From contig NZ_PAQR01000011.1 of the NCBI RefSeq assembly GCF_002709775.1, positions 60,533 through 124,532 on the forward strand: 64,000 nt of DNA, in the 5' to 3' direction. Origin of the DNA: Thalassospira sp. (GTDB taxonomy: Bacteria > Pseudomonadota > Alphaproteobacteria > Rhodospirillales > Thalassospiraceae). A program made the translations under genes and the position numbers. Positions 1 through 64,000 of this stretch are shown in pieces. How positions within the stretch are numbered: position 1 is the stretch's first letter; every line of letters begins with the position of its first letter. The notes under the pieces are model-generated. The model made no database searches. It was not told the origin of the DNA and worked only from the letters and a program-made list of their open reading frames with translations.

Positions 1-51
1 ATTGCGATGTGCAAGATTGGCCGCGTGATTGGATAGAATATTTAACGCCAT
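1..51 (-). CDS. Flagellin, N-terminal fragment (runs off the left edge)
   Basis: Only the first 17 codons are inside the window. They read MALNILSNHAANLAHRN, the conserved N-terminal D0 helix of alphaproteobacterial flagellins, which is needed for type III export and filament packing. The ATG is at 49-51 on the minus strand. It is preceded by a leader that is repeated at 598-661. The rest of the gene lies to the left of the window. The call rests on this short but very characteristic segment and on the neighbouring flagellin-type leader and DUF5610 gene. Confidence 0.75.
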   Translation of the reverse strand, partial: MALNILSNHAANLAHRN

Positions 52-117
52 GTCGCAGTTCCTACCTGAACAAGCAAAACAAATGGTGGCGGCGATTTTT
101 GGACCTCTACATGAGAT
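52..117 (-). promoter_or_regulatory. Flagellin 5' leader, copy A
   Basis: Read on the minus strand, this leader holds a CTCATGTAGAG segment (about 105-115). Some 27 bases later comes TTGCTTGTTCAGGTAGGAAC, directly before the flagellin ATG. AGGTAGGAAC probably contains the ribosome binding site. The same two blocks at similar spacing occur at 598-661. Conservation of the leader between two loci suggests post-transcriptional control, as known for FlbT/FlaF acting on flagellin leaders in Caulobacter. That link is inference. Confidence 0.5.
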
Positions 118-280
118 CAACTGCGCAAGATGTTAATTAGGTAAATCTGAAATGGCAATAGCTAATATTAGGGTTATCTCAATCATAAATAATTGAAATA
201 TATAAAGAAAATAGTCTCCTACCCCAAAGAGGGGGCTTTGCGAAAATCCGAAATCCGGCTTTCTTGCGACTCACTCCGGC

Positions 281-315
281 AAAAAAGAAGGCCTTGCGCG
301 GAGACACAAGGCCTT
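281..315 (-). terminator. Rho-independent terminator (minus strand)
   Basis: AAGGCCTTG (288-296) pairs with CAAGGCCTT (307-315), giving a 9-bp stem. On the minus strand the stem is followed by TTCTTTTTT. It lies about 65 nt after the stop of the 382-597 ORF and so closes that transcription unit before the flagellin gene. The rest of 118-381 is AT-rich and shows no gene. It should contain the flagellin promoter, but I could not assign -35/-10, sigma-28 or sigma-54 boxes with confidence. Confidence 0.7.
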
Positions 316-381
316 TGGGAACGAAACAGTTACGGCACGCGGGGCTTCGTGCAACAGGTGGCCCCGGTGCCGGAAAGATGA

Positions 382-597
382 TCATGACCGATGGCTATGC
401 GTGGAACGCCGGACCGGCCCGATCAGGGTTTGTTTGGGAAGTGCGTTTTTGATGCACAATGCAACGTCGTGCAGGGAAAGCACGCCTATCGTTTCAAGCC
501 ACAGTGCACAGACGCACGACATTGCCGACCCGAAAACGGGGTACCGGCAATGCAGGGCCGCAGATGCAGCGCATGTAAAATCGATATTCAGAGCCAT
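382..597 (-). CDS. 71-residue ORF behind a duplicated flagellin leader; possible pseudogene or RNA gene
   Basis: The ORF opens with MALNI, as the flagellin does, and has the same leader and ribosome binding site. From residue 6 it is unrelated to flagellin. It has five cysteines and no recognisable domain, and it ends at a TGA followed by a terminator. It is therefore a complete transcription unit with a flagellin 5' end and a foreign body. Three readings are open: a decayed flagellin paralogue rebuilt by deletion, a small protein under flagellar control, or an RNA using the leader. I cannot decide among them, and coding is uncertain. Confidence 0.35.
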   Translation of the reverse strand: MALNIDFTCAASAALHCRYPVFGSAMSCVCALWLETIGVLSLHDVALCIKNALPKQTLIGPVRRSTHSHRS

Positions 598-661
598 GTC
601 AAAGTTCCTACCTGAACAAGCAAGGCGTTGATTGCACGTTACGGCCCTCTCTACATGAGAG
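598..661 (-). promoter_or_regulatory. Flagellin 5' leader, copy B
   Basis: This repeats the flagellin leader upstream of the small ORF at 382-597. TTGCTTGTTCAGGTAGGAAC is identical to copy A. The upstream block is here a small hairpin, with CTCTC and GAGAG arms at 646-660 around a TACAT loop. The bases between the two conserved blocks differ between the copies, so the blocks themselves appear to be what is kept. Confidence 0.5.
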
Positions 662-740
662 AACGTATATTAGATTTATATATAGTGTGATGAATTTTGC
701 AAGGGCTCGTTTGACCTAGCCAAACTCAATGAATGGTCAA

Positions 741-772
741 AAGAAAAAGGCCAGTCCAAAAGACTGGCCTTT
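741..772 (-). terminator. Rho-independent terminator of the DUF5610 gene
   Basis: AAAGGCCAGTC (746-756) and GACTGGCCTTT (762-772) form a perfect 11-bp stem with a 5-nt loop. On the minus strand it is followed by a T-rich run (CCTTTTTCTTTT). It sits just after the stop of the gene at 799-1470. Confidence 0.85.
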
Positions 773-798
773 CCGAAAAATGAGTATTGACGCTGCAG

Positions 799-1470
799 TT
801 AGCCGTTGGTGCCGTAGCGCGGGGTGTTGCGCTGGGCATTGCTGCCAGCTTCGGCGTAGGCTTGGCTGGCCTGTGCGGTCTGGGTGACCTGCGACTGCAG
901 GACCTGTTCATCGCGTTCCGGCGTTGCTGCTTCGGCGGCTTCTTCTGACGCGCTGCTGTTAAACAGCTCGGTCAGGCGCTGCTCAATGCTTTGCAGGCCT
1001 TCATTCAGGCGTTCCTCGGTTTCCGAGATGTTGCCATTGATTTCGTCGTTGAGCGCACCCAGCCCGTCAAGCACGGCGCGGGCGTCTTCAAGACCAGCCT
1101 GAATGCCTTCGCTTGCCTGATCGAAGATCTCGCGGGCTTCGGCCTCGGTGCTGGCGTTTGAGGCGATCAGATCGCCAACACGTGCAAGGATGCGATCAGC
1201 AACCGCCTCGGGGGTGTAATCGGTCGGATTGACACCCTGGATTGAAAGGCCGGTCGATTGCAGGCTTTCGTTGATTGCGGCAACGATATTGTCGGCCGAC
1301 AGGCGGGTGGCTGATTCCGAAGACAGCGAAACAGACGTCGCAGCCGCAAAGGCGGATGTGCCGTTATTGCCGGTTTTTTCAGAATCGCTCTGGCCCGGCA
1401 AATAGGATTGTGCCGAGCGCGCAGATGCGCCGGATTGTTGGGATGACAGACCACCAATGGTGATATCCAT
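799..1470 (-). CDS. DUF5610 domain protein, flagellum-associated hypothetical
   Basis: The product has 223 residues. Residues 1-55 are Ser/Gly/Ala-rich and probably disordered. From about residue 55 to 175 there is a helical region with the pattern of DUF5610: a conserved EARAILDGLG-like segment (here EDARAVLDGLGAL) followed by an Ile-rich coiled-coil helix. The C-terminus is Gln/Ala/Glu-rich. The start was chosen because GGGAGGACGAAT lies directly before the ATG; an in-frame upstream extension has no such site. DUF5610 proteins are of unknown function and are often encoded near flagellar genes, as here. No signal peptide is seen. The family call rests on pattern memory. Confidence 0.6.
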   Translation of the reverse strand: MDITIGGLSSQQSGASARSAQSYLPGQSDSEKTGNNGTSAFAAATSVSLSSESATRLSADNIVAAINESLQSTGLSIQGVNPTDYTPEAVADRILARVGDLIASNASTEAEAREIFDQASEGIQAGLEDARAVLDGLGALNDEINGNISETEERLNEGLQSIEQRLTELFNSSASEEAAEAATPERDEQVLQSQVTQTAQASQAYAEAGSNAQRNTPRYGTNG

Positions 1471-1876
1471 ATTCGTCCTCCCTGGACGGAGAGCTTTGAG
1501 AGCTGTGCTGACAACCAGCACTTTTCCAAGCAATTCCACGCCTCGATTTCTCGTACGGTTGCTTGCTTGGCAGAATTCAAACTTCAATATGGCATGGAAA
1601 GGCGTAAAAATCCAGTCCTGATGTGCAAGTCCGGGTTGATGTGCGGGCAGGGCGGCCATGCGCTTTGGGCTTTGGATCGGGATGTTGGCGATTGGGGGCG
1701 AAAGTTTGCTGAAATCGACCGGTTTTCGCCAGAAATCTCGTTATCTGATGTTGCACAGTGATCAAAGCGCGCTTATGAACACAGCCTAAGAATTTTTTTG
1801 ACCCCGATCCGGGTTGGCTGGCGCGCCGAATGGCAGCACCAAAAGCCGACGATCGGGTTTGACAGGCAGGAGTTGA
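1471..1876. other. Intergenic region between the DUF5610 gene and leuS
   Basis: About 400 bases with divergent genes on both sides, so it should hold both promoters. I see no convincing gene. The ORFs that cross it on either strand are short or are extensions of antisense frames in leuS. The only clear signal is AGGAG at 1868-1872 ahead of leuS. Confidence 0.5.
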
Positions 1877-1882
1877 TTGAGC

Positions 1883-4800
1883 GTGGCGAACTATCAGGAA
1901 AGTGCGCGGGAATTTGAAAAGCGCTGGCAGGCATATTGGCGTGAAAACGATACCTATCGTACGCCAAATCCCGGCGATGCCGATTTCGACGCGACCAAGA
2001 AGAAAAGCGTCATCCTGGACATGTTCCCCTATCCAAGCGGGGTTGGCCTGCATATAGGTCATCCGCTGGGCTATATCGCGACGGATGTAAAGGCCCGCTT
2101 CGAGCGTATGCGCGGCCATAACGTTCTGCATTCCATGGGCTTTGATGCCTTTGGCCTGCCGGCAGAACAGTTTGCCATCCAGACCGGTCAGCATCCGCGC
2201 ATCACGACCGAAGCCAATATCGAAAACATGCTGCGTCAGCTTCAGGTCATCGGTCTTGGCCATGACCCGCATCGTCGTTTTGCCACAACCGATATCGACT
2301 ATTACAAATGGACGCAGTGGATATTCCTGCAGCTGTTTAACAGCTTCTATGACCCGACTGTCGAATGGAAAGGCCCGCAGGGGCAGGTGATTGCTGGCCG
2401 GGCGCGCCCGATTGCCGAGCTGCGCCCGTTGCTTGAAAGTGGTGAATGGCTTCTTGATGAAGACGGCGTGCCGCAGCCGAAATCGGTGATTGGCGAAGGC
2501 ATCAAGGCCGAAGGCAAGGAAATTGACCGCGCGATTGATCGCGGGCGTCTGGCCTATGTCGATGAGGTTCCGGTCAACTGGTGCCCGATGCTGGGCACGG
2601 TTCTGTCGAACGAGGAAGTCACCAACGAAGGCAAGTCCGAACGTGGTGATTACCCGGTCTATAAACGTCCGCTGAAACAGTGGATGTTGCGCATTACCGA
2701 TTATGCCGATCGTCTGGTGGCCGACCTTGAAGGCCTTGATTGGCCCAATGGCGTGGTCGAGATGCAGAAGGGCTGGATTGGTCGTTCTGTCGGGGCGCGG
2801 GTGAACTTCCCGGTCAAGACCGTGGATGGTGCGGATGAAAAGATCGCGGTTTATACCACCCGCCCGGACACGATCTTTGGCGCGACCTATATGGTTCTGG
2901 CCCCTGAGCATCCGCTGGTTGATAAGCTGTGTGCAGCCGACAAGAAATCCGATGTTGCGGCCTATCGCGCGCAGGCGTCCGAGCTTAAGGCCGTCTCGGC
3001 CAAGGATGATGCCGTACGTGAAAAGACCGGCGTATTTATTGGCGCGCATGCGACCAACCCGGTCACTGGTGAAGAAATCCCGGTCTGGATTGCCGACTAT
3101 GTCCTGATGGGCTATGGCACGGGTGCGATCATGGCGGTTCCGGCCGGCGATCAGCGTGACTTTGAATTCGCCCACAAGTTCGATCTGCCGATCAAGGCAA
3201 CCACCAAGCCGTCAGACGCGTGGCTTAAGGAAAATGCTCCGACGGATGCGGCCGATGCCGATGCAGCGACCCTTCTTGCGCGCTATGAGGCGGAGCCGGG
3301 CGCGTTCAAGCTCGCCCAGACCGAAGCTGGCGAGACGATCAATTCCGCCAATGACGAAGTTTCGATCAACGGTCTTTCGACCCCGGATGCCAAAGCCAAG
3401 ATCATCGAATGGATGGAAGGCAAGGGTATTGGCCGCGGTCGCGTGCAGTACAAACTGCGTGACTGGCTGTTCTCGCGTCAGCGTTATTGGGGCGAGCCGT
3501 TCCCGGTTCTGTTCGATAAGGAAACCGATCAGGTGCACGGCATTGCCGAGGCGGCCTTGCCGGTCGTTCTGCCGGAAATGACTGACTTCAAACCGAAATC
3601 GAATGAAGACCCGAATTCCGAGCCGGAGCCCCCATTGGCGCGTGCCAAGGACTGGATGGAAGTGACGGGTATTGTCCTTTCCGATGGTTCGGTTCTGCCG
3701 GTGGATGCGGCGGTTGGCACCAAGCACACCCATGAGGGTGCGGAATATGAAGTGCGCGCGTTCAAACGCGATGCCAACTCCATGCCGAACTGGGCGGGGT
3801 CGTGCTGGTATTACCTGCGCTATTTCGATGCCAAGAATGATGCAAAATTTGCATCAGACGATGCGGCGGCCTATTGGGCGAACAGCACCGATAAGGACGG
3901 CAATGCGCTTCCGGGTGCGGTTGACCTTTATGTCGGCGGGGCGGAGCACGCGGTGCTTCACCTGCTGTATTCGCGCTTCTGGCACAAGGTCCTGTTTGAT
4001 CTGGGCTATGTCGCAACGCCGGAGCCGTTCCAGAAGCTGTTTAACCAGGGCATGATTACGGCCGATGCCTATACCGATGCGCGTGGTGTTTATGTCGATA
4101 TCCATGATGTCGAAATGCGCGATGTAGATGGCAAAAAAGTACCGTTCAACGCCAAGACTGATGAGCAGCTGATTACCGTTCCGGGCAAGATGGGCAAGCG
4201 TTATAAAAACGGTATCCCGCCCGAGGAAATCTGTGATCAGTACACCATCGATACGTTCCGGACCTATGAGATGTATATGGGGCCGCTTGATAGCTCCAAA
4301 CCATGGCAGTCGGATGCGATTGTCGGCATGATGCGGTTCCTGTCCAACGTCTGGAAGGTCACGACCCAGATGGAGCGGACCGATCACGTTGATGGCAAGA
4401 TCGAAACGCTTCTGCACAAGACGATTGCCAAGGTGACCGGCGATATTGCCGATCTGCGCCTTAATACCGCGATTGCGGCCTTGATCGAGCTCACCAATGC
4501 ACTGACCAAGCAGAATGCCGTGCATGATGATCATGCCAAGGCACTTGCACTTATGGTCGCTCCGTTTGCCCCGCATCTGGGTGAGGAGCTGATGAGCCGG
4601 ATGGCGTCTGACGAGTTCGGTGCCAAGAAATCGGTGATCAAGTTCGACTGGCCGGTATTCGATGCCGAAAAGGCCAAGGATGACGAGTTTGAAGTGCCGG
4701 TTCAGGTCAATGGCAAGAAGCGTGGCTCTGTCATGGTGGCCGCCGATGCCGATCAGGCAACGGTCGAGGCGCTTGCCAAGGCCGACGAAAACGTTGCCCG

Positions 4801-4885
4801 GCATATTGAAGGCAAGGAAATCGTCAAGGTGATCTATGTCGCCAAGCCGACGCCGAAGCTGGTCAATATCGTTGTGAAGGGCTAA
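1883..4885 (+). CDS. leuS: Leucyl-tRNA synthetase, long form
   Basis: Class I cytoplasmic enzyme charging tRNA-Leu. The Rossmann signature is GLHIGHPLGY near residue 57, followed by segments GFDAFGLPAEQFAIQTGQHP and DIDYYKWTQWIFLQ. A CP1 editing domain occupies the middle, and the C-terminal anticodon-binding region ends in a KG tail. The second signature reads GKMGKRYKNG near residue 770 instead of KMSKS. The product is about 1000 residues, against about 860-880 for E. coli-type LeuRS. Length, HIGH context and KMGK motif recall the actinobacterial-type LeuRS. Start: AGGAG at 1868-1872 could serve TTG 1877 (spacing 4) or GTG 1883 (spacing 10); GTG is preferred. Confidence 0.95.
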   Translation: MANYQESAREFEKRWQAYWRENDTYRTPNPGDADFDATKKKSVILDMFPYPSGVGLHIGHPLGYIATDVKARFERMRGHNVLHSMGFDAFGLPAEQFAIQTGQHPRITTEANIENMLRQLQVIGLGHDPHRRFATTDIDYYKWTQWIFLQLFNSFYDPTVEWKGPQGQVIAGRARPIAELRPLLESGEWLLDEDGVPQPKSVIGEGIKAEGKEIDRAIDRGRLAYVDEVPVNWCPMLGTVLSNEEVTNEGKSERGDYPVYKRPLKQWMLRITDYADRLVADLEGLDWPNGVVEMQKGWIGRSVGARVNFPVKTVDGADEKIAVYTTRPDTIFGATYMVLAPEHPLVDKLCAADKKSDVAAYRAQASELKAVSAKDDAVREKTGVFIGAHATNPVTGEEIPVWIADYVLMGYGTGAIMAVPAGDQRDFEFAHKFDLPIKATTKPSDAWLKENAPTDAADADAATLLARYEAEPGAFKLAQTEAGETINSANDEVSINGLSTPDAKAKIIEWMEGKGIGRGRVQYKLRDWLFSRQRYWGEPFPVLFDKETDQVHGIAEAALPVVLPEMTDFKPKSNEDPNSEPEPPLARAKDWMEVTGIVLSDGSVLPVDAAVGTKHTHEGAEYEVRAFKRDANSMPNWAGSCWYYLRYFDAKNDAKFASDDAAAYWANSTDKDGNALPGAVDLYVGGAEHAVLHLLYSRFWHKVLFDLGYVATPEPFQKLFNQGMITADAYTDARGVYVDIHDVEMRDVDGKKVPFNAKTDEQLITVPGKMGKRYKNGIPPEEICDQYTIDTFRTYEMYMGPLDSSKPWQSDAIVGMMRFLSNVWKVTTQMERTDHVDGKIETLLHKTIAKVTGDIADLRLNTAIAALIELTNALTKQNAVHDDHAKALALMVAPFAPHLGEELMSRMASDEFGAKKSVIKFDWPVFDAEKAKDDEFEVPVQVNGKKRGSVMVAADADQATVEALAKADENVARHIEGKEIVKVIYVAKPTPKLVNIVVKG

Positions 4886-4911
4886 GCCCCGGCGACAAAA
4901 GATCTACGTGA

Positions 4912-4950
4912 AGGGCATGTTGCTTGGGCAGCGTGCCCTTTTTGTTTTTG
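4912..4950 (+). terminator. Rho-independent terminator of leuS
   Basis: AGGGCATG and a complementary GCGTGCCCT (with one G-T pair) form a stem, followed by TTTTTGTTTTTG. It lies 27 nt after the leuS stop and just before the convergent gene at 4953. Confidence 0.75.
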
Positions 4951-4952
4951 GG

Positions 4953-5768
4953 TTAGTCGTCTGAGAAGGCGGCGGTGGGGTTGCAATCCTCGATGATCGC
5001 GTATGTTGGCAATTCGCGCTCAATGATCATCTGATCGGGCAGCAGGCTCTCGCGGCCATAAAGCTTGCCCAAAGTACCATCGCACAGCATCTCGTATATG
5101 GCCTTGTTAAAGGCTTTGCGGTTTTCAATACCATCAAGGTCCGCCTTGAACAGGGTCAGAACATTTTCGGTCGTGACCGGATCGTCGGTGACCGAGATCG
5201 CATTTTCCAGCCCAAGCGTGTTTCTGACATAGTGGCCGGAAAAGCGTTCGATGATCGCGGCATCCAGCCGATCATTGGCAATCATGCGCAGCAGGAACGT
5301 GTCGCTTGGCACACGTTCAAGGCTGAGTTCCTTGCGATCAAGGATATAGGCCGGGTACTGATACGCCGACAGGCCGACACGTGTGCCGTCAAGATCAGAC
5401 AGCTTGTCGACGTTGCCCGGTCCAAAGACTTTCGTGCGATAAAAAATCAGGTTTTCCCGGCGGTAAAACGGCACAGAGGCCAGCGACACCGGGATCTCCG
5501 CAAGCGACGGATAGGCGCCCAAAGCATCATATTCGCCATTTTTGAAATCCTGCATGGCGCGCTTTACCGGCAGAATATCGATCGTCACGTCCTTGCCGGA
5601 CCGCGTGGCAATTTCATCAAACATCTCGATAAAAATGCCATGGTCATATGTTTCAGCCATCAGCGGGATATAGGGAAACACCACCCGCATCGGTGACGTT
5701 GATTGCGCGGCCAGAACATGACTGTTGAAGAGAAAAATGCAGGCAAGGGCCAGCGAAAATAGGCGCAT
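4953..5768 (-). CDS. Periplasmic solute-binding protein, SBP_bac_3-like
   Basis: The product has 271 residues and a classical signal peptide (MRLFSLALACIFLFNSHVLA, cleavage near residue 21). The mature part has the order expected of a type II periplasmic binding fold. Residues 27-120 contain a pro-rich opening and VKRAMQDFKNGEYDALGAYP. About residues 130-250 contain DLDGTRVGLSAYQYP and a final LCDGTLGKLYG, typical of family 3 proteins. There is no permease or ATPase next to it, so it may be an orphan binding protein or a sensor partner. Many such orphans resemble polar amino-acid binders, but the ligand cannot be read from sequence. It stands alone between leuS (convergent) and the UDP-sugar dehydrogenase (divergent). 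Confidence 0.7.
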   Translation of the reverse strand: MRLFSLALACIFLFNSHVLAAQSTSPMRVVFPYIPLMAETYDHGIFIEMFDEIATRSGKDVTIDILPVKRAMQDFKNGEYDALGAYPSLAEIPVSLASVPFYRRENLIFYRTKVFGPGNVDKLSDLDGTRVGLSAYQYPAYILDRKELSLERVPSDTFLLRMIANDRLDAAIIERFSGHYVRNTLGLENAISVTDDPVTTENVLTLFKADLDGIENRKAFNKAIYEMLCDGTLGKLYGRESLLPDQMIIERELPTYAIIEDCNPTAAFSDD

Positions 5769-5919
5769 ATCAAAGAAGTCGCGTGTTGCGGGGCGGGAGG
5801 CAAAACTAGACCATGTTATGGATGGCGATACAAGGGTGGTGTTTTGTGTTGCTTTGGACAGAGCGCGCTGGCTCCCCTGAAAAAAGTGTAGTGAACCCGC
5901 TTCTCCGTGACCTAAGCAA

Positions 5920-5948
5920 TTGACGGGGCAGTAGCGGCTGGCTACAAA
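5920..5948 (+). promoter_or_regulatory. Candidate sigma-70-type promoter of the UDP-sugar dehydrogenase
   Basis: TTGACG (5920-5925) and TACAAA (5943-5948) are 17 nt apart, 33 nt upstream of the ATG at 5981. The -35 box matches 5 of 6 and the -10 box 4 of 6. It is a sequence match only. Confidence 0.4.
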
Positions 5949-5980
5949 TCGGCAACCAAGGTATTTGCAAGGTTTTATCG

Positions 5981-7270
5981 ATGGCTCACGGGCGCAAGAT
6001 TTCAGTTATTGGTTTGGGGTATGTCGGTCTGCCGGTTGCGGTGGCGTTTGGCACTTCGATCGGCCGCACTGTTGCCTTTGATATCAATCAGGCGCGCATT
6101 GCCCAACTCAAGGCTGGACATGACGCGACTGGCGAGGTCGATGACCACGAACTGGCCGCCGCCGACCTTTTGCTCAGCGCTGACCCCAAGGATCTGGCCC
6201 AGGCCGATTTCCATATCGTGACCGTTCCGACCCCGATTGACAGCTCGAACCGTCCCGATCTGTCTCCTTTGCGTTCTGCTTCGAAAACCGTTGGCGCCAT
6301 CCTGAAGAAGGGCGATATCGTTGTTTATGAAAGCACGGTTTATCCCGGCGCGACCGAAGAAGAATGTGTTCCGATCCTCGAGGAACTGTCTGGCCTGAAG
6401 GCCGGAACGGATTTCACGGTCGGCTATTCGCCGGAACGTATCAACCCGGGTGATCGGGAGCACCGCTTTACCACCATCACGAAGGTTGTGTCCGGTCAGG
6501 ATCAGGCGACGCTTGATATCGTCGCCGACGTCTATGGTAGCGTTGTCACAGCTGGTATTCACAAAGCGCCGACCATCAAGGCGGCCGAGGCAGCCAAGGT
6601 CATTGAAAACACCCAGCGTGATTTGAACATTGCGCTGATGAACGAGCTGTCGCTGATCTTTGATCGCGCGGGCATAGATACCCGCGACGTGCTTGAGGCG
6701 GCGGGTACGAAGTGGAACTTCCTGAAATTCACGCCGGGTCTGGTTGGCGGGCACTGCATCGGTGTGGACCCCTATTACCTGACGCATAAATCCGAAGAAC
6801 TTGGCTATTACCCGCAGGTGGTTCTGGCCGGTCGTCGGGTGAATGACGGCATGGGCGATGTGGTTGCCAACAAGGTGATCCGTGCGCTGCTGCGAGAAGG
6901 GGCGACGAAAAACCCGACAGTTACGGTGCTTGGACTGACATTCAAAGAAGACGTGCCTGACATCCGTAATACGCGCGTGATCGACATTGTCCGTTCACTT
7001 GAAGAAGCCGGTGTAAATGTTCAGGTCCATGATGTACATGCTGATAAGGAAGAAGTCGCGCATGAGTTTGAGGGACTGAAGCTTTGCTCGGACAGCTGCC
7101 TGCAGCCGGCAGATGCGCTGGTTCTGGCCGTCTCGCACAAGGAATATGTTGCCAAGGGCTGGCCGCTGATCAGCAGTCTGCTTAAGGATGGCAAGGGCTT
7201 CGTTGCCGATGTCCGTGCGGTTCTGCCGCGTGATGCGGTGCCGACCGGTATCGATCTCTGGCGTCTCTAA
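5981..7270 (+). CDS. tviB: UDP-N-acetyl-D-glucosamine/galactosamine 6-dehydrogenase (TviB/WbpA/WbpO type)
   Basis: 429 residues. The enzyme oxidises C6 of a UDP-HexNAc to the uronic acid with two NAD+, in the cytosol. The N-terminal Rossmann motif is VIGLGYVGLPVAVAFG (8-23). The central helix carries KVIENTQRDLNIALMNEL, and the catalytic cysteine is Cys259 in GGHCIGVDPYYLTHK. The C-terminal UDP-binding domain has GLTFKEDVPDIRNT. GGHCIGVDPYYL followed by a Tyr-rich stretch is the signature of the TviB/WbpA branch rather than of UDP-glucose dehydrogenase; GlcNAc versus GalNAc cannot be told. It stands alone on the plus strand, near the polysaccharide locus starting at 7685, and probably supplies it with an acidic sugar. 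Confidence 0.85.
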   Translation: MAHGRKISVIGLGYVGLPVAVAFGTSIGRTVAFDINQARIAQLKAGHDATGEVDDHELAAADLLLSADPKDLAQADFHIVTVPTPIDSSNRPDLSPLRSASKTVGAILKKGDIVVYESTVYPGATEEECVPILEELSGLKAGTDFTVGYSPERINPGDREHRFTTITKVVSGQDQATLDIVADVYGSVVTAGIHKAPTIKAAEAAKVIENTQRDLNIALMNELSLIFDRAGIDTRDVLEAAGTKWNFLKFTPGLVGGHCIGVDPYYLTHKSEELGYYPQVVLAGRRVNDGMGDVVANKVIRALLREGATKNPTVTVLGLTFKEDVPDIRNTRVIDIVRSLEEAGVNVQVHDVHADKEEVAHEFEGLKLCSDSCLQPADALVLAVSHKEYVAKGWPLISSLLKDGKGFVADVRAVLPRDAVPTGIDLWRL

Positions 7271-7280
7271 GACAACCGAT

Positions 7281-7649
7281 CTATTCGTCTTGATAAAGAT
7301 TGAGCTCGCGCTGCAGTTTCTTCGTCAAACCCTTTGCGACAATGCGGTGCGAGCTTTTTAAATGGTCCATGAGGTTCGCGTCACTGAGCCCCGGCGCATC
7401 ATATTGCTGGATCCACTTCATGCCGCGTGACGCGAGGTAAGGGGCAGGCCGAAGACCCGGCATTTCTTTCAGGACTTCATAGCCGATTTCGGATGTCTTG
7501 AATGTGATGCCAAGTGTCTCATTTGTGGTCCAGCCGCCAATCGCAAACACCTTGCCGCCGACCTTCCAGACGTCCGCGCCACCCCACTGCACAACGTGGG
7601 TTGTTCGCGGCAGTGACTTGCAAAAGGCGTTAAAGGCGTCGCGGTCCAT
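7281..7649 (-). CDS. MmcQ/YjbR family protein
   Basis: The product has 122 residues with the YjbR fold pattern: an N-terminal MDRDAFNAFCKSLP helix, VVQWGGADVWKVGGKVFA, then KTSEIGYEVLKEMPGLRPAPYLASRGMKW and a C-terminal helix pair. YjbR-like proteins have a double-wing, DNA-binding-like fold, but their function is unknown. It lies between the dehydrogenase (convergent) and the last gene of the glycosyltransferase train (7685, same strand, 35 nt gap). It may be read through from that train, but it does not look like part of the polysaccharide pathway. Confidence 0.8.
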   Translation of the reverse strand: MDRDAFNAFCKSLPRTTHVVQWGGADVWKVGGKVFAIGGWTTNETLGITFKTSEIGYEVLKEMPGLRPAPYLASRGMKWIQQYDAPGLSDANLMDHLKSSHRIVAKGLTKKLQRELNLYQDE

Positions 7650-7684
7650 CTGGCGTATCCCGTAAATGCAGCCTGATCGAAATG

Positions 7685-8785
7685 TTAATCCTGTTCGAGA
7701 ATGCTGTGAAACAGTCCTGTAAGTCTATTGGCAAACCGCGCATTGCTGAAATCCTCCTGACACATTCGATAGGCCGCATCGCACATTTTCGTGGTCTCGG
7801 CGGGTGAATTGATAGCCTCGATGATCGCATTTGCAAGCCCTTCTGGGTCTTTAGGCGAACAAAGCTGCCCTGTTTCGCCATCACGAACGAATTCCGGCAG
7901 GGTTGCGATATTGCTCGTAATGACCGGGACATTGGCAGCCATGGTTTCGAGCACGACAAGCGGTTGAGCCTCGTTGGCGTAGTGGCTGGGAAAGATGAAG
8001 AGGTCTGAGTTTTCGAACGCCGAACGTTTCTGGCTTTCCGACACAGACCCCAAACAGGTTGTTGCCGTCTTCAACTGATAGCGCCCGAGCATTACATCCA
8101 GATCCGCGTCGCTGATGTCGCCAGCGGCCCCGGCAATGGTCAAGGTGAAGCCGATATCTCGTGCGCGGAGAATAGCACAGGCGGTAAGCAGGGTTTCGAT
8201 GCCCTTGGCATGAAACAGATTGGACAGCCACAAAAGCCTGACCGGAGCATACGGTGTCCAAGGTTTGGTTGGCGGCGTGTGAAAGGCTTCGTCGCTCAGG
8301 CAATTGCGGATGATGGTGGACTTGCAGTTCAGGCCAGCAATTTCAGAACGCAAACTTTCACCGAGCAGGATGACGGTCTGATCTTTGAAAACCAGTTGTT
8401 GAAAAAGCTCCGCCCATTTTGATCGCCGCATGCTTGGCAAACCACGGCCGTGCAGGTGCAGGGCTGCCGGGACACGAAACATCCGTGCCACAAGCACATA
8501 CAGGCAATCGCGGTAATAGGCGAAACCAGTTGGGGCAAAGCTGATATAAAGGGCGTTCACCCGCGGTAACGCCCAGATCAATCGCATCAGTAGCCAAAGG
8601 GCCAGACCGACCTTGCGAAGGGAAAACCGGTTTAAATCTGACAGTGTCCGGGCAAAGCACATTTCAATGACATGCAGATCGAAGTCTTTCGCCAAGGCCT
8701 CAATGGCGAACTGGTTCATTTTGGCCGCCCCATGCATGAGTGGTGGTAATTGAACCATGGCGATGATTTTCGGGCCGTCAGTCAT
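7685..8785 (-). CDS. Glycosyltransferase, GT4-like (GT-B fold)
   Basis: The product has 366 residues. The N-terminal half carries a hydrophobic patch (about residues 58-75), probably a membrane-facing helix. The C-terminal GT-B half has VRLLWLSNLFHAKGIETLL (acceptor/donor hinge), FENSDLFIFPSHYANEAQPLVVLE with the usual Glu, and NVPVITSNIATLPEFV. This is the Glycos_transf_1 pattern: retaining transfer from a nucleotide sugar to a lipid-linked acceptor. The start ATG overlaps the stop of the preceding gene by 4 nt (ATGA). It is last in the minus-strand train of seven. The sugar is not predictable. Confidence 0.85.
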   Translation of the reverse strand: MTDGPKIIAMVQLPPLMHGAAKMNQFAIEALAKDFDLHVIEMCFARTLSDLNRFSLRKVGLALWLLMRLIWALPRVNALYISFAPTGFAYYRDCLYVLVARMFRVPAALHLHGRGLPSMRRSKWAELFQQLVFKDQTVILLGESLRSEIAGLNCKSTIIRNCLSDEAFHTPPTKPWTPYAPVRLLWLSNLFHAKGIETLLTACAILRARDIGFTLTIAGAAGDISDADLDVMLGRYQLKTATTCLGSVSESQKRSAFENSDLFIFPSHYANEAQPLVVLETMAANVPVITSNIATLPEFVRDGETGQLCSPKDPEGLANAIIEAINSPAETTKMCDAAYRMCQEDFSNARFANRLTGLFHSILEQD

Positions 8786-9534
8786 CGTACATCCCTTCCG
8801 ACAAACATCTCAAAATTGCGGAACTTGGCAACAGTCATCCATATTGATGGCGGAAGGTGAGCGCGATAACGCGCGAGAACGGCTGCACGAGTTTGGCGAT
8901 AAAGTTCGTCTGGTATCCTTGCGAAGTGGCGGGTGTCCGGTCGAAAGTTGCGTTCGATCAGTCGCGTATTCATCCGTTGCATGGTGGTCTTTGCAAGGCA
9001 ACAGGCACGCAGATAGAAATCAAGATCAATGCAGCAGGAAAGATCAGTCGTATAGCCCCCGGCGCGGGCCCAGACAGATCGGTGCATGGCAAGGGACGAG
9101 TGATGTAGCGGATTGCCAGCATAAAGACGCGATGGCGTAAACTGCTGTGCCTCACCGAAGGTTGGTCGGCAGGGATCGGATACGGCCCGTGCGAAGACAA
9201 GTTGATTGGGATTGCGGGTGAGGATTTCGACTTGCCGGTCCAGTCGGCTCGGCATGGAGATGTCGTCAATATCCTGAATCGCAATCAAATCTGTCGGGCT
9301 GTTTTCAATGGCGAGGTTAAGTGCAGCACCGCGACCAATCTTGCCGGAATGAAGGAGCGTCAGGTGTGGATCATTTTGCCAGTTCTTTGGTGCGGCGAGG
9401 GGGGTAGTCGAGCCATCATCGACAATGACGGCATAATCCTGGGGCCCGAGGATCTGGCACAGATTGTCGAAATAGCGATCCAGAAAAGCCTCGCCGTCCC
9501 GCACGGTTGTGATGACGGTTATCGGATCACGCAT
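8782..9534 (-). CDS. Glycosyltransferase family 2 (GT-A fold)
   Basis: The product has 250 residues. PITVITTVRDGEAFLDRYFDNL opens the Rossmann-like GT-A domain; VIVDDGSTTP is the first Asp motif, and AIQDIDDISMPSRL holds the DXD-like metal/nucleotide site (DIDD). HHSSLAMHRSVWARAGGY and DLDFYLRA follow, as in GT2 enzymes. It is an inverting glycosyltransferase expected to add one sugar of the repeat unit at the inner membrane. It overlaps its upstream neighbour by 8 nt and its downstream neighbour by 4 nt, so it is translationally coupled. Confidence 0.88.
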   Translation of the reverse strand: MRDPITVITTVRDGEAFLDRYFDNLCQILGPQDYAVIVDDGSTTPLAAPKNWQNDPHLTLLHSGKIGRGAALNLAIENSPTDLIAIQDIDDISMPSRLDRQVEILTRNPNQLVFARAVSDPCRPTFGEAQQFTPSRLYAGNPLHHSSLAMHRSVWARAGGYTTDLSCCIDLDFYLRACCLAKTTMQRMNTRLIERNFRPDTRHFARIPDELYRQTRAAVLARYRAHLPPSIWMTVAKFRNFEMFVGRDVR

Positions 9535-11044
9535 AGATCTCTCCCCATGAAATGGTCAGGGTGGCGCTGGTCCCGTGCTTTGTTTTCGCGCTAATCCGCG
9601 TTGCGATCCCGACTGCGCTAAATGCCGCCTTTGAGGTGATTTGAAGTGGCGTGTCTGCGGTGATTTTGATCCCGAGTTGCGGGCAGATAGCTGTGTCCGG
9701 ACTGGTTTGTTCGAGCTCTATTGTGCCATCAATCAGAATTCGGAATAGATCTACCTGACCCGGTTCGTAATCGGGGAAGTGGTCCGTGATGATGACGCGC
9801 TTGTCTTGAAACTCGATCTGCCTGTGGCCGATGATACCCGTAAGATCGAACGTCACTTCAACCCGGTTGACTTGGATGCGGCGGCCAAGCAGAAAGCGGG
9901 AAAAGCTGCTTTCTCCCATGGCGGGAAGTGGGGTTGAGGCATTGTTGTAAAGGCTTGGCACATCCTGTTCGCCGCCGGTTGGCGGTAACAGGATGCGGGC
10001 TGATTTTCCTTGGACGGAAACAATCACCGGTGCGCCGGAAACGTCGAAACCCTGTTTGCCACAAAGCGTCATTTGCGCATGATAGTTGGGACATGAAAAC
10101 TGCGCGACAATTGATGACCTCCTGATTGCTAGCTCAGGATGTTGGCGATTGTCCCCGGCAGGAACTTGTGCGGCTTTGAGCAGCCAATAACCCGCAAAGG
10201 CAAGGTAATCGTCATGGCGGTTATAGCTGTACCATCCTGGTGTGTCCGGGTTATCTGGGCCAGGGTGTTCCGGAAGTAGTGCCGGAGCCAGCAGGTTCAG
10301 CGGTAGTTGGTCTGCCTCGCGGCAGGCATCTTCCATGCGGTGGAGGATTGCGTCGGCTGCGTCGAGATATCCGTTTTTTAACAACATATAAAGCGCACAG
10401 GCTGCCCCGAAACTCTGCCCCGCACCACGTCCGAGCAGGTTTGCATAGCCATGCGTGCCAGTAAGGTGTGCAAGTGTCGCGGTCGCGTGATCGGCAATGC
10501 GTCGATGTCGCGGATTTTCGCTATCGGATAGAAGGGCTGTGCAAAAGGCATGGTATTGCGGGGAAAAACACTTTGGCCGATCAAGGAAAACTTGGGCGCG
10601 CCAATAGCGCAGCAGGATTAAGGCTAGGTGGGCGCGGTTGATGAGCTTCGACACAAATCCGGTTTGCCGTTTTTGGCGATTGATCAGACCAAGCATCTGC
10701 CAGTTAGCAACGTCCGGGCATTGCTGTTTGGTGCCGCGCAGGATTTCGCGAGTGATTTCGGTTTTGAGGCCCGGTGTATGAAGCAGCGCATACTCGATGA
10801 ATTCGCGGTGGTAGGTTTTATCCTTCGGGTCAGATTTCAGCGATACCAGTGCGCGTTCGATGTTCCGGGCAAATCGGTTCGGATCGATCCGGCTCCAGAG
10901 ATTGACGCCAAAGGCCTTGGCGTAGAAATCCGGTTGCTCGAACTGGCCGTTTTCGCGTTGACGTTTCGCAAGATCGTCTGCGATCTGGTGGGCGAGGGTT
11001 TGGCAACGTTGGCGGATATCATTGTCTGTCAGTCGAAGTGACAT
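9527..11044 (-). CDS. Predicted alpha/alpha-toroid plus beta-sandwich protein, possible polysaccharide lyase/epimerase-like
   Basis: I do not recognise the family. The 505-residue product starts with a helical N-terminus. About residues 180-300 hold repeated helix pairs with aromatic and small residues (GQSFGAACALYMLLKNGY and YSYNRHDDYLAFAGYWLLKA). About residues 325-505 look all-beta. This order resembles heparinase II/III-type lyases and some uronosyl epimerases, but no catalytic Tyr/His/Asn set can be assigned. No signal peptide is seen, so a cytoplasmic site is likely, which is odd for a lyase. The start at 11044 follows a strong GGAGGTGAC; a longer in-frame extension is rejected. It overlaps the previous gene by 16 nt. 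Confidence 0.6.
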   Translation of the reverse strand: MSLRLTDNDIRQRCQTLAHQIADDLAKRQRENGQFEQPDFYAKAFGVNLWSRIDPNRFARNIERALVSLKSDPKDKTYHREFIEYALLHTPGLKTEITREILRGTKQQCPDVANWQMLGLINRQKRQTGFVSKLINRAHLALILLRYWRAQVFLDRPKCFSPQYHAFCTALLSDSENPRHRRIADHATATLAHLTGTHGYANLLGRGAGQSFGAACALYMLLKNGYLDAADAILHRMEDACREADQLPLNLLAPALLPEHPGPDNPDTPGWYSYNRHDDYLAFAGYWLLKAAQVPAGDNRQHPELAIRRSSIVAQFSCPNYHAQMTLCGKQGFDVSGAPVIVSVQGKSARILLPPTGGEQDVPSLYNNASTPLPAMGESSFSRFLLGRRIQVNRVEVTFDLTGIIGHRQIEFQDKRVIITDHFPDYEPGQVDLFRILIDGTIELEQTSPDTAICPQLGIKITADTPLQITSKAAFSAVGIATRISAKTKHGTSATLTISWGEIYA

Positions 11045-11772
11045 GTCACCTCCAGACCAAGAGATTGCCCCGCCTTGAGGTGGTTGAGCGGCACTGCCTG
11101 AATCTCTGGACAACGCCGTCCCGCACGTTCGCGCAAGCGCCACAGCAGCTTTTTGATTGGTGAAATGCGCCACAAAAGCCGAGAAACCCCGTTCGGCACG
11201 GAGAGAGTGAAAAAGCGATTTGCCCAGCGCAGCCAGACCTGATCAACCGGATCGCGGGGCAACAGGCGAGCATGAATGATCCAGTGATCGTCGCGGTCAC
11301 GCAGATACATGTATGGATCAAAACGGCCAGCACCGTCGGCATCCTCAAGGCGCACGGTGATGGTCCCGCCATCCTGTCCAACGAGCTGTACCTGTTTGGT
11401 GGGATAAAGCCGGTATTTGTCGCTGTTGCAGTGGGTAAACGTCCTGTCCGAAATGATCCCGTATTTGATGGCGCTTTTGTCAAACACCAGCCGGATTACG
11501 GCATCTTGCAGGAGAATATCATCGAGCGCCTGAACTGAGAGACGAAGTTGGATTGTGTTCGGCGATGTTTGTTCCGTTTCGTACGTAATCTGCAACCGGC
11601 CATCCGATAAGTGCCAGATATCATCTCGGTGAATGGCATTTCGGGGTTGGTCGGTAATTGTGACAAACGAGTGCCGGTCGGAGCATTCCAATCCCCAAGG
11701 TTCAAAATGAATGTCGCCATATTGGCCGCTGATCAGTTTGTTGTCGGAGATCAAAGTTGTCAGTTTCTTCAT
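11029..11772 (-). CDS. Unrecognised 247-residue protein of the polysaccharide train
   Basis: No family is recognised. Residues 1-150 alternate polar and hydrophobic residues with many charged turns, which suggests a beta-rich fold (HRDDIWHLSDGRLQITYETE, GTITVRLEDADGAGRFDPY). Around residues 150-200 there is a basic, Trp/Arg-rich segment (WLRWANRFF, LLWRISPIKKLLWRLRERAGRR), which could touch membrane lipid. There is no signal peptide. The ATG overlaps the flippase stop by 4 nt and its stop overlaps the next start, so it is made with the flippase and the toroid protein. A partner role to the 505-residue protein is plausible but only inferred from the overlap. Confidence 0.55.
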   Translation of the reverse strand: MKKLTTLISDNKLISGQYGDIHFEPWGLECSDRHSFVTITDQPRNAIHRDDIWHLSDGRLQITYETEQTSPNTIQLRLSVQALDDILLQDAVIRLVFDKSAIKYGIISDRTFTHCNSDKYRLYPTKQVQLVGQDGGTITVRLEDADGAGRFDPYMYLRDRDDHWIIHARLLPRDPVDQVWLRWANRFFTLSVPNGVSRLLWRISPIKKLLWRLRERAGRRCPEIQAVPLNHLKAGQSLGLEVTCHFD

Positions 11773-12914
11773 GCCAAGACCTGCTGCTTTATCAGGGCTT
11801 TCTGGCAGGCAAACAGGATCAGAACCAAACACGCCATCCGAAACACGATTAGCACCATGATGTCGGTTGTGGCAGCTAGGCTTGGTAAGCCGAATGCAGA
11901 AGTTGCCATTGTGACGAGGCACAGCCAGCCAATCCATCGGGCAGCGGGATTTTCCTGAAGGATCAGGATTTGGCGGGTCAGAACTGCAAGCAATATCGGC
12001 CAGATTGCGCCCGCCTGAAGGATACCGATCAGATCATCTGATGGGGCGTTATAGACGAGGTGGGCCACGCTGGTGGGGAAGAGGAAAAGCAGACCGGAAA
12101 TGATTGCCATTGGTGCCAGAAGCCAGATATCGCGCAATTTGCCAGTTTGTTGTTTGGCAAACAGGGTTGAGGCAATGGCCGCAATCAATCCGGCACAGAA
12201 CAGGAAAATCCGTTGCGCTAGAAACATCGCATCGTTTCCAAACCCCAACAGTACAAAGTCGAGGTTTGGCACGAAGCCCGCCAGCAGGGTGAAGCCGACA
12301 AGGCCAAAATGGATGCCTTTATCGGTTGGGACGACTTCAGCGGTTCGGGTCGGTGGTGGTTCGAATGCAAATGCCGTTGAAAGTGCTAGGCTTACCAAAG
12401 AGATCGCGGGTGCGATCATATAAAGCGCCCAAAGTGATTGGGTGAGTGAAGCCCAGACCGCGACGGCAATCCCGAAGACCTGACCGGCAACAGCGATTAC
12501 GCCAAGCCGCGAAAACCGGGTTTGGGCAGTAATAATCCAGTCGGGGGCAAGGGCGGCCGCAAGCGGTATAAGGACCAGCGGCCAGTAGTGGCCCATTGGC
12601 AGGCTGGTCGTTGTGGTGATCAGCAGTACTGAGATCGCAGCGATGAGCATGCGAAGTGCCACGACAAGAGCGGCTGTCCGAAAGTGGCGGTCTTGTGCCA
12701 AGCGGACCAAAAGCGGGCCGCTGCCAGCTTGTGTTGCAGTGACGGCAAGACCGATCATGGCGAGCAGCCCGAAATAACTCCCAAGATTGCTTTCTGAATA
12801 GGCGTGTCCGATCAAAACAAGGATCAGCATGCCGCCGAGCCGTGCGATCATGTTCGCCGCGATCAGCCAAAGCGGATAAAGCCCGGACCTTATGAACGAA
12901 AGCCATCTATCCAT
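11769..12914 (-). CDS. Wzx-like oligosaccharide flippase (MOP superfamily)
   Basis: The product has 381 residues and is almost wholly hydrophobic, with about 10-12 membrane helices. It starts with MDRWLSFIRSGLYPLWLIAANMIARLGG, similar to the first helix of polysaccharide transporters, and a long loop (PPPTRTAEVVPTDKG) lies in the middle. Proteins of this type move undecaprenyl-linked repeat units across the inner membrane for Wzy-dependent assembly. ATG 12914 gives an 8-nt overlap with the upstream gene; in-frame upstream starts at 12965 and 12992 exist but none has a clear ribosome binding site. No other flippase is in the locus, which supports the role. Confidence 0.75.
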   Translation of the reverse strand: MDRWLSFIRSGLYPLWLIAANMIARLGGMLILVLIGHAYSESNLGSYFGLLAMIGLAVTATQAGSGPLLVRLAQDRHFRTAALVVALRMLIAAISVLLITTTTSLPMGHYWPLVLIPLAAALAPDWIITAQTRFSRLGVIAVAGQVFGIAVAVWASLTQSLWALYMIAPAISLVSLALSTAFAFEPPPTRTAEVVPTDKGIHFGLVGFTLLAGFVPNLDFVLLGFGNDAMFLAQRIFLFCAGLIAAIASTLFAKQQTGKLRDIWLLAPMAIISGLLFLFPTSVAHLVYNAPSDDLIGILQAGAIWPILLAVLTRQILILQENPAARWIGWLCLVTMATSAFGLPSLAATTDIMVLIVFRMACLVLILFACQKALIKQQVLA

Positions 12915-14115
12915 GGCGCGACAGAATGGATTCGTAAGCCAGATCAACACGGGCTCCGTAGGCATGTAGGAGGTCCCACGCGATTTGATCACGGGCTGTT
13001 AGGGCAAGATTGTGGCGAATGGCCGGCTGGGTGATAAGGGCGCTAACCGCTGTCACCAGTGCTGCGCTATCGCGCGGTGGGATGATCAGGCCGCTTTGAT
13101 GGTTGATGACAGGGCTTCCGGCATCAAATGTCGTGATGACGGCGCAACCGGCTGCCATGGCCTCAATCGTGGCAAGGCTGCTCCCTTCCGTCAGGCTGGG
13201 AAAAACGAAGATGCTTGTGGCCAACATGTGATCTGCAACCTGATCATGGGGCAAGGGGCCAAGCCATCTAACACCATCGGGCAGGTTGGAAAGCAATCCT
13301 CTGGCGCACGGCTGTGCCGCGCCAATCAGGACCAGCTCGACGCGCAACCGGAACTGACGACGAATGGTTTTCCATGCGGCTAGAAGATGGGCGGTGCCCT
13401 TGGCGAGGGACAGGTTGCCGACATAAAGCAGGCGAATGGTGGCGTCGTCACGTGCCGGGCGTTGCCGTGCAAGTAGCGTTTGACAATGCCGCGACATGAA
13501 GGGGATCAGGTATATCTTGTCTTGCGCAATGCCAGCCCGTTCCAAGCCATTCGCGACAGCTTCCGACGGGGCAAAGACAGCGTCGGCATACTGCGCCTCT
13601 GCCGTGCGCCGGCCGGCAAGGAAATCTGAAATTTCCCGATATCGTTTGCCGTGGGCGGCATACTCGTCGGCGACTTGTGCATGACGGGTTTCAGCCAACT
13701 GGCCGGTTACATCCGAGATGGTGATTATATTGCGGGCTTTTGCCCGGCGCATGGCAGGCAGGCTGTAATTGCCTTGACCGTGCAAGATGCTGGCCTTAGG
13801 CGGGTTCCAGGCCGCGAGCAATGACAGGGGAATGTCGGAATATAGGTTTCGGGCTGGCAGGCGAAGCCTTTGGGCCGCTTGTCCAAGCAGATCGGGCAGC
13901 AGATGGCGACCGGGAATGTCACAGAGTGCAGTATCGACGTTGCGGGATTGGGGTTGAACAAGGCCCGTACCATCGTGGCGCCAGAAACTGTCCCACCGAA
14001 CCAGTCTTTTCTGGGCTGCCAGATGTTGGGCGAGAATGCTGGCCTGATCGACGCGGCTGATCAGCCAGATCGACGGTACTGAAGTTGATTTGGGGAGTTG
14101 CGTGATTATCCCCAT
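12907..14115 (-). CDS. Glycosyltransferase, GT4-like
   Basis: The product has 402 residues with a GT-B fold. The N-terminal domain contains ASILHGQGNYSLPAMRRAKA. The C-terminal domain has IRLLYVGNLSLAKGTAHLLAA, the middle VRWLGPLPHDQV, and the donor-site block IFVFPSLTEGSSLATIEAMAAGCAVITT with the conserved EX7E-like Glu residues (EGSSLATIE). The C-terminal helix returns to the first domain, as in Glycos_transf_1 enzymes. Its start overlaps the stop of the first gene of the train by 10 nt and its end overlaps the flippase. The acceptor and sugar are unknown. Confidence 0.85.
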   Translation of the reverse strand: MGIITQLPKSTSVPSIWLISRVDQASILAQHLAAQKRLVRWDSFWRHDGTGLVQPQSRNVDTALCDIPGRHLLPDLLGQAAQRLRLPARNLYSDIPLSLLAAWNPPKASILHGQGNYSLPAMRRAKARNIITISDVTGQLAETRHAQVADEYAAHGKRYREISDFLAGRRTAEAQYADAVFAPSEAVANGLERAGIAQDKIYLIPFMSRHCQTLLARQRPARDDATIRLLYVGNLSLAKGTAHLLAAWKTIRRQFRLRVELVLIGAAQPCARGLLSNLPDGVRWLGPLPHDQVADHMLATSIFVFPSLTEGSSLATIEAMAAGCAVITTFDAGSPVINHQSGLIIPPRDSAALVTAVSALITQPAIRHNLALTARDQIAWDLLHAYGARVDLAYESILSRHG

Positions 14116-15218
14116 TGCCGTGTTTCCGATTTGCGGTGTGCTGCCTGATTGATGGCATTCCAGATCGTCTCGCCGTGATGGACGGGGTCGTTGTTAATGA
14201 TCGCTTTTGCTTGATTTTGGCGCGTGGTTTCGAGCAGGGCGGGGGTGCCTAGAAGCTGTTCGCAGGCCTTGATCCAGTCGTTGGGGACATCAGTGGGCAG
14301 GATTTCCGGCCTGCACAAAATATCGGGTGCACATCCCGTCATCGGACTTGCCAGTGCGACAGTGCCGCATGAGATCGCATCAATCACGCCAACGCCATAG
14401 GCATCATTACGGCTGGGGAAAAGGGCGATCTTGCTGTTGGTCAGGATGGCCGGGAGTTGATCTGGCGGAAGTTGTCCGAAAACGTCTGCCTGATCATTGA
14501 TACCCGATGCTCTTAAAGTCGCGATTGTTTCTGCGATATTCGTGCTGCCGACAATGGCAACCCGAGCGACGATGCCTGCTTTGGATAATGCTTCGGCGAC
14601 CTGGATAAAGACATCAAAGCCCTTTGAACGTGTCGTGCGACCGCACCAGAGGAGATCATATTGCATCCTGTTGGTGCTGGCCTCAGGCACCGAAAATGAC
14701 GGTGGAATGGGGGCAATCGAAATGTTCTCGCGGGCGATCCCGTGGCTTTCAAACCACGTCGCTCCACGCGTGCCGGCGGCGATAAACCCATCAGCACGCG
14801 AAATCATCATTTGGCGCAATCTACGGCGAACCGGATTTGCGTAGGCGGCGTCAGAGCCTGACCAGCCATCAAATTGCAGAACAGTTGGAATGCCGCGTTT
14901 CCAAGCCCAGTTCTGCGCCTGCCATTGCGCGATGCCGAAGCCTGCCAAAACCAGCGCATCGGTCGGTTGGTCGGCAAGGGGGCGCGTGACACCAAATGGT
15001 AGGGTGAAGGTCCGGTTTTCTCCCAGCGGGATTTGCACGCCGGGTAAGGTTACCTGTTCGAAGTTCGCCTTGGGCGTTGCCCAATTTCGTTGAGGTTCGC
15101 GGTGCTGAGTACATAAAACACGCAAGCCACCACCTGCCGAAATGGCGCGGTGATGAAGCGCGTCATAGGCGGCAAATCGGTAGGGTGGCACAAGGTTTGT
15201 CAGTAAAGTCACCCTCAC
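14106..15218 (-). CDS. Glycosyltransferase, GT4-like, first gene of the minus-strand train
   Basis: About 370 residues. VTLLTNLVPPYRFAAYDALH is the typical N-terminal GT-B strand and loop. FDGWSGSDAAYANPVRRRLRQ and ADGFIAAGTRGATWFESHGI form the linker, and YDLLWCGRTTRSKGFDVFIQVA opens the donor domain. SKIALFPSRNDAYGVGVIDAISCGTVALAS is the donor block. Start: I prefer GTG 15218 because AAGGTG lies about 9 nt upstream; TTG 15260 and GTG 15230 or 15212 are alternatives. It faces the GT26 gene across about 150 nt, so 15219-15364 should carry divergent promoters for both gene trains. Confidence 0.82.
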   Translation of the reverse strand: MRVTLLTNLVPPYRFAAYDALHHRAISAGGGLRVLCTQHREPQRNWATPKANFEQVTLPGVQIPLGENRTFTLPFGVTRPLADQPTDALVLAGFGIAQWQAQNWAWKRGIPTVLQFDGWSGSDAAYANPVRRRLRQMMISRADGFIAAGTRGATWFESHGIARENISIAPIPPSFSVPEASTNRMQYDLLWCGRTTRSKGFDVFIQVAEALSKAGIVARVAIVGSTNIAETIATLRASGINDQADVFGQLPPDQLPAILTNSKIALFPSRNDAYGVGVIDAISCGTVALASPMTGCAPDILCRPEILPTDVPNDWIKACEQLLGTPALLETTRQNQAKAIINNDPVHHGETIWNAINQAAHRKSETRQWG

Positions 15219-15364
15219 CGCGATGGTCACCTTGAGATGCTGATATTGTTTGTTGCTCAATCATAAGTTACCATTATCTTCAACCAATTAGCCATAACCT
15301 AAAATTGCAGATTGCTGGTTTCGCTGTTCTGCAGACGTGTCGGGCGGGGTGACAGGGGTGGTGC
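15219..15364. promoter_or_regulatory. Divergent promoter region of the polysaccharide locus
   Basis: The two gene trains leave from here in opposite directions. The left part is AT-rich (TAAGTTACCATTATCTTCAA and following), as expected for a promoter. I could not fix -35/-10 boxes or an operator palindrome. Confidence 0.4.
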
Positions 15365-16819
15365 ATGCGCGACGATATTTCACGGCAAAAATCTGCCTTC
15401 TTCGGCTTGCCGCTTGATACGCGACGACGTGCCCAGATCTGCGCCACGATTGGTCTTAGGCTTCGCGAGGGGACTGCGGCGGAGAGCCGAAAGTGTTTCC
15501 GCCATCACAGCCTGAATGCGTGCAAACTGCCCGCCGCCTTGCAGGATGACATGCTGTTTGCCGCTCTGTCTCGCGCAGATTGCCTGTCGGCTGATGGTAT
15601 GGGGATTGTTTGGGCTGCCCGCCTGATGGGCATCAGGGTGTCGGAGCGGGTAACAGGCATCGATCTTATGACCGATCTTCTGGCGCAGTTCGCACAGGAT
15701 GGCACACGGGTCTTTCTGTTGGGTGCGCGGCAAGATGTTCTCGATCAACTGCAGGCAACATTGCCAGCCCGTTTCCCGGGGCTGATGATTGTGGGCACAC
15801 ACCACGGTTATGAGGCGGATGATGAAAAGCTCGCAAGATGTGTTGCCTCAGCCAAACCAGATGCCCTGTTCGTGGCCCTGCCGTCGCCGCGCAAGGAACT
15901 GTTTGTCGATCAGTTTGCGCCCAAGACAGGGTGCCGTTTTGCCATGGGCGTTGGCGGGGCGTTTGATGTTTTGGCCGGTAAAGTTCGCCGCGCCCCGATG
16001 ATCTGGCAACGGGCGGGACTGGAGTTTCTTTGGCGCATCCTGTGCCAGCCGCGTTACATGATCCCGCGATATGCGCGGGGGCTTCTTGGCTTTGCCAAAC
16101 TCGTTTTGCCAAGAGTAGTGAGTTATCAATTCAAGCGCCTGCGTGCGACCATTCAAAAGGTTACGACCCTTTTGGCCCTTTGCGCGATGTTGGCATCGGC
16201 TGCCGAGTTACAGGCCCAACCGGCGACAAGCATGAAGTTTGATCCAGAAAACCGGCAGGCAGCGATCAGCTGGATTGAAACGGAACTCGCCAAGGTCAAT
16301 GAGCCAGATGATGTTCCGCAGCTGATTGATGCGCTTGTTGCCGCTGTCTTGTCAGAGGATCCCGGTTCTGAACGACCTGTTATCGACTGGCCGGCCACGG
16401 AGAACAGCCTTGAAGTGCTGCTTGGTCTGTTCAACCTCGGTAGCGGCACCAGCCGATTTCTGTTGGAAACCATACTGGGTGGTGTGGTTCTGAGACTGCT
16501 TGATCTGCATCCCGAGCCGGATCGACTTGCGGGCATCGTGCGCAGCCGTGCCGCAAATTTGGCAGAGCGTCTTTTTGAGCGTCGCGCGAACCGGCCGGTC
16601 ATGTTTGATGGCGTGCAATCAGAACTTGCCGTGCGCACTGAAAGCACCGCGTCACCCACCATAATTGGCTTTGTGCAACCGTCGGAAATCGAAGAATTAT
16701 GGGGGTATCCCTATCTTGCTGTCCGCTTGGAGAACGCGGGTTCCGGGAGCCTGTGGGATGATGAGGAATACGGGAGTCCTGTTGGCGTTCCAGAGCTTGA
16801 GGATGGAAGCCCCAGATGA
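15365..16819 (+). CDS. WecG/TagA/CpsF (GT26) glycosyltransferase fused to a secreted-type domain
   Basis: 484 residues in one open frame. Residues 40-245 are a GT26 domain: NACKLPAALQDDMLFAALSRADCL, SADGMGIVWAARLMG (catalytic Asp), RVTGIDLMTDLL, VFLLGARQDVLDQL, ALPSPRKELFVDQ and MGVGGAFDVLAGKVRRAP. From residue 252 a second protein seems to begin: a basic n-region, a hydrophobic stretch (TLLALCAMLASAA, about 268-280), LQAQ as a signal-peptidase site, then about 200 residues of unknown helical fold. GT26 enzymes are cytoplasmic or peripheral, so an internal signal peptide is abnormal. Out-of-frame TAG TGA codons sit exactly at the junction (16116-16121). Four-base overlap with the next gene. 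Confidence 0.8.
   Translation: MRDDISRQKSAFFGLPLDTRRRAQICATIGLRLREGTAAESRKCFRHHSLNACKLPAALQDDMLFAALSRADCLSADGMGIVWAARLMGIRVSERVTGIDLMTDLLAQFAQDGTRVFLLGARQDVLDQLQATLPARFPGLMIVGTHHGYEADDEKLARCVASAKPDALFVALPSPRKELFVDQFAPKTGCRFAMGVGGAFDVLAGKVRRAPMIWQRAGLEFLWRILCQPRYMIPRYARGLLGFAKLVLPRVVSYQFKRLRATIQKVTTLLALCAMLASAAELQAQPATSMKFDPENRQAAISWIETELAKVNEPDDVPQLIDALVAAVLSEDPGSERPVIDWPATENSLEVLLGLFNLGSGTSRFLLETILGGVVLRLLDLHPEPDRLAGIVRSRAANLAERLFERRANRPVMFDGVQSELAVRTESTASPTIIGFVQPSEIEELWGYPYLAVRLENAGSGSLWDDEEYGSPVGVPELEDGSPR
16112..16123 (+). other. Probable ancestral gene junction inside the GT26 fusion
   Basis: The bases AAGAGTAGTGAG contain TAG TGA in the +1 frame. In the open frame GTG (16118-16120) could start a protein reading VSYQFKRLRATIQKVTTLL, a textbook signal peptide. 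Two adjacent genes with an overlapping stop and start, joined by a one-base change, would give this picture. A sequencing error or internal initiation at the GTG would also explain it. Confidence 0.45.
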
Positions 16820-18981
16820 CAGAGCATCCCCACCATCCCGATCGTATGGCACGTCCTGCGACAGACCGCTTTGATCCGTCCTTGCGGGATCTGTTAGGCA
16901 TTCTCTGGCAACGGCGCGGGGTGGCGGCACTCGTCTTTGTTTCTGTTCTGATTGCGCTTTTGAGCGTGATTGCCAACTGGCAGGGCGATTATCGCTCTGT
17001 CGCTGAGATCGGTTTTGCGCAGGACAGACAAATCACGGAACGGCTTTCGGAAGATACGGGGCGACGCACCGTCACCGCTCAGGAAATCGAAACCGCGATT
17101 GCCGAGGTGAAGGGTCAGGAAACCCTGTCGACAGCACTTTCGGTTTTGCGGGGTGAGGGCGTTTCTCTGACAGGCGGGCACGCGAACAGCAGTATCTTTG
17201 GTCAGCTCGCCGCGATGATTTCGGGGAAGCCGGATGCGCCAATTTCAGATGATCCAGAAACAGTTGCGACGCTAAACCTTCGAAACGGCCTGGAAGCTGC
17301 CCGGATTGGCAATGCGGCGGTAATCGAAGTTGCCTTCAGCGCAAGGCAGCCAGAAACAGCACAACAGGCCCTCTCGGCGATTGTTGAAAGCTATCTTTGG
17401 CAGCGCGAGGACCGGCAAAAGACGACCATCCGAAGGCAGCTTGGCGAGGCAGAGCGGCAATTCAACACGGCACAAGATGAACTGGCGGGGGTGGAAAACA
17501 ACTTGACCACCGTACAAAGCGGGGCCGGTATTCTTGATGCCGATGAAAGTGCGCGGATGCTGGATCGCATCTATGCCCTGGATGAGCAGGCCGAAAAGCT
17601 GGGGCAGGAAGTCGCGAGCCTTCGGCTGGCGCGCGAAAGCCGGATGGACGCGGCTGGCCTTGATGATCTTTTGGCGATTTCCGATGTCGCGGTGCATCCG
17701 GTCGTAAGCCAAATCTCGTTGCAGCTTGAAACCCGAAAGCAGGAATTTGTCGCCCTTGATCAGCGCTATGGCCCCAAGCACCCGATCATGCAGGGCAAGC
17801 AGCGCGAACTTGATGATCTGCGAAGCGAGTTGGCGGCGGCGGCAGGCAATGTCGCCGATCAGATGGATATCGCGCTTGCCGGGGCGGAAGAAAAGCTTCG
17901 ACTGATAACTGCCCAACGTGATCGTTGGGAAGATCGGGTGGCGCTTCGTAATACAAGCGTTCAGGGGCAGGCGGCCCTGAACCGCACGGTTGTGATGGCG
18001 CGCACTAACCTTCAGGAGCTTGGCCAACAAGTGCAGTCACTTCGCCGCGAAATGGCGGCCTTTCATGGCGATGCGGCGATCCTGCGTGCGCCAACATTGC
18101 CCGGGGCAACCGAATTCCCGACCAAGCGCGATCTGGCGATGCTGGCCATGATGATCGCGGTGTTTGCGGCTGTGGTTGCCGCCTTGCTGCGGCATTATTT
18201 CGATCAAAGTGTTGATGACGAATTTGATCCGCAAGTGGCTTTGGGTATACCGTTTTTTGCCCGCATTCCGGACCAATCTGGCTCAGGAAATTTGGCAACG
18301 GCGCATGATGAGGCCGCGGGGCATTTGGCGGTTCTGATGCGGATCATGGCGCAGGGGCCGGGGACAGAAAGCCAAAGCCAAGCTGATGGACAGGTGATTG
18401 CGCTGGGCTCCGCGCTATCTGGCGATGGCAAAAGCCACATTGCCCATGCACTGGCCGAAAAGCTGGCGGGTCTTGGTGCATCTGTGATCGTTCTTGATGC
18501 GGATTTGCATGATCCGGCACCGCCAGCGTCGCGGCCGCGTGACAGCGAAAACCGCAATGACCTGACCGATGTCATGTCGGGGGTTGTGGATCTGGATACA
18601 GCCCTTGCTGCACACGGGGATGACGAAGGGTATCGATATCTTGGGGCGCGGATGCCGGTGCCGGGAAGCCTTGCGACCGGTATGGTCGACGGCCAGTTGC
18701 CTGATTTGATCAAGCGCCTGCGCACGCGGTTCGATCATGTGATTGTCGATACACCGCCGATCCTATCGGTGGCGGATGGTGTGATTGCACTGGGCCTGGC
18801 CGATGTCAGGTTGTTCGCCCTGCGCTCAGGCCATAGCAAACGCCGCGACATTGCTCAGGCCCTGTCGCAACTGCGCGCGGCCAACATTATCCCGGAGGGC
18901 GTTGTTCTGAATGGTGCCAAGCCCCGTGCCGCCTATGGCAAGGCGCAACCATCCAACGTGATGAAGGGGCAGCTGACATGA
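16816..18981 (+). CDS. Wzc-like polysaccharide co-polymerase with BY-kinase domain
   Basis: The 721-residue product sits in the inner membrane and controls chain length and export. TM1 is at about residues 37-54 (VAALVFVSVLIALLSVIA). A Wzz/coiled-coil periplasmic part spans about 60-435, with LDQRYGPKHPIMQGKQREL as in GumC/Wzc proteins. TM2 is at about 440-462. The cytoplasmic kinase has a Walker A-like LGSALSGDGKSHIAHALAE, Walker A' VIVLDADL and Walker B HVIVDTPPIL. The C-terminus lacks the usual tyrosine cluster; only one Tyr (AAYGK) is near the end, so autophosphorylation control is probably different. Both ends overlap neighbours by 4 nt. Confidence 0.85.
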   Translation: MTEHPHHPDRMARPATDRFDPSLRDLLGILWQRRGVAALVFVSVLIALLSVIANWQGDYRSVAEIGFAQDRQITERLSEDTGRRTVTAQEIETAIAEVKGQETLSTALSVLRGEGVSLTGGHANSSIFGQLAAMISGKPDAPISDDPETVATLNLRNGLEAARIGNAAVIEVAFSARQPETAQQALSAIVESYLWQREDRQKTTIRRQLGEAERQFNTAQDELAGVENNLTTVQSGAGILDADESARMLDRIYALDEQAEKLGQEVASLRLARESRMDAAGLDDLLAISDVAVHPVVSQISLQLETRKQEFVALDQRYGPKHPIMQGKQRELDDLRSELAAAAGNVADQMDIALAGAEEKLRLITAQRDRWEDRVALRNTSVQGQAALNRTVVMARTNLQELGQQVQSLRREMAAFHGDAAILRAPTLPGATEFPTKRDLAMLAMMIAVFAAVVAALLRHYFDQSVDDEFDPQVALGIPFFARIPDQSGSGNLATAHDEAAGHLAVLMRIMAQGPGTESQSQADGQVIALGSALSGDGKSHIAHALAEKLAGLGASVIVLDADLHDPAPPASRPRDSENRNDLTDVMSGVVDLDTALAAHGDDEGYRYLGARMPVPGSLATGMVDGQLPDLIKRLRTRFDHVIVDTPPILSVADGVIALGLADVRLFALRSGHSKRRDIAQALSQLRAANIIPEGVVLNGAKPRAAYGKAQPSNVMKGQLT

Positions 18982-19391
18982 AACTGGCCTTGATGGCGAT
19001 TGCGCTACTGTTGTTGGGCACTGGCGGCTTGGTCTTGTTCTCGGAGGGCAGGGCGCTTTCGCAGCTTGAAAACAAAAGTGCCGGTTTTGCCAATGGGGAC
19101 GGGTTCGCAACTGCATGGGCCGCACAGGAGTTTCTGCAGGCGCTTGCCTCAAGTGATACTGAATGGCGCCAGTCAGCCATTGGAGCACGTTTGGCAGAGA
19201 TGCCATTTGATCCGCTTTTGCTGGGGCTTAAGGCTGAGATGTTGGTCGAGCTGGATGTGACCGCTAGTGCAAACCTTCTGGATCAGGCAACGGCGATTGC
19301 GCCGCGTGATCCGCGAATTCAGGCATTGCGCGACGGGTTACAAGCGCGCCTTCAAAACCTGCCATCGCCAGCATCACCACTGGCAGAATAA
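18978..19391 (+). CDS. Small membrane-anchored hypothetical protein of the polysaccharide locus
   Basis: The product has 137 residues. A single hydrophobic segment at the N-terminus (MALIALLLLGT-like, residues 4-20) is a signal anchor or uncleaved signal peptide. The rest is helical with two repeats similar to TPR helices (DPLLLGLKAEMLVELDVTASANLL and ATAIAPRDPRIQALRDGL). I do not recognise the family; a periplasmic helper of the co-polymerase is plausible. Its ATG overlaps the kinase stop by 4 nt. Its 3' end overlaps the convergent O-antigen polymerase gene by 128 nt. Confidence 0.6.
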   Translation: MKLALMAIALLLLGTGGLVLFSEGRALSQLENKSAGFANGDGFATAWAAQEFLQALASSDTEWRQSAIGARLAEMPFDPLLLGLKAEMLVELDVTASANLLDQATAIAPRDPRIQALRDGLQARLQNLPSPASPLAE

Positions 19392-20589
19392 GGGCCGGCA
19401 TGATCATGACCCAGTCGCCAATGCTGCCCACCACGCACATGACAAACAGTGCGATCACAAGCGCTCGAATGTCCGGTTGCTGGCCGCTGGCGAGAGCCGT
19501 TTTAATGGCAAGGAGGAAGCTTGTCGCCAGGATCAGCATGGCCGGGATGCCAAATATGATCGCCCCGTCGAGCCAGAGGTTATGGCTGCTAAACCAGTTC
19601 GCATTGGTGTTCAGATTCGGGGTGGCGAAATGAGCAATGACGAGCGCAATGCTGTCTGGACCCCAGCCGGTAACGGGGCGTTCCAAAATTGCCTGCAGGG
19701 CCGTGGCCCAAAGATCATCACGCTGGATCAGGTCACTGCGGACAAGGTCGGTGAACCGCGCGAAAAGCTCTGGCGATGCGATGGCAGTCAAGGCAGTGAT
19801 CGCCATGCAGCCCAAAGTAATTCCAAGCAATCGCATGAGTCTGCTGGTGTGTGTGCGGGGTGTCAGAATGACAAACAGCGCCCCGCCAACCAGCGCCATG
19901 ACGAAAGCCAGCCGCGAATGGCTTTGAACAAGGGCAACGGCGAAGATCATCGCCAGTGCCAACCAACCGCCGGCCCGATCAAGCTGTTTGGTGAAACTGA
20001 CCGCACGGGTCGTCTGATAGAGAAACAGACAGGCCACAATGCCAAACCCCATCAAGGTGCCAAAGGCATTGCGATTGGCAAAGCTGCCGGTCCAGTCGCC
20101 CAGATGGGCCTGTTTGGCAAACCAGAATGTGGTGTGCCATCCCATCAGTGCGGCACTGGCCCCCAGAACCACCTGAAGGGCGCATGCAAACACGACCGTG
20201 CGGGCTATGAAGTGGGGAAGGCGCGGCTGCAGGCGTGCAACCAGTGCTGTCAGGGTGATTACGCCGCCAAGCCAGACCAGATAGGTGGCTATGCTCAGCC
20301 AGCCATTAGGTACAAGGGCGATGTGCGGTGCGTTGAACGGGTATGCCTGAACTGGCCAGATGGGCAGGCTTTGCAGGACAGACCAGCCTATCAATGCAGC
20401 GATCGCCAGCCAGAGATAGCGCAGGTGTTTGCCGACCAGAACCGGGCCGGGGCGCAGGCAGATCGTAAGAATGCCAAGACCCGTCAGAATAGCCAGAATG
20501 GCAAGCGCCCAAGGCCTAAGTCCGCCCAACATCAGCGGGGCGAGAATGATCTGTGCCATCAAACAGCTTTGCGCCAGCCAGAGCATCAA
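19264..20589 (-). CDS. O-antigen ligase/Wzy-like polymerase
   Basis: The product has 441 residues and about 11-12 membrane helices. The core block has the Wzy/WaaL look: GDWTGSFANRNAFGTLMGFG, then SHSRLAFVMALVGG, and after a periplasmic loop WGPDSIALVIAHFATP with SSHNLWLDGAIIFGIPAML (the SHN-LD motif of Wzy_C proteins). Such proteins polymerise or ligate lipid-linked repeats at the outer face of the inner membrane. It is transcribed against both flanking genes. Its last 42 codons (RRAMPEFADHAAQ and onward) lie antisense to the end of the small anchored protein gene. Confidence 0.8.
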   Translation of the reverse strand: MMLWLAQSCLMAQIILAPLMLGGLRPWALAILAILTGLGILTICLRPGPVLVGKHLRYLWLAIAALIGWSVLQSLPIWPVQAYPFNAPHIALVPNGWLSIATYLVWLGGVITLTALVARLQPRLPHFIARTVVFACALQVVLGASAALMGWHTTFWFAKQAHLGDWTGSFANRNAFGTLMGFGIVACLFLYQTTRAVSFTKQLDRAGGWLALAMIFAVALVQSHSRLAFVMALVGGALFVILTPRTHTSRLMRLLGITLGCMAITALTAIASPELFARFTDLVRSDLIQRDDLWATALQAILERPVTGWGPDSIALVIAHFATPNLNTNANWFSSHNLWLDGAIIFGIPAMLILATSFLLAIKTALASGQQPDIRALVIALFVMCVVGSIGDWVMIMPALILPVVMLAMAGFEGALVTRRAMPEFADHAAQSPLPDPEGLH

Positions 20590-20675
20590 GGTCTGCCAAT
20601 CTGCTTTGAAATCAGGAGCTTTAGCCTATCTGAATTTGCGCAGCCTGTCGCGTTGCTTGCGAGAGGCAGCAAGCC

Positions 20676-21761
20676 ATGAGAGGGAGCGTTTCTTTAGTCC
20701 CGATTGACGACGGGCGAGGCCTGAGTACTGTGGACCATGAGGTGTCTTTACCGCTCTGGCTGGTGCTGCTGGGGAACCTCGCGATGGGGGCGTCGCTCTG
20801 GCTGATTGCAGCGGGCGGGATGGCTGCCAAGCTTATTCTGCTGGGGGTCTGGATTGCTGTTTTGTGCTGCTACGGCTATCGGCGCCGGTTTGGGAGCAGT
20901 TTTCTGGCGGGGGCGTTGATCCTTGCGGCAATGATCGGTGTGATCGCGACGGGGAGTGGTGCAAACCTCGAAAAGCTGCGCCTGATCGGCAATCTTTTGA
21001 TGCTGCCTGTCGGGCTGTTGGTTGGGCTTACGATTGGCCGGGGCAGCCTTCGTTTGATGATACCGGTTCTTGTGTTTTACCTGCTGCTTTCGAGTTCGTT
21101 TCAGATGACCCATGAGGGTTTGCGTTTTAATCAGCCGTTTCTGTTTCTGGGCTTGTTTGCGCTTTGTTCGGTTGCCCGGTGGCGGGGGCATGGGGGGCTC
21201 GCGGCTGCAAGTGGTGTTGCCATCCTGCTCAGCCAGACGCGGATTGCGGTTTTGGCGATGCTGGTCAATCTGATCGGGATGATCCGGTTTTCCCGCGCCA
21301 TGACGTGGCTTGTTGGGGGCATTGCGCTCGCAGGTCTCGGCTGGATCGCGGCACTTTATCTGCCGCGTCTGTTTCTGACCCACGGCAGTGGCCGGTTGGC
21401 CTTCTGGCATGATTTCTGGGGGCAGTGGCAAGGCGGATCAACCGGGCAAAGATGGCTTGGTTTCGGGGCCGGGGCGGTGGAAGAAATCCTGTCGGGCTAT
21501 CAGTCTTTTGCCTCCTTTGGCGCGCTGCATAACGATCATTTTCGCATCCTGTTTGAAACCGGTCTGCTGGGCGCGGGGCTTTGGCTTGCGGGATGGAGTG
21601 TGATGCTGTGGACGGTGCGTCACGCGCGTCTTGCGATCTGTATTCTGCTGTCGGTGATGCTGACCATGGTGACGGATAATACACTGAATTACGGCCATTA
21701 TCTGATCTGCTGCGGCATGGCTGCCGGGATTGCCGCGCGTGAGGGAACTGAGGATGGATAG
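20676..21761 (+). CDS. Second O-antigen ligase/polymerase-like membrane protein
   Basis: The product has 361 residues and about 10 membrane helices. ILLSQTRIAVLAMLVNLIGM and, after a periplasmic loop, LGFGAGAVEEILSGY with HNDHFRILFETGLLGAGLWL match the core of the O-antigen ligase/Wzy family (the HND-R-ETG block). It is shorter than the 19264 protein and clearly a different sequence, so the locus has two ligase/polymerase-type enzymes. It starts divergently, 86 nt from the other polymerase, and its end overlaps the next gene by 8 nt, which couples it to the toroid protein. Which of the two is polymerase and which ligase cannot be told. Confidence 0.75.
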   Translation: MRGSVSLVPIDDGRGLSTVDHEVSLPLWLVLLGNLAMGASLWLIAAGGMAAKLILLGVWIAVLCCYGYRRRFGSSFLAGALILAAMIGVIATGSGANLEKLRLIGNLLMLPVGLLVGLTIGRGSLRLMIPVLVFYLLLSSSFQMTHEGLRFNQPFLFLGLFALCSVARWRGHGGLAAASGVAILLSQTRIAVLAMLVNLIGMIRFSRAMTWLVGGIALAGLGWIAALYLPRLFLTHGSGRLAFWHDFWGQWQGGSTGQRWLGFGAGAVEEILSGYQSFASFGALHNDHFRILFETGLLGAGLWLAGWSVMLWTVRHARLAICILLSVMLTMVTDNTLNYGHYLICCGMAAGIAAREGTEDG

Positions 21762-23112
21762 AGATCATCTGATTGATATCCGGGATCGCGTACTTGCGCG
21801 CATGATCGCCGATGGCTTTGCCGGAGCCGATCCGTTTGACGGGCTTGAAAGTGCTGTATTTCGGGCAAGCGGGCTTGGGCGGTTTCGCTTTGCGCGCTTG
21901 GCGTGGCTGCAGGCGATCAAGCGAGGACCGGATACCTTGCGCAAGGCCGTGCTAATTCCGCCGATGGTTAACCCCAAAACGCTGGCTTTGCTGGGCGGGG
22001 CGGCGCAGGGCGTGGTGCTTTACGATGTGCGCGATCAGTTGTTGGGTATGCAAAATCCTGATGGCGGCTGGGGATACCCGTTTGAATGGCAGGCGCGGGC
22101 CTTTCACGCCAAGCGCCGTCAAAGCAATGCGATTGTCACGAGCTTTGTTGTGGATGCCCTGATCGAAGGTGGATTGGCAGCGGATCATCCCGCCCTCCAA
22201 AAGGCGGCAGGGGTTATTGAAAACAAGTTCTGGCGGGATGGCTATTTCGCCTATTTCGATCACACCAATGTTGAAATCCATAATGCCAGCCTGTGGGCGG
22301 CCTTTGCGTTGTATCGGATGGTCGGCCCGAATGACAAAACGACGCAGGCGGTGGCGCGCGTTATCGGGGCACAAAAGGCCGATGGCAGTTGGGCTTACGG
22401 TACGCGATCCCACCACCAGTTCGTGGATGGGTTCCATACTGGCTATGTTCTTGATCTGCTTGATCGCCTGCGGGCGTCGGGTGCGGACGGGCTTGAGGAT
22501 GCGATTGCCCGTGGATGGCAGTTTTATCATGAGCAGTGCTTTGATCGGGATGGTCTGCCGCGAGGCTATGCGGGCCGTGACGGCTACCTTGATGCCCATG
22601 CCGTGGCGCAGGCGATGGGGAGCCTGATCCGGTTTGGCGATACCGATGGCGCGATGCGGGTAGCGAGCTGGGCTGCGGAAAAGCTTTTTGATCCGGAGCG
22701 CGATCTGTTTTTTGCCGGGATCAGTAAGCACGGCAGGCCGGATCGGCGAAACTATATGCGCTGGACGCAAGCCTGGATGGTCTGGGCGCTGTCAATTGTG
22801 ATAGAGGGAATAGACCCGAATCAGTCGAACCTGACCGATAAAGCCATGCCGATATTTGACCCGACCAAGCCGCTGCGTTTTGCCCATCCCGATCCAACGC
22901 GGGCGGCAACCGAGACCGCTTTGCGCAACCTGCCGGAGGCAGAATTTCGCGCGCTTTACGACATCACGCGCGCAGCGGCATCACGCGCCAAGGCCGAAGG
23001 GGCGATGGAAACGCTTTATGGGCTGACGCGCGGGATGAAGACCTTACAACGAATTGGTAGTGAGCGCGGGATTGTCTTTAAGAAATCCCAATCGTATTCT
23101 GCGCAAAAATAA
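21754..23112 (+). CDS. Alpha/alpha-toroid protein of the polysaccharide locus (prenyltransferase/lyase-like fold)
   Basis: The product has 452 residues. It contains repeated helix pairs with glycine- and aromatic-rich turns: GMQNPDGGWGYPFEW, HNASLWAAFALYRMVG, AQKADGSWAYG, FHTGYVLDLLDRL, DGYLDAHAVAQAMG and YMRWTQAWMVWAL. These resemble terpenoid-cyclase/six-hairpin toroids; related proteins in exopolysaccharide clusters are sometimes misnamed delta-aminolevulinic acid dehydratase. No catalytic residues are assignable. There is no signal peptide. The ATG at 21754 overlaps the polymerase gene by 8 nt. A role in modifying the glycan (epimerisation or trimming) is an inference from location and fold only. 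Confidence 0.6.
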   Translation: MDRDHLIDIRDRVLARMIADGFAGADPFDGLESAVFRASGLGRFRFARLAWLQAIKRGPDTLRKAVLIPPMVNPKTLALLGGAAQGVVLYDVRDQLLGMQNPDGGWGYPFEWQARAFHAKRRQSNAIVTSFVVDALIEGGLAADHPALQKAAGVIENKFWRDGYFAYFDHTNVEIHNASLWAAFALYRMVGPNDKTTQAVARVIGAQKADGSWAYGTRSHHQFVDGFHTGYVLDLLDRLRASGADGLEDAIARGWQFYHEQCFDRDGLPRGYAGRDGYLDAHAVAQAMGSLIRFGDTDGAMRVASWAAEKLFDPERDLFFAGISKHGRPDRRNYMRWTQAWMVWALSIVIEGIDPNQSNLTDKAMPIFDPTKPLRFAHPDPTRAATETALRNLPEAEFRALYDITRAAASRAKAEGAMETLYGLTRGMKTLQRIGSERGIVFKKSQSYSAQK

Positions 23113-23117
23113 TATAA

Positions 23118-23133
23118 ACTAAGTTAACTTAGT
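23118..23133. promoter_or_regulatory. Palindromic operator of the toxin-antitoxin operon
   Basis: ACTAAGTTAACTTAGT is a perfect 16-bp palindrome, 17 nt ahead of the antitoxin ATG and next to TATAAA (23113-23118), a likely -10 box. Phd/YefM antitoxins repress their own operon by binding such palindromes, so this is the expected autoregulatory site. Confidence 0.65.
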
Positions 23134-23149
23134 CTAGTTGGAGGATGTG

Positions 23150-23392
23150 ATGGGCATCGTTAACATTCATGAGGCCAAAACACATTTGTCGCGCCTGATC
23201 GCGCGCGTCATGAGTGGTGAACAGCTTGTCATTGCAAAGGCGGGCAAACCAGTCGTGCAAATGTCGGCCTATCAGGAAAATGCCACGGCCCCAAAGCGTA
23301 TCGGCTTCTTGCAGGATGAGGAAATTTTGGTTCCGGATGATTTTGATCGCATGGGGCAGGATGAGATCGACGAAATGTTCGGGGTTGGCTGA
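23150..23392 (+). CDS. Type II antitoxin, Phd/YefM family
   Basis: The product has 80 residues. The N-terminus MGIVNIHEAKTHLSRLIARVMSGEQLVIAKAGKPVVQM is the PhdYeFM DNA-binding fold. The acidic C-terminus (DFDRMGQDEIDEMFG) is the disordered toxin-neutralising tail. The ATG at 23150 follows GGAGG at 23140-23144; an in-frame TTG 12 nt earlier is rejected. The TGA and the toxin ATG share one base, so translation is coupled. It represses its own promoter through the palindrome upstream. Confidence 0.88.
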   Translation: MGIVNIHEAKTHLSRLIARVMSGEQLVIAKAGKPVVQMSAYQENATAPKRIGFLQDEEILVPDDFDRMGQDEIDEMFGVG

Positions 23393-23778
23393 TGAAGCTC
23401 TTGCTTGATACGCAGTTGATCTTGTGGGCGGCAAAGGACAGTGATCGTTTGTCATCTGAAGCCCGCAAGATGATTTCTGATCCTCAGAACGAGCTTCTTT
23501 TCAGTCCGATCAATATTTGGGAAATCACGATCAAGAATGCGCTTGAAAGGCCCGACTTCAAGGCGAACCCAAGGCTTATTCGCCGAGCGATGCTTGATAA
23601 CGGATATCTGGAACTCCCCATGGTGAGTGAGCATGCAATCACTGTTGATACGTTGCCGCCGGTGCATAAGGATCCGTTTGATCGCATTCTGATTGCACAA
23701 GCAAAAGCCGAGGGCATATTGCTCCTCACTGCCGATACTTTGTTGGGGCAATATGGCGAGCCTGTTCGCCTTGTTTGA
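23392..23778 (+). CDS. PIN-domain toxin, VapC-like ribonuclease
   Basis: The product has 128 residues. The four acidic positions of the PIN active site are visible: Asp6 in LLLDTQLILWA, Glu near 43 in NIWEITIKNAL, Asp in DPFDRILIAQA and Asp in LLTADTLL. It is a Mg2+-dependent RNase that halts translation when free of antitoxin. LLLDTQ followed by LWA and DPFDR is the PIN subgroup usually paired with Phd antitoxins. It follows the antitoxin with a one-base overlap. All motifs are intact, so the system looks active. Confidence 0.88.
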   Translation: MKLLLDTQLILWAAKDSDRLSSEARKMISDPQNELLFSPINIWEITIKNALERPDFKANPRLIRRAMLDNGYLELPMVSEHAITVDTLPPVHKDPFDRILIAQAKAEGILLLTADTLLGQYGEPVRLV

Positions 23779-23865
23779 TCCCGGTTTTGCCCGATATTAG
23801 CAGTACAGGTCGGCGGCCCTGCCAAGAGGCAGAGCCGCAAAGTCAAATAGCCGAACGTGTTTGCC

Positions 23866-24300
23866 CTAGCGTTGGCGCAGCTCGTCGACGGTCAGTTGGC
23901 CATCGCCGTTCTCGTCAAGATAGTTGAACATCCGGTTATGGACGGCCTGGAACTCTTCAAGTTGCAGTTGGCCATCGCCGTTGGTGTCCATCATGACGAT
24001 CATCATTTCCGGGCCATGCATTTTGCCCATCATGCCACCCATCATCATGCCACCGTTCATCATCCCGGGGCCCATGGTACCGTTGCGGAGGCCCATCATG
24101 TTGCCAGCGCCATATCCCATGCCCATACCCTGGCCTTGACCTTGACCCATCATCATGCCGGAACCTTGCATCGTACCTTGGCCTTGCATCATTCCCTGGC
24201 CGGTCTGGTTCATCATTTGCGTGCCTTGCTGCGCTTGGGCGACGCCAAGAGCACCAGCAAGCATCAGGCCGATTGCGGTGATTGCGAGAAATCTTTTCAT
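23866..24300 (-). CDS. Secreted Met-rich EF-hand protein
   Basis: The product has 144 residues. The signal peptide is MKRFLAITAIGLMLAGALGVAQA. Residues 25-104 are low complexity, rich in Met, Gly and Gln (GMMQGQGTMQGSGMMMGQG and similar). Two canonical EF-hand loops follow: DTNGDGQLQLEE (105-116) and DENGDGQLTVDE (129-140). The EF hands should bind Ca2+. Dense methionines in an oxidising compartment suggest soft-metal (Cu/Ag) binding or oxidant scavenging; that part is inference. The ATG follows AGGAG in CAGGAGTAGGAGACTAACC. It stands alone, and no metal transport gene is adjacent. Confidence 0.8.
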   Translation of the reverse strand: MKRFLAITAIGLMLAGALGVAQAQQGTQMMNQTGQGMMQGQGTMQGSGMMMGQGQGQGMGMGYGAGNMMGLRNGTMGPGMMNGGMMMGGMMGKMHGPEMMIVMMDTNGDGQLQLEEFQAVHNRMFNYLDENGDGQLTVDELRQR

Positions 24301-24564
24301 GGTTAGTCTCCTACTCCTGAGGGGTGAGAACATTGTGCGCAGATCGTCCTTCATGTGTTATCAAGCCGAAGGCGGGAAACTGCCCGAATTAACAAGGCCA
24401 CTGTATCATGATCGGGGTGGCGCGCATTGAGCCGCATCAATCCGATACTGGTTTCCCGACAAGATCCGGCGCAATTTTCATTGCCCCGGACAAGCGCACA
24501 GGGATATTGCTAGGCAATGCCCGCAAACAGGTATCTGCCGAGCCAAGCTGAGTATTGAAAACAT

Positions 24565-27072
24565 ATGAGTTCCCGATTTCCCGCCCTGCCAATTGATGCC
24601 GTCCTGCCAGAGCTTATCTCTGCGCTTGATGGAGGCACCAATGCCGTTTTGCAGGCGCCACCGGGTGCTGGCAAGACGACCAAGGTGCCGCTGGCGTTGC
24701 TTGATTGTGCGTGGCGCGGGGATCAGAAGATCATCATGCTCGAACCCCGTCGTCTGGCCGCGCGTGCCAGTGCGCGGCGCATGGCGCAGTTACTCGGCGA
24801 GGCGGTTGGCGGGCGCGTGGGCTATCGCGTGCGCTTTGATAGCAAGGTGTCCAAGGATACAAAGATCGAGGTCGTGACCGAGGGTATTCTGGTCCGCATG
24901 ATTCAGGATGATCCGGAGCTTTCCGGCATCGCCGCAATCCTGTTTGACGAGTTCCATGAACGATCCCTTGATGCCGATCTGGGTCTGGCCCTTGCGCTTG
25001 AAACGCAAGGGGCGCTGCGCGATGACTTGCGGTTGGTGGTGATGTCCGCGACCCTTGATGGTGGACCAATTGCCGATCTGATGGGCAGCTGCCCGGTCAT
25101 CACATCCGAAGGCCGCGCCTATCCGGTTGAAACGAAATATATCCCGACCAAGCCCGATAAATGGGGCAATACCCGCATTGACGCGGAAATGACATCCGCG
25201 ATCAAAACCGCCCTGCGCGAGGAAAGCGGATCGATCCTGGCCTTCCTGCCGGGGCAGGGCGAAATCACCCGGGTTGAAAGTGCGCTTAAGGATGCGGTGG
25301 GAAGTGACGTCATCATCGCCCCGCTTTATGGCGCGATGGATGCCAAGGCGCAGGATATTGCGATCCAGCCCGCACCCGCGGGCAAGCGCAAGGTGGTTCT
25401 GGCGACGGCCATTGCCGAAACGTCGCTGACCATTGATGGCATCCGGGTGGTGGTTGATAGCGGCCTGCAACGCTTGCCGCGCTTTGATCCGGCATCGGGC
25501 ATGACACGGTTGGTGACGGTCAAGTCATCACAAGCCAGTGCCGAGCAACGGCGCGGCCGTGCCGGGCGACTGGAGCCGGGCGTGTGTTATCGGCTGTGGC
25601 CGGAAAATGAACAGCGCGCGCGAGCACCCTTTACCGCGCCCGAAATATCTGATGCCGATCTGGCCCCCCTGACGCTTGAACTGGCGCGCTGGGGTGTTAC
25701 GGATCCCAAAACCCTGCCGTGGCTGGATGTGTCGGACGCTGCCAAAATTGATCAGGCGCGCGATGTTTTGCGCGGCCTTGAAGCACTTGATGAGGATAAC
25801 CGCATTACGCCGATGGGCACTGCCATGGCCGGGTTGCCGGTCCATCCCAGATTGGCGCATATGATGTTGCGCGGCGCACAGCTTGGTCTGGATGAGGTTG
25901 CCTGTGCGCTGGCAGCACTCCTGTCTGATCGTGATTTCATGCGCGGGCGCGGGGCGGATTTGCGCATCCGGGTCGAGGCCATCCAAAAGGGCCGCGCCCC
26001 CAAAATGATCACCGAGGCCGCCAAACAACTTGCCCGCCGTTTGCGTGATGCTGCCAAACAAGCAGGGCTTGATAAATCGGCGGGGGAGAAGGTCGATCAC
26101 GCCGATGAGGTCGGGCTGCTTCTGGCCTTTGCCTACCCCGACCGGATCGGGGAACGCCGCAAGGGGGCAGACGCGCGCTATCGCCTGTCCGGCGGGCGCG
26201 GCGGTGTGTTGCCCAATGAAGATAGTCTGGCGTCTGAGCCCTATATTGCAGTTGCCGAACTTGATGGACAAGCGCGCGAAGCCAAGATTTACCTCGCTGC
26301 TCCGGTGGCGCGCGCCACCCTTGAAACCCATTTTGTCGATCAGATTTCCGAAGGCACAGAGGTTTTCTGGGATAGCCAAAGTGATGCGGTGGCCGCCCGC
26401 TGGCAACGCCGGATTGGTGCGCTGGTGCTCGAGGAAAAAGCCACCCAAGATGAGGCCGACCCCGACGCGATTGCGGCCGCCATGATCGAGGGCATCCGCA
26501 AGCTCGGTCTGCATTGCCTGCCATGGGATAAGGCATCAAACGGCCTGCGCGAACGGCTGGCGTTCCTGCATCGGGTGGAGGGGGATGCTTGGCCGGATGT
26601 TTCTGATGACGGCCTTCTGGGATCGCTTGAAGACTGGTTGGCACCTTATCTGTCGGGCATTACCAAACGCGGTCAGCTTAAGCAGATCAACCTGTCTGAG
26701 GCGTTGCTCGCCGGTATTGACTGGAACCAGCGACAGGAAATGGATCGCCTGGCGCCAACCCATTGGCAGGTGCCGACGGGCTCAAACATCCGCATTGATT
26801 ATAGTGGCGATACACCGGCGCTTCCGGTGCGCATGCAGGAAATGTTTGGCGCGACCGAAACGCCGAAGGTGGCGAATGGCAAGGTTGCCGTGACGCTTCA
26901 TCTGCTAAGCCCGGCGCAACGACCCATTCAGGTGACAAGTGATCTGATCGGGTTCTGGAACGGATCCTATGCGCAGGTGAAGGCGGAGATGAAGGGGCGC
27001 TATCCCAAACATTATTGGCCCGATGATCCCCTGATCGCCGAGCCAACGCGTCGGGTCAAAAGCCGGATGTAG
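24565..27072 (+). CDS. hrpB: ATP-dependent RNA helicase HrpB
   Basis: The 835-residue product is a DExH/D-box helicase. Motif I is APPGAGKTTKVPL (about 31-43). Motif Ia is LEPRRLAARASARRMA, motif II DEFHERSLDADL, motif III MSATLDGG, motif V VLATAIAETSLTIDGI and motif VI QRRGRAGRLEPG. Then come HA2/OB-like and HrpB C-terminal domains (FWNGSYAQVKAEMKGRYPKH). HrpB is widespread in proteobacteria; its RNA substrate is not settled. It is convergent with greB, whose stop lies 2 nt past its own. Confidence 0.95.
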   Translation: MSSRFPALPIDAVLPELISALDGGTNAVLQAPPGAGKTTKVPLALLDCAWRGDQKIIMLEPRRLAARASARRMAQLLGEAVGGRVGYRVRFDSKVSKDTKIEVVTEGILVRMIQDDPELSGIAAILFDEFHERSLDADLGLALALETQGALRDDLRLVVMSATLDGGPIADLMGSCPVITSEGRAYPVETKYIPTKPDKWGNTRIDAEMTSAIKTALREESGSILAFLPGQGEITRVESALKDAVGSDVIIAPLYGAMDAKAQDIAIQPAPAGKRKVVLATAIAETSLTIDGIRVVVDSGLQRLPRFDPASGMTRLVTVKSSQASAEQRRGRAGRLEPGVCYRLWPENEQRARAPFTAPEISDADLAPLTLELARWGVTDPKTLPWLDVSDAAKIDQARDVLRGLEALDEDNRITPMGTAMAGLPVHPRLAHMMLRGAQLGLDEVACALAALLSDRDFMRGRGADLRIRVEAIQKGRAPKMITEAAKQLARRLRDAAKQAGLDKSAGEKVDHADEVGLLLAFAYPDRIGERRKGADARYRLSGGRGGVLPNEDSLASEPYIAVAELDGQAREAKIYLAAPVARATLETHFVDQISEGTEVFWDSQSDAVAARWQRRIGALVLEEKATQDEADPDAIAAAMIEGIRKLGLHCLPWDKASNGLRERLAFLHRVEGDAWPDVSDDGLLGSLEDWLAPYLSGITKRGQLKQINLSEALLAGIDWNQRQEMDRLAPTHWQVPTGSNIRIDYSGDTPALPVRMQEMFGATETPKVANGKVAVTLHLLSPAQRPIQVTSDLIGFWNGSYAQVKAEMKGRYPKHYWPDDPLIAEPTRRVKSRM

Positions 27073-27074
27073 TG

Positions 27075-27554
27075 TTACGCCGGATAACTGATCTCAAGGA
27101 TTTCGAGCTCGTCCTCGCCGGCCGGGGTGCGGACCGTGACGACATCGCCGACGCCCGATTTCATCAGGGCGCGTGCGACCGGGGAGATCCAGCTGATCTT
27201 GCCGTTGAGGCTGTCTGCCTCGTCCTCGCCGACGATGCGGATGGTTTTTTCTTCGTCCCGCGCATTCACATAAGTGACGGTGGCGCCAAAGAAGATGTGG
27301 GCATGATCGGGTTGTTCGGCGGCGCGGACAACTACGGCATCTTCGATCCGCTTGCGCAGATAGCGCACGCGGCGATCAATTTCGCGCAGGCGCTTTTTGC
27401 CATAGATGTAATCCCCGTTTTCCGAACGATCGCCATTGCCCGCCGCCCAATGGACGACGGCTACGACTTCCGGCCGTTCCTTTTTCCAAAGGTGGTCAAG
27501 TTCGGATTTAAGGGCGTTAAGCCCTTCGGGGGTGATGTAAATCGGTCTGTCCAT
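27075..27554 (-). CDS. greB: Transcription elongation factor GreB
   Basis: The product has 159 residues. The N-terminal antiparallel coiled coil (YITPEGLNALKSELDHLWKK to LRKRIEDAVVV) carries GNGDRSENGDYIYGKKRLREIDRR, with the acidic tip residues that enter the RNA polymerase secondary channel and trigger cleavage of backtracked RNA. The C-terminal FKBP-like domain starts at about residue 80 (IFFGATVTYVNARDEE, then SPVARALMKSGVGDVV). The spacing of the tip and the KRLREIDRRVRYL helix fit GreB rather than GreA. It is followed convergently by hrpB. Confidence 0.92.
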   Translation of the reverse strand: MDRPIYITPEGLNALKSELDHLWKKERPEVVAVVHWAAGNGDRSENGDYIYGKKRLREIDRRVRYLRKRIEDAVVVRAAEQPDHAHIFFGATVTYVNARDEEKTIRIVGEDEADSLNGKISWISPVARALMKSGVGDVVTVRTPAGEDELEILEISYPA

Positions 27555-27595
27555 GGCCTGCGTTTTAGCGCAAAGCAGATGGTTGGAAAAGAGAT

Positions 27596-27633
27596 CAAAA
27601 AAAGCAGCGCCAGATTGGTGTCCGGCGCTGCTT
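27596..27633 (-). terminator. Rho-independent terminator of the MFS gene
   Basis: AAGCAGCGCC (27602-27611) and GGCGCTGCTT (27624-27633) form a perfect 10-bp stem. On the minus strand it runs into TTTTTTT. It lies between the end of the MFS gene and the start of greB on the same strand. Confidence 0.85.
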
Positions 27634-27665
27634 GATATTGGTGAAACGGCTATGTGCCGCTTGCG

Positions 27666-28916
27666 TTATGCCTTGGCAGTCGAGCGCAGTTCGCGGTCAT
27701 CAATCGGCATATGCACAAGAGCGGCAAAGACGCCAAGTGCGACCGAGACCCACCAGACAGCATCGAAATTACCGGTCATGTCATAAACAATCCCGCCCAT
27801 CCAGGCGCCAAAGAACGCGCCGATCTGGTGGCTGAGCATGACGATGCCAAACAGGGTGGCCATGTAACGCGGACCGAAGACCTGCGCGATTAGCCCGCTG
27901 GTGAGCGGCACGGTGGATAGCCAAAGCGCGCCAAGTGTTGCGGAAAACAGCAAGATGGTTTCAGAGGTTTTGGGCGCAAAGATAAAGATCAGAATGACCA
28001 CAGCCCGCATGCCGTAAATGAATGACAGGCCGAACTTCTTGCTAAACCGTCCGCCGGCCCAACCCGCCGTCAGCGTGCCAAAGATGTTAAACAGGCCGAT
28101 CAGTGCCAGACCTTCGGCCGCAACAGAACTTGGCAGACCGCATAGGGCGGTAAAGGTCGGCAGGTGGGTGGTCACCACGGCTACGTGAAAGCCACAGACA
28201 AAGAAGCCGGCATTGAGCAACATGAAGCCGCGATGTTTGCGCGCCTCGTGAAAGGCTGCCATCAGACCTTGCGGGCCAAGGTCGGGTGTTGCTGTCGGGC
28301 TATGGCCATCGGCCTTGCCGGTCAGTGCAAAGGCGGCCGGGACCATCAGCATGGCAATGGCGGCCAAAATCATAAGTGTTGTGACATAACCGAGCGAGCC
28401 ATTGAGCATCTGCGCGGTCGGGGCCATGACAAACTGCCCGACGGAGCCGCCGGCCGAGGCAAGGCCAAGTGCAAAGCTGCGTTTATGGGGCGGGAAGACA
28501 CGGCTGATGGCGGCCAGAATGACAGGGAAACTGGTGGAGCCAACGCCGGTACCAATCAGGAAGCCAGCCGTCAGGTGCAGTTCACCGGGCGAGCTTGAGG
28601 TGCCCATCATGTAAAGGCCTGCGGCATAGATTGCAGCCCCGCCAATCAGGGTTCGTGTGGTGCCAAAGCGGTCGGCAAGTGCGCCGGCAATCGGGGCGGA
28701 AACACCCCACATCAGATTCTGAATGGCAAAGGCCAGACCGAATGTCGCAGCACTCCAGCCGGTGTCATTGAGCATGTTTGGAATGAAAAGCCCGAGCGAC
28801 TGGCGCACACCAAGGTTGAGCGACAGCACAAGGCCGCCACACAGCAATACGATCCAGGGAAACCATTTGGTGGCGCGCAAAAGCGCCATACGGGTGGGGC
28901 TTTGAGTGGGGCTCAT
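27666..28916 (-). CDS. MFS transporter, oxalate/formate or monocarboxylate type
   Basis: The product has 416 residues and 12 predicted membrane helices. The first helices hold LSLNLGVRQSLGLFIPNML and TGWSAATFGLAFAIQNLMWGVSAPIAGALADRFGTTRTLIGG, which includes the MFS motif A (GxLaDrxGxrxxl). The second half begins at about residue 225 (MAAFHEARKHRGFML). The GWS-A-F-A-Q-L-G pattern is typical of the OFA/monocarboxylate branch. The substrate is unknown. It is preceded on the same strand by a LysR regulator (78 nt gap), which may control it. Confidence 0.82.
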   Translation of the reverse strand: MSPTQSPTRMALLRATKWFPWIVLLCGGLVLSLNLGVRQSLGLFIPNMLNDTGWSAATFGLAFAIQNLMWGVSAPIAGALADRFGTTRTLIGGAAIYAAGLYMMGTSSSPGELHLTAGFLIGTGVGSTSFPVILAAISRVFPPHKRSFALGLASAGGSVGQFVMAPTAQMLNGSLGYVTTLMILAAIAMLMVPAAFALTGKADGHSPTATPDLGPQGLMAAFHEARKHRGFMLLNAGFFVCGFHVAVVTTHLPTFTALCGLPSSVAAEGLALIGLFNIFGTLTAGWAGGRFSKKFGLSFIYGMRAVVILIFIFAPKTSETILLFSATLGALWLSTVPLTSGLIAQVFGPRYMATLFGIVMLSHQIGAFFGAWMGGIVYDMTGNFDAVWWVSVALGVFAALVHMPIDDRELRSTAKA

Positions 28917-28994
28917 GACGTTTTCTCCGGCGAGATACCTGTTTTGTTGTTGTGATAGTGAACGCGGTGGCGCTATGCGTCCAATTCATTCGGA

Positions 28995-29942
28995 TTATGA
29001 AGCTGATAACATTTCTGCATGATCGATGTTGGATATTTTACCGGCCTCCATCACAAGCTCCCCGACCTTGTCGATAATGTCATCAAGATCGGAACTTGAA
29101 GCGCGGCGGATCAGCGTGATCGCCATACCCCAATTCATGCCGGGAATATCAAGGATTTTGATGCGATCGGCTGCCGGGCTGTGCAGGCAGAAACGTCGCG
29201 CCATGATGCCATATCCGGCCCCGGCAGCGACCATTTCGATCTGCAATTCAAGGGCGGACACCTCAAGGACCGAGGTAAATTCGACCCCGTTTTTATGCGC
29301 CCATGCATTGCCAAGTGCGCGGAAGGTGCAGCCTTCGGGCATCAGGATCATCGGGTTTTGGGCAAGCTCGGCAATATTGGCTGGATGATCGCGGCCGGAT
29401 TTCGGGCCAATGGCGACGATATGATCATCAAGCAATGTTTGTGGTGACAGGCTTGCTGGCAAATCGCGGCTTTGCACCCCGCCAACAATGCCATTCGGCC
29501 CATCAAGCGAGAGCATGGCATCAATTTCGCCCCGGCGCAGAAGCGGAAGAAGCTCCGCCGACCAGCCCATCTTGATCGAAAGCGACATATCCGGGAACAT
29601 CTGGTGCAGGGCGCGAAGTTCGCTGGCAGCAAGAAGCGGGGCTGCCCCGTGGCTCAGGCCAAGCCGGAACGGGCCGTGGCGTTTGGTGTTACCGGCAACC
29701 GAGTCACTGAACCCGTCAAGGCGTCGCAGAAGATCGCGGGCCTCGGTAAGCGCCCGGTGGCCGGCGATGGTCGGTTGCAGTGGCTTGGTCGTGCGATCAA
29801 ACAGGCTTTTGCCGATGCGTTCTTCAAGGCGCTGGATCCGGCGGGTGACGGCGGGCTGTGTCAGGCCAAGGCGATCTGCGGCACCGTGAAAGGATTGCGC
29901 GTCGGCAACAGCGATAAGGGTTTCAAGCTCGCGGGTGTCCAT
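28995..29942 (-). CDS. LysR-family transcriptional regulator
   Basis: The product has 315 residues. The winged-helix HTH is at 1-60 (LETLIAVADAQSFHGAADRLGLTQPAVTRRIQRLEERIG), followed by a linker helix and an effector-binding domain in two lobes from about residue 92. LGLSHGAAPLLAASELRALHQMFPDMSLSIKMG is the typical first strand-helix. It is upstream of, and parallel with, the MFS gene, which is its most likely target. A tandem layout is less usual than a divergent one for LysR pairs, so the link is moderate. Confidence 0.88.
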   Translation of the reverse strand: MDTRELETLIAVADAQSFHGAADRLGLTQPAVTRRIQRLEERIGKSLFDRTTKPLQPTIAGHRALTEARDLLRRLDGFSDSVAGNTKRHGPFRLGLSHGAAPLLAASELRALHQMFPDMSLSIKMGWSAELLPLLRRGEIDAMLSLDGPNGIVGGVQSRDLPASLSPQTLLDDHIVAIGPKSGRDHPANIAELAQNPMILMPEGCTFRALGNAWAHKNGVEFTSVLEVSALELQIEMVAAGAGYGIMARRFCLHSPAADRIKILDIPGMNWGMAITLIRRASSSDLDDIIDKVGELVMEAGKISNIDHAEMLSAS

Positions 29943-30034
29943 GGGGCTGTCCTGATCATTCCGGGATCAGGGGAGTGTCCGCCAAACAGCAAGGTCATGC
30001 AAGGAATCTATTGTCTCGCAACAATTGATGCATT

Positions 30035-31210
30035 TCATGCATTGGCGGGTGTGAGGGCCGCATTCCTGTCGCGTTTGACCTTTGCCTTGAAGGCGGTTGC
30101 GGCTGCCGTATAGCCGCCTTCGCCACCATCAAGAAAATGGAAATGCGCATCATTGGTGATCGATGGCACGATGCAGGTCATGATCGCACTGCGTTGGCGA
30201 TGGGTGCCGAAATGCACCGCACCGCTGAGCTCGGCGGCGTGCAGGTGTGCCTCGACCTCTTCGGCGCGCGCGGCACTGCACATCACCGTCATCCACAATC
30301 CATCGCCAAATTTACGAAAGTCGGTGTTATAGCCGGTGTAATCGCGATAGCGGCGCGGATCAAACGCGCCAAGCTTCCAGCCGGTTTTCATCAGGATGGC
30401 CGCGATCAGCGCGATATAAAGCGCCTTGAGCCAGGCTTTGACATAGCCGCCTTCCTTGTGTTTGGTCGCCTCGGCCTCAAGATGCAGGCCGGGCGGCGGA
30501 AAGGCGACGTCGGGGCCGCTTGCCGGGATCGGGCTGCTTTTGCGCGGGCTGTCATCAAGGATGGCAAACAGATTGCCCACGGTCTCATCAAACTGCGCTC
30601 GGTCATCGCGCGGGGCAACAATGATCGACAGGATCACATCTGATCCTTCGGCCCGGATCGGTGACCAGCGGCATGACAGCCCGGTCAGATCGGGGCGGCT
30701 GCCGGGTGGGGCAGGCGGGATCAGGTTGTTGCCCTGCTTCATCTGGTCTTCGGCCCATTGCATGCCGCGGCCGGCAAACATGGCATAGGATACAGGATTG
30801 GAGACAGCATAGCGGGCAACACGCACATCACGGTTTGCCGCGCGGATATCGGAAATCCTGACCAGCCCAACCCGCAATTCGAGATCAAGTGTTTCAACCG
30901 CCCAGGTCGCAGTTGCGGCCATGGCATCGCGCACGGCATCGATTTTATCAGGCGGGCAGGCGAAGCTTGCGCCATCACCGCCAAACAGGAATGGATAGTC
31001 GGAATGGCCAAGCGCGTTACTGACCGCGCAAATAACCGATGCGCCGACCATATTGACGTCCTTGTACCGCCCGGCTTCGACCGCCTTGGTCGATCCGATG
31101 ACATCGGACGTGCCGACCCACCAGTCATCGGGCAGGGCATGATAAACCCCGCCATCGAGGACTTTTTCAAAGGCGTCAAAGGTGGGTATGTCGAGATAAA
31201 GGTTGGTCAC
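30035..31210 (-). CDS. DUF3095 domain protein
   Basis: The product has 391 residues. The N-terminal half (LPDDWWVGTSDVIGSTKAVEAGRYKDVNMVGASVI, FLFGGDGASFACP) looks like a class III nucleotidyl-cyclase fold: an Asp after a Thr/Ser turn, a Gly-Gly-Asp-Gly segment and a basic helix. This is the DUF3095 pattern. A hydrophobic stretch (ALYIALIAAILM, about residue 270-281) lies in the middle. The C-terminal half repeats FRKFGDGLWMTVMCSAARAEEVEAHL and GTHRQRSAIMTCIV, reminiscent of an adenylate-cyclase-associated end. Enzymatic activity is unproven. It stands between the LysR gene and slyX on the same strand. Confidence 0.75.
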   Translation of the reverse strand: MTNLYLDIPTFDAFEKVLDGGVYHALPDDWWVGTSDVIGSTKAVEAGRYKDVNMVGASVICAVSNALGHSDYPFLFGGDGASFACPPDKIDAVRDAMAATATWAVETLDLELRVGLVRISDIRAANRDVRVARYAVSNPVSYAMFAGRGMQWAEDQMKQGNNLIPPAPPGSRPDLTGLSCRWSPIRAEGSDVILSIIVAPRDDRAQFDETVGNLFAILDDSPRKSSPIPASGPDVAFPPPGLHLEAEATKHKEGGYVKAWLKALYIALIAAILMKTGWKLGAFDPRRYRDYTGYNTDFRKFGDGLWMTVMCSAARAEEVEAHLHAAELSGAVHFGTHRQRSAIMTCIVPSITNDAHFHFLDGGEGGYTAAATAFKAKVKRDRNAALTPANA

Positions 31211-31264
31211 ATCGGTCTTTCAAATGCGCGGGATGGCAGCCGAAATCGACGGACCGCAATGCCA

Positions 31265-31483
31265 TCAGTAATGCGGTGGTGGAGCGTCGTCTTCTGGTGC
31301 TGTACGCAGGAAATCGATCATGCGTTTAATATCAGATGACATTAATTTGTTCTGACGTTCTAGAACATCAATACGATCCCACTGCGATTTGATCATGTCG
31401 GACAGGTCGCTGACGACGGTTTCCATGTGGGTAAGCTGTGTTTCAAGCTCTGTGACGCGGCTGTCGATTTCTTCGTGGCTCAT
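31265..31483 (-). CDS. slyX: SlyX family protein
   Basis: The product has 72 residues: one coiled-coil helix (EEIDSRVTELETQLTHMETVVSDLSDMIKSQWDRIDVLERQ) and a proline-rich tail ending APPPHY. Size, coiled coil and the PPPHY end are those of SlyX. Its cellular role is unknown. The start at 31483 (MSHEE) is preferred to a 6-codon longer in-frame start. It lies 54 nt upstream of the DUF3095 gene on the same strand. Confidence 0.85.
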   Translation of the reverse strand: MSHEEIDSRVTELETQLTHMETVVSDLSDMIKSQWDRIDVLERQNKLMSSDIKRMIDFLRTAPEDDAPPPHY

Positions 31484-31594
31484 GACTTCGATCTTCTGCA
31501 AATGACTTTGTTTCGTGCTTTTAGCGCGGCTTGCGGTATATGCAAGCCTGTGGCACGACTGCCCGGAGCGGACCCTAACATATCTGGATGGTTG

Positions 31595-32140
31595 ATGACT
31601 GATTTATCCGTACTGGCCCTTGTCGGGATTATTTTGGCGCTGATTGCGGTTTATGCAATCCGTCTGCGTGCTGTTCCGATGCCGACGTCACCCAAGGCGG
31701 CCGAAGAAATCATCGCCTATATCCCGAATGATACCAAGGTGGTGACCGATTTCGGATCGGGCTGGGGTGATCTTGCTTTGGCGATTGCGCGCGCAAGGAC
31801 CGACGTCAAAGTATCGGGGATCGAGCTTTCGCCAATCCCTTATGCCATCAGTCGCATGCGTGCCGTGTTGGCGGCCAAGCCCAATCTTGATTTTATCCGG
31901 GCTGATTTTCGCACCCTTGATCGTGATCCAGGGGATGTTGTGGTCTGTTTCCTTGATCCGCGCGTGATGAGCGATGTGGGGGATGTTTTGGCCGAACGGA
32001 TGGTAAACGGCGGGATCGTGATATCGCGCGCCTTTGCCATTCCGGGGTGGCAGGCCTTTGGCGAAGTGCCGATGAAAACCGGGTCGGATCGACTTTACCT
32101 GTATCGGATCGGCAGTCACAAGCCGGGCATTGTCGCCTGA
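31595..32140 (+). CDS. Class I SAM-dependent methyltransferase with N-terminal membrane helix
   Basis: The product has 181 residues. TM helix at 4-22 (LSVLALVGIILALIAVYAI). The Rossmann motif I is VVTDFGSGWGDLALAIAR, with motif II VSGIELSPIPY and ADFRTLDRDPGDVVVCFLDP in the region of motif IV. The fold is like that of small antibiotic- or protein-modifying methyltransferases anchored to the inner membrane. The target is unknown. The start is the ATG at 31595; no strong ribosome binding site is seen and an upstream in-frame ATG at 31502 exists. Just downstream lies a MITE-like element. Confidence 0.75.
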   Translation: MTDLSVLALVGIILALIAVYAIRLRAVPMPTSPKAAEEIIAYIPNDTKVVTDFGSGWGDLALAIARARTDVKVSGIELSPIPYAISRMRAVLAAKPNLDFIRADFRTLDRDPGDVVVCFLDPRVMSDVGDVLAERMVNGGIVISRAFAIPGWQAFGEVPMKTGSDRLYLYRIGSHKPGIVA

Positions 32141-32152
32141 TCTTTCGGGGAC

Positions 32153-32419
32153 CTAGGGTCCAAACTCATTCAAATAATCGTCCCGGTCTCCCGGATTTGT
32201 GCGGATACGCGAAGCAAAAACGCAGGAAGATATATATCTTTCAATGTTTTGCGACAAAGTAGCCCGTGCAAATCCGGGTGATCCGAAGGACAATTGATGT
32301 GAGAGAAAGCCTCTGCGTCAAATCCCTTGGTCGGGGATCACCCCGATCTGCGGGCTTTTCCTTGCCATTTCTCTCATATCAATTGCCGGGTCGGTCATTT
32401 GAATGAGTTTGGACCCTAG
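32153..32419. mobile_element. MITE-like element, 259 bp, with 4-bp target duplication
   Basis: GGTCCAAACTCATTCAAAT at 32157-32175 is repeated as an exact inverted copy at 32397-32415. CTAG flanks both ends (32153-32156, 32416-32419), a direct repeat of the YTAR type used by IS5-family elements. Similarity of the ends continues imperfectly for about 11 more bases. There is no ORF for a transposase, so it is non-autonomous. Inside are structured arms: AAGATATATATCTT palindrome (32227-32240), an 18-bp arm at 32291-32308 with a one-mismatch partner at 32368-32385, and CGGGGATCACCCCG (32332-32345). It lies between the methyltransferase gene and the end of the GDCCVxC gene. Confidence 0.8.
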
Positions 32420-32667
32420 TTACCGTGTCCGCAACAGCCGCCATCTTTGCTCCGGCCATGCAACTGGATCGGCGGGCAGGGGACGGTGCCATAAGAACAG
32501 AAAACGCAGCAGTCGCCCGGTTTGGGTCGCAAAACAGCGCCGCAGCCCTTGCAGTCGTAGAAATACTGGCAGGCATCGGTCGGCATGGTTTCGGTTTCGA
32601 TATGCCCGCATTCGGGGCAGGTCAAAACCGATGTCAGTTCGACGGAAACGGGATCAGTCTTCTTCAT
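32416..32667 (-). CDS. GDCCVxC domain protein, cysteine-rich
   Basis: The product has 83 residues with 11 cysteines. TCPECGHIETETMPTDACQYFYDCKGCG resembles a zinc ribbon (Cys17, 20, 33, 39, 42). GDCCVFCSYGTVPCPPIQ (51-68) is the family hallmark, which in some organisms contains selenocysteine. Here all positions are Cys. The tail GGCCGHGN adds two more. The function is unknown; relatives are often found with mercury or metal resistance genes. Its TAG stop is formed by the CTAG target duplication of the adjacent MITE-like element. Its start overlaps the end of the upstream dehydrogenase gene by 14 nt. Confidence 0.82.
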   Translation of the reverse strand: MKKTDPVSVELTSVLTCPECGHIETETMPTDACQYFYDCKGCGAVLRPKPGDCCVFCSYGTVPCPPIQLHGRSKDGGCCGHGN

Positions 32668-33538
32668 AGACTTTGATCAGGGCGGAGTGATCCAGATCGC
32701 CATCGCCCATTTCGATCAGTTCGTCATAAAGTTCCATGGCAAGGCGGGTGATCGGCAGTTCGACACCCAGTTCGCCTTCGGCAAATTCAAGCGCCTGGAA
32801 CAGGTCCTTGCGTTGGGTAACGACCTTGCCGCCCGGCACGAAATTGCGTTCGATCATGCGTTCGCCGTGCTTTTGCAGGATGGCTGAATCGGCAAAACCA
32901 CCCGTAAGTGCTGAACGCAGTTTTTCCAGATCGACATTGGCTTCATCGGCCATGGAAAAGGCTTCGGCAACTGCGCCAATGGTGATGCCGACAATCATCT
33001 GGTTGGCGGCCTTGGCGATCTGACCGGAACTGACGTCCCCAACATGGGTAACGCGTGCGCCCAGAACATCAAACACACGGCGTGCACGTTCGAAATCTTC
33101 CTTTTCCGCCCCAACCATGATCGAAAGTGTGCCGTTTTCAGCCCCGTGCGTGCCGCCCGATACCGGGGCATCAATCCAGGTGCCTCCAGCCTCATCAACC
33201 GCATCGGCAAAACGCCGGGTCGCCTCGACCGAGGTGGTGCCCATATCGATGACAATCGTGCCTTCTTCCATGCCATCAATAATGCCGTCTTCACCCAGAA
33301 GGACGTTTTCAAGCGCGACCGTGTTGGCTACACAGATGATGACAATATCAGCCTCGGCCGCGGCATCGGCCGGGGTTCCGGCTGTGGCGATGCCAAGGTC
33401 TTCAAAGGCATTAAGCGTCTCGGGATTGCGGGTATTGACGGTCAGAACCGCACCGGCCTTTTCAAGATTAAGCGCCATCGGACGCCCCATCAATCCAAGT
33501 CCGATGAAGGCAATGTTTTCCCCGGAAAGAGCGGTCAT
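32654..33538 (-). CDS. NAD(P)-dependent beta-hydroxyacid dehydrogenase (tartronate semialdehyde reductase-like)
   Basis: The product has 294 residues. The Rossmann signature is IAFIGLGLMGRPMALNLEKAG (9-29), followed by VIDMGTTSVEATRRFA and the substrate-binding block WIDAPVSGGTHGAENGTLSIMVG. The catalytic lysine is in GQIAKAANQMIVGITIGAVAEAF, and the C-terminal helical domain holds LFQALEFAEGELGVELPIT. Members reduce tartronate semialdehyde, 3-hydroxyisobutyrate and similar compounds; substrate choice is not readable here. It is co-transcribed with the GDCCVxC gene (14-nt overlap), which may be incidental. Confidence 0.85.
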   Translation of the reverse strand: MTALSGENIAFIGLGLMGRPMALNLEKAGAVLTVNTRNPETLNAFEDLGIATAGTPADAAAEADIVIICVANTVALENVLLGEDGIIDGMEEGTIVIDMGTTSVEATRRFADAVDEAGGTWIDAPVSGGTHGAENGTLSIMVGAEKEDFERARRVFDVLGARVTHVGDVSSGQIAKAANQMIVGITIGAVAEAFSMADEANVDLEKLRSALTGGFADSAILQKHGERMIERNFVPGGKVVTQRKDLFQALEFAEGELGVELPITRLAMELYDELIEMGDGDLDHSALIKVYEED

Positions 33539-33782
33539 GACAGCAGTTCCTTTGTATGGCGATCGTATTTGGCGGTGGCAAAATCAGAACAGGCAACGCA
33601 ACCCCGGCCAGCAATGGGTTCACGAAGTCGATAGAAGTTGTCGGTCAGGCCATATCACATTGCGGCATCCGTGAAAGCAGCGAGTTCTGGGCTAACGCCC
33701 CAAGCGCGCTTTTGGTTCCGCAATTTTGATCTTACAGGCCATCCAGTTTTTTGTGCTGATGACGCCAGACAAAATGCTGTGC

Positions 33783-34196
33783 TTAGAAATCACCCGGCCG
33801 GACATAGCGTGCCGCCATGGCGCGTTCAATCGCCGACCCGACCAAGCGGTCGATATCAAGGCGGTGGCGCAGCAATTCCAGAATGCGCAGTTCTTCCTGG
33901 CTGATTTCGCTGTCGGAAAGGACGATTTCGCAGGCAAAGACATAGGCCGTTTCGCGCAGTTTGCGCGGCAGGGCATCGCGGATCAGATCCAGCGCGCGGT
34001 CCATGCCGTCTTCTTCGCCCAGCAGCTTGGCACAATCACGCGCGACACTGGTCACGCCATCATTGTCAAACCCGGCAAAAATCGGAAGGTAACGGACCCG
34101 GCGGCCCATCGCGGAAAGTTCGGCATCGGTAATGTCATTATCGGCGGCCGAAACCATAACCATTGTGTAGATCAAGGCGTCCTGATGCGAAATCAC
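33783..34196 (-). CDS. TerB-family tellurite resistance-like protein
   Basis: The product has 137 residues and is all-helical. It has the TerB pattern: an N-terminal helix with ALIYTMVMVSAADNDITDAEL (the acidic metal-binding loop DNDITDAE), and a symmetrical second acidic loop in ACEIVLSDSEISQEELRILELL. GTG start at 34196 follows AAGGAG with good spacing. TerB domains bind divalent metal at the membrane face and occur in stress systems. There is no terC/terD nearby, so this is a stand-alone copy and tellurite resistance is not implied. Confidence 0.8.
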   Translation of the reverse strand: MISHQDALIYTMVMVSAADNDITDAELSAMGRRVRYLPIFAGFDNDGVTSVARDCAKLLGEEDGMDRALDLIRDALPRKLRETAYVFACEIVLSDSEISQEELRILELLRHRLDIDRLVGSAIERAMAARYVRPGDF

Positions 34197-34574
34197 GTTG
34201 GTTACTCCTTATCGAGAATGGTTCCCTGAAACGCTGTTCATCCAGACATTTGACGATCTTGTCCGGGCAGTGTGAAAACCACCGAGCAAGAAGATGGTAT
34301 GCTGATAACCCTTCATGGGCAACAGTTAAGCAATGAAATTTCAGCGTTTTCATGGCGATTTTAAGGAATACGTAGTGAAATCGTTGGCATTCTGTTGTCA
34401 TCGGTCGTGCGGGCCATATAAGCCGCGAAAAACGCGGTGCGCGCGATCCGGATAACAAAAATGAAGCCGCTATAAAAATGCAAGCGGAATGATTGGGGTT
34501 ATTGGCTCTCGTCGGGGAAAATTTGGCTTTGCACTGCATGGGGTAGCAGTTATGGTCGCGCAGCGACAACAAAC
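34197..34574. other. Intergenic region before the PAS/GGDEF/EAL gene
   Basis: About 380 bases between divergent genes. The ORFs that cross it are continuations of antisense frames. It contains an AT-rich middle part and a short inverted repeat (AGCCGCGAAAAACGCGGTGC, 34421-34440; CCGCG/CGCGG arms) but no gene that I can support. Promoters for both flanking genes must be here, but I could not assign them. Confidence 0.5.
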
Positions 34575-37500
34575 ATGACGAATAAAGCCGCTATGGGAGA
34601 CATCAACGCAATCGATTCCGTCGGTACGTTGACGGCGTTGATCAGCCACCTGTGTTTGCCGTCTGGAGCATATGATCCAGACGAAGGGCGAATGCTTGTA
34701 AACGCGGCCTGGCGCGACACCTATGATCATGGCGTGCAGGTTGGTCAGTGGGTTTCGCCTGATGTTGTCGAAGGCCTGTGCGATCCGATCAAGGAATTGT
34801 CCGAGCGCCTTCTTGAAAATCATGGATATCATCATGTCGCCTGCGGTTTCCGAGATACCGCGCGCATTATCTTTGGCTGGTCGCTGACCATCGGTCGCCG
34901 GACTTTTATCCGCTTTACGATTATTGATGCCAATGTGTCTTCGGGGATCGGATCGCTGATCTCCCCGCTGCCGGTCTTGCTGGTTGAACATAATGGTCGG
35001 CTCCGCAGTGCCAACCGCGCGGCCGAACAGCTCGCACTTGAGATGGGGCTTTCTTCGCCGCTTGATCTGACGCACCCGAATGACCAGCGCCCATTGGTCA
35101 GCGAAAATGGTCCGCAGTTTGATTCTGATAACACCCGGACCATGCATTACGGGCAGCGGTTCTTCTTCTGGCAATATATCACGCTTGATACATCGGGCTG
35201 TCTGGTGCTGTTCGGGCAGGAACGCACGCGCGAGGAAAGCTATCGCCGCGCGCTTGAACATGCCGTGCATGGCATTATCGAACTCAATGCCGAAGGCACC
35301 ATTACCAGTGTGAACGAAGAAACCGCGTCACTGTTTAATTATGATTCCGTGCGCGAACTGACGCAGGCCTATTTCCGTCATCCGGAAACGTTTTATGCCA
35401 GCGACAACGACCGCGTTCAGCTCAGACGCGACCTTGCATCGGGCAAGGGGGTGCATGCCCGCGATCTTGAAATGCGCCGTGCCGATGGCAGCCAGCTCTG
35501 GGTGCGGGTGAATGCCACCGAAATTCGCGGCGAAGGCGGGGTGTTGCTGGGGTACAGTGTCACCATCACCGACATTACCAAAAGCCGGCAGGCAGAATAT
35601 GATTTGCGCCGCCGTCAGGAACGCTATCGTGCACTGGTACAAACAGCTGGCAGCGTGATCATGTTCCTCGACGCCGAGGGACGCATTCTTGAATATAACC
35701 GCGAATGCGAATGGACATTTGGCTATTCCTGGATGGAGGCCGCCGGGCAGAACTTCTTTGACTTCCTGCTGGTCGAGGATGACCGTGCGCGGGTCCGCAT
35801 GGCGGTGCGCCGGTTGCTGTCAGGCGAAATCATCAAGGACGAAGTCTTCTCGTTCAAGCGCCGTGATGGTGAAGTGCGTTTGTTGCAATGGAATGCACGC
35901 GCGCATTTCGGCGAGGATGGCGATGTTGCCGGTGTGATCTGCATCGGGCAGGACGTGACGGAAAAGCTTTCCGTCGAACGCGCATTGCGCCACGCCGAAG
36001 AAAAATTCCGCGGCATTTTCGAAAACTCGGCCGAGGGCCTGTTCCAGAGCATTCCGCTTGGTCGTGTGCATTCGGCCAACCCGGCATTCGCATCGATCCT
36101 TGGTTATGAAACGGTCGACGAGCTGATCAACAAGGAACAGGATTGGTCATTCCATTACCTGAACCCGGTCAGCCGTTTGCGCATCACCGGCCGGTTGCTG
36201 CGCGATGGGGCTGTGCACGGATTTGAAACCGAAATGCGCCGGGCCGATGGCAAGATCATCTGGGTCGAGGAAAATGCCCGACTGGTCCGTGATGATCAGG
36301 GACGCCCGGTTCTGATTGATGGATCGATCACCGACATTACCGATCGCAAACGCAGCGAAGCCCGCATTCAGTTCCTGGCCCATCATGATGGCCTGACGGG
36401 GCTTCCCAACCGCACCTTGTTCCAGGAACGTCTGGCAGCGGCAGTCGAGCGCAGCAAGCGCGAACGCAGCCACTTTGTCCTGATGATGTTTGATCTTGAT
36501 AACTTCAAGGACATTAATGACACGCTGGGCCATCCGATCGGCGACCTACTCTTGCAGGGGGTGGGGGAGCGCATGCGGGTTTGCCTGCGTAATGAGGACG
36601 TGGTTGCGCGACTTGGTGGGGATGAATTTGCTGTCCTGATCCATGAACCCGGCTCGGTCGAGGAAGTGACCTTTGTTGCGCAGCGCTTGATCGAACGTGT
36701 TTCCGAGCGTTTCATGCTTGATGGCAACGAAGTGCAGGCATCGACGTCTGTTGGGATATGCATGTATCCGCAGGATGGTCGCGATGAAAAGGACCTGCTG
36801 CGTAATGCCGATCTGGCGCTTTATTGCTCCAAGGCCGAAGGGCGCAATCGCTATCACTTCTTTGAACCTAAGCTTCAGGTCGAGGTTCAGGAACGCAAGG
36901 CGATGGAACGCGACCTCAGCCATGCGATTGAAAATGACGAGCTCGAGCTTTTCTATCAGCCGATCATTGATATTGGCGGTCATCGTATCATCGGCATGGA
37001 AGCCCTGGTGCGCTGGTTCAGCCCATCCCGTGGGCAGGTCAGCCCGGTTGATTTCATCCCGGTGGCCGAACGCATGGGCATCATTGCCGATATCGGCAAA
37101 TGGGTTTTGAACCGTGCCTGCGAACAGACCAAGGCATGGCGTGATGCTGGCTATGGCGATCTGACGATTTCGGTCAATCTGTCGCCGCTTGAGCTGGCCC
37201 GTCATGAAGACTTGATCGAAAGTGTCGGCGAAGTGCTTGCGCGCACCGAACTCGATCCCCATCAGTTGCAGTTCGAAGTAACCGAGGGGGCGGTTATGGA
37301 CAACCCGCGCGAAGCGGCCATCACGCTGGGCATCCTGCGTAATCAGGGCATCCGGATTGCGATTGATGATTTCGGCACGGGCTATTCGTCACTCGCCTAT
37401 CTCAAACGTTTCCCGGTGGACAAGATCAAGATCGACCGTTCGTTTATCATTGATATCGACAGTTCCGATGGCAATGCGGCCATCGTGCGTGCGGTGGTGT

Positions 37501-37697
37501 TCCTTGCACGATCATTTGGCATGGCGGTCAATGTCGAAGGCATTGAAACCGAAACCCAGCTTGAACATATCGCCTCCGAAGGTGTTGATGAGGTTCAGGG
37601 CTTCTATTTCAGCAAGCCGATCAATGCGGGCGATATGGAAAACCTGCTCAAGGCCAATCTGACCTCGCCAGCGCAGTTCCCGATCGCGCAGTCCTGA
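34575..37697 (+). CDS. Multi-PAS GGDEF/EAL c-di-GMP signalling protein
   Basis: 1040 residues, no membrane helix. After an N-terminal sensor-like region of about 120 residues come several PAS domains: about 130-220, 230-340 (HAVHGIIELNAEGTITSVNEE), 350-465 (GSVIMFLDAEGRILEYNRE) and 475-590 (NSAEGLFQSIPLGRVHSAN). The GGDEF domain (about 600-765) has RLGGDEFAVLIHE near 677, an intact diguanylate cyclase motif. The EAL domain (about 785-1030) has MEALVRWFSP, EVTEGAVMDN, IDDFGTGYSSLAYLKRFPVDKIKIDRSF and VEGIETETQLEHI; the main catalytic residues look complete. It may both make and break c-di-GMP. It stands alone and ends at a bidirectional terminator. Confidence 0.92.
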   Translation: MTNKAAMGDINAIDSVGTLTALISHLCLPSGAYDPDEGRMLVNAAWRDTYDHGVQVGQWVSPDVVEGLCDPIKELSERLLENHGYHHVACGFRDTARIIFGWSLTIGRRTFIRFTIIDANVSSGIGSLISPLPVLLVEHNGRLRSANRAAEQLALEMGLSSPLDLTHPNDQRPLVSENGPQFDSDNTRTMHYGQRFFFWQYITLDTSGCLVLFGQERTREESYRRALEHAVHGIIELNAEGTITSVNEETASLFNYDSVRELTQAYFRHPETFYASDNDRVQLRRDLASGKGVHARDLEMRRADGSQLWVRVNATEIRGEGGVLLGYSVTITDITKSRQAEYDLRRRQERYRALVQTAGSVIMFLDAEGRILEYNRECEWTFGYSWMEAAGQNFFDFLLVEDDRARVRMAVRRLLSGEIIKDEVFSFKRRDGEVRLLQWNARAHFGEDGDVAGVICIGQDVTEKLSVERALRHAEEKFRGIFENSAEGLFQSIPLGRVHSANPAFASILGYETVDELINKEQDWSFHYLNPVSRLRITGRLLRDGAVHGFETEMRRADGKIIWVEENARLVRDDQGRPVLIDGSITDITDRKRSEARIQFLAHHDGLTGLPNRTLFQERLAAAVERSKRERSHFVLMMFDLDNFKDINDTLGHPIGDLLLQGVGERMRVCLRNEDVVARLGGDEFAVLIHEPGSVEEVTFVAQRLIERVSERFMLDGNEVQASTSVGICMYPQDGRDEKDLLRNADLALYCSKAEGRNRYHFFEPKLQVEVQERKAMERDLSHAIENDELELFYQPIIDIGGHRIIGMEALVRWFSPSRGQVSPVDFIPVAERMGIIADIGKWVLNRACEQTKAWRDAGYGDLTISVNLSPLELARHEDLIESVGEVLARTELDPHQLQFEVTEGAVMDNPREAAITLGILRNQGIRIAIDDFGTGYSSLAYLKRFPVDKIKIDRSFIIDIDSSDGNAAIVRAVVFLARSFGMAVNVEGIETETQLEHIASEGVDEVQGFYFSKPINAGDMENLLKANLTSPAQFPIAQS

Positions 37698-37735
37698 TCA
37701 AGGCGTATAAGGCGCGCACAAACGCGGCTTGAAAG

Positions 37736-37769
37736 AAAAACGCACCGGAAATTGTCCCGGTGCGTTTTT
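37736..37769. terminator. Bidirectional rho-independent terminator
   Basis: AAAAACGCACCGG (37736-37748) and CCGGTGCGTTTTT (37757-37769) form a perfect 13-bp stem with T-runs on both strands. It ends the plus-strand PAS/GGDEF/EAL gene and the convergent Crp-like gene, whose stop is at 37776. Confidence 0.9.
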
Positions 37770-37775
37770 GTCGTT

Positions 37776-38420
37776 TCAGGCCGCGGTTTGCTGTTGCGGC
37801 TCACCTGCGACCTTACACAGTTTGTCGCGATCAATACGCATGGTCGATGGCATGCGCGGATTGCGCACAATCGCCCCTTCGCGTTTCAGATTGGCGATCA
37901 TGCGACTGGCCGTTTCGGTCGTGGTGGCGACAATATTGCCAAGCTTTTCGCGGTTGGGCAGTGCTACCAGATCATTATGGGCTGACCATAACAGGAACCG
38001 GCAAATCCGGCGCATGGCCGAACCTGTGCCAAAGCTGATCTTGAGCTGCTGGCCATCCATGACCTCGCTTGCCAGAAGCGACATCATTGCGGCTTGCGCG
38101 CGGGCGTCATTTTGCTGGGCAAGGCGGACCCGCTGGATCGGGATACGTTTGATCACCGACGGTGCGATGGTTTCAATCACCAATGACGGGTCGGTCACAG
38201 CCAGCATTTCAAGGCCGATCGCATCACCGGGACGATAGACGCGACAAACCTGTCTTTCGCCCTGTTCGGTGTATTTGCAGCGCAAAGCCAGTCCGGCCTG
38301 CACAATGTAAACATATGTGTGGTCCTCGGCGTGGTGGCCAATGCTGGCATCTGCCGGCAATGTTAAAACGGCGGGTTCAGCAAGTTTTTCCAATAGGTGC
38401 AAGGCGTCGTCTTTGTTCAT
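37776..38420 (-). CDS. Crp/Fnr-family transcriptional regulator
   Basis: The product has 214 residues. The cyclic-nucleotide-binding-like beta-roll covers about 15-130 (HTYVYIVQAGLALRCKYTEQGERQVCRVYRPGDAIGLE). The dimer helix follows, and the HTH is at about 160-200 (NREKLGNIVATTTETASRMIANLKREGAIV). The roll has the fold pattern but not a canonical cAMP phosphate cassette, and there is no Fnr-type N-terminal cysteine cluster, so the signal is unknown. The second HTH helix TTTETASRMIANL is close to the Fnr E--SR recognition pattern. It stands alone. Confidence 0.85.
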   Translation of the reverse strand: MNKDDALHLLEKLAEPAVLTLPADASIGHHAEDHTYVYIVQAGLALRCKYTEQGERQVCRVYRPGDAIGLEMLAVTDPSLVIETIAPSVIKRIPIQRVRLAQQNDARAQAAMMSLLASEVMDGQQLKISFGTGSAMRRICRFLLWSAHNDLVALPNREKLGNIVATTTETASRMIANLKREGAIVRNPRMPSTMRIDRDKLCKVAGEPQQQTAA

Positions 38421-38628
38421 GGGGATCTCCCATTGGCAAATTTACAGATACGCGGCAAAGCCGTCGCGTATCGACACCAGTCTGTGAACCGGGGAATGCC
38501 CGGTATGCGCCGGTTTTCGGCTGAAAAAAGGTTTCAGATCGGATGCAGGGCCACGCACTTTAGATACAGCTGTGGCGTCAAAGGACCATCAAGACCGCGG
38601 GATAGAGCAGCCGCAATCAGAAACCGGA

Positions 38629-39075
38629 TCAGATCACCACAGGCGGTGCACGTGGCGACGCTGCAATCGGGCAAAAGTCATGCAGGCGTGCGGTGATGTG
38701 AAGGGCAGTGACCTTGTTCGATAGGCGCACCCGATGAACCAGCGGCAATTCCGGTTCAACCGGCATGCCAGCCGCATGGTTGCCAAGGCCGCAACTCGCA
38801 CACTGGAAACCGTCAAAGGCGTCCGAGCTGTGCGGATTGGCAGCGCGATCTTCGGCAAGGTCGGCTGGAACCGAAATGGTCTTGATGCCATTCGCGGTGC
38901 AGATGATCAGTGGGACATAGGTTTGGGAAACTTCTGTGTTGGCTGTCGGCACCGCTTCAAGGGCGACCGGCGCATGCATGAAGCCGAAGAACAGCGCGTT
39001 AACCAGCAACAACCACGCCACACAAAGTGACAGCGTGCGTCTGGCAGCCAGGCAGTTTAACGGCGTGTAATACAC
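38629..39075 (-). CDS. DUF2946-like secreted/membrane protein with CxxC
   Basis: The product has 148 residues. One hydrophobic segment near the N-terminus (LSLCVAWLLLVNALFFGFM, about 15-33). Then come IICTANGIKTISVPADL and GFQCASCGLGNHAAGM, a Cys-x-x-Cys in an exported loop, which is the DUF2946 layout. These small proteins occur near copper- and other metal-related genes, and the next locus downstream (HdeD and a metal ATPase) fits that context. The start is GTG 39075. Function unknown. Confidence 0.6.
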   Translation of the reverse strand: MYYTPLNCLAARRTLSLCVAWLLLVNALFFGFMHAPVALEAVPTANTEVSQTYVPLIICTANGIKTISVPADLAEDRAANPHSSDAFDGFQCASCGLGNHAAGMPVEPELPLVHRVRLSNKVTALHITARLHDFCPIAASPRAPPVVI

Positions 39076-39338
39076 GAGTTTCCATCCCGATTGGAAAGCT
39101 TGTGAATTTGAATAAACCCTTGAAAGCGCCCTGTCAAAGCCTGCGATAGTGAACCAGTTATCACCATTTTTTTATAATCGTTTCAGAAAAGGCCGCGGGC
39201 GCTTGCATTGCGGTCTTTTGGTTCGTCCGGTCAAGCCGAAACCGGGAACTTGTTCTATTCTCAAAGCGTTGGGTTTATACTTCGAAGCAATTTCAAGTTG
39301 ATGTTGCTGCGCCCCATAGCAGTCAGGAGCACCTTACC

Positions 39339-39908
39339 ATGACCTTGATCGTCAATGACGGAACGCCGGAAATGCGTGGCCTTTTGGAAAAGGGGCGCAA
39401 ACGTTTGCGTACGGTCGGGATTGTGATGCTGATCCTGGGGGTGCTGGCAGTGGCCTTTCCCTTTGTGACGACAATTGCCTTTAAAACCGTGATTGGCTGG
39501 CTGTTTCTGATCGGGGCGCTTGGCCATTTTTATGGTGCCTGGAATGCCGATACGCCCACACGCCGCAGCCTTGATGTCATTCAGGGCGCTGTCTTTGCGC
39601 TGATCGGTGGGTGGCTTGCCTTCATGCCGGAAGGCGGCATTGTGACGCTGACGGTCCTTTTGGCGATTGCCTTTCTCTTGCATGGTCTTTTTGAAACCAT
39701 GATGGCGCTTTGGCTCAAACAGTTCCCGGGATGGAAATGGATGCTGCTTTCGGGCGGGATTTCGGTTCTGGCCGGTATCCTGATCTTTGCCAAATTGCCA
39801 AGCTCGGCAACATGGGCAATCGGTTTGCTGCTGGGCATCAACCTGCTATCGTCAGGGTTCAGTTACCTGATGGTATCCATGGCGATGGGTACGGTTTCGC
39901 GCCCCTGA
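39339..39908 (+). CDS. HdeD family acid-resistance membrane protein
   Basis: The product has 189 residues and six predicted helices in three similar pairs (VGIVMLILGVLAVAFPFVTT, FLIGALGHFYGAW, GAVFALIGGWLAFM and others), the DUF308/HdeD pattern. The ATG follows AGGAG at spacing 7. HdeD-like proteins are tied to acid stress at high cell density in E. coli; the molecular activity is unknown. It is 26 nt ahead of the metal ATPase gene and almost certainly in one operon with it. Confidence 0.82.
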   Translation: MTLIVNDGTPEMRGLLEKGRKRLRTVGIVMLILGVLAVAFPFVTTIAFKTVIGWLFLIGALGHFYGAWNADTPTRRSLDVIQGAVFALIGGWLAFMPEGGIVTLTVLLAIAFLLHGLFETMMALWLKQFPGWKWMLLSGGISVLAGILIFAKLPSSATWAIGLLLGINLLSSGFSYLMVSMAMGTVSRP

Positions 39909-39934
39909 TCTGTCGCGCATATGAGGGATAAGGC

Positions 39935-41866
39935 ATGGCAAAGGCGGCACCTGTTGGTGTTAAGGCAGGCGTTCTTGAACGGTGTGACGATGCGCTTTCG
40001 ACACCTGCCCTGAACCACGCCATTCTGATTGTCACCCTGCTTGCCATGGCGGCCCACTTCGTCCTGATGTTTGTCGGGCCCGAGGTGATGCTTGGCCAAC
40101 GCACCGCTGATCTTCCGCTTTTCATTCTGTTTGCCTTGGGCGGGTTGCCCATTCTGGGGCAACTGGCGATCAAGCTTTTGCGCCGTGAAATGGGGGCGGA
40201 TTTTCTTGCCGCAATTTCCTTTGTCACCGGTGTGGTGCTGGCGGAATATCTGGCTGCCAGCCTGATCATTCTGATGCTGACCGGCGGGCAGGTTTTGGAA
40301 AGCTATGCCATGCGCAAGGCATCCTCGGCACTCAATGCCCTTGCCAAGCGTATGCCAAGTGTCGCGCACCGCAAATCCGAGGATGGCGAGATTGCCGACA
40401 TCGCGATTGACGATATCCAGATTGGCGATCTGATCGCGGTCTTTCCCCATGAAACGGCACCGGCGGATGGTGTGGTCGTTGATGGCCATGGCAGCATGGA
40501 TGAGAGTTATCTGACCGGGGAGCCCTATGTGGTGGCCAAGGCGCCGGGCACCAATGTGCTGTCGGGGGCAATCAATGGCGAGGCGGTGCTGGTCATTCGG
40601 GCGGAAAAGCGCGCGAAAGATTCCCGCTATGCCCAGATCATGGATGTCATGGCCGAGGCGGAGCAAAAACGCCCGCGCATCCGCCGTCTTGGTGATCAGA
40701 TCGGGGCGTGGTTTGCCCCGGCGGCCCTTTTGTTCGCGATCTTGGTCGGCTACATCAGCGGCGATTCATCGCGTTTTCTCGCGGTGCTGGTGGTGGCGAC
40801 ACCCTGTCCGCTTCTGATTGCCATTCCGATCACGGTGATGAGTGCGATTTCGATTGCCGCCCGGCGCGGCATTGTCGTGCGTGATCCGACCGTTCTGGAA
40901 AGCTTGCCGACCTGCCAGACGGCGATTTTCGATAAGACCGGCACGCTCACCTATGGCCGACCGGAACTGGTGGAGGTTCTGGCGGGGCCGGAATTTGATG
41001 GCGATCTTGTCTTGCGGTTGGCCGCCAGTCTGGAACGTTATTCCAAGCATCCGCTGGCCTCGGCCGTTTTGACCGCAGCACGTGACCGCAAACTTCCGCT
41101 TGATGAGGTCAATCACGCCTCGGAAAAGCCGGGGCAGGGGTTAAGCGGGCAGGTCGATGGCCACGAAGTCGCCGTTACCCATCGCAACAAACTGATGAAG
41201 TCCGATCCCGAGATCGCGCGGCTTTTGCCCGATACGGCGGCCGGGCTTGAATGCGTTGTGCTGGTCGATGGCAAATATGGCGCGACCTTCCGCTTCCGCG
41301 ATACGCCGCGCGCCGAGGGCGAAAGCTTCGTCGGTCATCTGGGCGAAATCCATCACTTCAACAAGGTGATGCTGCTTTCCGGTGATCGCGAAAGCGAGGT
41401 CAGCTATCTTTCCGAACTGCTCGGCATTTCCGAAAGCCTGGCGTCACAAAGCCCGGAGCAGAAAGTCGCCATCGTCCGCGAAGAAACCGCCAAGGCCCCA
41501 ACCCTTTTCATGGGCGATGGCATCAATGATGCCCCGGCACTGGCCGTTGCCACGGTCGGTATCGCCTTTGGCAAGGAAAGTGCCGTTACCGCCGATGCCG
41601 CCGGTGTGGTAATTCCCGAGGCATCACTGGTTACAGTCGATGAGCTGCTTCACATCAGCATGGCGATGCGCCGCATCCTTTTGCAAAGCGTGATCGGCGG
41701 CATGGTGCTGTCCATCGTCGCGATGGGCTTTGCCGCAGGCGGCTATATCACCCCGGTCGCAGGGGCGCTGCTTCAGGAAGGCATTGATGTGATCGCGATC
41801 CTCAATGCACTGAGGTTGGCAATTGCGCACGATATTGATGCCGATATTCACGAGGATACGTTTTAG
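39935..41866 (+). CDS. P1B-type heavy-metal ATPase with TPCP motif
   Basis: The product has 643 residues. There is no N-terminal metal-binding domain. The actuator contains SMDESYLTGEP. The transmembrane metal site reads TPCP (289-292) in LVVATPCPLLIAIPI. Phosphorylation Asp333 lies in DKTGTLTYGRPEL. KHPLASAVL is the HP motif, and GDGINDAPALAVATVGIA the hinge. TPCP instead of CPC, SPC or CPH places it near the P1B-5-like branch; the transported ion is not known. It is the second gene of an operon with hdeD, suggesting a stress-linked metal efflux system. It is convergent with the helicase gene, overlapping it by 4 nt at the stops. Confidence 0.88.
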   Translation: MAKAAPVGVKAGVLERCDDALSTPALNHAILIVTLLAMAAHFVLMFVGPEVMLGQRTADLPLFILFALGGLPILGQLAIKLLRREMGADFLAAISFVTGVVLAEYLAASLIILMLTGGQVLESYAMRKASSALNALAKRMPSVAHRKSEDGEIADIAIDDIQIGDLIAVFPHETAPADGVVVDGHGSMDESYLTGEPYVVAKAPGTNVLSGAINGEAVLVIRAEKRAKDSRYAQIMDVMAEAEQKRPRIRRLGDQIGAWFAPAALLFAILVGYISGDSSRFLAVLVVATPCPLLIAIPITVMSAISIAARRGIVVRDPTVLESLPTCQTAIFDKTGTLTYGRPELVEVLAGPEFDGDLVLRLAASLERYSKHPLASAVLTAARDRKLPLDEVNHASEKPGQGLSGQVDGHEVAVTHRNKLMKSDPEIARLLPDTAAGLECVVLVDGKYGATFRFRDTPRAEGESFVGHLGEIHHFNKVMLLSGDRESEVSYLSELLGISESLASQSPEQKVAIVREETAKAPTLFMGDGINDAPALAVATVGIAFGKESAVTADAAGVVIPEASLVTVDELLHISMAMRRILLQSVIGGMVLSIVAMGFAAGGYITPVAGALLQEGIDVIAILNALRLAIAHDIDADIHEDTF

Positions 41867-44634
41867 GCGTCGTCATTCCGCAAAAACGCCCGCGTCTGCT
41901 CAATCGCTTCACGCAGGCCGACACGCTGGACTTCGACGTCTTCCGGGAAGGCGCCCAGAAGTCGTGATGGCATGCGGTTATCAAGCAGGACAAACACCCC
42001 GCGATCTTCTGCGCGCCGGACAAGGCGGCCAAATGCCTGCTTCATGCGAAGCCTTGTGAGCATGTCGTCATAGCGCGCACCGTGGAAGGCAGATTTTCGC
42101 GCACGGTGCAGGATATCGGGGCGCGGCCAGGGCACTCGGTCAAAGACGATCAGGCGCAAGCTATCACCCGGCACATCGACACCGTCACGCACCGCATCTG
42201 TCCCAAGCAAGCAGGCGTCGCGTTCGACCCGGAAAATGTCGATGAGTGTCGATACATCCATGCCATCAATATGCTGGGCCAGAAGCTGCAAACCCGCATC
42301 ATCCATCGGCCCGGTCAGGCGTTCATAAATCGCCCGCAGACGTGTGATGGCGGTAAACAGTCCAAGTGCGCCGCCACCCGATGCCAGAAACAGCTCGCGA
42401 TAGGCGGCTGCAACATGGTCCGGGTTGTCGCGACCAAGGTCATTGACGATGAATACGCGGGTCTGTTCGGCATAGTTATACGGGCTTTTCATTGCCGCCC
42501 GGATGGCAGGCAGCGGCATGTGCGATGCCCCCGTGCGGTCCTCGGCCACGGCCCAGTCGAAATCTTCGTCACCTGTGCCATCACGGAGCGTGGCGGATGT
42601 CACCACCATGCCATGTGCGGTGGGCGCAAGCGACGTGGTCAGTGGGATGGTTGGATCCAGGTAATGGCGATGCATGCCGACATCAAAATCCCGGCCAAAC
42701 TGGCGTTCAATCGCAAACCAGTCGACAAAGGTTTTTGGTGTTTTCTCCACCAGCGATGCCAGCATTTCACGCCACGCGCCGACCTGCATGATCGCGCGGC
42801 GTTCAAGCGACCGGATGGCGGCGTCAAGGCGCTGGCGTTCGGCTGAATCAAGCTCATCGGCCTTTTCGTCCAACATATGGGCGATGATCTTGATCAGCGA
42901 TTTGGCGGGTTTTTCCATGGCCTCCAGCGCGCGGTCGAGATCCGCCGCACTGGCAAGAACTTCGTTGATCGCCGGTTTGCAATCGGTTTCGATCGAGTAG
43001 CCGCGATCCCCCTCGGCGGACCTTGCCATCACCTGCGCGCGAACATGGGCAAGGAATGTTTCCGCCGGGCCCTTGGCATGTTGTGAGCCGTCGTGAATGC
43101 GCGACAGCCACCCCTGTTCGGGCAAGCATTGGGCGGCGACAATCACCGCATTGACCGCATCGCGTAGCTCGTCGCGATCAAGGATCAGGGTTTCAAGCCG
43201 CTGCTTGAGACCACGGGCACGCGATGATCCCTTTTGCTCGGCACCCAGCAGCCAGCGACGGAGTTCCTGCCCCTCCATCCCGGTCAGGTGCGATGAAAAT
43301 GCCTTATCTGCCGCATCAAAAAGGTGATGGCCCTCGTCAAACACATAGCGTGTGGGCATAGAGGCATCATCAAGCCCACCGAGTGCTGCCTGCACCATGA
43401 CAAGCGCATGGTTGGCGACCACGATCTCGGCCGAACGGGCACGGCGCACCGTCTTTTCAACAAAGCATTTGGAATAATGCGGGCAGGCGGCATAGATGCA
43501 TTCGCCGCGCTGATCGGCCAGCGCCCCGGTAAAGCGGTTGCCGAGCAGTTCGGTCAGCCAGGCGGGGAAATCCCCCCCGACCATATCGCCATCGCGGGTA
43601 TGCGAGGCCCAGCGGGCAATCAGGCCAAGCGGGGTGGCTTGATGCGGTTGTTGGGCAAGCGGCCTTTGCGCTTCTTCGAAATTAAGCAGGCAGAAATAGT
43701 TTTCCCGGCCCTTGCGCACGACGGCCTTCAGGCGCTTGTCCTTGGGGTCGTCATACAGGCGATCAAGTTCCTGATCGATCTGGCGTTGCAGGTTGCGGGT
43801 ATAGGTCGAAATCCACACTGCACCGTCATTCTTCTGCGCCCAAAGGGATGCCGGGGCGACATAGCCCAATGTCTTGCCGGTACCCGTTCCGGCCTCGGCC
43901 AAGACGATATTGGGCGCGCCATCATGCAGACGCGGGCCAAAGGCGGAGCAAACAGAAGACGCATAGTCAGCCTGTTGCGGGCGCTCTTCCGCCCCTTCGC
44001 CAAGAAGCTCCTTCAGGCGTTTACGCGCATCCTTGGGATCAACCGGATGGTTGGCCGGTGGGGGTGGCGGGGCATGCTCGGCCCATTCGCCCAATTTCTT
44101 CCAGACCTTGAGCCCCTCATACACCGCATAGCGGTGCGGGCCATCGCCATCGGCACCGAGCGCCGCCAGAACCGACACACCCCACGGCCAATGACCGCGC
44201 GCCATCGGCCATGCGATGGATAGTGCCGGACCACGTTTGTTGCGATGAAGGGTGGCGAGTTCCTGCAAAAGGCGCTTCATGGCCTCTGCCAGTGCCTCTG
44301 CCTGACCAATCAGGTCATCTGCCGGTTTCTGTCCCGTCGCAAGGGCAATACCGCGCGGGGTCGGCACACAGAATTGTGCCGGGCGGACAAAGGCAAACAA
44401 TTCCAACAGGTCATGGGCCGGAAACGGATCGGATTTCAGGCGTCGGGCACAGGCCGGGGTATGAACCAGAATGGGGCGCGATGACCGGGCGCGCTTGGCA
44501 GCAGCCCCGTGCGGGAGTTCCTCAATCTCGCCATCGGGCGATAAAAACACGGCATGACGCAATCCAACGACCATGACAGGGGCGTTGGGTGGCATGAAAC
44601 GCGGTTGGGACTCTTCGGAACGATCATCGAACAT
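41863..44634 (-). CDS. ATP-dependent DNA helicase, DinG/XPD-like
   Basis: About 923 residues. After a poorly conserved N-terminal 230 residues comes motif I AEAGTGTGKTLGYVAPASLWA. Motif Ia lies at AVWISTYTRNLQRQI. Four Cys spread over about 60 residues (NYFCLLNFEEA, GECIYAACPHYSKCFVEK) could hold an Fe-S cluster as in DinG/XPD. Motif II is FDEGHHLF (DEGH). Motif VI region is MKQAFGRLVRRAEDRGVFVLLDNR. It is likely a 5'-3' helicase that removes DNA-RNA structures or R-loops. Start at 44634 (MFDDRSEE) is a choice; 44595 is possible, and neither has a clear ribosome binding site. Confidence 0.85.
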   Translation of the reverse strand: MFDDRSEESQPRFMPPNAPVMVVGLRHAVFLSPDGEIEELPHGAAAKRARSSRPILVHTPACARRLKSDPFPAHDLLELFAFVRPAQFCVPTPRGIALATGQKPADDLIGQAEALAEAMKRLLQELATLHRNKRGPALSIAWPMARGHWPWGVSVLAALGADGDGPHRYAVYEGLKVWKKLGEWAEHAPPPPPANHPVDPKDARKRLKELLGEGAEERPQQADYASSVCSAFGPRLHDGAPNIVLAEAGTGTGKTLGYVAPASLWAQKNDGAVWISTYTRNLQRQIDQELDRLYDDPKDKRLKAVVRKGRENYFCLLNFEEAQRPLAQQPHQATPLGLIARWASHTRDGDMVGGDFPAWLTELLGNRFTGALADQRGECIYAACPHYSKCFVEKTVRRARSAEIVVANHALVMVQAALGGLDDASMPTRYVFDEGHHLFDAADKAFSSHLTGMEGQELRRWLLGAEQKGSSRARGLKQRLETLILDRDELRDAVNAVIVAAQCLPEQGWLSRIHDGSQHAKGPAETFLAHVRAQVMARSAEGDRGYSIETDCKPAINEVLASAADLDRALEAMEKPAKSLIKIIAHMLDEKADELDSAERQRLDAAIRSLERRAIMQVGAWREMLASLVEKTPKTFVDWFAIERQFGRDFDVGMHRHYLDPTIPLTTSLAPTAHGMVVTSATLRDGTGDEDFDWAVAEDRTGASHMPLPAIRAAMKSPYNYAEQTRVFIVNDLGRDNPDHVAAAYRELFLASGGGALGLFTAITRLRAIYERLTGPMDDAGLQLLAQHIDGMDVSTLIDIFRVERDACLLGTDAVRDGVDVPGDSLRLIVFDRVPWPRPDILHRARKSAFHGARYDDMLTRLRMKQAFGRLVRRAEDRGVFVLLDNRMPSRLLGAFPEDVEVQRVGLREAIEQTRAFLRNDDA

Positions 44635-44714
44635 TTGGGGCACTATAAGCAGACAGCGACAGTGGCGCCACCGGGGAAATTGACCTATCTTGGAATTTAT
44701 AAAGCAAATACCCG

Positions 44715-45590
44715 ATGACAAGAAGACGGACCGCAATGGCAACCCCCAATACCCGCAATCAGCATTTCTGGCGCGACGACGCCATGCCGTTCGTCGAGCT
44801 CAGGCGCGTGGTTGACGGGCATTCGGTTTGTTATGAACGCCACAGCCATGACACCTTTTCGATTGGCACGGTGAAGGGGGGCTTCAGCACCTATTGGAAC
44901 CGGGGCAAGACCCATGAAACCCAAGCAGGATCGGTTGTGATCCTTAATCCCGAGGACGTGCATGGCTGCAACCCGGTCAAGGGGGCGGATTGGGTTTATG
45001 ACATGCTGTTTGTCGATCCGGACTGGCTGCTTGATCTTCAGATTGAACTCGATGCCGATGCGGCCGGGAAGTTCGCGATGTTTTCCGACACGCTGAGCCA
45101 TGATCCGCATCTTTATGACGGCTTGCTGGATCTCGCCGATACGCTGGCCAATCCGGATGTGGATATTCTCGGCAAGGAAACGGCGATGGTGTCGTTCTTT
45201 GGTGATCTGCATGTGAAGCTTGATCGGCGCGGGGTGCTGGATGGTGCGGCGGGGGTTACTGGCGCGCTCCATGATCGCAAGATGGCACGTGTGGGCGAAT
45301 ATATCCGCACCCATTGTGCGAAGAATATCGGGCTTGATGAACTGGCCGGGTTGGTTGGCTATTCGCGGTCGCACCTGGTGCGGGCGTTTAAAAAGGCCTT
45401 TGGCATGACGCCTTATGCCTATCTGATCAATTGCCGGGTCCAGCGCGCGCGTCATGCGCTTAGGCAGGGCGAAAAGATCGTTGATGTTGCCCTTGAAACC
45501 GGCTTTGCCGACCAGGCGCATTTCCAGCGCATTTTCAAACGACTGATGGCGACCACACCCCGGCAATATGCCCGCGCGCAAGCCGCGTAA
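44715..45590 (+). CDS. AraC-family transcriptional regulator
   Basis: The product has 291 residues. The N-terminal cupin-like domain (HSHDTFSIGTVKGGFSTYWNRGKTHETQAGSVVILNPEDVHGCNP) is a ligand-binding barrel with the usual H-H and NP-x-x-H pattern. The C-terminal double HTH starts at about residue 190 (IRTHCAKNIGLDELAGLVGYSRSHLVRAFKKAFGMTPYAYLINCRVQRA), and the second ends in VALETGFADQAHFQRIFKRLMATTPRQYA. ATG 44736 (MATPN) is an alternative start. AraC proteins of this build are often next to a LysE-type exporter gene, as here (45697, convergent), which may be their target. Confidence 0.88.
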   Translation: MTRRRTAMATPNTRNQHFWRDDAMPFVELRRVVDGHSVCYERHSHDTFSIGTVKGGFSTYWNRGKTHETQAGSVVILNPEDVHGCNPVKGADWVYDMLFVDPDWLLDLQIELDADAAGKFAMFSDTLSHDPHLYDGLLDLADTLANPDVDILGKETAMVSFFGDLHVKLDRRGVLDGAAGVTGALHDRKMARVGEYIRTHCAKNIGLDELAGLVGYSRSHLVRAFKKAFGMTPYAYLINCRVQRARHALRQGEKIVDVALETGFADQAHFQRIFKRLMATTPRQYARAQAA

Positions 45591-45602
45591 GTTGGAGCTG
45601 TG

Positions 45603-45672
45603 GATGCCCGCTTTCGCGGGCATGACAGGTAAGGCTCAGTTATACTGTCATTCCCGCGAAGGCGGGAATCTC
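45603..45672. repeat. Paired intergenic palindromes (REP/BIME-like)
   Basis: ATGCCCGC TTTC GCGGGCAT (45604-45623) and TTCCCGC GAAG GCGGGAA (45651-45668) are two hairpins. Outer arms ATGACAG (45622-45628) and CTGTCAT (45645-45651) place them head to head. This is the form of the very common proteobacterial ATTCCCGCGAA-type intergenic repeat. It lies between the convergent AraC and LysE-type genes and could act as a two-way terminator. Confidence 0.7.
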
Positions 45673-45696
45673 TCGCCGGATGTGGTGCAGGCGGAT

Positions 45697-46326
45697 TTAT
45701 CCCAAAACCAGATAAGCGGCACTGGCGATCAAAAGCACCGCCATCGCCCGGTTGAATGCCCGAATGCGTGATGGCTCGCCAAGGAAGCGCGACAAAAACG
45801 CGCCGGTATAGGCCCAGCACGCGACCGAAGCAAAACAGATCACGAAATAGATCGCGGTAAATTCCCAGATCAATGCGGGCGCGCCGGACGCAGCATAGGC
45901 GCCCATCCCGGCAATCGATGCCAGCCAGGCCTTGGGATTGACCCATTGCATGATGGCCCCGGTGATGGCCTTCGGCCCGGATGCCGCATCGCCCTTGCCC
46001 AGTTCGCCGTTCGAGGTCGCCAGTTTCCACGCCATGAAAAGCAGGAACGCCACGCCGGCCCATTGAATGACGGTGGTCAGTTGCGGGAAGGCGTCCAGCA
46101 TTTCATGCAGACCTAATCCGATCAAAAGCAATAACAGGCAAAAGCCCGCTGTCGCGCCAAACACAAGGCGAAGTGATGGGCGAAAGCCATATTGCACACC
46201 CGAACTCAGCACCAGAATATTGACCGGTCCCGGCGTGATGGAGGCTGCCAAGGCAAAGGCTGCCATGGAAAGATAAAGGCTGAGTGTGGCGCTGAGCATG
46301 CGTGGTGTTTCCTCATTGATCGGCAT
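45697..46326 (-). CDS. LysE/RhtB-family amino-acid exporter
   Basis: The product has 209 residues with six helices. SITPGPVNILVLSSGVQYGFRPSLRLVFGATAGF is the family hallmark (PGPN-like turn followed by G-x4-G). NPKAWLASIAGMGAYA is the conserved second block. It exports amino acids or homoserine lactone-like compounds; the substrate is unknown. MLSATLS at 46299 is an alternative start and perhaps better, since the first nine codons are polar. Confidence 0.85.
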   Translation of the reverse strand: MPINEETPRMLSATLSLYLSMAAFALAASITPGPVNILVLSSGVQYGFRPSLRLVFGATAGFCLLLLLIGLGLHEMLDAFPQLTTVIQWAGVAFLLFMAWKLATSNGELGKGDAASGPKAITGAIMQWVNPKAWLASIAGMGAYAASGAPALIWEFTAIYFVICFASVACWAYTGAFLSRFLGEPSRIRAFNRAMAVLLIASAAYLVLG

Positions 46327-46409
46327 TCTGTGGGGAAGGAGCCGTGTTTGTTATCAAGGAGGATGGCAAATGCGCGTCGGGAATTATTGAACGATATTGC
46401 TCAGGCAGT

Positions 46410-46871
46410 CTAAATGCCGAATGCCTCGGCCAGTGCAGATGCGCCACCGGCAATCATGGCATAGCGCGCCGCCTTGCCAATCGTCACCAGAATGATGAAG
46501 GGCACAAAGCGTACGCGCATCACCCCGGCAAACAGCGTCAGCGGATCACCAATGATCGGAAGCCAGGCGAGCAACAGCGACCAAAGCCCGTATTTGGCAA
46601 ACCAGCGCGATGCCCGATCAAGGGCCTCTGCCGATACGGGAAACCAGCGCTTGTGTTTGAAATGCTCGGCATAAAGACCAAGCCACCAGTTCACCAAAGA
46701 CCCCAAAACATTGCCAGCGGTTGCGATAACAACAAGCAGCCATACCGCATGATCACCAGACGCAATGAGGGCAGCCAAAGCCGCCTCGGAAGTGCCGGGC
46801 AGGATGGTTGCGGATGTCAGGGCCGAGAAAAAGAGGCCGGCATAAAGGGCTAGTTCGGTGCTCATCCCCAT
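46410..46871 (-). CDS. YqaA family DedA-like membrane protein
   Basis: The product has 153 residues with four hydrophobic segments. TILPGTSEAALAALIASG has the DedA/SNARE-associated E-x-x-P-G-like turn. GNVLGSLVNWWLGLYAEHF, RASRWFAKYGLWSLLLAWLPIIGDPLTLFAGVMR and PFIILVTIGKAARY follow (FxxYG---L-----P-x-D motif). These are the features of YqaA proteins, possible lipid scramblases; function in the cell is unknown. An ATG two codons in (46865) is an equal choice. Confidence 0.85.
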   Translation of the reverse strand: MGMSTELALYAGLFFSALTSATILPGTSEAALAALIASGDHAVWLLVVIATAGNVLGSLVNWWLGLYAEHFKHKRWFPVSAEALDRASRWFAKYGLWSLLLAWLPIIGDPLTLFAGVMRVRFVPFIILVTIGKAARYAMIAGGASALAEAFGI

Positions 46872-46914
46872 CAGTTAGCGTGCTTTTGGGGGCTGGTCCA
46901 GCAGGATCGGGCGC

Positions 46915-46948
46915 AAAGAAAAAGCCCGACCGTGAACGGCCGGGCTTT
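46915..46948 (-). terminator. Rho-independent terminator of the pdxA2 operon
   Basis: AAAGCCCGACCG (46921-46932) and CGGCCGGGCTTT (46937-46948) form a 12-bp stem with one mismatch. On the minus strand it continues into TTTTTCTTT. It lies 27 nt after the pdxA-like stop. Confidence 0.85.
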
Positions 46949-46974
46949 GAGATTAAGTCTTGGCAAGTTGCTGC

Positions 46975-47997
46975 TTAGGCAACCGGGCCAATTGCCCGAT
47001 CCTGTGGGGCAAGCTGCACGCCATACCGGATGGCTGCCACCAGGCTTTCGTAGCTGGCGATGCCTTTACCGGCGATATCGAACGCTGTGCCGTGATCGAC
47101 CGATGTGCGGATGATCCCTCCCTTCAGGCCGACGGTGATGTTGACACCCTCGTCAATCGACTGAACCTTGACCGGGCCGTGACCCTGATCGTGATAGCAG
47201 GCAACAATGACATCGAAGTCACCGCGGGTCGCACGGTAAAACAGGGTGTCGGCCGGAAGCGGTCCCTGAACATCGATGCCTTCCTTCTGGGCGCGTTCGA
47301 TGCCGGGGATGAGTTTTTCCTCTTCCTCGCCTTCGCCAAACAGGCCGTTTTCACCGGCATGCGGATTGATGCCGCAAACCGCAATGCGCGGCGATGTCTG
47401 ACCGGCCTTGGACAAGGTGTCGTGGGCCAGTTTGATGACCTGATAAGTGCGTTCGGGATTGATGCGACGGATCGCTTCAAGCAGACCGACATGAGTGGTC
47501 AGGTGAATGACCTTCATTTTCGGGGTCGCCAGCATCATCGAATAGCTGTCGGTCCCGGTCAGTTCTGCCAGAATTTCGGTATGACCAGGGAAGATATGCC
47601 CGCCGGCATGCAGGGCTTCCTTGTTGAGCGGAGCGGTGACAATCGCTGCCACGCGCTCTGCCTTGGCCATATCGATTGCAGCACTCAGATATTCAAAGGC
47701 GGCATGACCGGCCTTGGCATTGACCTTGCCAAATGGCAGATCGCCAAGATCAAAACCCGGATCAGCGCACAGAACGGTGCCCATTTCCGGTTCCTGCGGG
47801 ACCGGGTCGGATGGCAGGAATGTCTTGATATCGAATTTTGCACCAACAATGTCGCGGGCGATGGCAAGTTTGGCCGCATCACCAATCACGATCGGACGGG
47901 CCATTTCATAGGTCTGCGGATCGTCCACTGTGCGGGCGACGATTTCCGGGCCTACACCACAAACATCGCCCATGGTGATTGCTACGATCGGTTTCAT
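46975..47997 (-). CDS. pdxA: PdxA2-type 4-phosphate dehydrogenase (D-threonate/D-erythronate 4-phosphate)
   Basis: The product has 340 residues. PdxA fold: AITMGDVCGVGPEIVAR, TAPLNKEALHAGGHIFPGHTEILAELTG, then ICGINPHAGENGLFGEGEE-type metal and phosphate binding, and a second half with YHDQGHGPVKVQSIDEGVNITVGL and RTSVDHGTAFDIAGKG. Zn2+/NAD+-dependent oxidative decarboxylation gives a ketose phosphate. Canonical PdxA makes pyridoxal precursor; in DUF1537 loci, PdxA2 converts threonate- or erythronate-4-phosphate to dihydroxyacetone phosphate. The neighbouring permease and kinase support PdxA2 here. It follows the permease in one minus-strand operon. Confidence 0.85.
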   Translation of the reverse strand: MKPIVAITMGDVCGVGPEIVARTVDDPQTYEMARPIVIGDAAKLAIARDIVGAKFDIKTFLPSDPVPQEPEMGTVLCADPGFDLGDLPFGKVNAKAGHAAFEYLSAAIDMAKAERVAAIVTAPLNKEALHAGGHIFPGHTEILAELTGTDSYSMMLATPKMKVIHLTTHVGLLEAIRRINPERTYQVIKLAHDTLSKAGQTSPRIAVCGINPHAGENGLFGEGEEEEKLIPGIERAQKEGIDVQGPLPADTLFYRATRGDFDVIVACYHDQGHGPVKVQSIDEGVNITVGLKGGIIRTSVDHGTAFDIAGKGIASYESLVAAIRYGVQLAPQDRAIGPVA

Positions 47998-48030
47998 GTT
48001 AATACCTTCTTTTATCTGGGTGCCGGGGAC

Positions 48031-49035
48031 TTAGGCGGTTGTTTCGCTTGTCCCGGCGGTGTCGTCTTCCTTGTCCTCGGTCAGGCCCGTCAGATCGGTG
48101 CGTTTGACCAGGAACGAAATATAGATGGGCAACAGGATGGCCGTTGTAACGGTCGAAGCAGCTACCTGAACCGTTGCAAGATCGGCCAGCTGACCAAACA
48201 GCGGGTTGGCCGCGGCAATTGCCATCGGGGTCGCAACAGCGTTTCCGGCGGTCGAGCCTTCGGATGCGCCGACGATCGGGTTCCATTTAAAGAAGCGGAA
48301 GACCAGATAGCCGACCGTACCGGTGATAAAGACCGTCATCAGGCCGATCAGGATACCGGCAAGACCACCTTCGATGATCGCCTGGAAATCGATGCCCATG
48401 CCCAGTGCAAAGGCAAAGAACGGGATCAGCATGTCGCTGCCCTTGGCAAGAAAGCGGCGCAATTCGTGATCAAGGTTGCCAAGAACCATACCGACTACGA
48501 TCGGCAGCAGGACGGCAACAAAGGAGATGATCGAGAAGAAACCTTCGACAAAGCCCATGGCGCCAAACACGGTCAGTGCAATCATGGTCAGGAACGGGCC
48601 ATCATTGAGCGCAAGGATCGAATAGGCCGCCTTGTCATCGGCTTTGCCGTACTGGCCAACAATCGCGACGTAAAGACCACCGTTGGAGTTGGTCATCGCT
48701 GCGATGATGGCAATCGGCACCATGCCAAAGAACAGACCGCCGCTATCGGCCATGGCATAGGCCAGAAGACCAACAGCGGCACCGGCAATCCATTTCACGA
48801 CAAGAAGGGTAACACCCTTGGCGGCGGCTGTGCCGACATTGGAAAGGGTGATTTGCGCACCTGCACAGAGCAGGAACAGCGCGATCAGCGCGCTTGCGCT
48901 ATTGACGAAAAGGGCTTCGGTGAAGTTGCCGATGCGCAAAAGGTCAGGAGCAAAGGTGTTGATGGTGGCGCCAAGCAAAAGCGGCACGATCATCATGCCA
49001 CCTGGGATGCGTTCAAGGCTTTGTTTGATTCTCAT
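48031..49035 (-). CDS. kdgT: 2-keto-3-deoxygluconate permease family transporter (KdgT-like)
   Basis: The product has 334 residues and about 10 membrane helices. MRIKQSLERIPGGMMIVPLLLGATINTFAP is the KdgT hallmark N-terminus, followed by FLLCAGAQITL and AIIAAMTNSNGGLYVA. GASEGSTAGNAVATPMA is the second conserved block. KdgT-type carriers import small sugar acids with protons. The locus suggests a four-carbon acid as the substrate. ATG 49035 follows GGGAGGAAACC; an in-frame upstream extension was rejected. It is first in the minus operon, divergent from the regulator. Confidence 0.85.
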   Translation of the reverse strand: MRIKQSLERIPGGMMIVPLLLGATINTFAPDLLRIGNFTEALFVNSASALIALFLLCAGAQITLSNVGTAAAKGVTLLVVKWIAGAAVGLLAYAMADSGGLFFGMVPIAIIAAMTNSNGGLYVAIVGQYGKADDKAAYSILALNDGPFLTMIALTVFGAMGFVEGFFSIISFVAVLLPIVVGMVLGNLDHELRRFLAKGSDMLIPFFAFALGMGIDFQAIIEGGLAGILIGLMTVFITGTVGYLVFRFFKWNPIVGASEGSTAGNAVATPMAIAAANPLFGQLADLATVQVAASTVTTAILLPIYISFLVKRTDLTGLTEDKEDDTAGTSETTA

Positions 49036-49247
49036 GGTTTCCTCCCGGAGAACAGACTTTGGGGCGATTTGTTTTCCCGTTTGATTTTGATTTCGGGTGG
49101 GAGAAAATGACACTAAATGAAACTTATTGGAAGAAAATATTGCCAAAAAGTGGGCGACGTTGCGCTATTTGCACGTTTATGGAAGTTATTGGCTCGTCTT
49201 GGCGTGGGGAAATGTGCTATCACTCTGAAAAAATCGAGGAGACGATC
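49036..49247. promoter_or_regulatory. Divergent control region of the acid-sugar locus
   Basis: About 210 bases between kdgT and deoR. It must hold both promoters and the DeoR operators. It is AT-rich, with TTATTGGAAGAAAATATTG and TTTATGGAAGTTATTGGC sharing GGAAG and TTATTGG fragments. I could not establish a clear operator repeat. Confidence 0.4.
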
Positions 49248-50030
49248 ATGTTGCCAGCCAAGCGACGTGCCAGAATCATTGAATTCCTCCGCCGCGAGGA
49301 AATGGCATCTTTAAAGGAACTGGCCGAACGGCTGGACATGTCTGTGTCGACGATTCGGCGCGATGTGGAATATCTTTGCACGACAGGCCATCTGACGCGC
49401 ACCCATGGTGGCGCAATGATGAATGTCAGCGACCGCAAGGGGTTCGAGCCGGAAGCGGCAATTTCATCCGAACTTGAAAGTGATGCCAAGCTGCGCATCG
49501 GGAAACGGGCCGCTGCCCTGATCCAGCCGGGCCAGACGGTGCTAATGGATAGCGGCACGACAACCGTGGCAGCCGCCGAGGCGCTGGTTGCACGCGATGT
49601 GCCGTTCACCGCCGTTACCAACGATCTTTCAATTGCGTCCATTTTCTCCCAAAGCCGTACCATAAATACCTTTGTGGCCGGCGGGAATGTCCGTCCGGGA
49701 TCATCGACTTTGCTGGGGGCGTCAGCAGTTCGCATGATCGAACAATTGCGCGCCGATATCGCAATCATCGGGGCGCATGCAGTATCGACGGAAGGTCTTT
49801 CGGATTCATCGATCGAGCTTTGCGAAGTCAAGCGCGCCATCATTTCGGCAGCGGAGTTCGTGGTCTTGCTGGTCGATAGCAGCAAGTTTTTCAGCCGCAG
49901 TTTCAGCCTGTTTGGTGCACTTGAAGACATCGGGCTGATTATTACTGATGACCGGATTGATCCGGAAATCCTCAAAGAGCTCAAACAGCGCAACATACCG
50001 GTCGAGATGGTATCAGAAGAGGTAGCCTAA
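49248..50030 (+). CDS. DeoR-family repressor of the acid-sugar locus
   Basis: The product has 260 residues. The N-terminal HTH is MLPAKRRARIIEFLRREEM with ASLKELAERLDMSVSTIRRDVEYL (DeoR recognition). THGGA marks the linker. The C-terminal sugar-phosphate sensor has VLMDSGTTTVAAAEALVA and FVAGGNVRPGSSTLLGASA, then an SSIELCEVKRAIISAA block. Such regulators respond to a phosphorylated pathway intermediate. ATG 49248 follows GAGGAG; a much longer in-frame extension is rejected. Its stop and the kinase start share one base. Confidence 0.88.
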   Translation: MLPAKRRARIIEFLRREEMASLKELAERLDMSVSTIRRDVEYLCTTGHLTRTHGGAMMNVSDRKGFEPEAAISSELESDAKLRIGKRAAALIQPGQTVLMDSGTTTVAAAEALVARDVPFTAVTNDLSIASIFSQSRTINTFVAGGNVRPGSSTLLGASAVRMIEQLRADIAIIGAHAVSTEGLSDSSIELCEVKRAIISAAEFVVLLVDSSKFFSRSFSLFGALEDIGLIITDDRIDPEILKELKQRNIPVEMVSEEVA

Positions 50031-51067
50031 TGAGTGACGTGCGTATTCTGGCCGATGATTTTACCGGTGCCCTTGACGCAGCAGCCCCGTTTGCATCCCC
50101 GGATGCACCCGTAAAACTGGTCTTGTCGCGCGATGTGGCCAGTGGAGCCAAACTTACGATCAGCAGTGAAAGCCGTGACTTGCCTGTCGCTGAAAGCAGT
50201 GCTGCAGTTGACCGGGCCTATCATCTGCTTGGTGGGGACGCGGCCGGGGCGACGCGGGATGCGACGAAGCCGACTATCTGGTTTAAAAAGGTCGATAGTG
50301 TACTTCGCGGCAATTCGATTTCCGAAACCATCGAGATGATGCGTCACGGCAAGTTTTCCGCCTGCATCTTTGCGCCAGCCTTTCCTGAAATGGGACGGCG
50401 TACCCGCGATGGCATGCATGAAGTCCGCGATGGGGAAAATTGGGGGCCAGCATCGGTTCACGATCTGCGCGCGGCCTTTGCCGAGCAGGGTGTTGATGCC
50501 AGTATTTTCTCTGACGACTGTCCCGTTGAGGGTGTTGTCATTGGCAATGCGCTTGCGCAGTCCGATCTTGATGTTCTGGTCGCGCGGTGCCGTGATCTGC
50601 CAAATGTGCTGTGGGCCGGAAGCCGCGGTCTGGCGCAGGCATTGATGCCGGAATTCAAAAGTCAGTCCCAACCGCGTTTGTCGGTCATCATTGCCGGAAC
50701 CGCACATTCGGTGACCCGCAAGCAGGTGGCAAATGCCGTTACCAAAGGACTTGGCAAGCTTGAAGATGGTCCTGTCCTGCTTGATCCCGTTCCGACGGCA
50801 AAGGATGCAGCGGCAACGACGGCTGCATTGATGCGTGATGTTCCCAACCTGTCCGTGCGACCAGGCACCGGGCTTATGGTGATTGGCGGCGATACCCTGT
50901 CAGCCGTGCTTGCCGCCAGCAAGGCGGAAACGATGGCCTGTCTTGGTGAAATTGCACCGGGTTTGCCGGTGTCGCGTATTTTGGGCGGGCAGTTCGACGG
51001 GGTTGAGGTTGTTACAAAGTCGGGCGGCTTTGGTGATGACGCCCTGCTTGAACGGCTAATGGGGTGA
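50030..51067 (+). CDS. Four-carbon acid sugar kinase (DUF1537 family)
   Basis: The product has 345 residues. The first domain opens with VRILADDFTGALDAAAPFA, the DUF1537 hallmark (ADD-x-TGA-D). FKKVDSVLRGNSISETIEMM and ACIFAPAFPEMGRRTRDG are substrate-binding parts. The C-terminal ATP domain has SVIIAGTAHSVTRKQ and GLMVIGGDTLSAVL, ending in VVTKSGGFGDDALL. It phosphorylates threonate/erythronate-type acids to the 4-phosphate that PdxA2 oxidises. It is shorter than the usual 400-430 residues, mainly in the middle. Co-transcribed with deoR, divergent from kdgT-pdxA. Confidence 0.85.
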   Translation: MSDVRILADDFTGALDAAAPFASPDAPVKLVLSRDVASGAKLTISSESRDLPVAESSAAVDRAYHLLGGDAAGATRDATKPTIWFKKVDSVLRGNSISETIEMMRHGKFSACIFAPAFPEMGRRTRDGMHEVRDGENWGPASVHDLRAAFAEQGVDASIFSDDCPVEGVVIGNALAQSDLDVLVARCRDLPNVLWAGSRGLAQALMPEFKSQSQPRLSVIIAGTAHSVTRKQVANAVTKGLGKLEDGPVLLDPVPTAKDAAATTAALMRDVPNLSVRPGTGLMVIGGDTLSAVLAASKAETMACLGEIAPGLPVSRILGGQFDGVEVVTKSGGFGDDALLERLMG

Positions 51068-51079
51068 TCTCCAGAACGA

Positions 51080-51115
51080 AAAAGAAAAGGCCCGGTGCGG
51101 GGTAACACCGGGCCT
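51080..51115 (-). terminator. Rho-independent terminator of ohr
   Basis: AGGCCCGGTG (51088-51097) and CACCGGGCCT (51106-51115) form a perfect 10-bp stem. T-rich sequence (TTTTCTTTTT) follows on the minus strand. It is between the convergent kinase and ohr genes. The plus strand lacks a strong T-run. Confidence 0.8.
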
Positions 51116-51171
51116 GAAATTGCCGGTCAGCAGTTTGGGGGGGAGCTGACCAGCAGGGGGGAGCTTGTGCT

Positions 51172-51597
51172 TTATGCGATCACGGACGCAACATCGACAT
51201 TGCCGCGTGTCGCATTCGAATACGGGCAGATCTTGTGGGCTTCTTCGACGAGTTTTTCAGCCTCGGCCTTGTCAAGGCCCGGAAGCGAAACCTTGAGCGT
51301 CACGGCAAGGCCAAAGCCGCCTTCATCGCGCGGGCCGATCCCGACTTCGGCCGTGACCGAAACATCATTGGGGACCTTCGGGCCGCCCTGGGATGACACG
51401 AATTTCATCGCACCGATAAAGCAGGCCGAATAGCCCATGGCAAACAGCTGCTCGGGGTTATTGCCGTCCCCGCCTGCGCCGCCAAGTTCCTTTGGCGTGG
51501 TCAGCTTGACATCGAGCGAGCCGTCATCGGTTTTCGCCCGGCCATCACGGCCGCCGGTGGCAGAAGCGCTTGCGGTATATTTTACATCAACAGACAT
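51172..51597 (-). CDS. ohr: Organic hydroperoxide resistance protein Ohr
   Basis: The product has 141 residues. Ohr/OsmC fold with the peroxidatic Cys59 in LFAMGYSACFIGAM and the resolving Cys124 in AHKICPYSNATRGNV; the catalytic Arg is probably in the N-terminal GRDGRAKTDDG. It reduces organic hydroperoxides using lipoylated dependent electrons. The start at 51597 (MSVDV) excludes a 42-codon extension. It is followed upstream by an esterase gene and, beyond that, the divergent ohrR, the usual regulator. Confidence 0.92.
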   Translation of the reverse strand: MSVDVKYTASASATGGRDGRAKTDDGSLDVKLTTPKELGGAGGDGNNPEQLFAMGYSACFIGAMKFVSSQGGPKVPNDVSVTAEVGIGPRDEGGFGLAVTLKVSLPGLDKAEAEKLVEEAHKICPYSNATRGNVDVASVIA

Positions 51598-51719
51598 GGT
51601 TTCATCCTTTGTTTGAACGTTGGTTCGACTTGGTGAGAACCCGGCTGCGATACCTTCATATGTCGCCGGGGGTGAGCAGGTGTAAGAGCACCTGCCCGAA
51701 AGAGGGTGAAAGTTTTGTG

Positions 51720-52751
51720 TCACTCGCCATGCAAGGCATTGCGCAGATACTGACCAGCTTGGGCGATTGCGCCTTTGGCAGCCGGGGTGTCGGCAAGGGC
51801 ATTGAGCATGACAAAGTCATGGATTGTGCCGTTGTAGCGGGTGACCGTGACATCAACGCCAGCCTGGCTGAGTTTGCGGGCATAGGCTTCGCCTTCATCT
51901 CGCAGCACGTCATTTTCTGCGGTGATCACAAGGGCAGGCGCCTGTCCGGCAAGCTGTTCGGCACTTGCGTGGATCGGGGTTATTTTCGGATCCTTACGAT
52001 CAGCGCCTTCGGGCAGGTACTGGTTCCAGAACCATTCCATCGCAGGTTCGGTCAACCACGGTCCATTGGCAAATTCGGTGTAGGATCCGTTGTCAAAATC
52101 AGCATCGGTTACCGGGTAGAATAGTACCTGGGCCGTGATTTCCGGGCCGTTGCGTTCTTTTGCCAGAAGCGAGACCACCGCGGTCATGTTGCCGCCCACA
52201 CTGTCACCGGCAATCGCCAGACGGGTCGGGTCAACATTAAGCTGTTCACTGTGATCAGCAACGTATCGGGTGACAGCATAATCCTGTTCGATCGCAATCG
52301 GATAGCGGGCCTCGGGCGAGCGTTCGTAATCAACAAACACCAAGGCCGCATTGGCACGTACGGAAAGCTCGCGTACCAGACGATCATGGGTGCCAGTATC
52401 GCCCATCACCCAGCCTGCGCCGTGGAAGTAAACGATCACGGGAAGGCGTTCGGTATTGCCTGCCGGGCGGATGATGCGAACTTTGGTTTCACCGGTCGGT
52501 CCGACCGCAAAGACGGTGTCAGTGATATCAACGGCCGGCTTGGCAGCCTCGCCGGACTGCGCACCTGACAGAACATTGCGTGCTTCGGGCGGGGTCAGGG
52601 TATAGATGGCCGGACCGCCGGATGCCTCAAGCACATTAATGAAGTTCTGGGTTGCGGGTTCAAGAACCGGGTTTGCGAATGCTGCAGTGCTAGCCAGCGA
52701 GGTGGACAATGCGAGTGCCGCAGCTGCAACTTTGGATTTGAATGTGGTCAT
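51720..52751 (-). CDS. Secreted alpha/beta hydrolase, HSL-type esterase
   Basis: The product has 343 residues. The signal peptide is the first 28 residues (ending TAAFANP). The oxyanion motif HGAGW is in VIVYFHGAGWVMGD, the nucleophile Ser in AIAGDSVGGNMTAV (GDSxGG), the Asp in APALVITAENDVLRDEG, and the His in TIHDFVMLN. This is the hormone-sensitive lipase family (GDSAG type, here GDSVGG). It acts on small esters in the periplasm or outside; the natural substrate is unknown. It lies between ohr (same strand, 122 nt gap) and the ohrR operators, and is therefore likely peroxide-inducible. Confidence 0.85.
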   Translation of the reverse strand: MTTFKSKVAAAALALSTSLASTAAFANPVLEPATQNFINVLEASGGPAIYTLTPPEARNVLSGAQSGEAAKPAVDITDTVFAVGPTGETKVRIIRPAGNTERLPVIVYFHGAGWVMGDTGTHDRLVRELSVRANAALVFVDYERSPEARYPIAIEQDYAVTRYVADHSEQLNVDPTRLAIAGDSVGGNMTAVVSLLAKERNGPEITAQVLFYPVTDADFDNGSYTEFANGPWLTEPAMEWFWNQYLPEGADRKDPKITPIHASAEQLAGQAPALVITAENDVLRDEGEAYARKLSQAGVDVTVTRYNGTIHDFVMLNALADTPAAKGAIAQAGQYLRNALHGE

Positions 52752-52823
52752 CGGTCTTATCCTTTGCTGGGCCGTCCGATGGGGCGGCGTTGTGTTTTGA
52801 TGAATTATGTATCGCACACAATT

Positions 52824-52839
52824 AAATCGTGTACGATAT
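52824..52839. promoter_or_regulatory. OhrR operator candidate, site 1
   Basis: AAATCGTGTACGATAT is a near-palindrome (ATCGTGTACGAT core). The same AAATCGTGxxCGAT pattern is at 52882-52897. It lies 73 nt upstream of the hydrolase ATG, overlapping its likely promoter. Confidence 0.55.
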
Positions 52840-52881
52840 AAATATATGAAACGCAGCCATGCAATAAAATCGTTTGATATT

Positions 52882-52897
52882 AAATCGTGCGCGATTT
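52882..52897. promoter_or_regulatory. OhrR operator candidate, site 2
   Basis: AAATCGTGCGCGATTT (14 of 16 self-complementary) repeats site 1 with the two central bases changed. ATTAAATCG-type half sites also occur at 52813-52829 and 52866-52880. The region lies between the divergent hydrolase and ohrR genes. Confidence 0.55.
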
Positions 52898-53039
52898 AAT
52901 TTATCCGGCTTTGAAATTTTCAGGCCAGGTTGCGTGAGCCTGTTTCACGAATTATGGTTTGGCATAGAACTGTTGGTTTTCGGGTGGTTTGGTCCCGATG
53001 ACGCCCCCGAAAATGCCCCAAGGATCAAGGACCCACCCG

Positions 53040-53498
53040 ATGGCAGACGCCCCGAAAGAAGACCTGCTTCAGCTTGAAAAACTTCTGTGCTTTTCGGTTT
53101 ATTCGGCAAGCCATGCCTTTAACCGCATCTATAAGCCGCTTCTGGATGAGCTTGGTCTGACCTATCCGCAATATCTGGTGATGGTATCCCTGTGGCAGGA
53201 AGATAATCAGTCAGTGCGCAGCATCGGCGAGAAGATGTATCTGGAATCAAGCACGCTGACGCCCCTTCTGAAACGGCTGGAGGCTGCTGATCTTGTGTCG
53301 CGTAAACGCGATCCAAAGGATGAACGGTCCGTGCGGGTCAGCTTGACCGAGGCGGGTGCCGCCCTTCGCACGAAGGCCGAAAAGATCCCGACCTGTATTC
53401 TCGAAGCCACCGGACTTGATCTTGAAACGGCCAAACGCCTGCATCGCGATTTGCGCTCGATGCGCAATCATCTTGAGGCGAGCGCTGTGAAGGGGTGA
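53040..53498 (+). CDS. ohrR: MarR-family peroxide sensor OhrR
   Basis: The product has 152 residues. The N-terminal reactive cysteine (Cys17) is in LQLEKLLCFSVYSASHAFNR, the OhrR hallmark. The winged helix spans about 60-110 (NQSVRSIGEKMYLESSTLTPLLKRLEAADLVSRKRDPKDERSVRVSLTEAG). Oxidation of Cys17 by organic hydroperoxide releases the repressor from operators such as those at 52824-52897. The start at 53040 follows AAGGATC; a 17-codon in-frame extension is rejected. Divergent from the hydrolase gene. Confidence 0.9.
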   Translation: MADAPKEDLLQLEKLLCFSVYSASHAFNRIYKPLLDELGLTYPQYLVMVSLWQEDNQSVRSIGEKMYLESSTLTPLLKRLEAADLVSRKRDPKDERSVRVSLTEAGAALRTKAEKIPTCILEATGLDLETAKRLHRDLRSMRNHLEASAVKG

Positions 53499-53504
53499 CC
53501 CAGC

Positions 53505-53930
53505 TCAGGAGTTCGTCTTTTTGCGATCAAGATGGTAGGTCAGCGCCCAGCCAAGCGCTGTTTTGATTGCTGGTTCGGGCAAGGGGTGATCAAGCGGCAG
53601 GATAATCGCACGGTTGCCTTCGGTGGCAAGATCGGCCGAAAGCAGGCTACGGGTGCGATCAATCAGATCGGTTTTGCAGTCAAAAAAGATCATCACCTGA
53701 TCAGGTGTTTGGGGTTTCCAGTCAGCCCGGATGGTAGTGCCTGATCCCGATTTCGGCCGCCAGGCCGGTTCACCCCATTTGAGGCTTTCTGTCACCGGAC
53801 CGACCCCATCGATTTCGCCAGCCAGTTCAAAGACCCAGTCGCGGATCGACATCAATGCCCGTCGGGCCGCAGCCGGGCAGGCATTGAACTTGGCCGCAAC
53901 CTCGGGGCTGGCGAAATCACCTGATCCCAT
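53505..53930 (-). CDS. DUF1801 domain protein
   Basis: The product has 141 residues. It has the DUF1801 pattern of a small alpha/beta domain with SIRDWVFELAGEIDGVGPVTESLKWGEPAWRPKSGSG and a central strand-helix with YHLDRKKTNS at the end. LKWGEPAW is the recurring motif. The function is unknown; some relatives are used as starting protein domains in DNA repair or Fe-S-related proteins. It is convergent with ohrR (6-nt gap) and overlaps the MAPEG gene start-to-stop by one base. Confidence 0.78.
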   Translation of the reverse strand: MGSGDFASPEVAAKFNACPAAARRALMSIRDWVFELAGEIDGVGPVTESLKWGEPAWRPKSGSGTTIRADWKPQTPDQVMIFFDCKTDLIDRTRSLLSADLATEGNRAIILPLDHPLPEPAIKTALGWALTYHLDRKKTNS

Positions 53931-54337
53931 TACATGCCCGCAGCACTGAGATTGCCAAAGGACTGGATCAGCAGCCAGACACCACAGACCGCAAGCGTGA
54001 TGTGCTGCATGACCATGGCGGGCGCGATGATCCGTTTGGACCGTTTGAGTGTGCCAATCGCATGCAAAAGCCGACTTGCAATCAAAATGGCCGCAACAAT
54101 CCAGATAATATCAGAGGTCGCAAGGATCGCCTCGATGGCAAGAATCAAAAGAACGCAAAGTGGTGCATTCTCAACGAAATTGCCGTGCGCCCGAATACGC
54201 CGGCGCAGGGTGTTGTCATCACCATCGCCGCTCAGCACCCCGACCTGGGCGCGCCGGACAGAGACCATCAGGCTAAGCCCGGTCAGCATCAAAACAAAAA
54301 CGGCGGTGATGCAGATGGTTACAGGAAGTGGCAGCAT
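53930..54337 (-). CDS. MAPEG family membrane protein
   Basis: The product has 135 residues and four helices. RRRIRAHGNFVENAPLCVLLILAIE is the MAPEG hallmark (RxxxNxxE-like, with the conserved Asn and Glu that hold glutathione). The C-terminal helices contain ASRLLHAIGTL. Bacterial members may be glutathione transferase/peroxidase-like, a fit with the peroxide genes next door but not proof. Start at 54337 (MLPLPV) is preferred over an in-frame start 27 nt upstream. One base shared with DUF1801. Confidence 0.85.
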   Translation of the reverse strand: MLPLPVTICITAVFVLMLTGLSLMVSVRRAQVGVLSGDGDDNTLRRRIRAHGNFVENAPLCVLLILAIEAILATSDIIWIVAAILIASRLLHAIGTLKRSKRIIAPAMVMQHITLAVCGVWLLIQSFGNLSAAGM

Positions 54338-54410
54338 TGAACGGTTCCCGAATTGTTGGGGCAAATTGTAATTGGCAAAGGTAATTCAATCACTGAATGA
54401 TGTGGGGATC

Positions 54411-54447
54411 AAACAAAAGGACGACACCAGAAACGATGCCGTCCTTT
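54411..54447 (-). terminator. Rho-independent terminator of the chemoreceptor gene
   Basis: AAAGGACG (54416-54423) and CGTCCTTT (54440-54447) pair, and TTTTGTTTG follows on the minus strand. It lies 30-65 nt after the stop of the gene at 54477. Confidence 0.7.
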
Positions 54448-54476
54448 GTGATGTGTTATTTGAACTTCCCGAAAGC

Positions 54477-56552
54477 CTAGATGTTCCGCAGGCGATCAAG
54501 GAAGTTTCTGACCTGTTCATCAAGATTGCGGGCTTCTTGTGCGAGTTGGGTCGCCCCGGCCTGCACGTTTGACGCCGCTTCACCGGTTTCCTGGGATGTG
54601 TTGCGGACAATCCCGATAGAGGATGAAACTTCGTTGGTACCAGCTGCTGCCTGTTGGACGTTGCTGGAAATTTCGGCGGTGGCAGCGCCTTGCTCCTCGA
54701 CTGCCGAGGCAATGGCTGTCGCGATCTCGTTGATGTTGGAAATCGTTTCCGTCACCTTTTCGATGGCACCAACCGTATTCTGGGTTTCCGACTGGATCGA
54801 CCCGATCTGTTGGGCAATGTCGTCGGTTGCCTTGGCTGTCTGCGTGGCAAGGTTTTTGACTTCCTGTGCCACAACGGCAAAGCCTTTACCTGCTTCGCCT
54901 GCGCGGGCAGCCTCGATTGTGGCGTTGAGCGCAAGCAGGTTGGTTTGGGCAGCGATGTCGTTAATCAGGCTGACGACTTCGCCAATACGATCGGCGGCCT
55001 CGGCAAGGCCGGTGACCATCGCATTGGCGCGCGATGCTTCCTCGACGGCTGTGGAGGATATGTCGGACGATTTTGCCACTTGGGAGCTGATTTCCTGAAT
55101 GGAGGCGGAAAGTTCCTCAGTCGCGGATGCCACTGTCTGGACATTGGCACTGGCTTCGTCGGCGGCGGCTGCGACAACAACGGCCTGTTCGGAGCTTTCA
55201 TCTGCGGCCCGGCGCATCTGGCGCGATACGCTTTCCATATTTTCCGAACTATCGGAAACATTGACCACGATGGACCCAACCGACTTTTCAAACTCGTCGG
55301 CCATCTGCAGGCGGGCGCGATTGCGTGCTTCGCTTGCCTTCTGCTCGGCTTCAAGCTTTTCACGTTCGGCCTTTTGCATGCCGGCCGAGGCCTCCTTGAA
55401 GGCCTCAAGCGCCTTGGCAATGGCACCAATTTCGTCGTTTCGTTTCAGATAGGGGATCGATACGTCGAAATTACCACTCTGCAGATGATCAATCACGCCC
55501 GCGACACGGGTCATCGGGCGGGAAACAAGGCTTCTGGTCGACAGAAGAACCACGGCAATCACGATGGCAAGCAGGATGATCCCGCCGATTAGCGTGGTGT
55601 TGCGCAAGCTTTCTGCAGGCGCATAAACCGTATTATGCGGGACATTGACGACAACGCCCCACTGGTTGGGATAGCCGGCGATCTCGACAGGGACAATCAT
55701 GTGCAACATCTCGTCGTCATCGACCCGCGTCGGATTGCCGCTTTTCATTGCGTCAAGAATTGCCGCCTGCACGGTGTTATCAGCACTCAGCGTCGTACCA
55801 CGGATTTCCGGGTCCTCATGGGCAACCCATGTGCCCTGGGCCGAGACCAGGTTGACTGTTCCGGTTCCGAACGGGGTCAATTCGGCAAAGCGTTCCGAAA
55901 GCGCATTCAGTTCAAGGTCGACGCCAAGAACCCCCAGAAAATCGCCAGCGGGATTCTGGACGGGATAGACGAACGAGGTCAGGACCACATCGCGCCCCTG
56001 AATGTCATAGGTAATGGCGTCGGTGACATAGGGCTGATTGGTATCGCGCGGGGCGGTGTAATACTCGTTGATTTCGGGGTTATCGAGGCCGGTCAGGTGA
56101 TAGGGCGTGATGCCTTCGCCAAAATTGTAATAGTAGGTAACGTACTGACCGCTGCCATCGCCAAACGGTTCGCCTTCGTCCTTATAGTCGGCATCCTTGC
56201 CATCAAGGGCATTGGGCTCGAACCCGGACCAGGCCCCGGCAAGGGTCGGATTGTCGATCAGGGTACGATTGAGAATTTCGTTATAGGCCTTGCGATCAAC
56301 GCCGCCTTGATCGCGGATGGCGCGAAACGCGCCGGCAAGATTTTTGGCGACCCTCATGCCGCTATTGAGAACACTACCAGCCTGTTCCGCGTGATGGTTT
56401 GCAACCGCGCGCGCCTCACCAACGGTGAGTTCTTCGGTGGTCTGGTTTGTCTGAAGCGTTTGAAGCGAGATGCCCGCAATGAGGCAGATGGCAATTGCCA
56501 AGGCGCTGACAAATGTAAGTTTTGCGCCAAGTGACAGAGAGGAGAAGTTCAT
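54477..56552 (-). CDS. Methyl-accepting chemotaxis protein with Cache sensor
   Basis: The product has 691 residues. TM1 is at 10-31. A periplasmic double-Cache-like domain spans about 35-310 ([17 protein letters not shown], then [34 protein letters not shown] and [12 protein letters not shown]). TM2 is at about 320-340 ([16 protein letters not shown]). HAMP follows ([24 protein letters not shown]). The signalling hairpin tip [45 protein letters not shown] is present in full (read in-frame at about residue 530-580). It detects a small ligand and controls CheA. Start at 56552; a 34-codon extension is rejected. Confidence 0.93.
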
Positions 56553-56717
56553 TCGGCTGTCCTTCTGACCTATGCGTTCGAGGAGTAAAACGCATTTTGA
56601 CAAAGCACCAGCCAACTCAATGGCTTGGTGGGGCAAACAGGCACGGCACGTCAAAGTGCTATTCTAAAGTAGAATATCCTGTAAGGAAAGCGCCTCAGAA
56701 GGTTTCGATTGTGAAAA

Positions 56718-59156
56718 TTAAAATACTCGAGACTTGCCAATCACCGGGGCAAAGACTTCGTCGGCGGGGATAGGTTTGCCAAACAGGAAGCCCTGTAATT
56801 CGATGCCGGGCACGGCGCGCAGGAATTCATACTGCTTTTTGGTTTCGACCCCTTCGGCGGTGATCTGAAGGCTCAGCGCATCGGCCATGGCGAGCATGGC
56901 GGTGATCAGGGCAACATCGTCACTGTTGCCCGGCAGGCCTTTGACAAAGGCGCGGTCAATCTTGATGCGGCTGATCGGAAGGCTTTTGATCGACCGCAGG
57001 CAGGAATAACCCGTGCCGAAATCATCAATCGCCAGCGATACCCCGACCGCGCGCAAATCATGCAGGGTCTGGATCATGCTGACTTCGTCCTGGATCATGC
57101 TTTCGGTGACCTCGATTTCAAGGTCCTCGGCCGGAAGGCCTGCCATGGCCAGTTCATGGGCAACCGTATCGGCAAAGCCCGGTTGTTGCATCTGGCGCAC
57201 CGAAACATTGACCGCCATGCGAAGCTTTTGACCATGTTCATCCTGCCAGCGGCGCGCCTGACGGCAGGCTTCACCCAGAACCCAGTCGCCGATTTCCAGA
57301 ATAAGTCCGCTTTTTTCCGCAATTGGGATGATTTCATGCGGGCCGACAAGACCTTGTGTCGGATGGTTCCAACGCAGCAACGCCTCGACCCCGACCATAT
57401 CGCCACTCGCACCATCAATTTGCGGCTGGTAATGCAAAACGAGTTCTTCGTTTTCAAGACCGCGCCGTAATTCAAGGGAGCGGGTCATGTAATGGGTGGC
57501 ATTGGCCGTCATTTCCGGTTCATAGAGCGCACAGGTCCGCCGACCGCGGTCCTTGGCGGCGTACATCGCGGTATCGGCAAGGCGGATCAGGTCGTGCGAT
57601 GAATGACCGTGGATCGGATAAAGCGATATGCCGATACTGGCCGAAATATTCATCTCATGGCCGCTGATATAGAACGGGCGTTGCAATTCCTGAATAATCT
57701 TCTGCGCCAGATTGGCGGCCGCCGTTTCATTGGGGATGTTTTCGCGAATGATCAGGAATTCGTCACCGCCCAGCCGCGAGATGGTATCGGTGCGTTCGGT
57801 AATGCCCTTGATCCGGGTTGCGGCAATCAGAATGACCTGATCACCAGCAGCATGACCGAGCGTGTCATTGATCGTTTTGAAATTATCAATATCAAGAAAC
57901 AGGCAGGCAACCATGGTGCCGCTGGGCTCGCACCGTTCAATTGCGCGGTTCAGGCGGTCGGTCGCAAGCAAGCGGTTGGGCAGGCTGGTGAGCCCGTCAT
58001 ACTGGGCAAGATAGTGCAATTCCTGTTCGGCCTGCCGGATGGCGGTACGGTCCGAGACGATCATCACAAAGTGGGTCAGTTCGTTTTCTTCGTTTTCAAC
58101 AGCGATCACCTGCAGGGCCAGCGAGATCGGATTGCCCTTCGCATTGCGGGTATCAAGATCGCGGTGCCAGTGACGGCGTGCGCCGACGCCAGCGAACAGT
58201 TCCTGAAAGAACTCGGCGGGATGTTCGTTGGGCGAGAAGAAGTAGGGGGGCTTTTGCAGGGTGTTTTGTTCTGTATCGCCCGTGATCCGGTAATAGGCCT
58301 TGTTGGCGTTGGTGACGTTGAGTTCCGGATCAAGGATCAGAATGCCGTCCTGGGTGGTTTCAAACACGGTCATCGCTTCGCGCAGCTTGTCCTGCGTCAG
58401 GCGTTGATCGGTGATGTCCTGCATCATGCCGATGATGCGCCGTGATCCGGTGCGTTCATCGCCGAACGATTTCCCGCGTGCCCGAAGCCAGCGATAATTC
58501 TGATCGAGATCAAGACTGCGGAAAACGACGTCATAAAATTCGCCATGGGCAACTGCATAGGCAAAGGCCTTATGCACCATGTCGCGGTCTTCAGATGCAA
58601 CACGTTCAAGAAACGCATCCCAGCTTTCGGTGACGGTTTCGGCATCCTGATTAAGATCGAAATTGCCAAGACCGGTGCAGTGCATCTGACGCGTGCCGAC
58701 ATCAATTTCCCAGCAGCTCATCTGTGCAGCGGTCATGGCAAGAGATAGACGGTGCTGACTTTCCGACAGGGCACGCTCGGCCGTGCGCCGTTCAAGTGCC
58801 ATCTGGATGGTGGCATGCAATTCGCGATCGGAAAACGGTTTGATCAGATAGCCATAGGGGCGGGTCTTTTGCGCGCGCGCCAAGGTTGCGTCTTCGGAAT
58901 GGGCCGAAAGATATATGACCGGGATCATCAGATTTTCCGGGATACCCGCCGCCGTTTCAATGCCGTCAATATCACCGTCAATCCGGATATCCATCAGGAT
59001 GATGTCAGGCGGATCTTCGTTGATTGCGGCCAGCGCATCCTCGCCGCGGGTATGGGCGCTTGTGCGTTCGTATCCCAGTTTTTCGAGCTGCTTGCGCAGA
59101 TGTAGCGCAATAATGCGCTCGTCCTCGACAATCATGACATGGACAGGATGGGGCAT
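56718..59156 (-). CDS. Response regulator with PAS, GGDEF and EAL domains
   Basis: 812 residues. The receiver domain is at 1-120, with acidic pocket EDE (11-13), phosphoacceptor Asp56 in IILMDIRIDGD, and Lys in GYLIKPFSD. Two PAS-like regions follow (about 140-265 and 275-395). GGDEF: RLGGDEFLIIREN near 463. EAL: VEALLRWNHP near 588, EVTESMIQDE, IDDFGTGYSCLRSIKSLPISRIKIDRAF and TAEGVETKKQYEFL. Both catalytic motifs are intact, so phosphorylation likely adjusts c-di-GMP. It starts 5 nt after the histidine kinase gene stops, so the two are one operon and presumed partners. Confidence 0.92.
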   Translation of the reverse strand: MPHPVHVMIVEDERIIALHLRKQLEKLGYERTSAHTRGEDALAAINEDPPDIILMDIRIDGDIDGIETAAGIPENLMIPVIYLSAHSEDATLARAQKTRPYGYLIKPFSDRELHATIQMALERRTAERALSESQHRLSLAMTAAQMSCWEIDVGTRQMHCTGLGNFDLNQDAETVTESWDAFLERVASEDRDMVHKAFAYAVAHGEFYDVVFRSLDLDQNYRWLRARGKSFGDERTGSRRIIGMMQDITDQRLTQDKLREAMTVFETTQDGILILDPELNVTNANKAYYRITGDTEQNTLQKPPYFFSPNEHPAEFFQELFAGVGARRHWHRDLDTRNAKGNPISLALQVIAVENEENELTHFVMIVSDRTAIRQAEQELHYLAQYDGLTSLPNRLLATDRLNRAIERCEPSGTMVACLFLDIDNFKTINDTLGHAAGDQVILIAATRIKGITERTDTISRLGGDEFLIIRENIPNETAAANLAQKIIQELQRPFYISGHEMNISASIGISLYPIHGHSSHDLIRLADTAMYAAKDRGRRTCALYEPEMTANATHYMTRSLELRRGLENEELVLHYQPQIDGASGDMVGVEALLRWNHPTQGLVGPHEIIPIAEKSGLILEIGDWVLGEACRQARRWQDEHGQKLRMAVNVSVRQMQQPGFADTVAHELAMAGLPAEDLEIEVTESMIQDEVSMIQTLHDLRAVGVSLAIDDFGTGYSCLRSIKSLPISRIKIDRAFVKGLPGNSDDVALITAMLAMADALSLQITAEGVETKKQYEFLRAVPGIELQGFLFGKPIPADEVFAPVIGKSRVF

Positions 59157-59161
59157 CGCGT

Positions 59162-60220
59162 TCAGCTCCCTATCCTGAATGAGATGACGAAGGTTGTGTC
59201 TTGATCGGTCAGGACATCAATGTCGCCGCCAATCTGATCGACAAGCAGTTCGATCAGTTGCAGGCCAAGGCCTTCTGTGGTGCCGAGCTTGAAGTTATCG
59301 GGCATGCCGCGCCCGTTATCGGACACCCGAAGCTCAACCACATCGGCATCGATCATTTTCGTCGATACTTCGATCTGGCCTTCTGTACCGTCCGGGAAGC
59401 CGTGCTTAAGCGCGTTGGTGATCAGCTCATTGGCAATCAAGCCGCACGGAACCGCCTGATCAATGGCAAGCTGTACATCAGCCAAATTGCTTTCGACCCG
59501 AACCCGGGTGATGTCGACATTGAAGGTCGCAAGCAGGGAAGAAATCAGGCTTTCACAGAAATCTGCAAAATTGACCTTGGCGATGTCTTCGCTTTGATAA
59601 AGCGACTGGTGAATTTGCGCCATCGACCGCACGCGGTTGCAGCTGTCGATCAGCGCTTCGCGGGCCTGCACATCAATCACCGAGGATGTCTGCATATCGA
59701 GAAGGCTGTGGATGATCTGCAGGTTGTTTTTAACCCGATGGTGGACCTCTGACAGCAGGGTTTCCTTTTCCCGCAGCGATCGCGCGATCTGCTCCTCGCG
59801 GTGTTTGCGTTCGGAAATGTCGGAGATCGCAGCAAGGATTTGCATGTTTTCCCCGTCTGAAATCGGATTGAGGCCGATCTCGACAGGGAACTCACTGCCA
59901 TCCTTGCGCAGCGCATAAAGATCACGACCCGCCCCCATAGGACGCGGGTTGGGATGATTGGTGTAGGAGCCGCGCAAATTGGGGTGGCCTGCGCGAAAGC
60001 GTTCCGGAACCAGCATCTCGATCGGTTGGCCGAGCAACTCGCTACGGGCATAACCGAAAATGATTTCGGTCTGGGCATTGACCATTTCCATGGTCCCGTC
60101 CGTGCCGATCAGGATCATGGCATTTGGCGCGTATTCGACAACGCGCTCAAACCGTTGATCCGGACTTCCCGTCGGAAAGGCATGTTCGGTGATCTGGGCA
60201 CCGGTCTCTCCAAACGACAT
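59162..60220 (-). CDS. PAS-domain histidine kinase, HisKA_2 type
   Basis: 352 residues, no membrane segment. The PAS domain is at about 20-140 (VVEYAPNAMILIGTDGTMEMVNAQTEIIFGYARSELLG). The dimerisation/phosphoacceptor helix has LLSEVHHRVKNNLQIIHSLL with the phospho-His at 160 or 161, which is the HisKA_2 group. The ATPase domain has LIANELITNALKHGF (N box), VSDNGRGMP (G1) and LGLQLIELLVDQIGG. ATG at 60220, with GGAGTG upstream, is preferred over the in-frame TTG one codon earlier. It is first in an operon with the response regulator. Confidence 0.92.
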   Translation of the reverse strand: MSFGETGAQITEHAFPTGSPDQRFERVVEYAPNAMILIGTDGTMEMVNAQTEIIFGYARSELLGQPIEMLVPERFRAGHPNLRGSYTNHPNPRPMGAGRDLYALRKDGSEFPVEIGLNPISDGENMQILAAISDISERKHREEQIARSLREKETLLSEVHHRVKNNLQIIHSLLDMQTSSVIDVQAREALIDSCNRVRSMAQIHQSLYQSEDIAKVNFADFCESLISSLLATFNVDITRVRVESNLADVQLAIDQAVPCGLIANELITNALKHGFPDGTEGQIEVSTKMIDADVVELRVSDNGRGMPDNFKLGTTEGLGLQLIELLVDQIGGDIDVLTDQDTTFVISFRIGS

Positions 60221-60653
60221 CAATACACTCCAATCTTCGTGCTTGGTTCGTCGGTCGGGTTTGCCTTGGCCTTCATTCGCAAGTGCGTGCAGGTATTAAG
60301 TTAAACTAATTCTGCATTGCAGTTCAACTCTATGGTTTTGCATAGAAAGATTATCACGATTTAAGCGTGCGACCCCTCTGTCGGATATTTGACCGCGATT
60401 GGCTAAATTCAACTACACTTAGGGGTAGCTGCGAGCCCGGCTCTTCAGGGAACAAGACAGCCATTGCTACCGGTATTTTTCCCACCAATTCCGCGATTAT
60501 TTGGCTGCCATGCGCAACAGGTGCTTGATCTTGGCCCGAAGTGGGGTATAGCTTCGCGCAAACATGCGATCAGAGTGATCGCGTGTGAGGGTTCTGGCCC
60601 AACGTATATTTCCCGAGAATTAAACGATACAACTGACAAACAAGGTTTCAAAA
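60221..60653. other. Intergenic region between the kinase operon and lysK
   Basis: About 430 bases between divergent genes, so it holds both promoters. A loose sigma-70-like pair for lysK is TTGACC (60389-60394) and TACACT (60414-60419), spacing 19, which would leave a leader of about 230 nt. Two overlapping short ORFs on opposite strands (60445-60685) have no family features. I see no tRNA or T-box-like element. Confidence 0.4.
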
Positions 60654-62246
60654 ATGACAGCCGATCTTCGAGATGCCGCACTTAACAGCAACGTCTGGGC
60701 TTTTCAGGAAGCCAGCAAGCTGGTCAAGCGGTATAAACAGAAGGCGCCTGAAAAGGGCTATGTCCTTTTTGAAACCGGTTATGGTCCGTCGGGTCTGCCG
60801 CATATCGGCACCTTTGGCGAAGTTGCGCGCACGACCTATGTCCGTCGCGCGTTCGAGACCATGTGCGATATCCCGACCAAGCTGTTTTGCTTCTCCGATG
60901 ATATGGATGGCCTTCGCAAGGTCCCGGACAATATCCCGAACAAGGACATGGTTGCCGAGCATCTTGGCAAGGCCCTGACGTCCGTTCCTGATCCGTTTGG
61001 CACCCATGAAAGCTTTGCCCATCACAACAATGCCAAGCTGCGTGAGTTCCTTGACGGGTTCGGCTTTGAGTACGAGTTCAAATCTTCGACCGAATGTTAC
61101 CGCTCGGGCATGTTTGACGAAGCGCTCTTGCGTTTGCTGGAACGCTATGATGCGGTCCAGAAAATCATGCTGCCGACCCTTGGTGAAGAACGCCGCGCGA
61201 CCTATAGCCCGTTCATGCCGGTTGAGCCGGGCACCAACAAGGTCCTGATGGCCAAGGTGACCGAGCTTAAGCCGGAATCTGGTAGCATCGTTTACGAGCA
61301 CCCGGAAACCGGTGATCTTGTTGAAACGTTGGTCACGGGCGGGGCTTGCAAACTGCAGTGGAAGCCGGACTGGGCGATGCGCTGGTACGCGCTGGGTGTT
61401 GATTATGAAATGGCTGGCAAGGACCTTATTCCGTCGGTCGAACTTGGCAACAAGATCGTCAAGGCGCTTGGCGGCACCCCGCCGGAAGGCTTCAACTACG
61501 AGCTGTTCCTTGACGAGAACGCCCAGAAGATTTCCAAATCAAAGGGCAATGGTCTTTCGATGGAAGACTGGCTGAAATATGCGCCGGAAGACAGCCTGTC
61601 GCTGTTCATGTTCCAGAAGCCGAAAACCGCAAAGCGTCTGTATTTTGATGTCATCCCGAAAACCGTGGATGAATATCTGACCTTTGCTGAAAAGCTTAAA
61701 ACCGAAACCGATCCGACCAAGATCCTGCAGAACCCGGCCTGGCACATTCATGCCGGTACCGCACCGGATCGCGACATTCCGCTGTCATTCGGCATCCTGC
61801 TGAACCTGGTTTCGGTGTGTAACACCGAAGACCGTGACCTGCTGTGGAAGTTCATTTCGCGCTATGCCACCGGTGCGACGCCGGAAACCGCGCCGTATCT
61901 TGATAAGCTGGTCAGCTATGCGATCAACTATTACCGTGATTTCGTCAAACCGGCGAAATCGTACCGCGCCCCGACCGAGGCAGAGCAGGCAGCCCTTAAA
62001 GACCTGCGCGATGCGCTGTCGAAAGTCGCACCGGGTACGGATCCGTCCGACATCCAGACCGAAGTTTTCACCGTGGGCAAAAACCACAATTACGAAAACC
62101 TGCGCGACTGGTTCAAAGCACTTTACGAAGTGCTGCTTGGGCAGGAGCAGGGCCCGCGCATGGGCTCCTTCATCGCGCTTTACGGTCTTGATGAAAGCGT
62201 TGCCCTGATCGACCGCGCGCTGGCGGGTGAAGACCTGTCGGCATAA
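60654..62246 (+). CDS. lysK: Lysyl-tRNA synthetase, class I
   Basis: The product has 530 residues. The class I Rossmann core shows [13 protein letters not shown] as the HIGH motif (residues about 45-57) and [16 protein letters not shown] as the KMSKS motif (about 293). It has the unusual class I LysRS fold also found in archaea and many alphaproteobacteria instead of the class II LysS. The C-terminal helical anticodon domain includes [10 protein letters not shown] and [34 protein letters not shown]. It is followed by a strong terminator. No class II LysRS is seen in the window, but that does not exclude one elsewhere. Confidence 0.95.
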
Positions 62247-62270
62247 TCAGCAAAAGATCTGATGAAATCA

Positions 62271-62305
62271 AAAGGCCCGCATCCGGTGATGCGGGCCTTT
62301 TTGTT
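62271..62305 (+). terminator. Rho-independent terminator of lysK
   Basis: AAAGGCCCGCATC (62271-62283) and GATGCGGGCCTTT (62288-62300) form a perfect 13-bp stem with a 4-nt loop, followed by TTTTTGTTTG. It precedes the convergent gene ending at 62308, which has little T-run of its own. Confidence 0.92.
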
Positions 62306-62307
62306 TG

Positions 62308-63363
62308 TCAGCTTGGCGGCAGGTAACGCCGCAGCGGATGGTTTTCAAACGGTGCCAGAAGAACATGGCGTGCGCGTTGCCAGCCAACACCAAACGCCAT
62401 GACAAGTCCGCCAACGATGAAGCAGACCAGAACGATGGTCATGGACGGATCGATGGCAGCGCCTTCGAAGCCCGATTGCAGCAGATAGCCGACATAGATC
62501 AAGCCACTGATGATCGGCGACCTACGATCCAGGATGAGGGACAGCAACATCGCAATAATGATCACCGGGATCATGGCAATTGGGGCGGCCTCAAACGTTG
62601 CGGCAATTGAATGGATGGTCAGCGGTGCGCCAAAGACATAGAGCCAGAACGCACATTCCGCCCAGCCATTGACCCGGTTGGGATCGCGACTGTCGATAAA
62701 TATCGCAAGGGCGAGCAACAGGATGCCGGTCGCCGTGATCAGATAGGGGATATAGGGTTCCGCCGCCGGGCCGAATGTCGCCAAAAGGGCCGTCCAGAAG
62801 ACGCCAATGATCCCAGCGGCAATCAGGGCAAACGATACCGGCAGGCGATAGCGCAGGAAGAAGCCCAGCTGGAAGGCAAAGCCGATGACGGCAACAAACA
62901 CCAGCACGTTCATCGAGCGTTGGCCAAAATCAATCACGGTATCGAGGTCTGAAAGCTGCCCGGTCGGTCCGGCAAAGGACATGTAAAGCGCAACCGCATA
63001 GATCATCAGCGTCGCGCCAAGGGCAGCCATGATGGCGATCGAGGGCAGGGATGCCTTGAGCTTTCCGGCGATATATTCCGCCAGCGCGACATAGGCGATC
63101 ATGGCAAGCGGCGGTGCGATCCAGAAGGCCGGACCATTGGCGAGCAATCCCCACAGCACAAACCAGCCGATGGTCAGGGCGCATATGCCAAGGGCAATGA
63201 AGATGTCATTCATACCGCGAAACAGGGTGAATTTTTCTGTTTCAGGGGACTCCTGGCTTTGCTCCGCCAGATACCCTTCGAGCCGTGCAAAGGCTTCTTC
63301 GCTGAGCACGCCGGCCGATACCGCATTTCGGATATCGGCAAGGGTGAATTGATTGTTTTTCAC
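62308..63363 (-). CDS. DUF2157-like polytopic membrane protein
   Basis: The product has 351 residues. A cytoplasmic N-terminal helix pair (FTLADIRNAVSAGVLSEEAFARLEGYLAEQ) resembles the start of DUF2157 proteins. About 10-11 hydrophobic segments follow, with little charge between them. There are no motifs of a known transporter. The C-terminus is basic (WQRARHVLLAPFENHPLRRYLPPS). Function unknown. It stands divergent from the TetR gene at 63557, about 190 nt away, and could be its target. Confidence 0.6.
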   Translation of the reverse strand: MKNNQFTLADIRNAVSAGVLSEEAFARLEGYLAEQSQESPETEKFTLFRGMNDIFIALGICALTIGWFVLWGLLANGPAFWIAPPLAMIAYVALAEYIAGKLKASLPSIAIMAALGATLMIYAVALYMSFAGPTGQLSDLDTVIDFGQRSMNVLVFVAVIGFAFQLGFFLRYRLPVSFALIAAGIIGVFWTALLATFGPAAEPYIPYLITATGILLLALAIFIDSRDPNRVNGWAECAFWLYVFGAPLTIHSIAATFEAAPIAMIPVIIIAMLLSLILDRRSPIISGLIYVGYLLQSGFEGAAIDPSMTIVLVCFIVGGLVMAFGVGWQRARHVLLAPFENHPLRRYLPPS

Positions 63364-63518
63364 GGTTGCTCCGCATCATGTTGTTGGTTTTGTGCCGTTT
63401 AGGCGCGTGTCCGATGCGTTTATTGATACACGCCACGCGTTCGGCTTTCAAACATCTGTGCATGGGTAACGCCGGAATAAGACGATGAAAAGGCGATTGA
63501 CAGATAGTTATAATCAGT

Positions 63519-63542
63519 ATTAAGTGAGTTAACTTACTTAAT
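63519..63542. promoter_or_regulatory. 24-bp palindrome, candidate TetR operator
   Basis: ATTAAGTGAGTTAACTTACTTAAT as halves: ATTAAGTG AGTT and AACT TACTTAAT, with 22 of 24 bases self-complementary. TTGACA at 63497-63502 with TATTAA at 63518-63523 (spacing 15) gives a possible promoter that the palindrome would cover. This is the usual layout for TetR autoregulation and for control of the divergent membrane gene. Confidence 0.6.
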
Positions 63543-63556
63543 TGATGGTGATGGTC

Positions 63557-64000
63557 ATGGCCTCAAAGCTCAAACCCGAAGAAAAGCGGCAAAAGCTTGC
63601 CCGTGCGGCAATGAATGTGATCTGGCGCGATGGTTATCACGCTGCCACCATTCAATCGGTTGCGAACGAGGCCGGTTTGCCCGCAGGCGGGGTGTTTTAC
63701 CGTTTTCCCAAAAAGCATGATCTGGCGCAGGCAGCGCTTGAAACCATGCAGGGTGAGTTCATCCCGCTTCTCGGCAGTATCAAATCCAAGGGTGCGGTCG
63801 GGGATCGGTTATCGGTTTTCTTTGATTACCTTGATGCCATGACGCCAAGGCGCGTCAGTCATGGCTGCCCATTGGCGCGCTTGATGCTTGATATGCCGAG
63901 CGACGCGGATTTCGATCCGGCGCGCAAAATCGGGCAGGGCGTGTTTGATGCCCTGATCGACTGGGTCGCGGAACAGCTTCGCGAAGGCGGGCTTGATGCA
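63557..64000 (+). CDS. TetR/AcrR-family regulator, N-terminal part (runs off the right edge)
   Basis: At least 148 residues are inside the window. The HTH is at about 10-55 (KLARAAMNVIWRDGYHAATIQSVANEAGLPAGGVFYRFPKKHDLAQAALETM). The ligand domain begins at about 60 and has a conserved HGCPLARLMLD segment. ATG codons at 63545, 63551 and 63557 are all in frame; 63557 (MASKLKPEEK) is chosen. The stop is beyond the window. Autoregulation through the palindrome at 63519-63542 is likely. Confidence 0.85.
   Translation, partial: MASKLKPEEKRQKLARAAMNVIWRDGYHAATIQSVANEAGLPAGGVFYRFPKKHDLAQAALETMQGEFIPLLGSIKSKGAVGDRLSVFFDYLDAMTPRRVSHGCPLARLMLDMPSDADFDPARKIGQGVFDALIDWVAEQLREGGLDA

Follow-up and report, generated by a model that had tools for sequence, protein, structure and literature searches.

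A GT26 glycosyltransferase fused across the genus Thalassospira to a probably exported C-terminal domain

The fused gene and its neighbourhood

The window, by which we mean the whole stretch of 64,000 nucleotides of Thalassospira sp. DNA that was analysed, contains at positions 15365-16819 of the forward strand a single open frame of 484 codons followed by TGA; all parts of this gene described below lie on the same strand. The first-pass annotation had read the frame as a complete GT26 domain to which a signal-peptide-like segment and then an unrecognised second domain are joined in frame, and the family searches agreed with that description. The Pfam family Glyco_tran_WecG (PF03808, GT26) matched residues 71-236 (15575-16072) with an E-value of 1.4e-54 and 184.9 bits (cut-off 27.4), covering profile positions 1-168 of 168, and the NCBIfam model TIGR00696 matched the GT26 part with 134.4 bits (cut-off 69). 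The more specific WecG, TarA, and EpsA models from NCBIfam scored far under their cut-offs for the fused protein. For the second half of the protein, no match was found in Pfam or NCBIfam up to E 1.

An alignment of the 28 intact copies from the genus showed residues D77, R95, R224, R235, and Y236 to be invariant in all of them. When aligned to TagA chain 7mpk_A, D77 and R95 took the places of TagA D65 and R83 (the latter also an active-site residue), and S49 that of T37, in a column that holds S or C among the relatives. Active-site roles for D65 and T37 are described in the excerpted text of a TagA study (PMC6493773). Profile comparison of the GT26 part with TagA gave an E-value of 9.8e-52, and its structural model matched chain 7mpk_C in Foldseek with an E-value of 2.4e-13, a TM score to target of 0.93, and an rmsd of 1.7 over 202 columns. 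Judged by profile and predicted model, the GT26 part shares the TagA fold and family. The genus also contains a second GT26 (L143, in genome G019), which is unfused and occupies a 284-codon frame.

The stop codon of the fused gene is overlapped by the ATG of a gene for a Wzc-like polysaccharide co-polymerase/tyrosine autokinase (16816-18981, forward strand). Its product matched AAA_31 with 28.4 bits against a cut-off of 27, and the NCBIfam models Wzc, eps_fam, and EpsF only below their curated cut-offs. This gene directly followed the fused gene in all 22 same-genus loci that were compared. Third in the rightward unit is gene H (18978-19391, forward strand), whose small product has a hydrophobic segment at its N-terminus and matched no Pfam family up to E 1. 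Eleven surrounding genes kept their order and strands in the 22 loci, except for H in L051-L055, where tblastn did not find it and an open frame occupies its place, and for gene K, which tblastn did not find in L055. The 3' ends of H and of the Wzy-like gene I, which is on the reverse strand, share 128 bases (19264-19391), and an H/I overlap of 89-167 bases was present in 21 of the 22 relatives' loci, L047 being the remaining one. Two Wzy_C-type polymerase/ligase-like proteins are encoded at 19264-20589 and 20676-21761, the second of which matched PF04932 only below the cut-off. Two reverse-strand proteins (9527-11173 and 11029-11937) were kept in place in the 22 same-genus loci; neither matched any Pfam family at E 0.01 or better, nor any NCBIfam model at E 1 or better. 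The outer-membrane exporter family PF02563 and the initiating transferase family PF02397 had one match each, on another contig (C63).

A single open frame across the genus

Whether related genomes carry one gene or two at this place was a question raised by the first-pass annotation. Among the 60 genomes searched, the GT26 domain, the signal-like segment, and the orphan C-terminal domain were arranged in one frame in all 29 Thalassospira genomes (the window's own and 28 others), and this frame was intact, with a length of 484-595 codons, in 28 of the 29. In the remaining genome (G012, locus L008) a TAA follows codon 183, inside GT26 and upstream of the join. No other same-genus copy has a stop in GT26; this one is located on a 4.7-Mb contig, and its C-domain frame is still open over 303 codons. 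A profile of the full protein, run over the family, found 29 of 29 copies, all in the one genus. Of the 31 order-mates searched, five had a match: three were plain GT26 proteins in frames of 273-376 codons, and two matched weakly, one in a frame of 910 codons (E 5.6e-4) and one in a frame of 604 codons (E 8.7e-4). The 28 intact copies are related to each other, and counts over them are not independent.

In ten pairs of relatives, dN/dS was 0.14-0.24 for GT26, 0.08-0.39 for the C-domain, and 0.16-0.84 for the join, where changes were few. By these ratios, purifying selection acts on GT26 and the C-domain alike and also across the join. It had been proposed that a one-base error sits at the join, where TAG TGA is found in the +1 frame (16116-16121), and a sequencing error or recent frameshift that merged two genes in this genome would indeed leave such a trace. 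Because the single frame is genus-wide and selection is visible on both sides of and across the join, this reading is ruled out and we give it a negligible probability. Of the 29 same-genus loci, 28 have this frame open, and in the one broken copy the stop lies upstream of the join with the C-domain frame open; although lengths have changed many times, relatives have kept their frames open, and the second domain shows the evolution of a coding sequence. We can therefore conclude that the fusion of GT26 with the second domain is genuine, genus-wide in Thalassospira, and old. The test set out at first pass, that relatives show the same fusion with strong conservation across the join, had a divided outcome: the fusion was the same in relatives, but the sequence of the join was not strongly conserved, the conserved properties being its position, its charge step, and its hydrophobicity, with a cleavage-like site in 23 of 28 copies.

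The TAG TGA pair had also been taken as an overlapping stop and start left over from two separate genes. These codons are among 14 stops of the +1 frame across the open reading frame, and the pair is private to the window's own copy (L001) and its nearest relative L002 (2 of 28 intact copies), so that this trace at the join looks coincidental. A further suggestion was that the second domain has its own translation start inside the frame, at GTG 16118 or at a neighbouring codon, which would make the fusion mostly nominal. This GTG is in frame as residue 252, has 233 residues from there on, and would leave a plausible signal peptide; moreover, start-type codons occur at its column in 13 of 28 copies (GTG in 9, TTG in 4) and in 15 of 28 at that of residue 248, whereas they make up 9% of codons across the GT26 body. 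However, both columns are rich in Leu, Val, and Ile, so GTG and TTG codons are expected there anyway, 15 of 28 copies have no start-type codon at column 252, and a Shine-Dalgarno-like motif at a fitting distance was present in a single copy (L007, 1 of 28). Nothing conserved appears to back an internal start as the main route, and we regard separate translation as improbable.

To describe the distribution of the second domain, a C-domain profile (built from 23 sequences) was run over order and class genome sets, which overlap. It matched 29 of 317 genomes of the order, all within the genus, and 2 of 385 genomes of the class, again both within the genus; it matched 0 of the 288 other order genomes and 0 of the 383 class genomes outside the genus. 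Within the genomes searched, the C-domain and the fusion thus look restricted to Thalassospira.

The internal signal-like segment and the C-terminal domain

Residues 266-280 (16160-16204) are 15 consecutive residues in which D, E, K, R, N, Q, and H are all absent, and this run is preceded by a 15-residue stretch with four K/R and no D/E. A run free of these seven residues was found at the join in all 28 intact proteins, with a length of 15-23 residues, and in all 28 the net charge of the 15 residues before the run was higher than that of the 15 residues after it, which is a positive-inside step. All copies therefore have the basic n-region and uncharged hydrophobic h-region of a Sec signal peptide, yet in an internal position, after GT26. 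In the AlphaFold2 model (m819afe3a0c88), residues 230-283 (16052-16213) were predicted as one continuous helix that leads from the C-terminal appendage of GT26 into the membrane segment, with mean pLDDT in 10-residue blocks of 67-90 over residues 231-280 and below 50 from residue 281. According to this model, the appendage helix of GT26 seems to be prolonged in Thalassospira into a membrane-crossing helix.

Directly after the run, the window's protein has a signal-peptidase-I-like site, L-Q-A^Q (16208-16219), with a proposed cut between residues 284 and 285. The corresponding pattern, [AVLISTG]x[AGS]^Q within -4 to +10 of the run end, was present in 23 of 28 copies and in 4.2% of 14-residue background windows in the rest of the C-part, a difference that gives support rather than a probability, because the sequences are related. 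The words at this site differ among copies (LQA^Q, VKA^Q, VDA^Q, ASG^Q, AVA^Q, AWG^Q, ALG^Q, and others), and in five copies (L011-L015) the pattern was not found at the run end. Judging from these sequence features, export of the second domain is well supported, and cleavage by signal peptidase I is likely. The suggestion that a secreted domain is threaded through the membrane from a glycosyltransferase therefore holds for the fusion, which is real, and is probable for the export.

Alternatively, the exported domain might never be cut, with the hydrophobic segment serving as a permanent single-pass anchor, so that GT26 and the periplasmic domain would stay tethered to each other and together connect sugar transfer with export across the membrane. 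Such a tether would account for the parts remaining fused, and it is consistent with the covalent link retained in all 28 intact genes, the unbroken modelled helix, the five copies missing the cleavage-like pattern, and the hydrophobic run of 18-23 residues in 10 of 28 copies. Against it, the run is just 15-17 residues long in the other 18 copies, which is closer to a signal peptide than to an anchor, and the signal-peptidase-like site lies directly after the run in the large group of 23. We consider a permanent tether a serious contender, although the less probable one, and prefer export followed by cleavage.

The C-part is acidic in all copies (D/E exceed K/R by 4 to 21), is 200-287 residues long, and has no cysteine in 26 of 28 copies and one in two. 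In the window's copy, AlphaFold2 predicted helices in residues 297-404 (16253-16576) and no order in the tail of residues 407-484 (16583-16816), where pLDDT was below 50. The C-domain model was of moderate quality (mean pLDDT 64.7), and a structure comparison made with it found no convincing structural relative. Mean column identity of the domain was 29% over 23 sequences, yet its C-terminal Ser-Pro-Arg (16808-16816) was nearly invariant: S and P were present in 28 of 28 intact copies and R in 27, the exception being SPY in L026. The codons for these residues vary (AGC/AGT; CCG/CCC/CCA; AGA/CGA/CGT/CGG), and five copies whose TAA or TAG stop rules out an ATGA overlap with the next gene (L024, L025, and L027-L029) still have the tail, so that the constraint on Ser-Pro-Arg acts at the protein level. 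A nearly invariant three-residue C-terminus on a fast-evolving domain is a ready bait for a partner search.

A proposed link to polymer export and comparison with known systems

The evolutionary distances of the C-domain were compared with those of neighbouring genes, with the locus background removed by regression on six background genes. The correlation was highest with Wzc (r 0.76), followed by H (0.52), the Wzy-like I (0.49), and GT26 (0.42), with 0 of 2000 permutations as high in each case; correlations with J and B were 0.02 and -0.14. This order was unchanged without the deep clade and without L042/L046. Divided over the Wzc-like protein, the correlation was 0.74 for the N-terminal part and 0.68 for the kinase part. 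Since both parts correlate and D, a background gene, has a value of 0.26, the coupling may need no more than linkage or shared recombination tracts; that Wzc is the adjacent gene likewise counts against a specific interaction. Between the near relatives T. lucentensis and T. lohafexi (L042/L046), identity in 300-base steps drops from 0.80-0.98 to 0.50-0.77 at about 8700-12900, a divergent block whose left edge is the border between GT26 and the C-domain and which contains the C-domain, Wzc, H, and part of I. Together with the correlations, this block indicates that the C-domain, despite its fusion to GT26, behaves as part of a Wzc/H module. A separate mosaic block was seen between L049 and L050 at about 13200-14400, over the Wzy-like J, with 0.70-0.80 identity against 0.92-0.99 in the rest of the locus, apart from a step at the end of the locus.

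GT26 enzymes are usually regarded as soluble or peripheral on the cytoplasmic side. Our main reading, to which we assign a probability of roughly 0.55, is that the GT26 part is cytoplasmic and membrane-anchored, and that the second domain crosses to the periplasm, is probably released by cleavage, and serves the adjacent Wzc-like co-polymerase. One gene would thus give one polypeptide with parts for two compartments. GT26 would remain in the cytoplasm and add a sugar to a lipid-linked exopolysaccharide intermediate, its presumed substrate, while its C-terminal appendage would continue as a membrane-crossing helix that acts as an internal signal sequence and takes the last roughly 200 residues into the periplasm. 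A probable cut by signal peptidase I after A284 would then leave GT26 anchored in the membrane and release an acidic periplasmic protein, which would consist of a helical domain followed by a flexible tail with Ser-Pro-Arg at its end. The released protein would most likely serve the Wzc-like co-polymerase, for instance in assembly or chain-length control, with Ser-Pro-Arg as a possible docking motif; the Wzc partnership and the docking of the tail are put forward as proposals. In its most complete form, the idea would be that of a two-compartment polyprotein, in which a signal peptidase cut at the internal signal frees an orphan, genus-specific periplasmic factor, Ser-Pro-Arg docks on the Wzc-like co-polymerase, and the components for lipid-linked sugar synthesis and polymer export are made one to one from a single gene. 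We hold this complete version to be tentative and rather unlikely to be correct as a whole. A GT26 permanently joined to an apparently exported domain offers a handle on the coupling of cytoplasmic sugar transfer with periplasmic polymer export.

TagA/TarA (GT26; PDB 5wb4, 5wfg, 7mpk, 7n41) have the fold and family in common with the GT26 part of the fused protein. As far as the excerpted source goes (PMC6493773), TagA has a membrane-directed C-terminal appendage that is required for catalysis, is predicted to put arginines in the active site, and mediates peripheral membrane binding. Whereas the TagA protein stops after this peripheral appendage, the Thalassospira helix seems to run on through the membrane and to carry an exported domain. 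The reaction expected of the GT26 family is transfer of a HexNAc-type sugar to a polyprenyl-diphosphate acceptor; in TagA, ManNAc is passed to lipid-alpha, which need not be the reaction of the Thalassospira GT26. The same GT26 domain occurs in other bacteria (Bradyrhizobium, Roseicella, Microbispora, Synergistetes, and others). Among the best 80 of 108 GT26 loci, 58 of which were outside the genus, the 56 outside-genus loci that were readable to their stop end 50-99 residues after GGxFD, compared with 283 residues in the window's protein, and the long GT26 proteins outside the genus are extended N-terminally instead.

Bacterial polyproteins in which signal peptidase cuts at an internal signal include FbcH (cytochrome b-c1) of Bradyrhizobium, the closest precedent, for which no source turned up in the papers searched. 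FbcH has a cytoplasmic-side protein, then an internal cleavable signal, and then an exported protein. The likeness would be one of layout only, with no sequence relation claimed and with cleavage in Thalassospira being a prediction. Seen in this way, the Thalassospira protein is likely a further case of a bacterial protein that is divided between two compartments by an internal signal.
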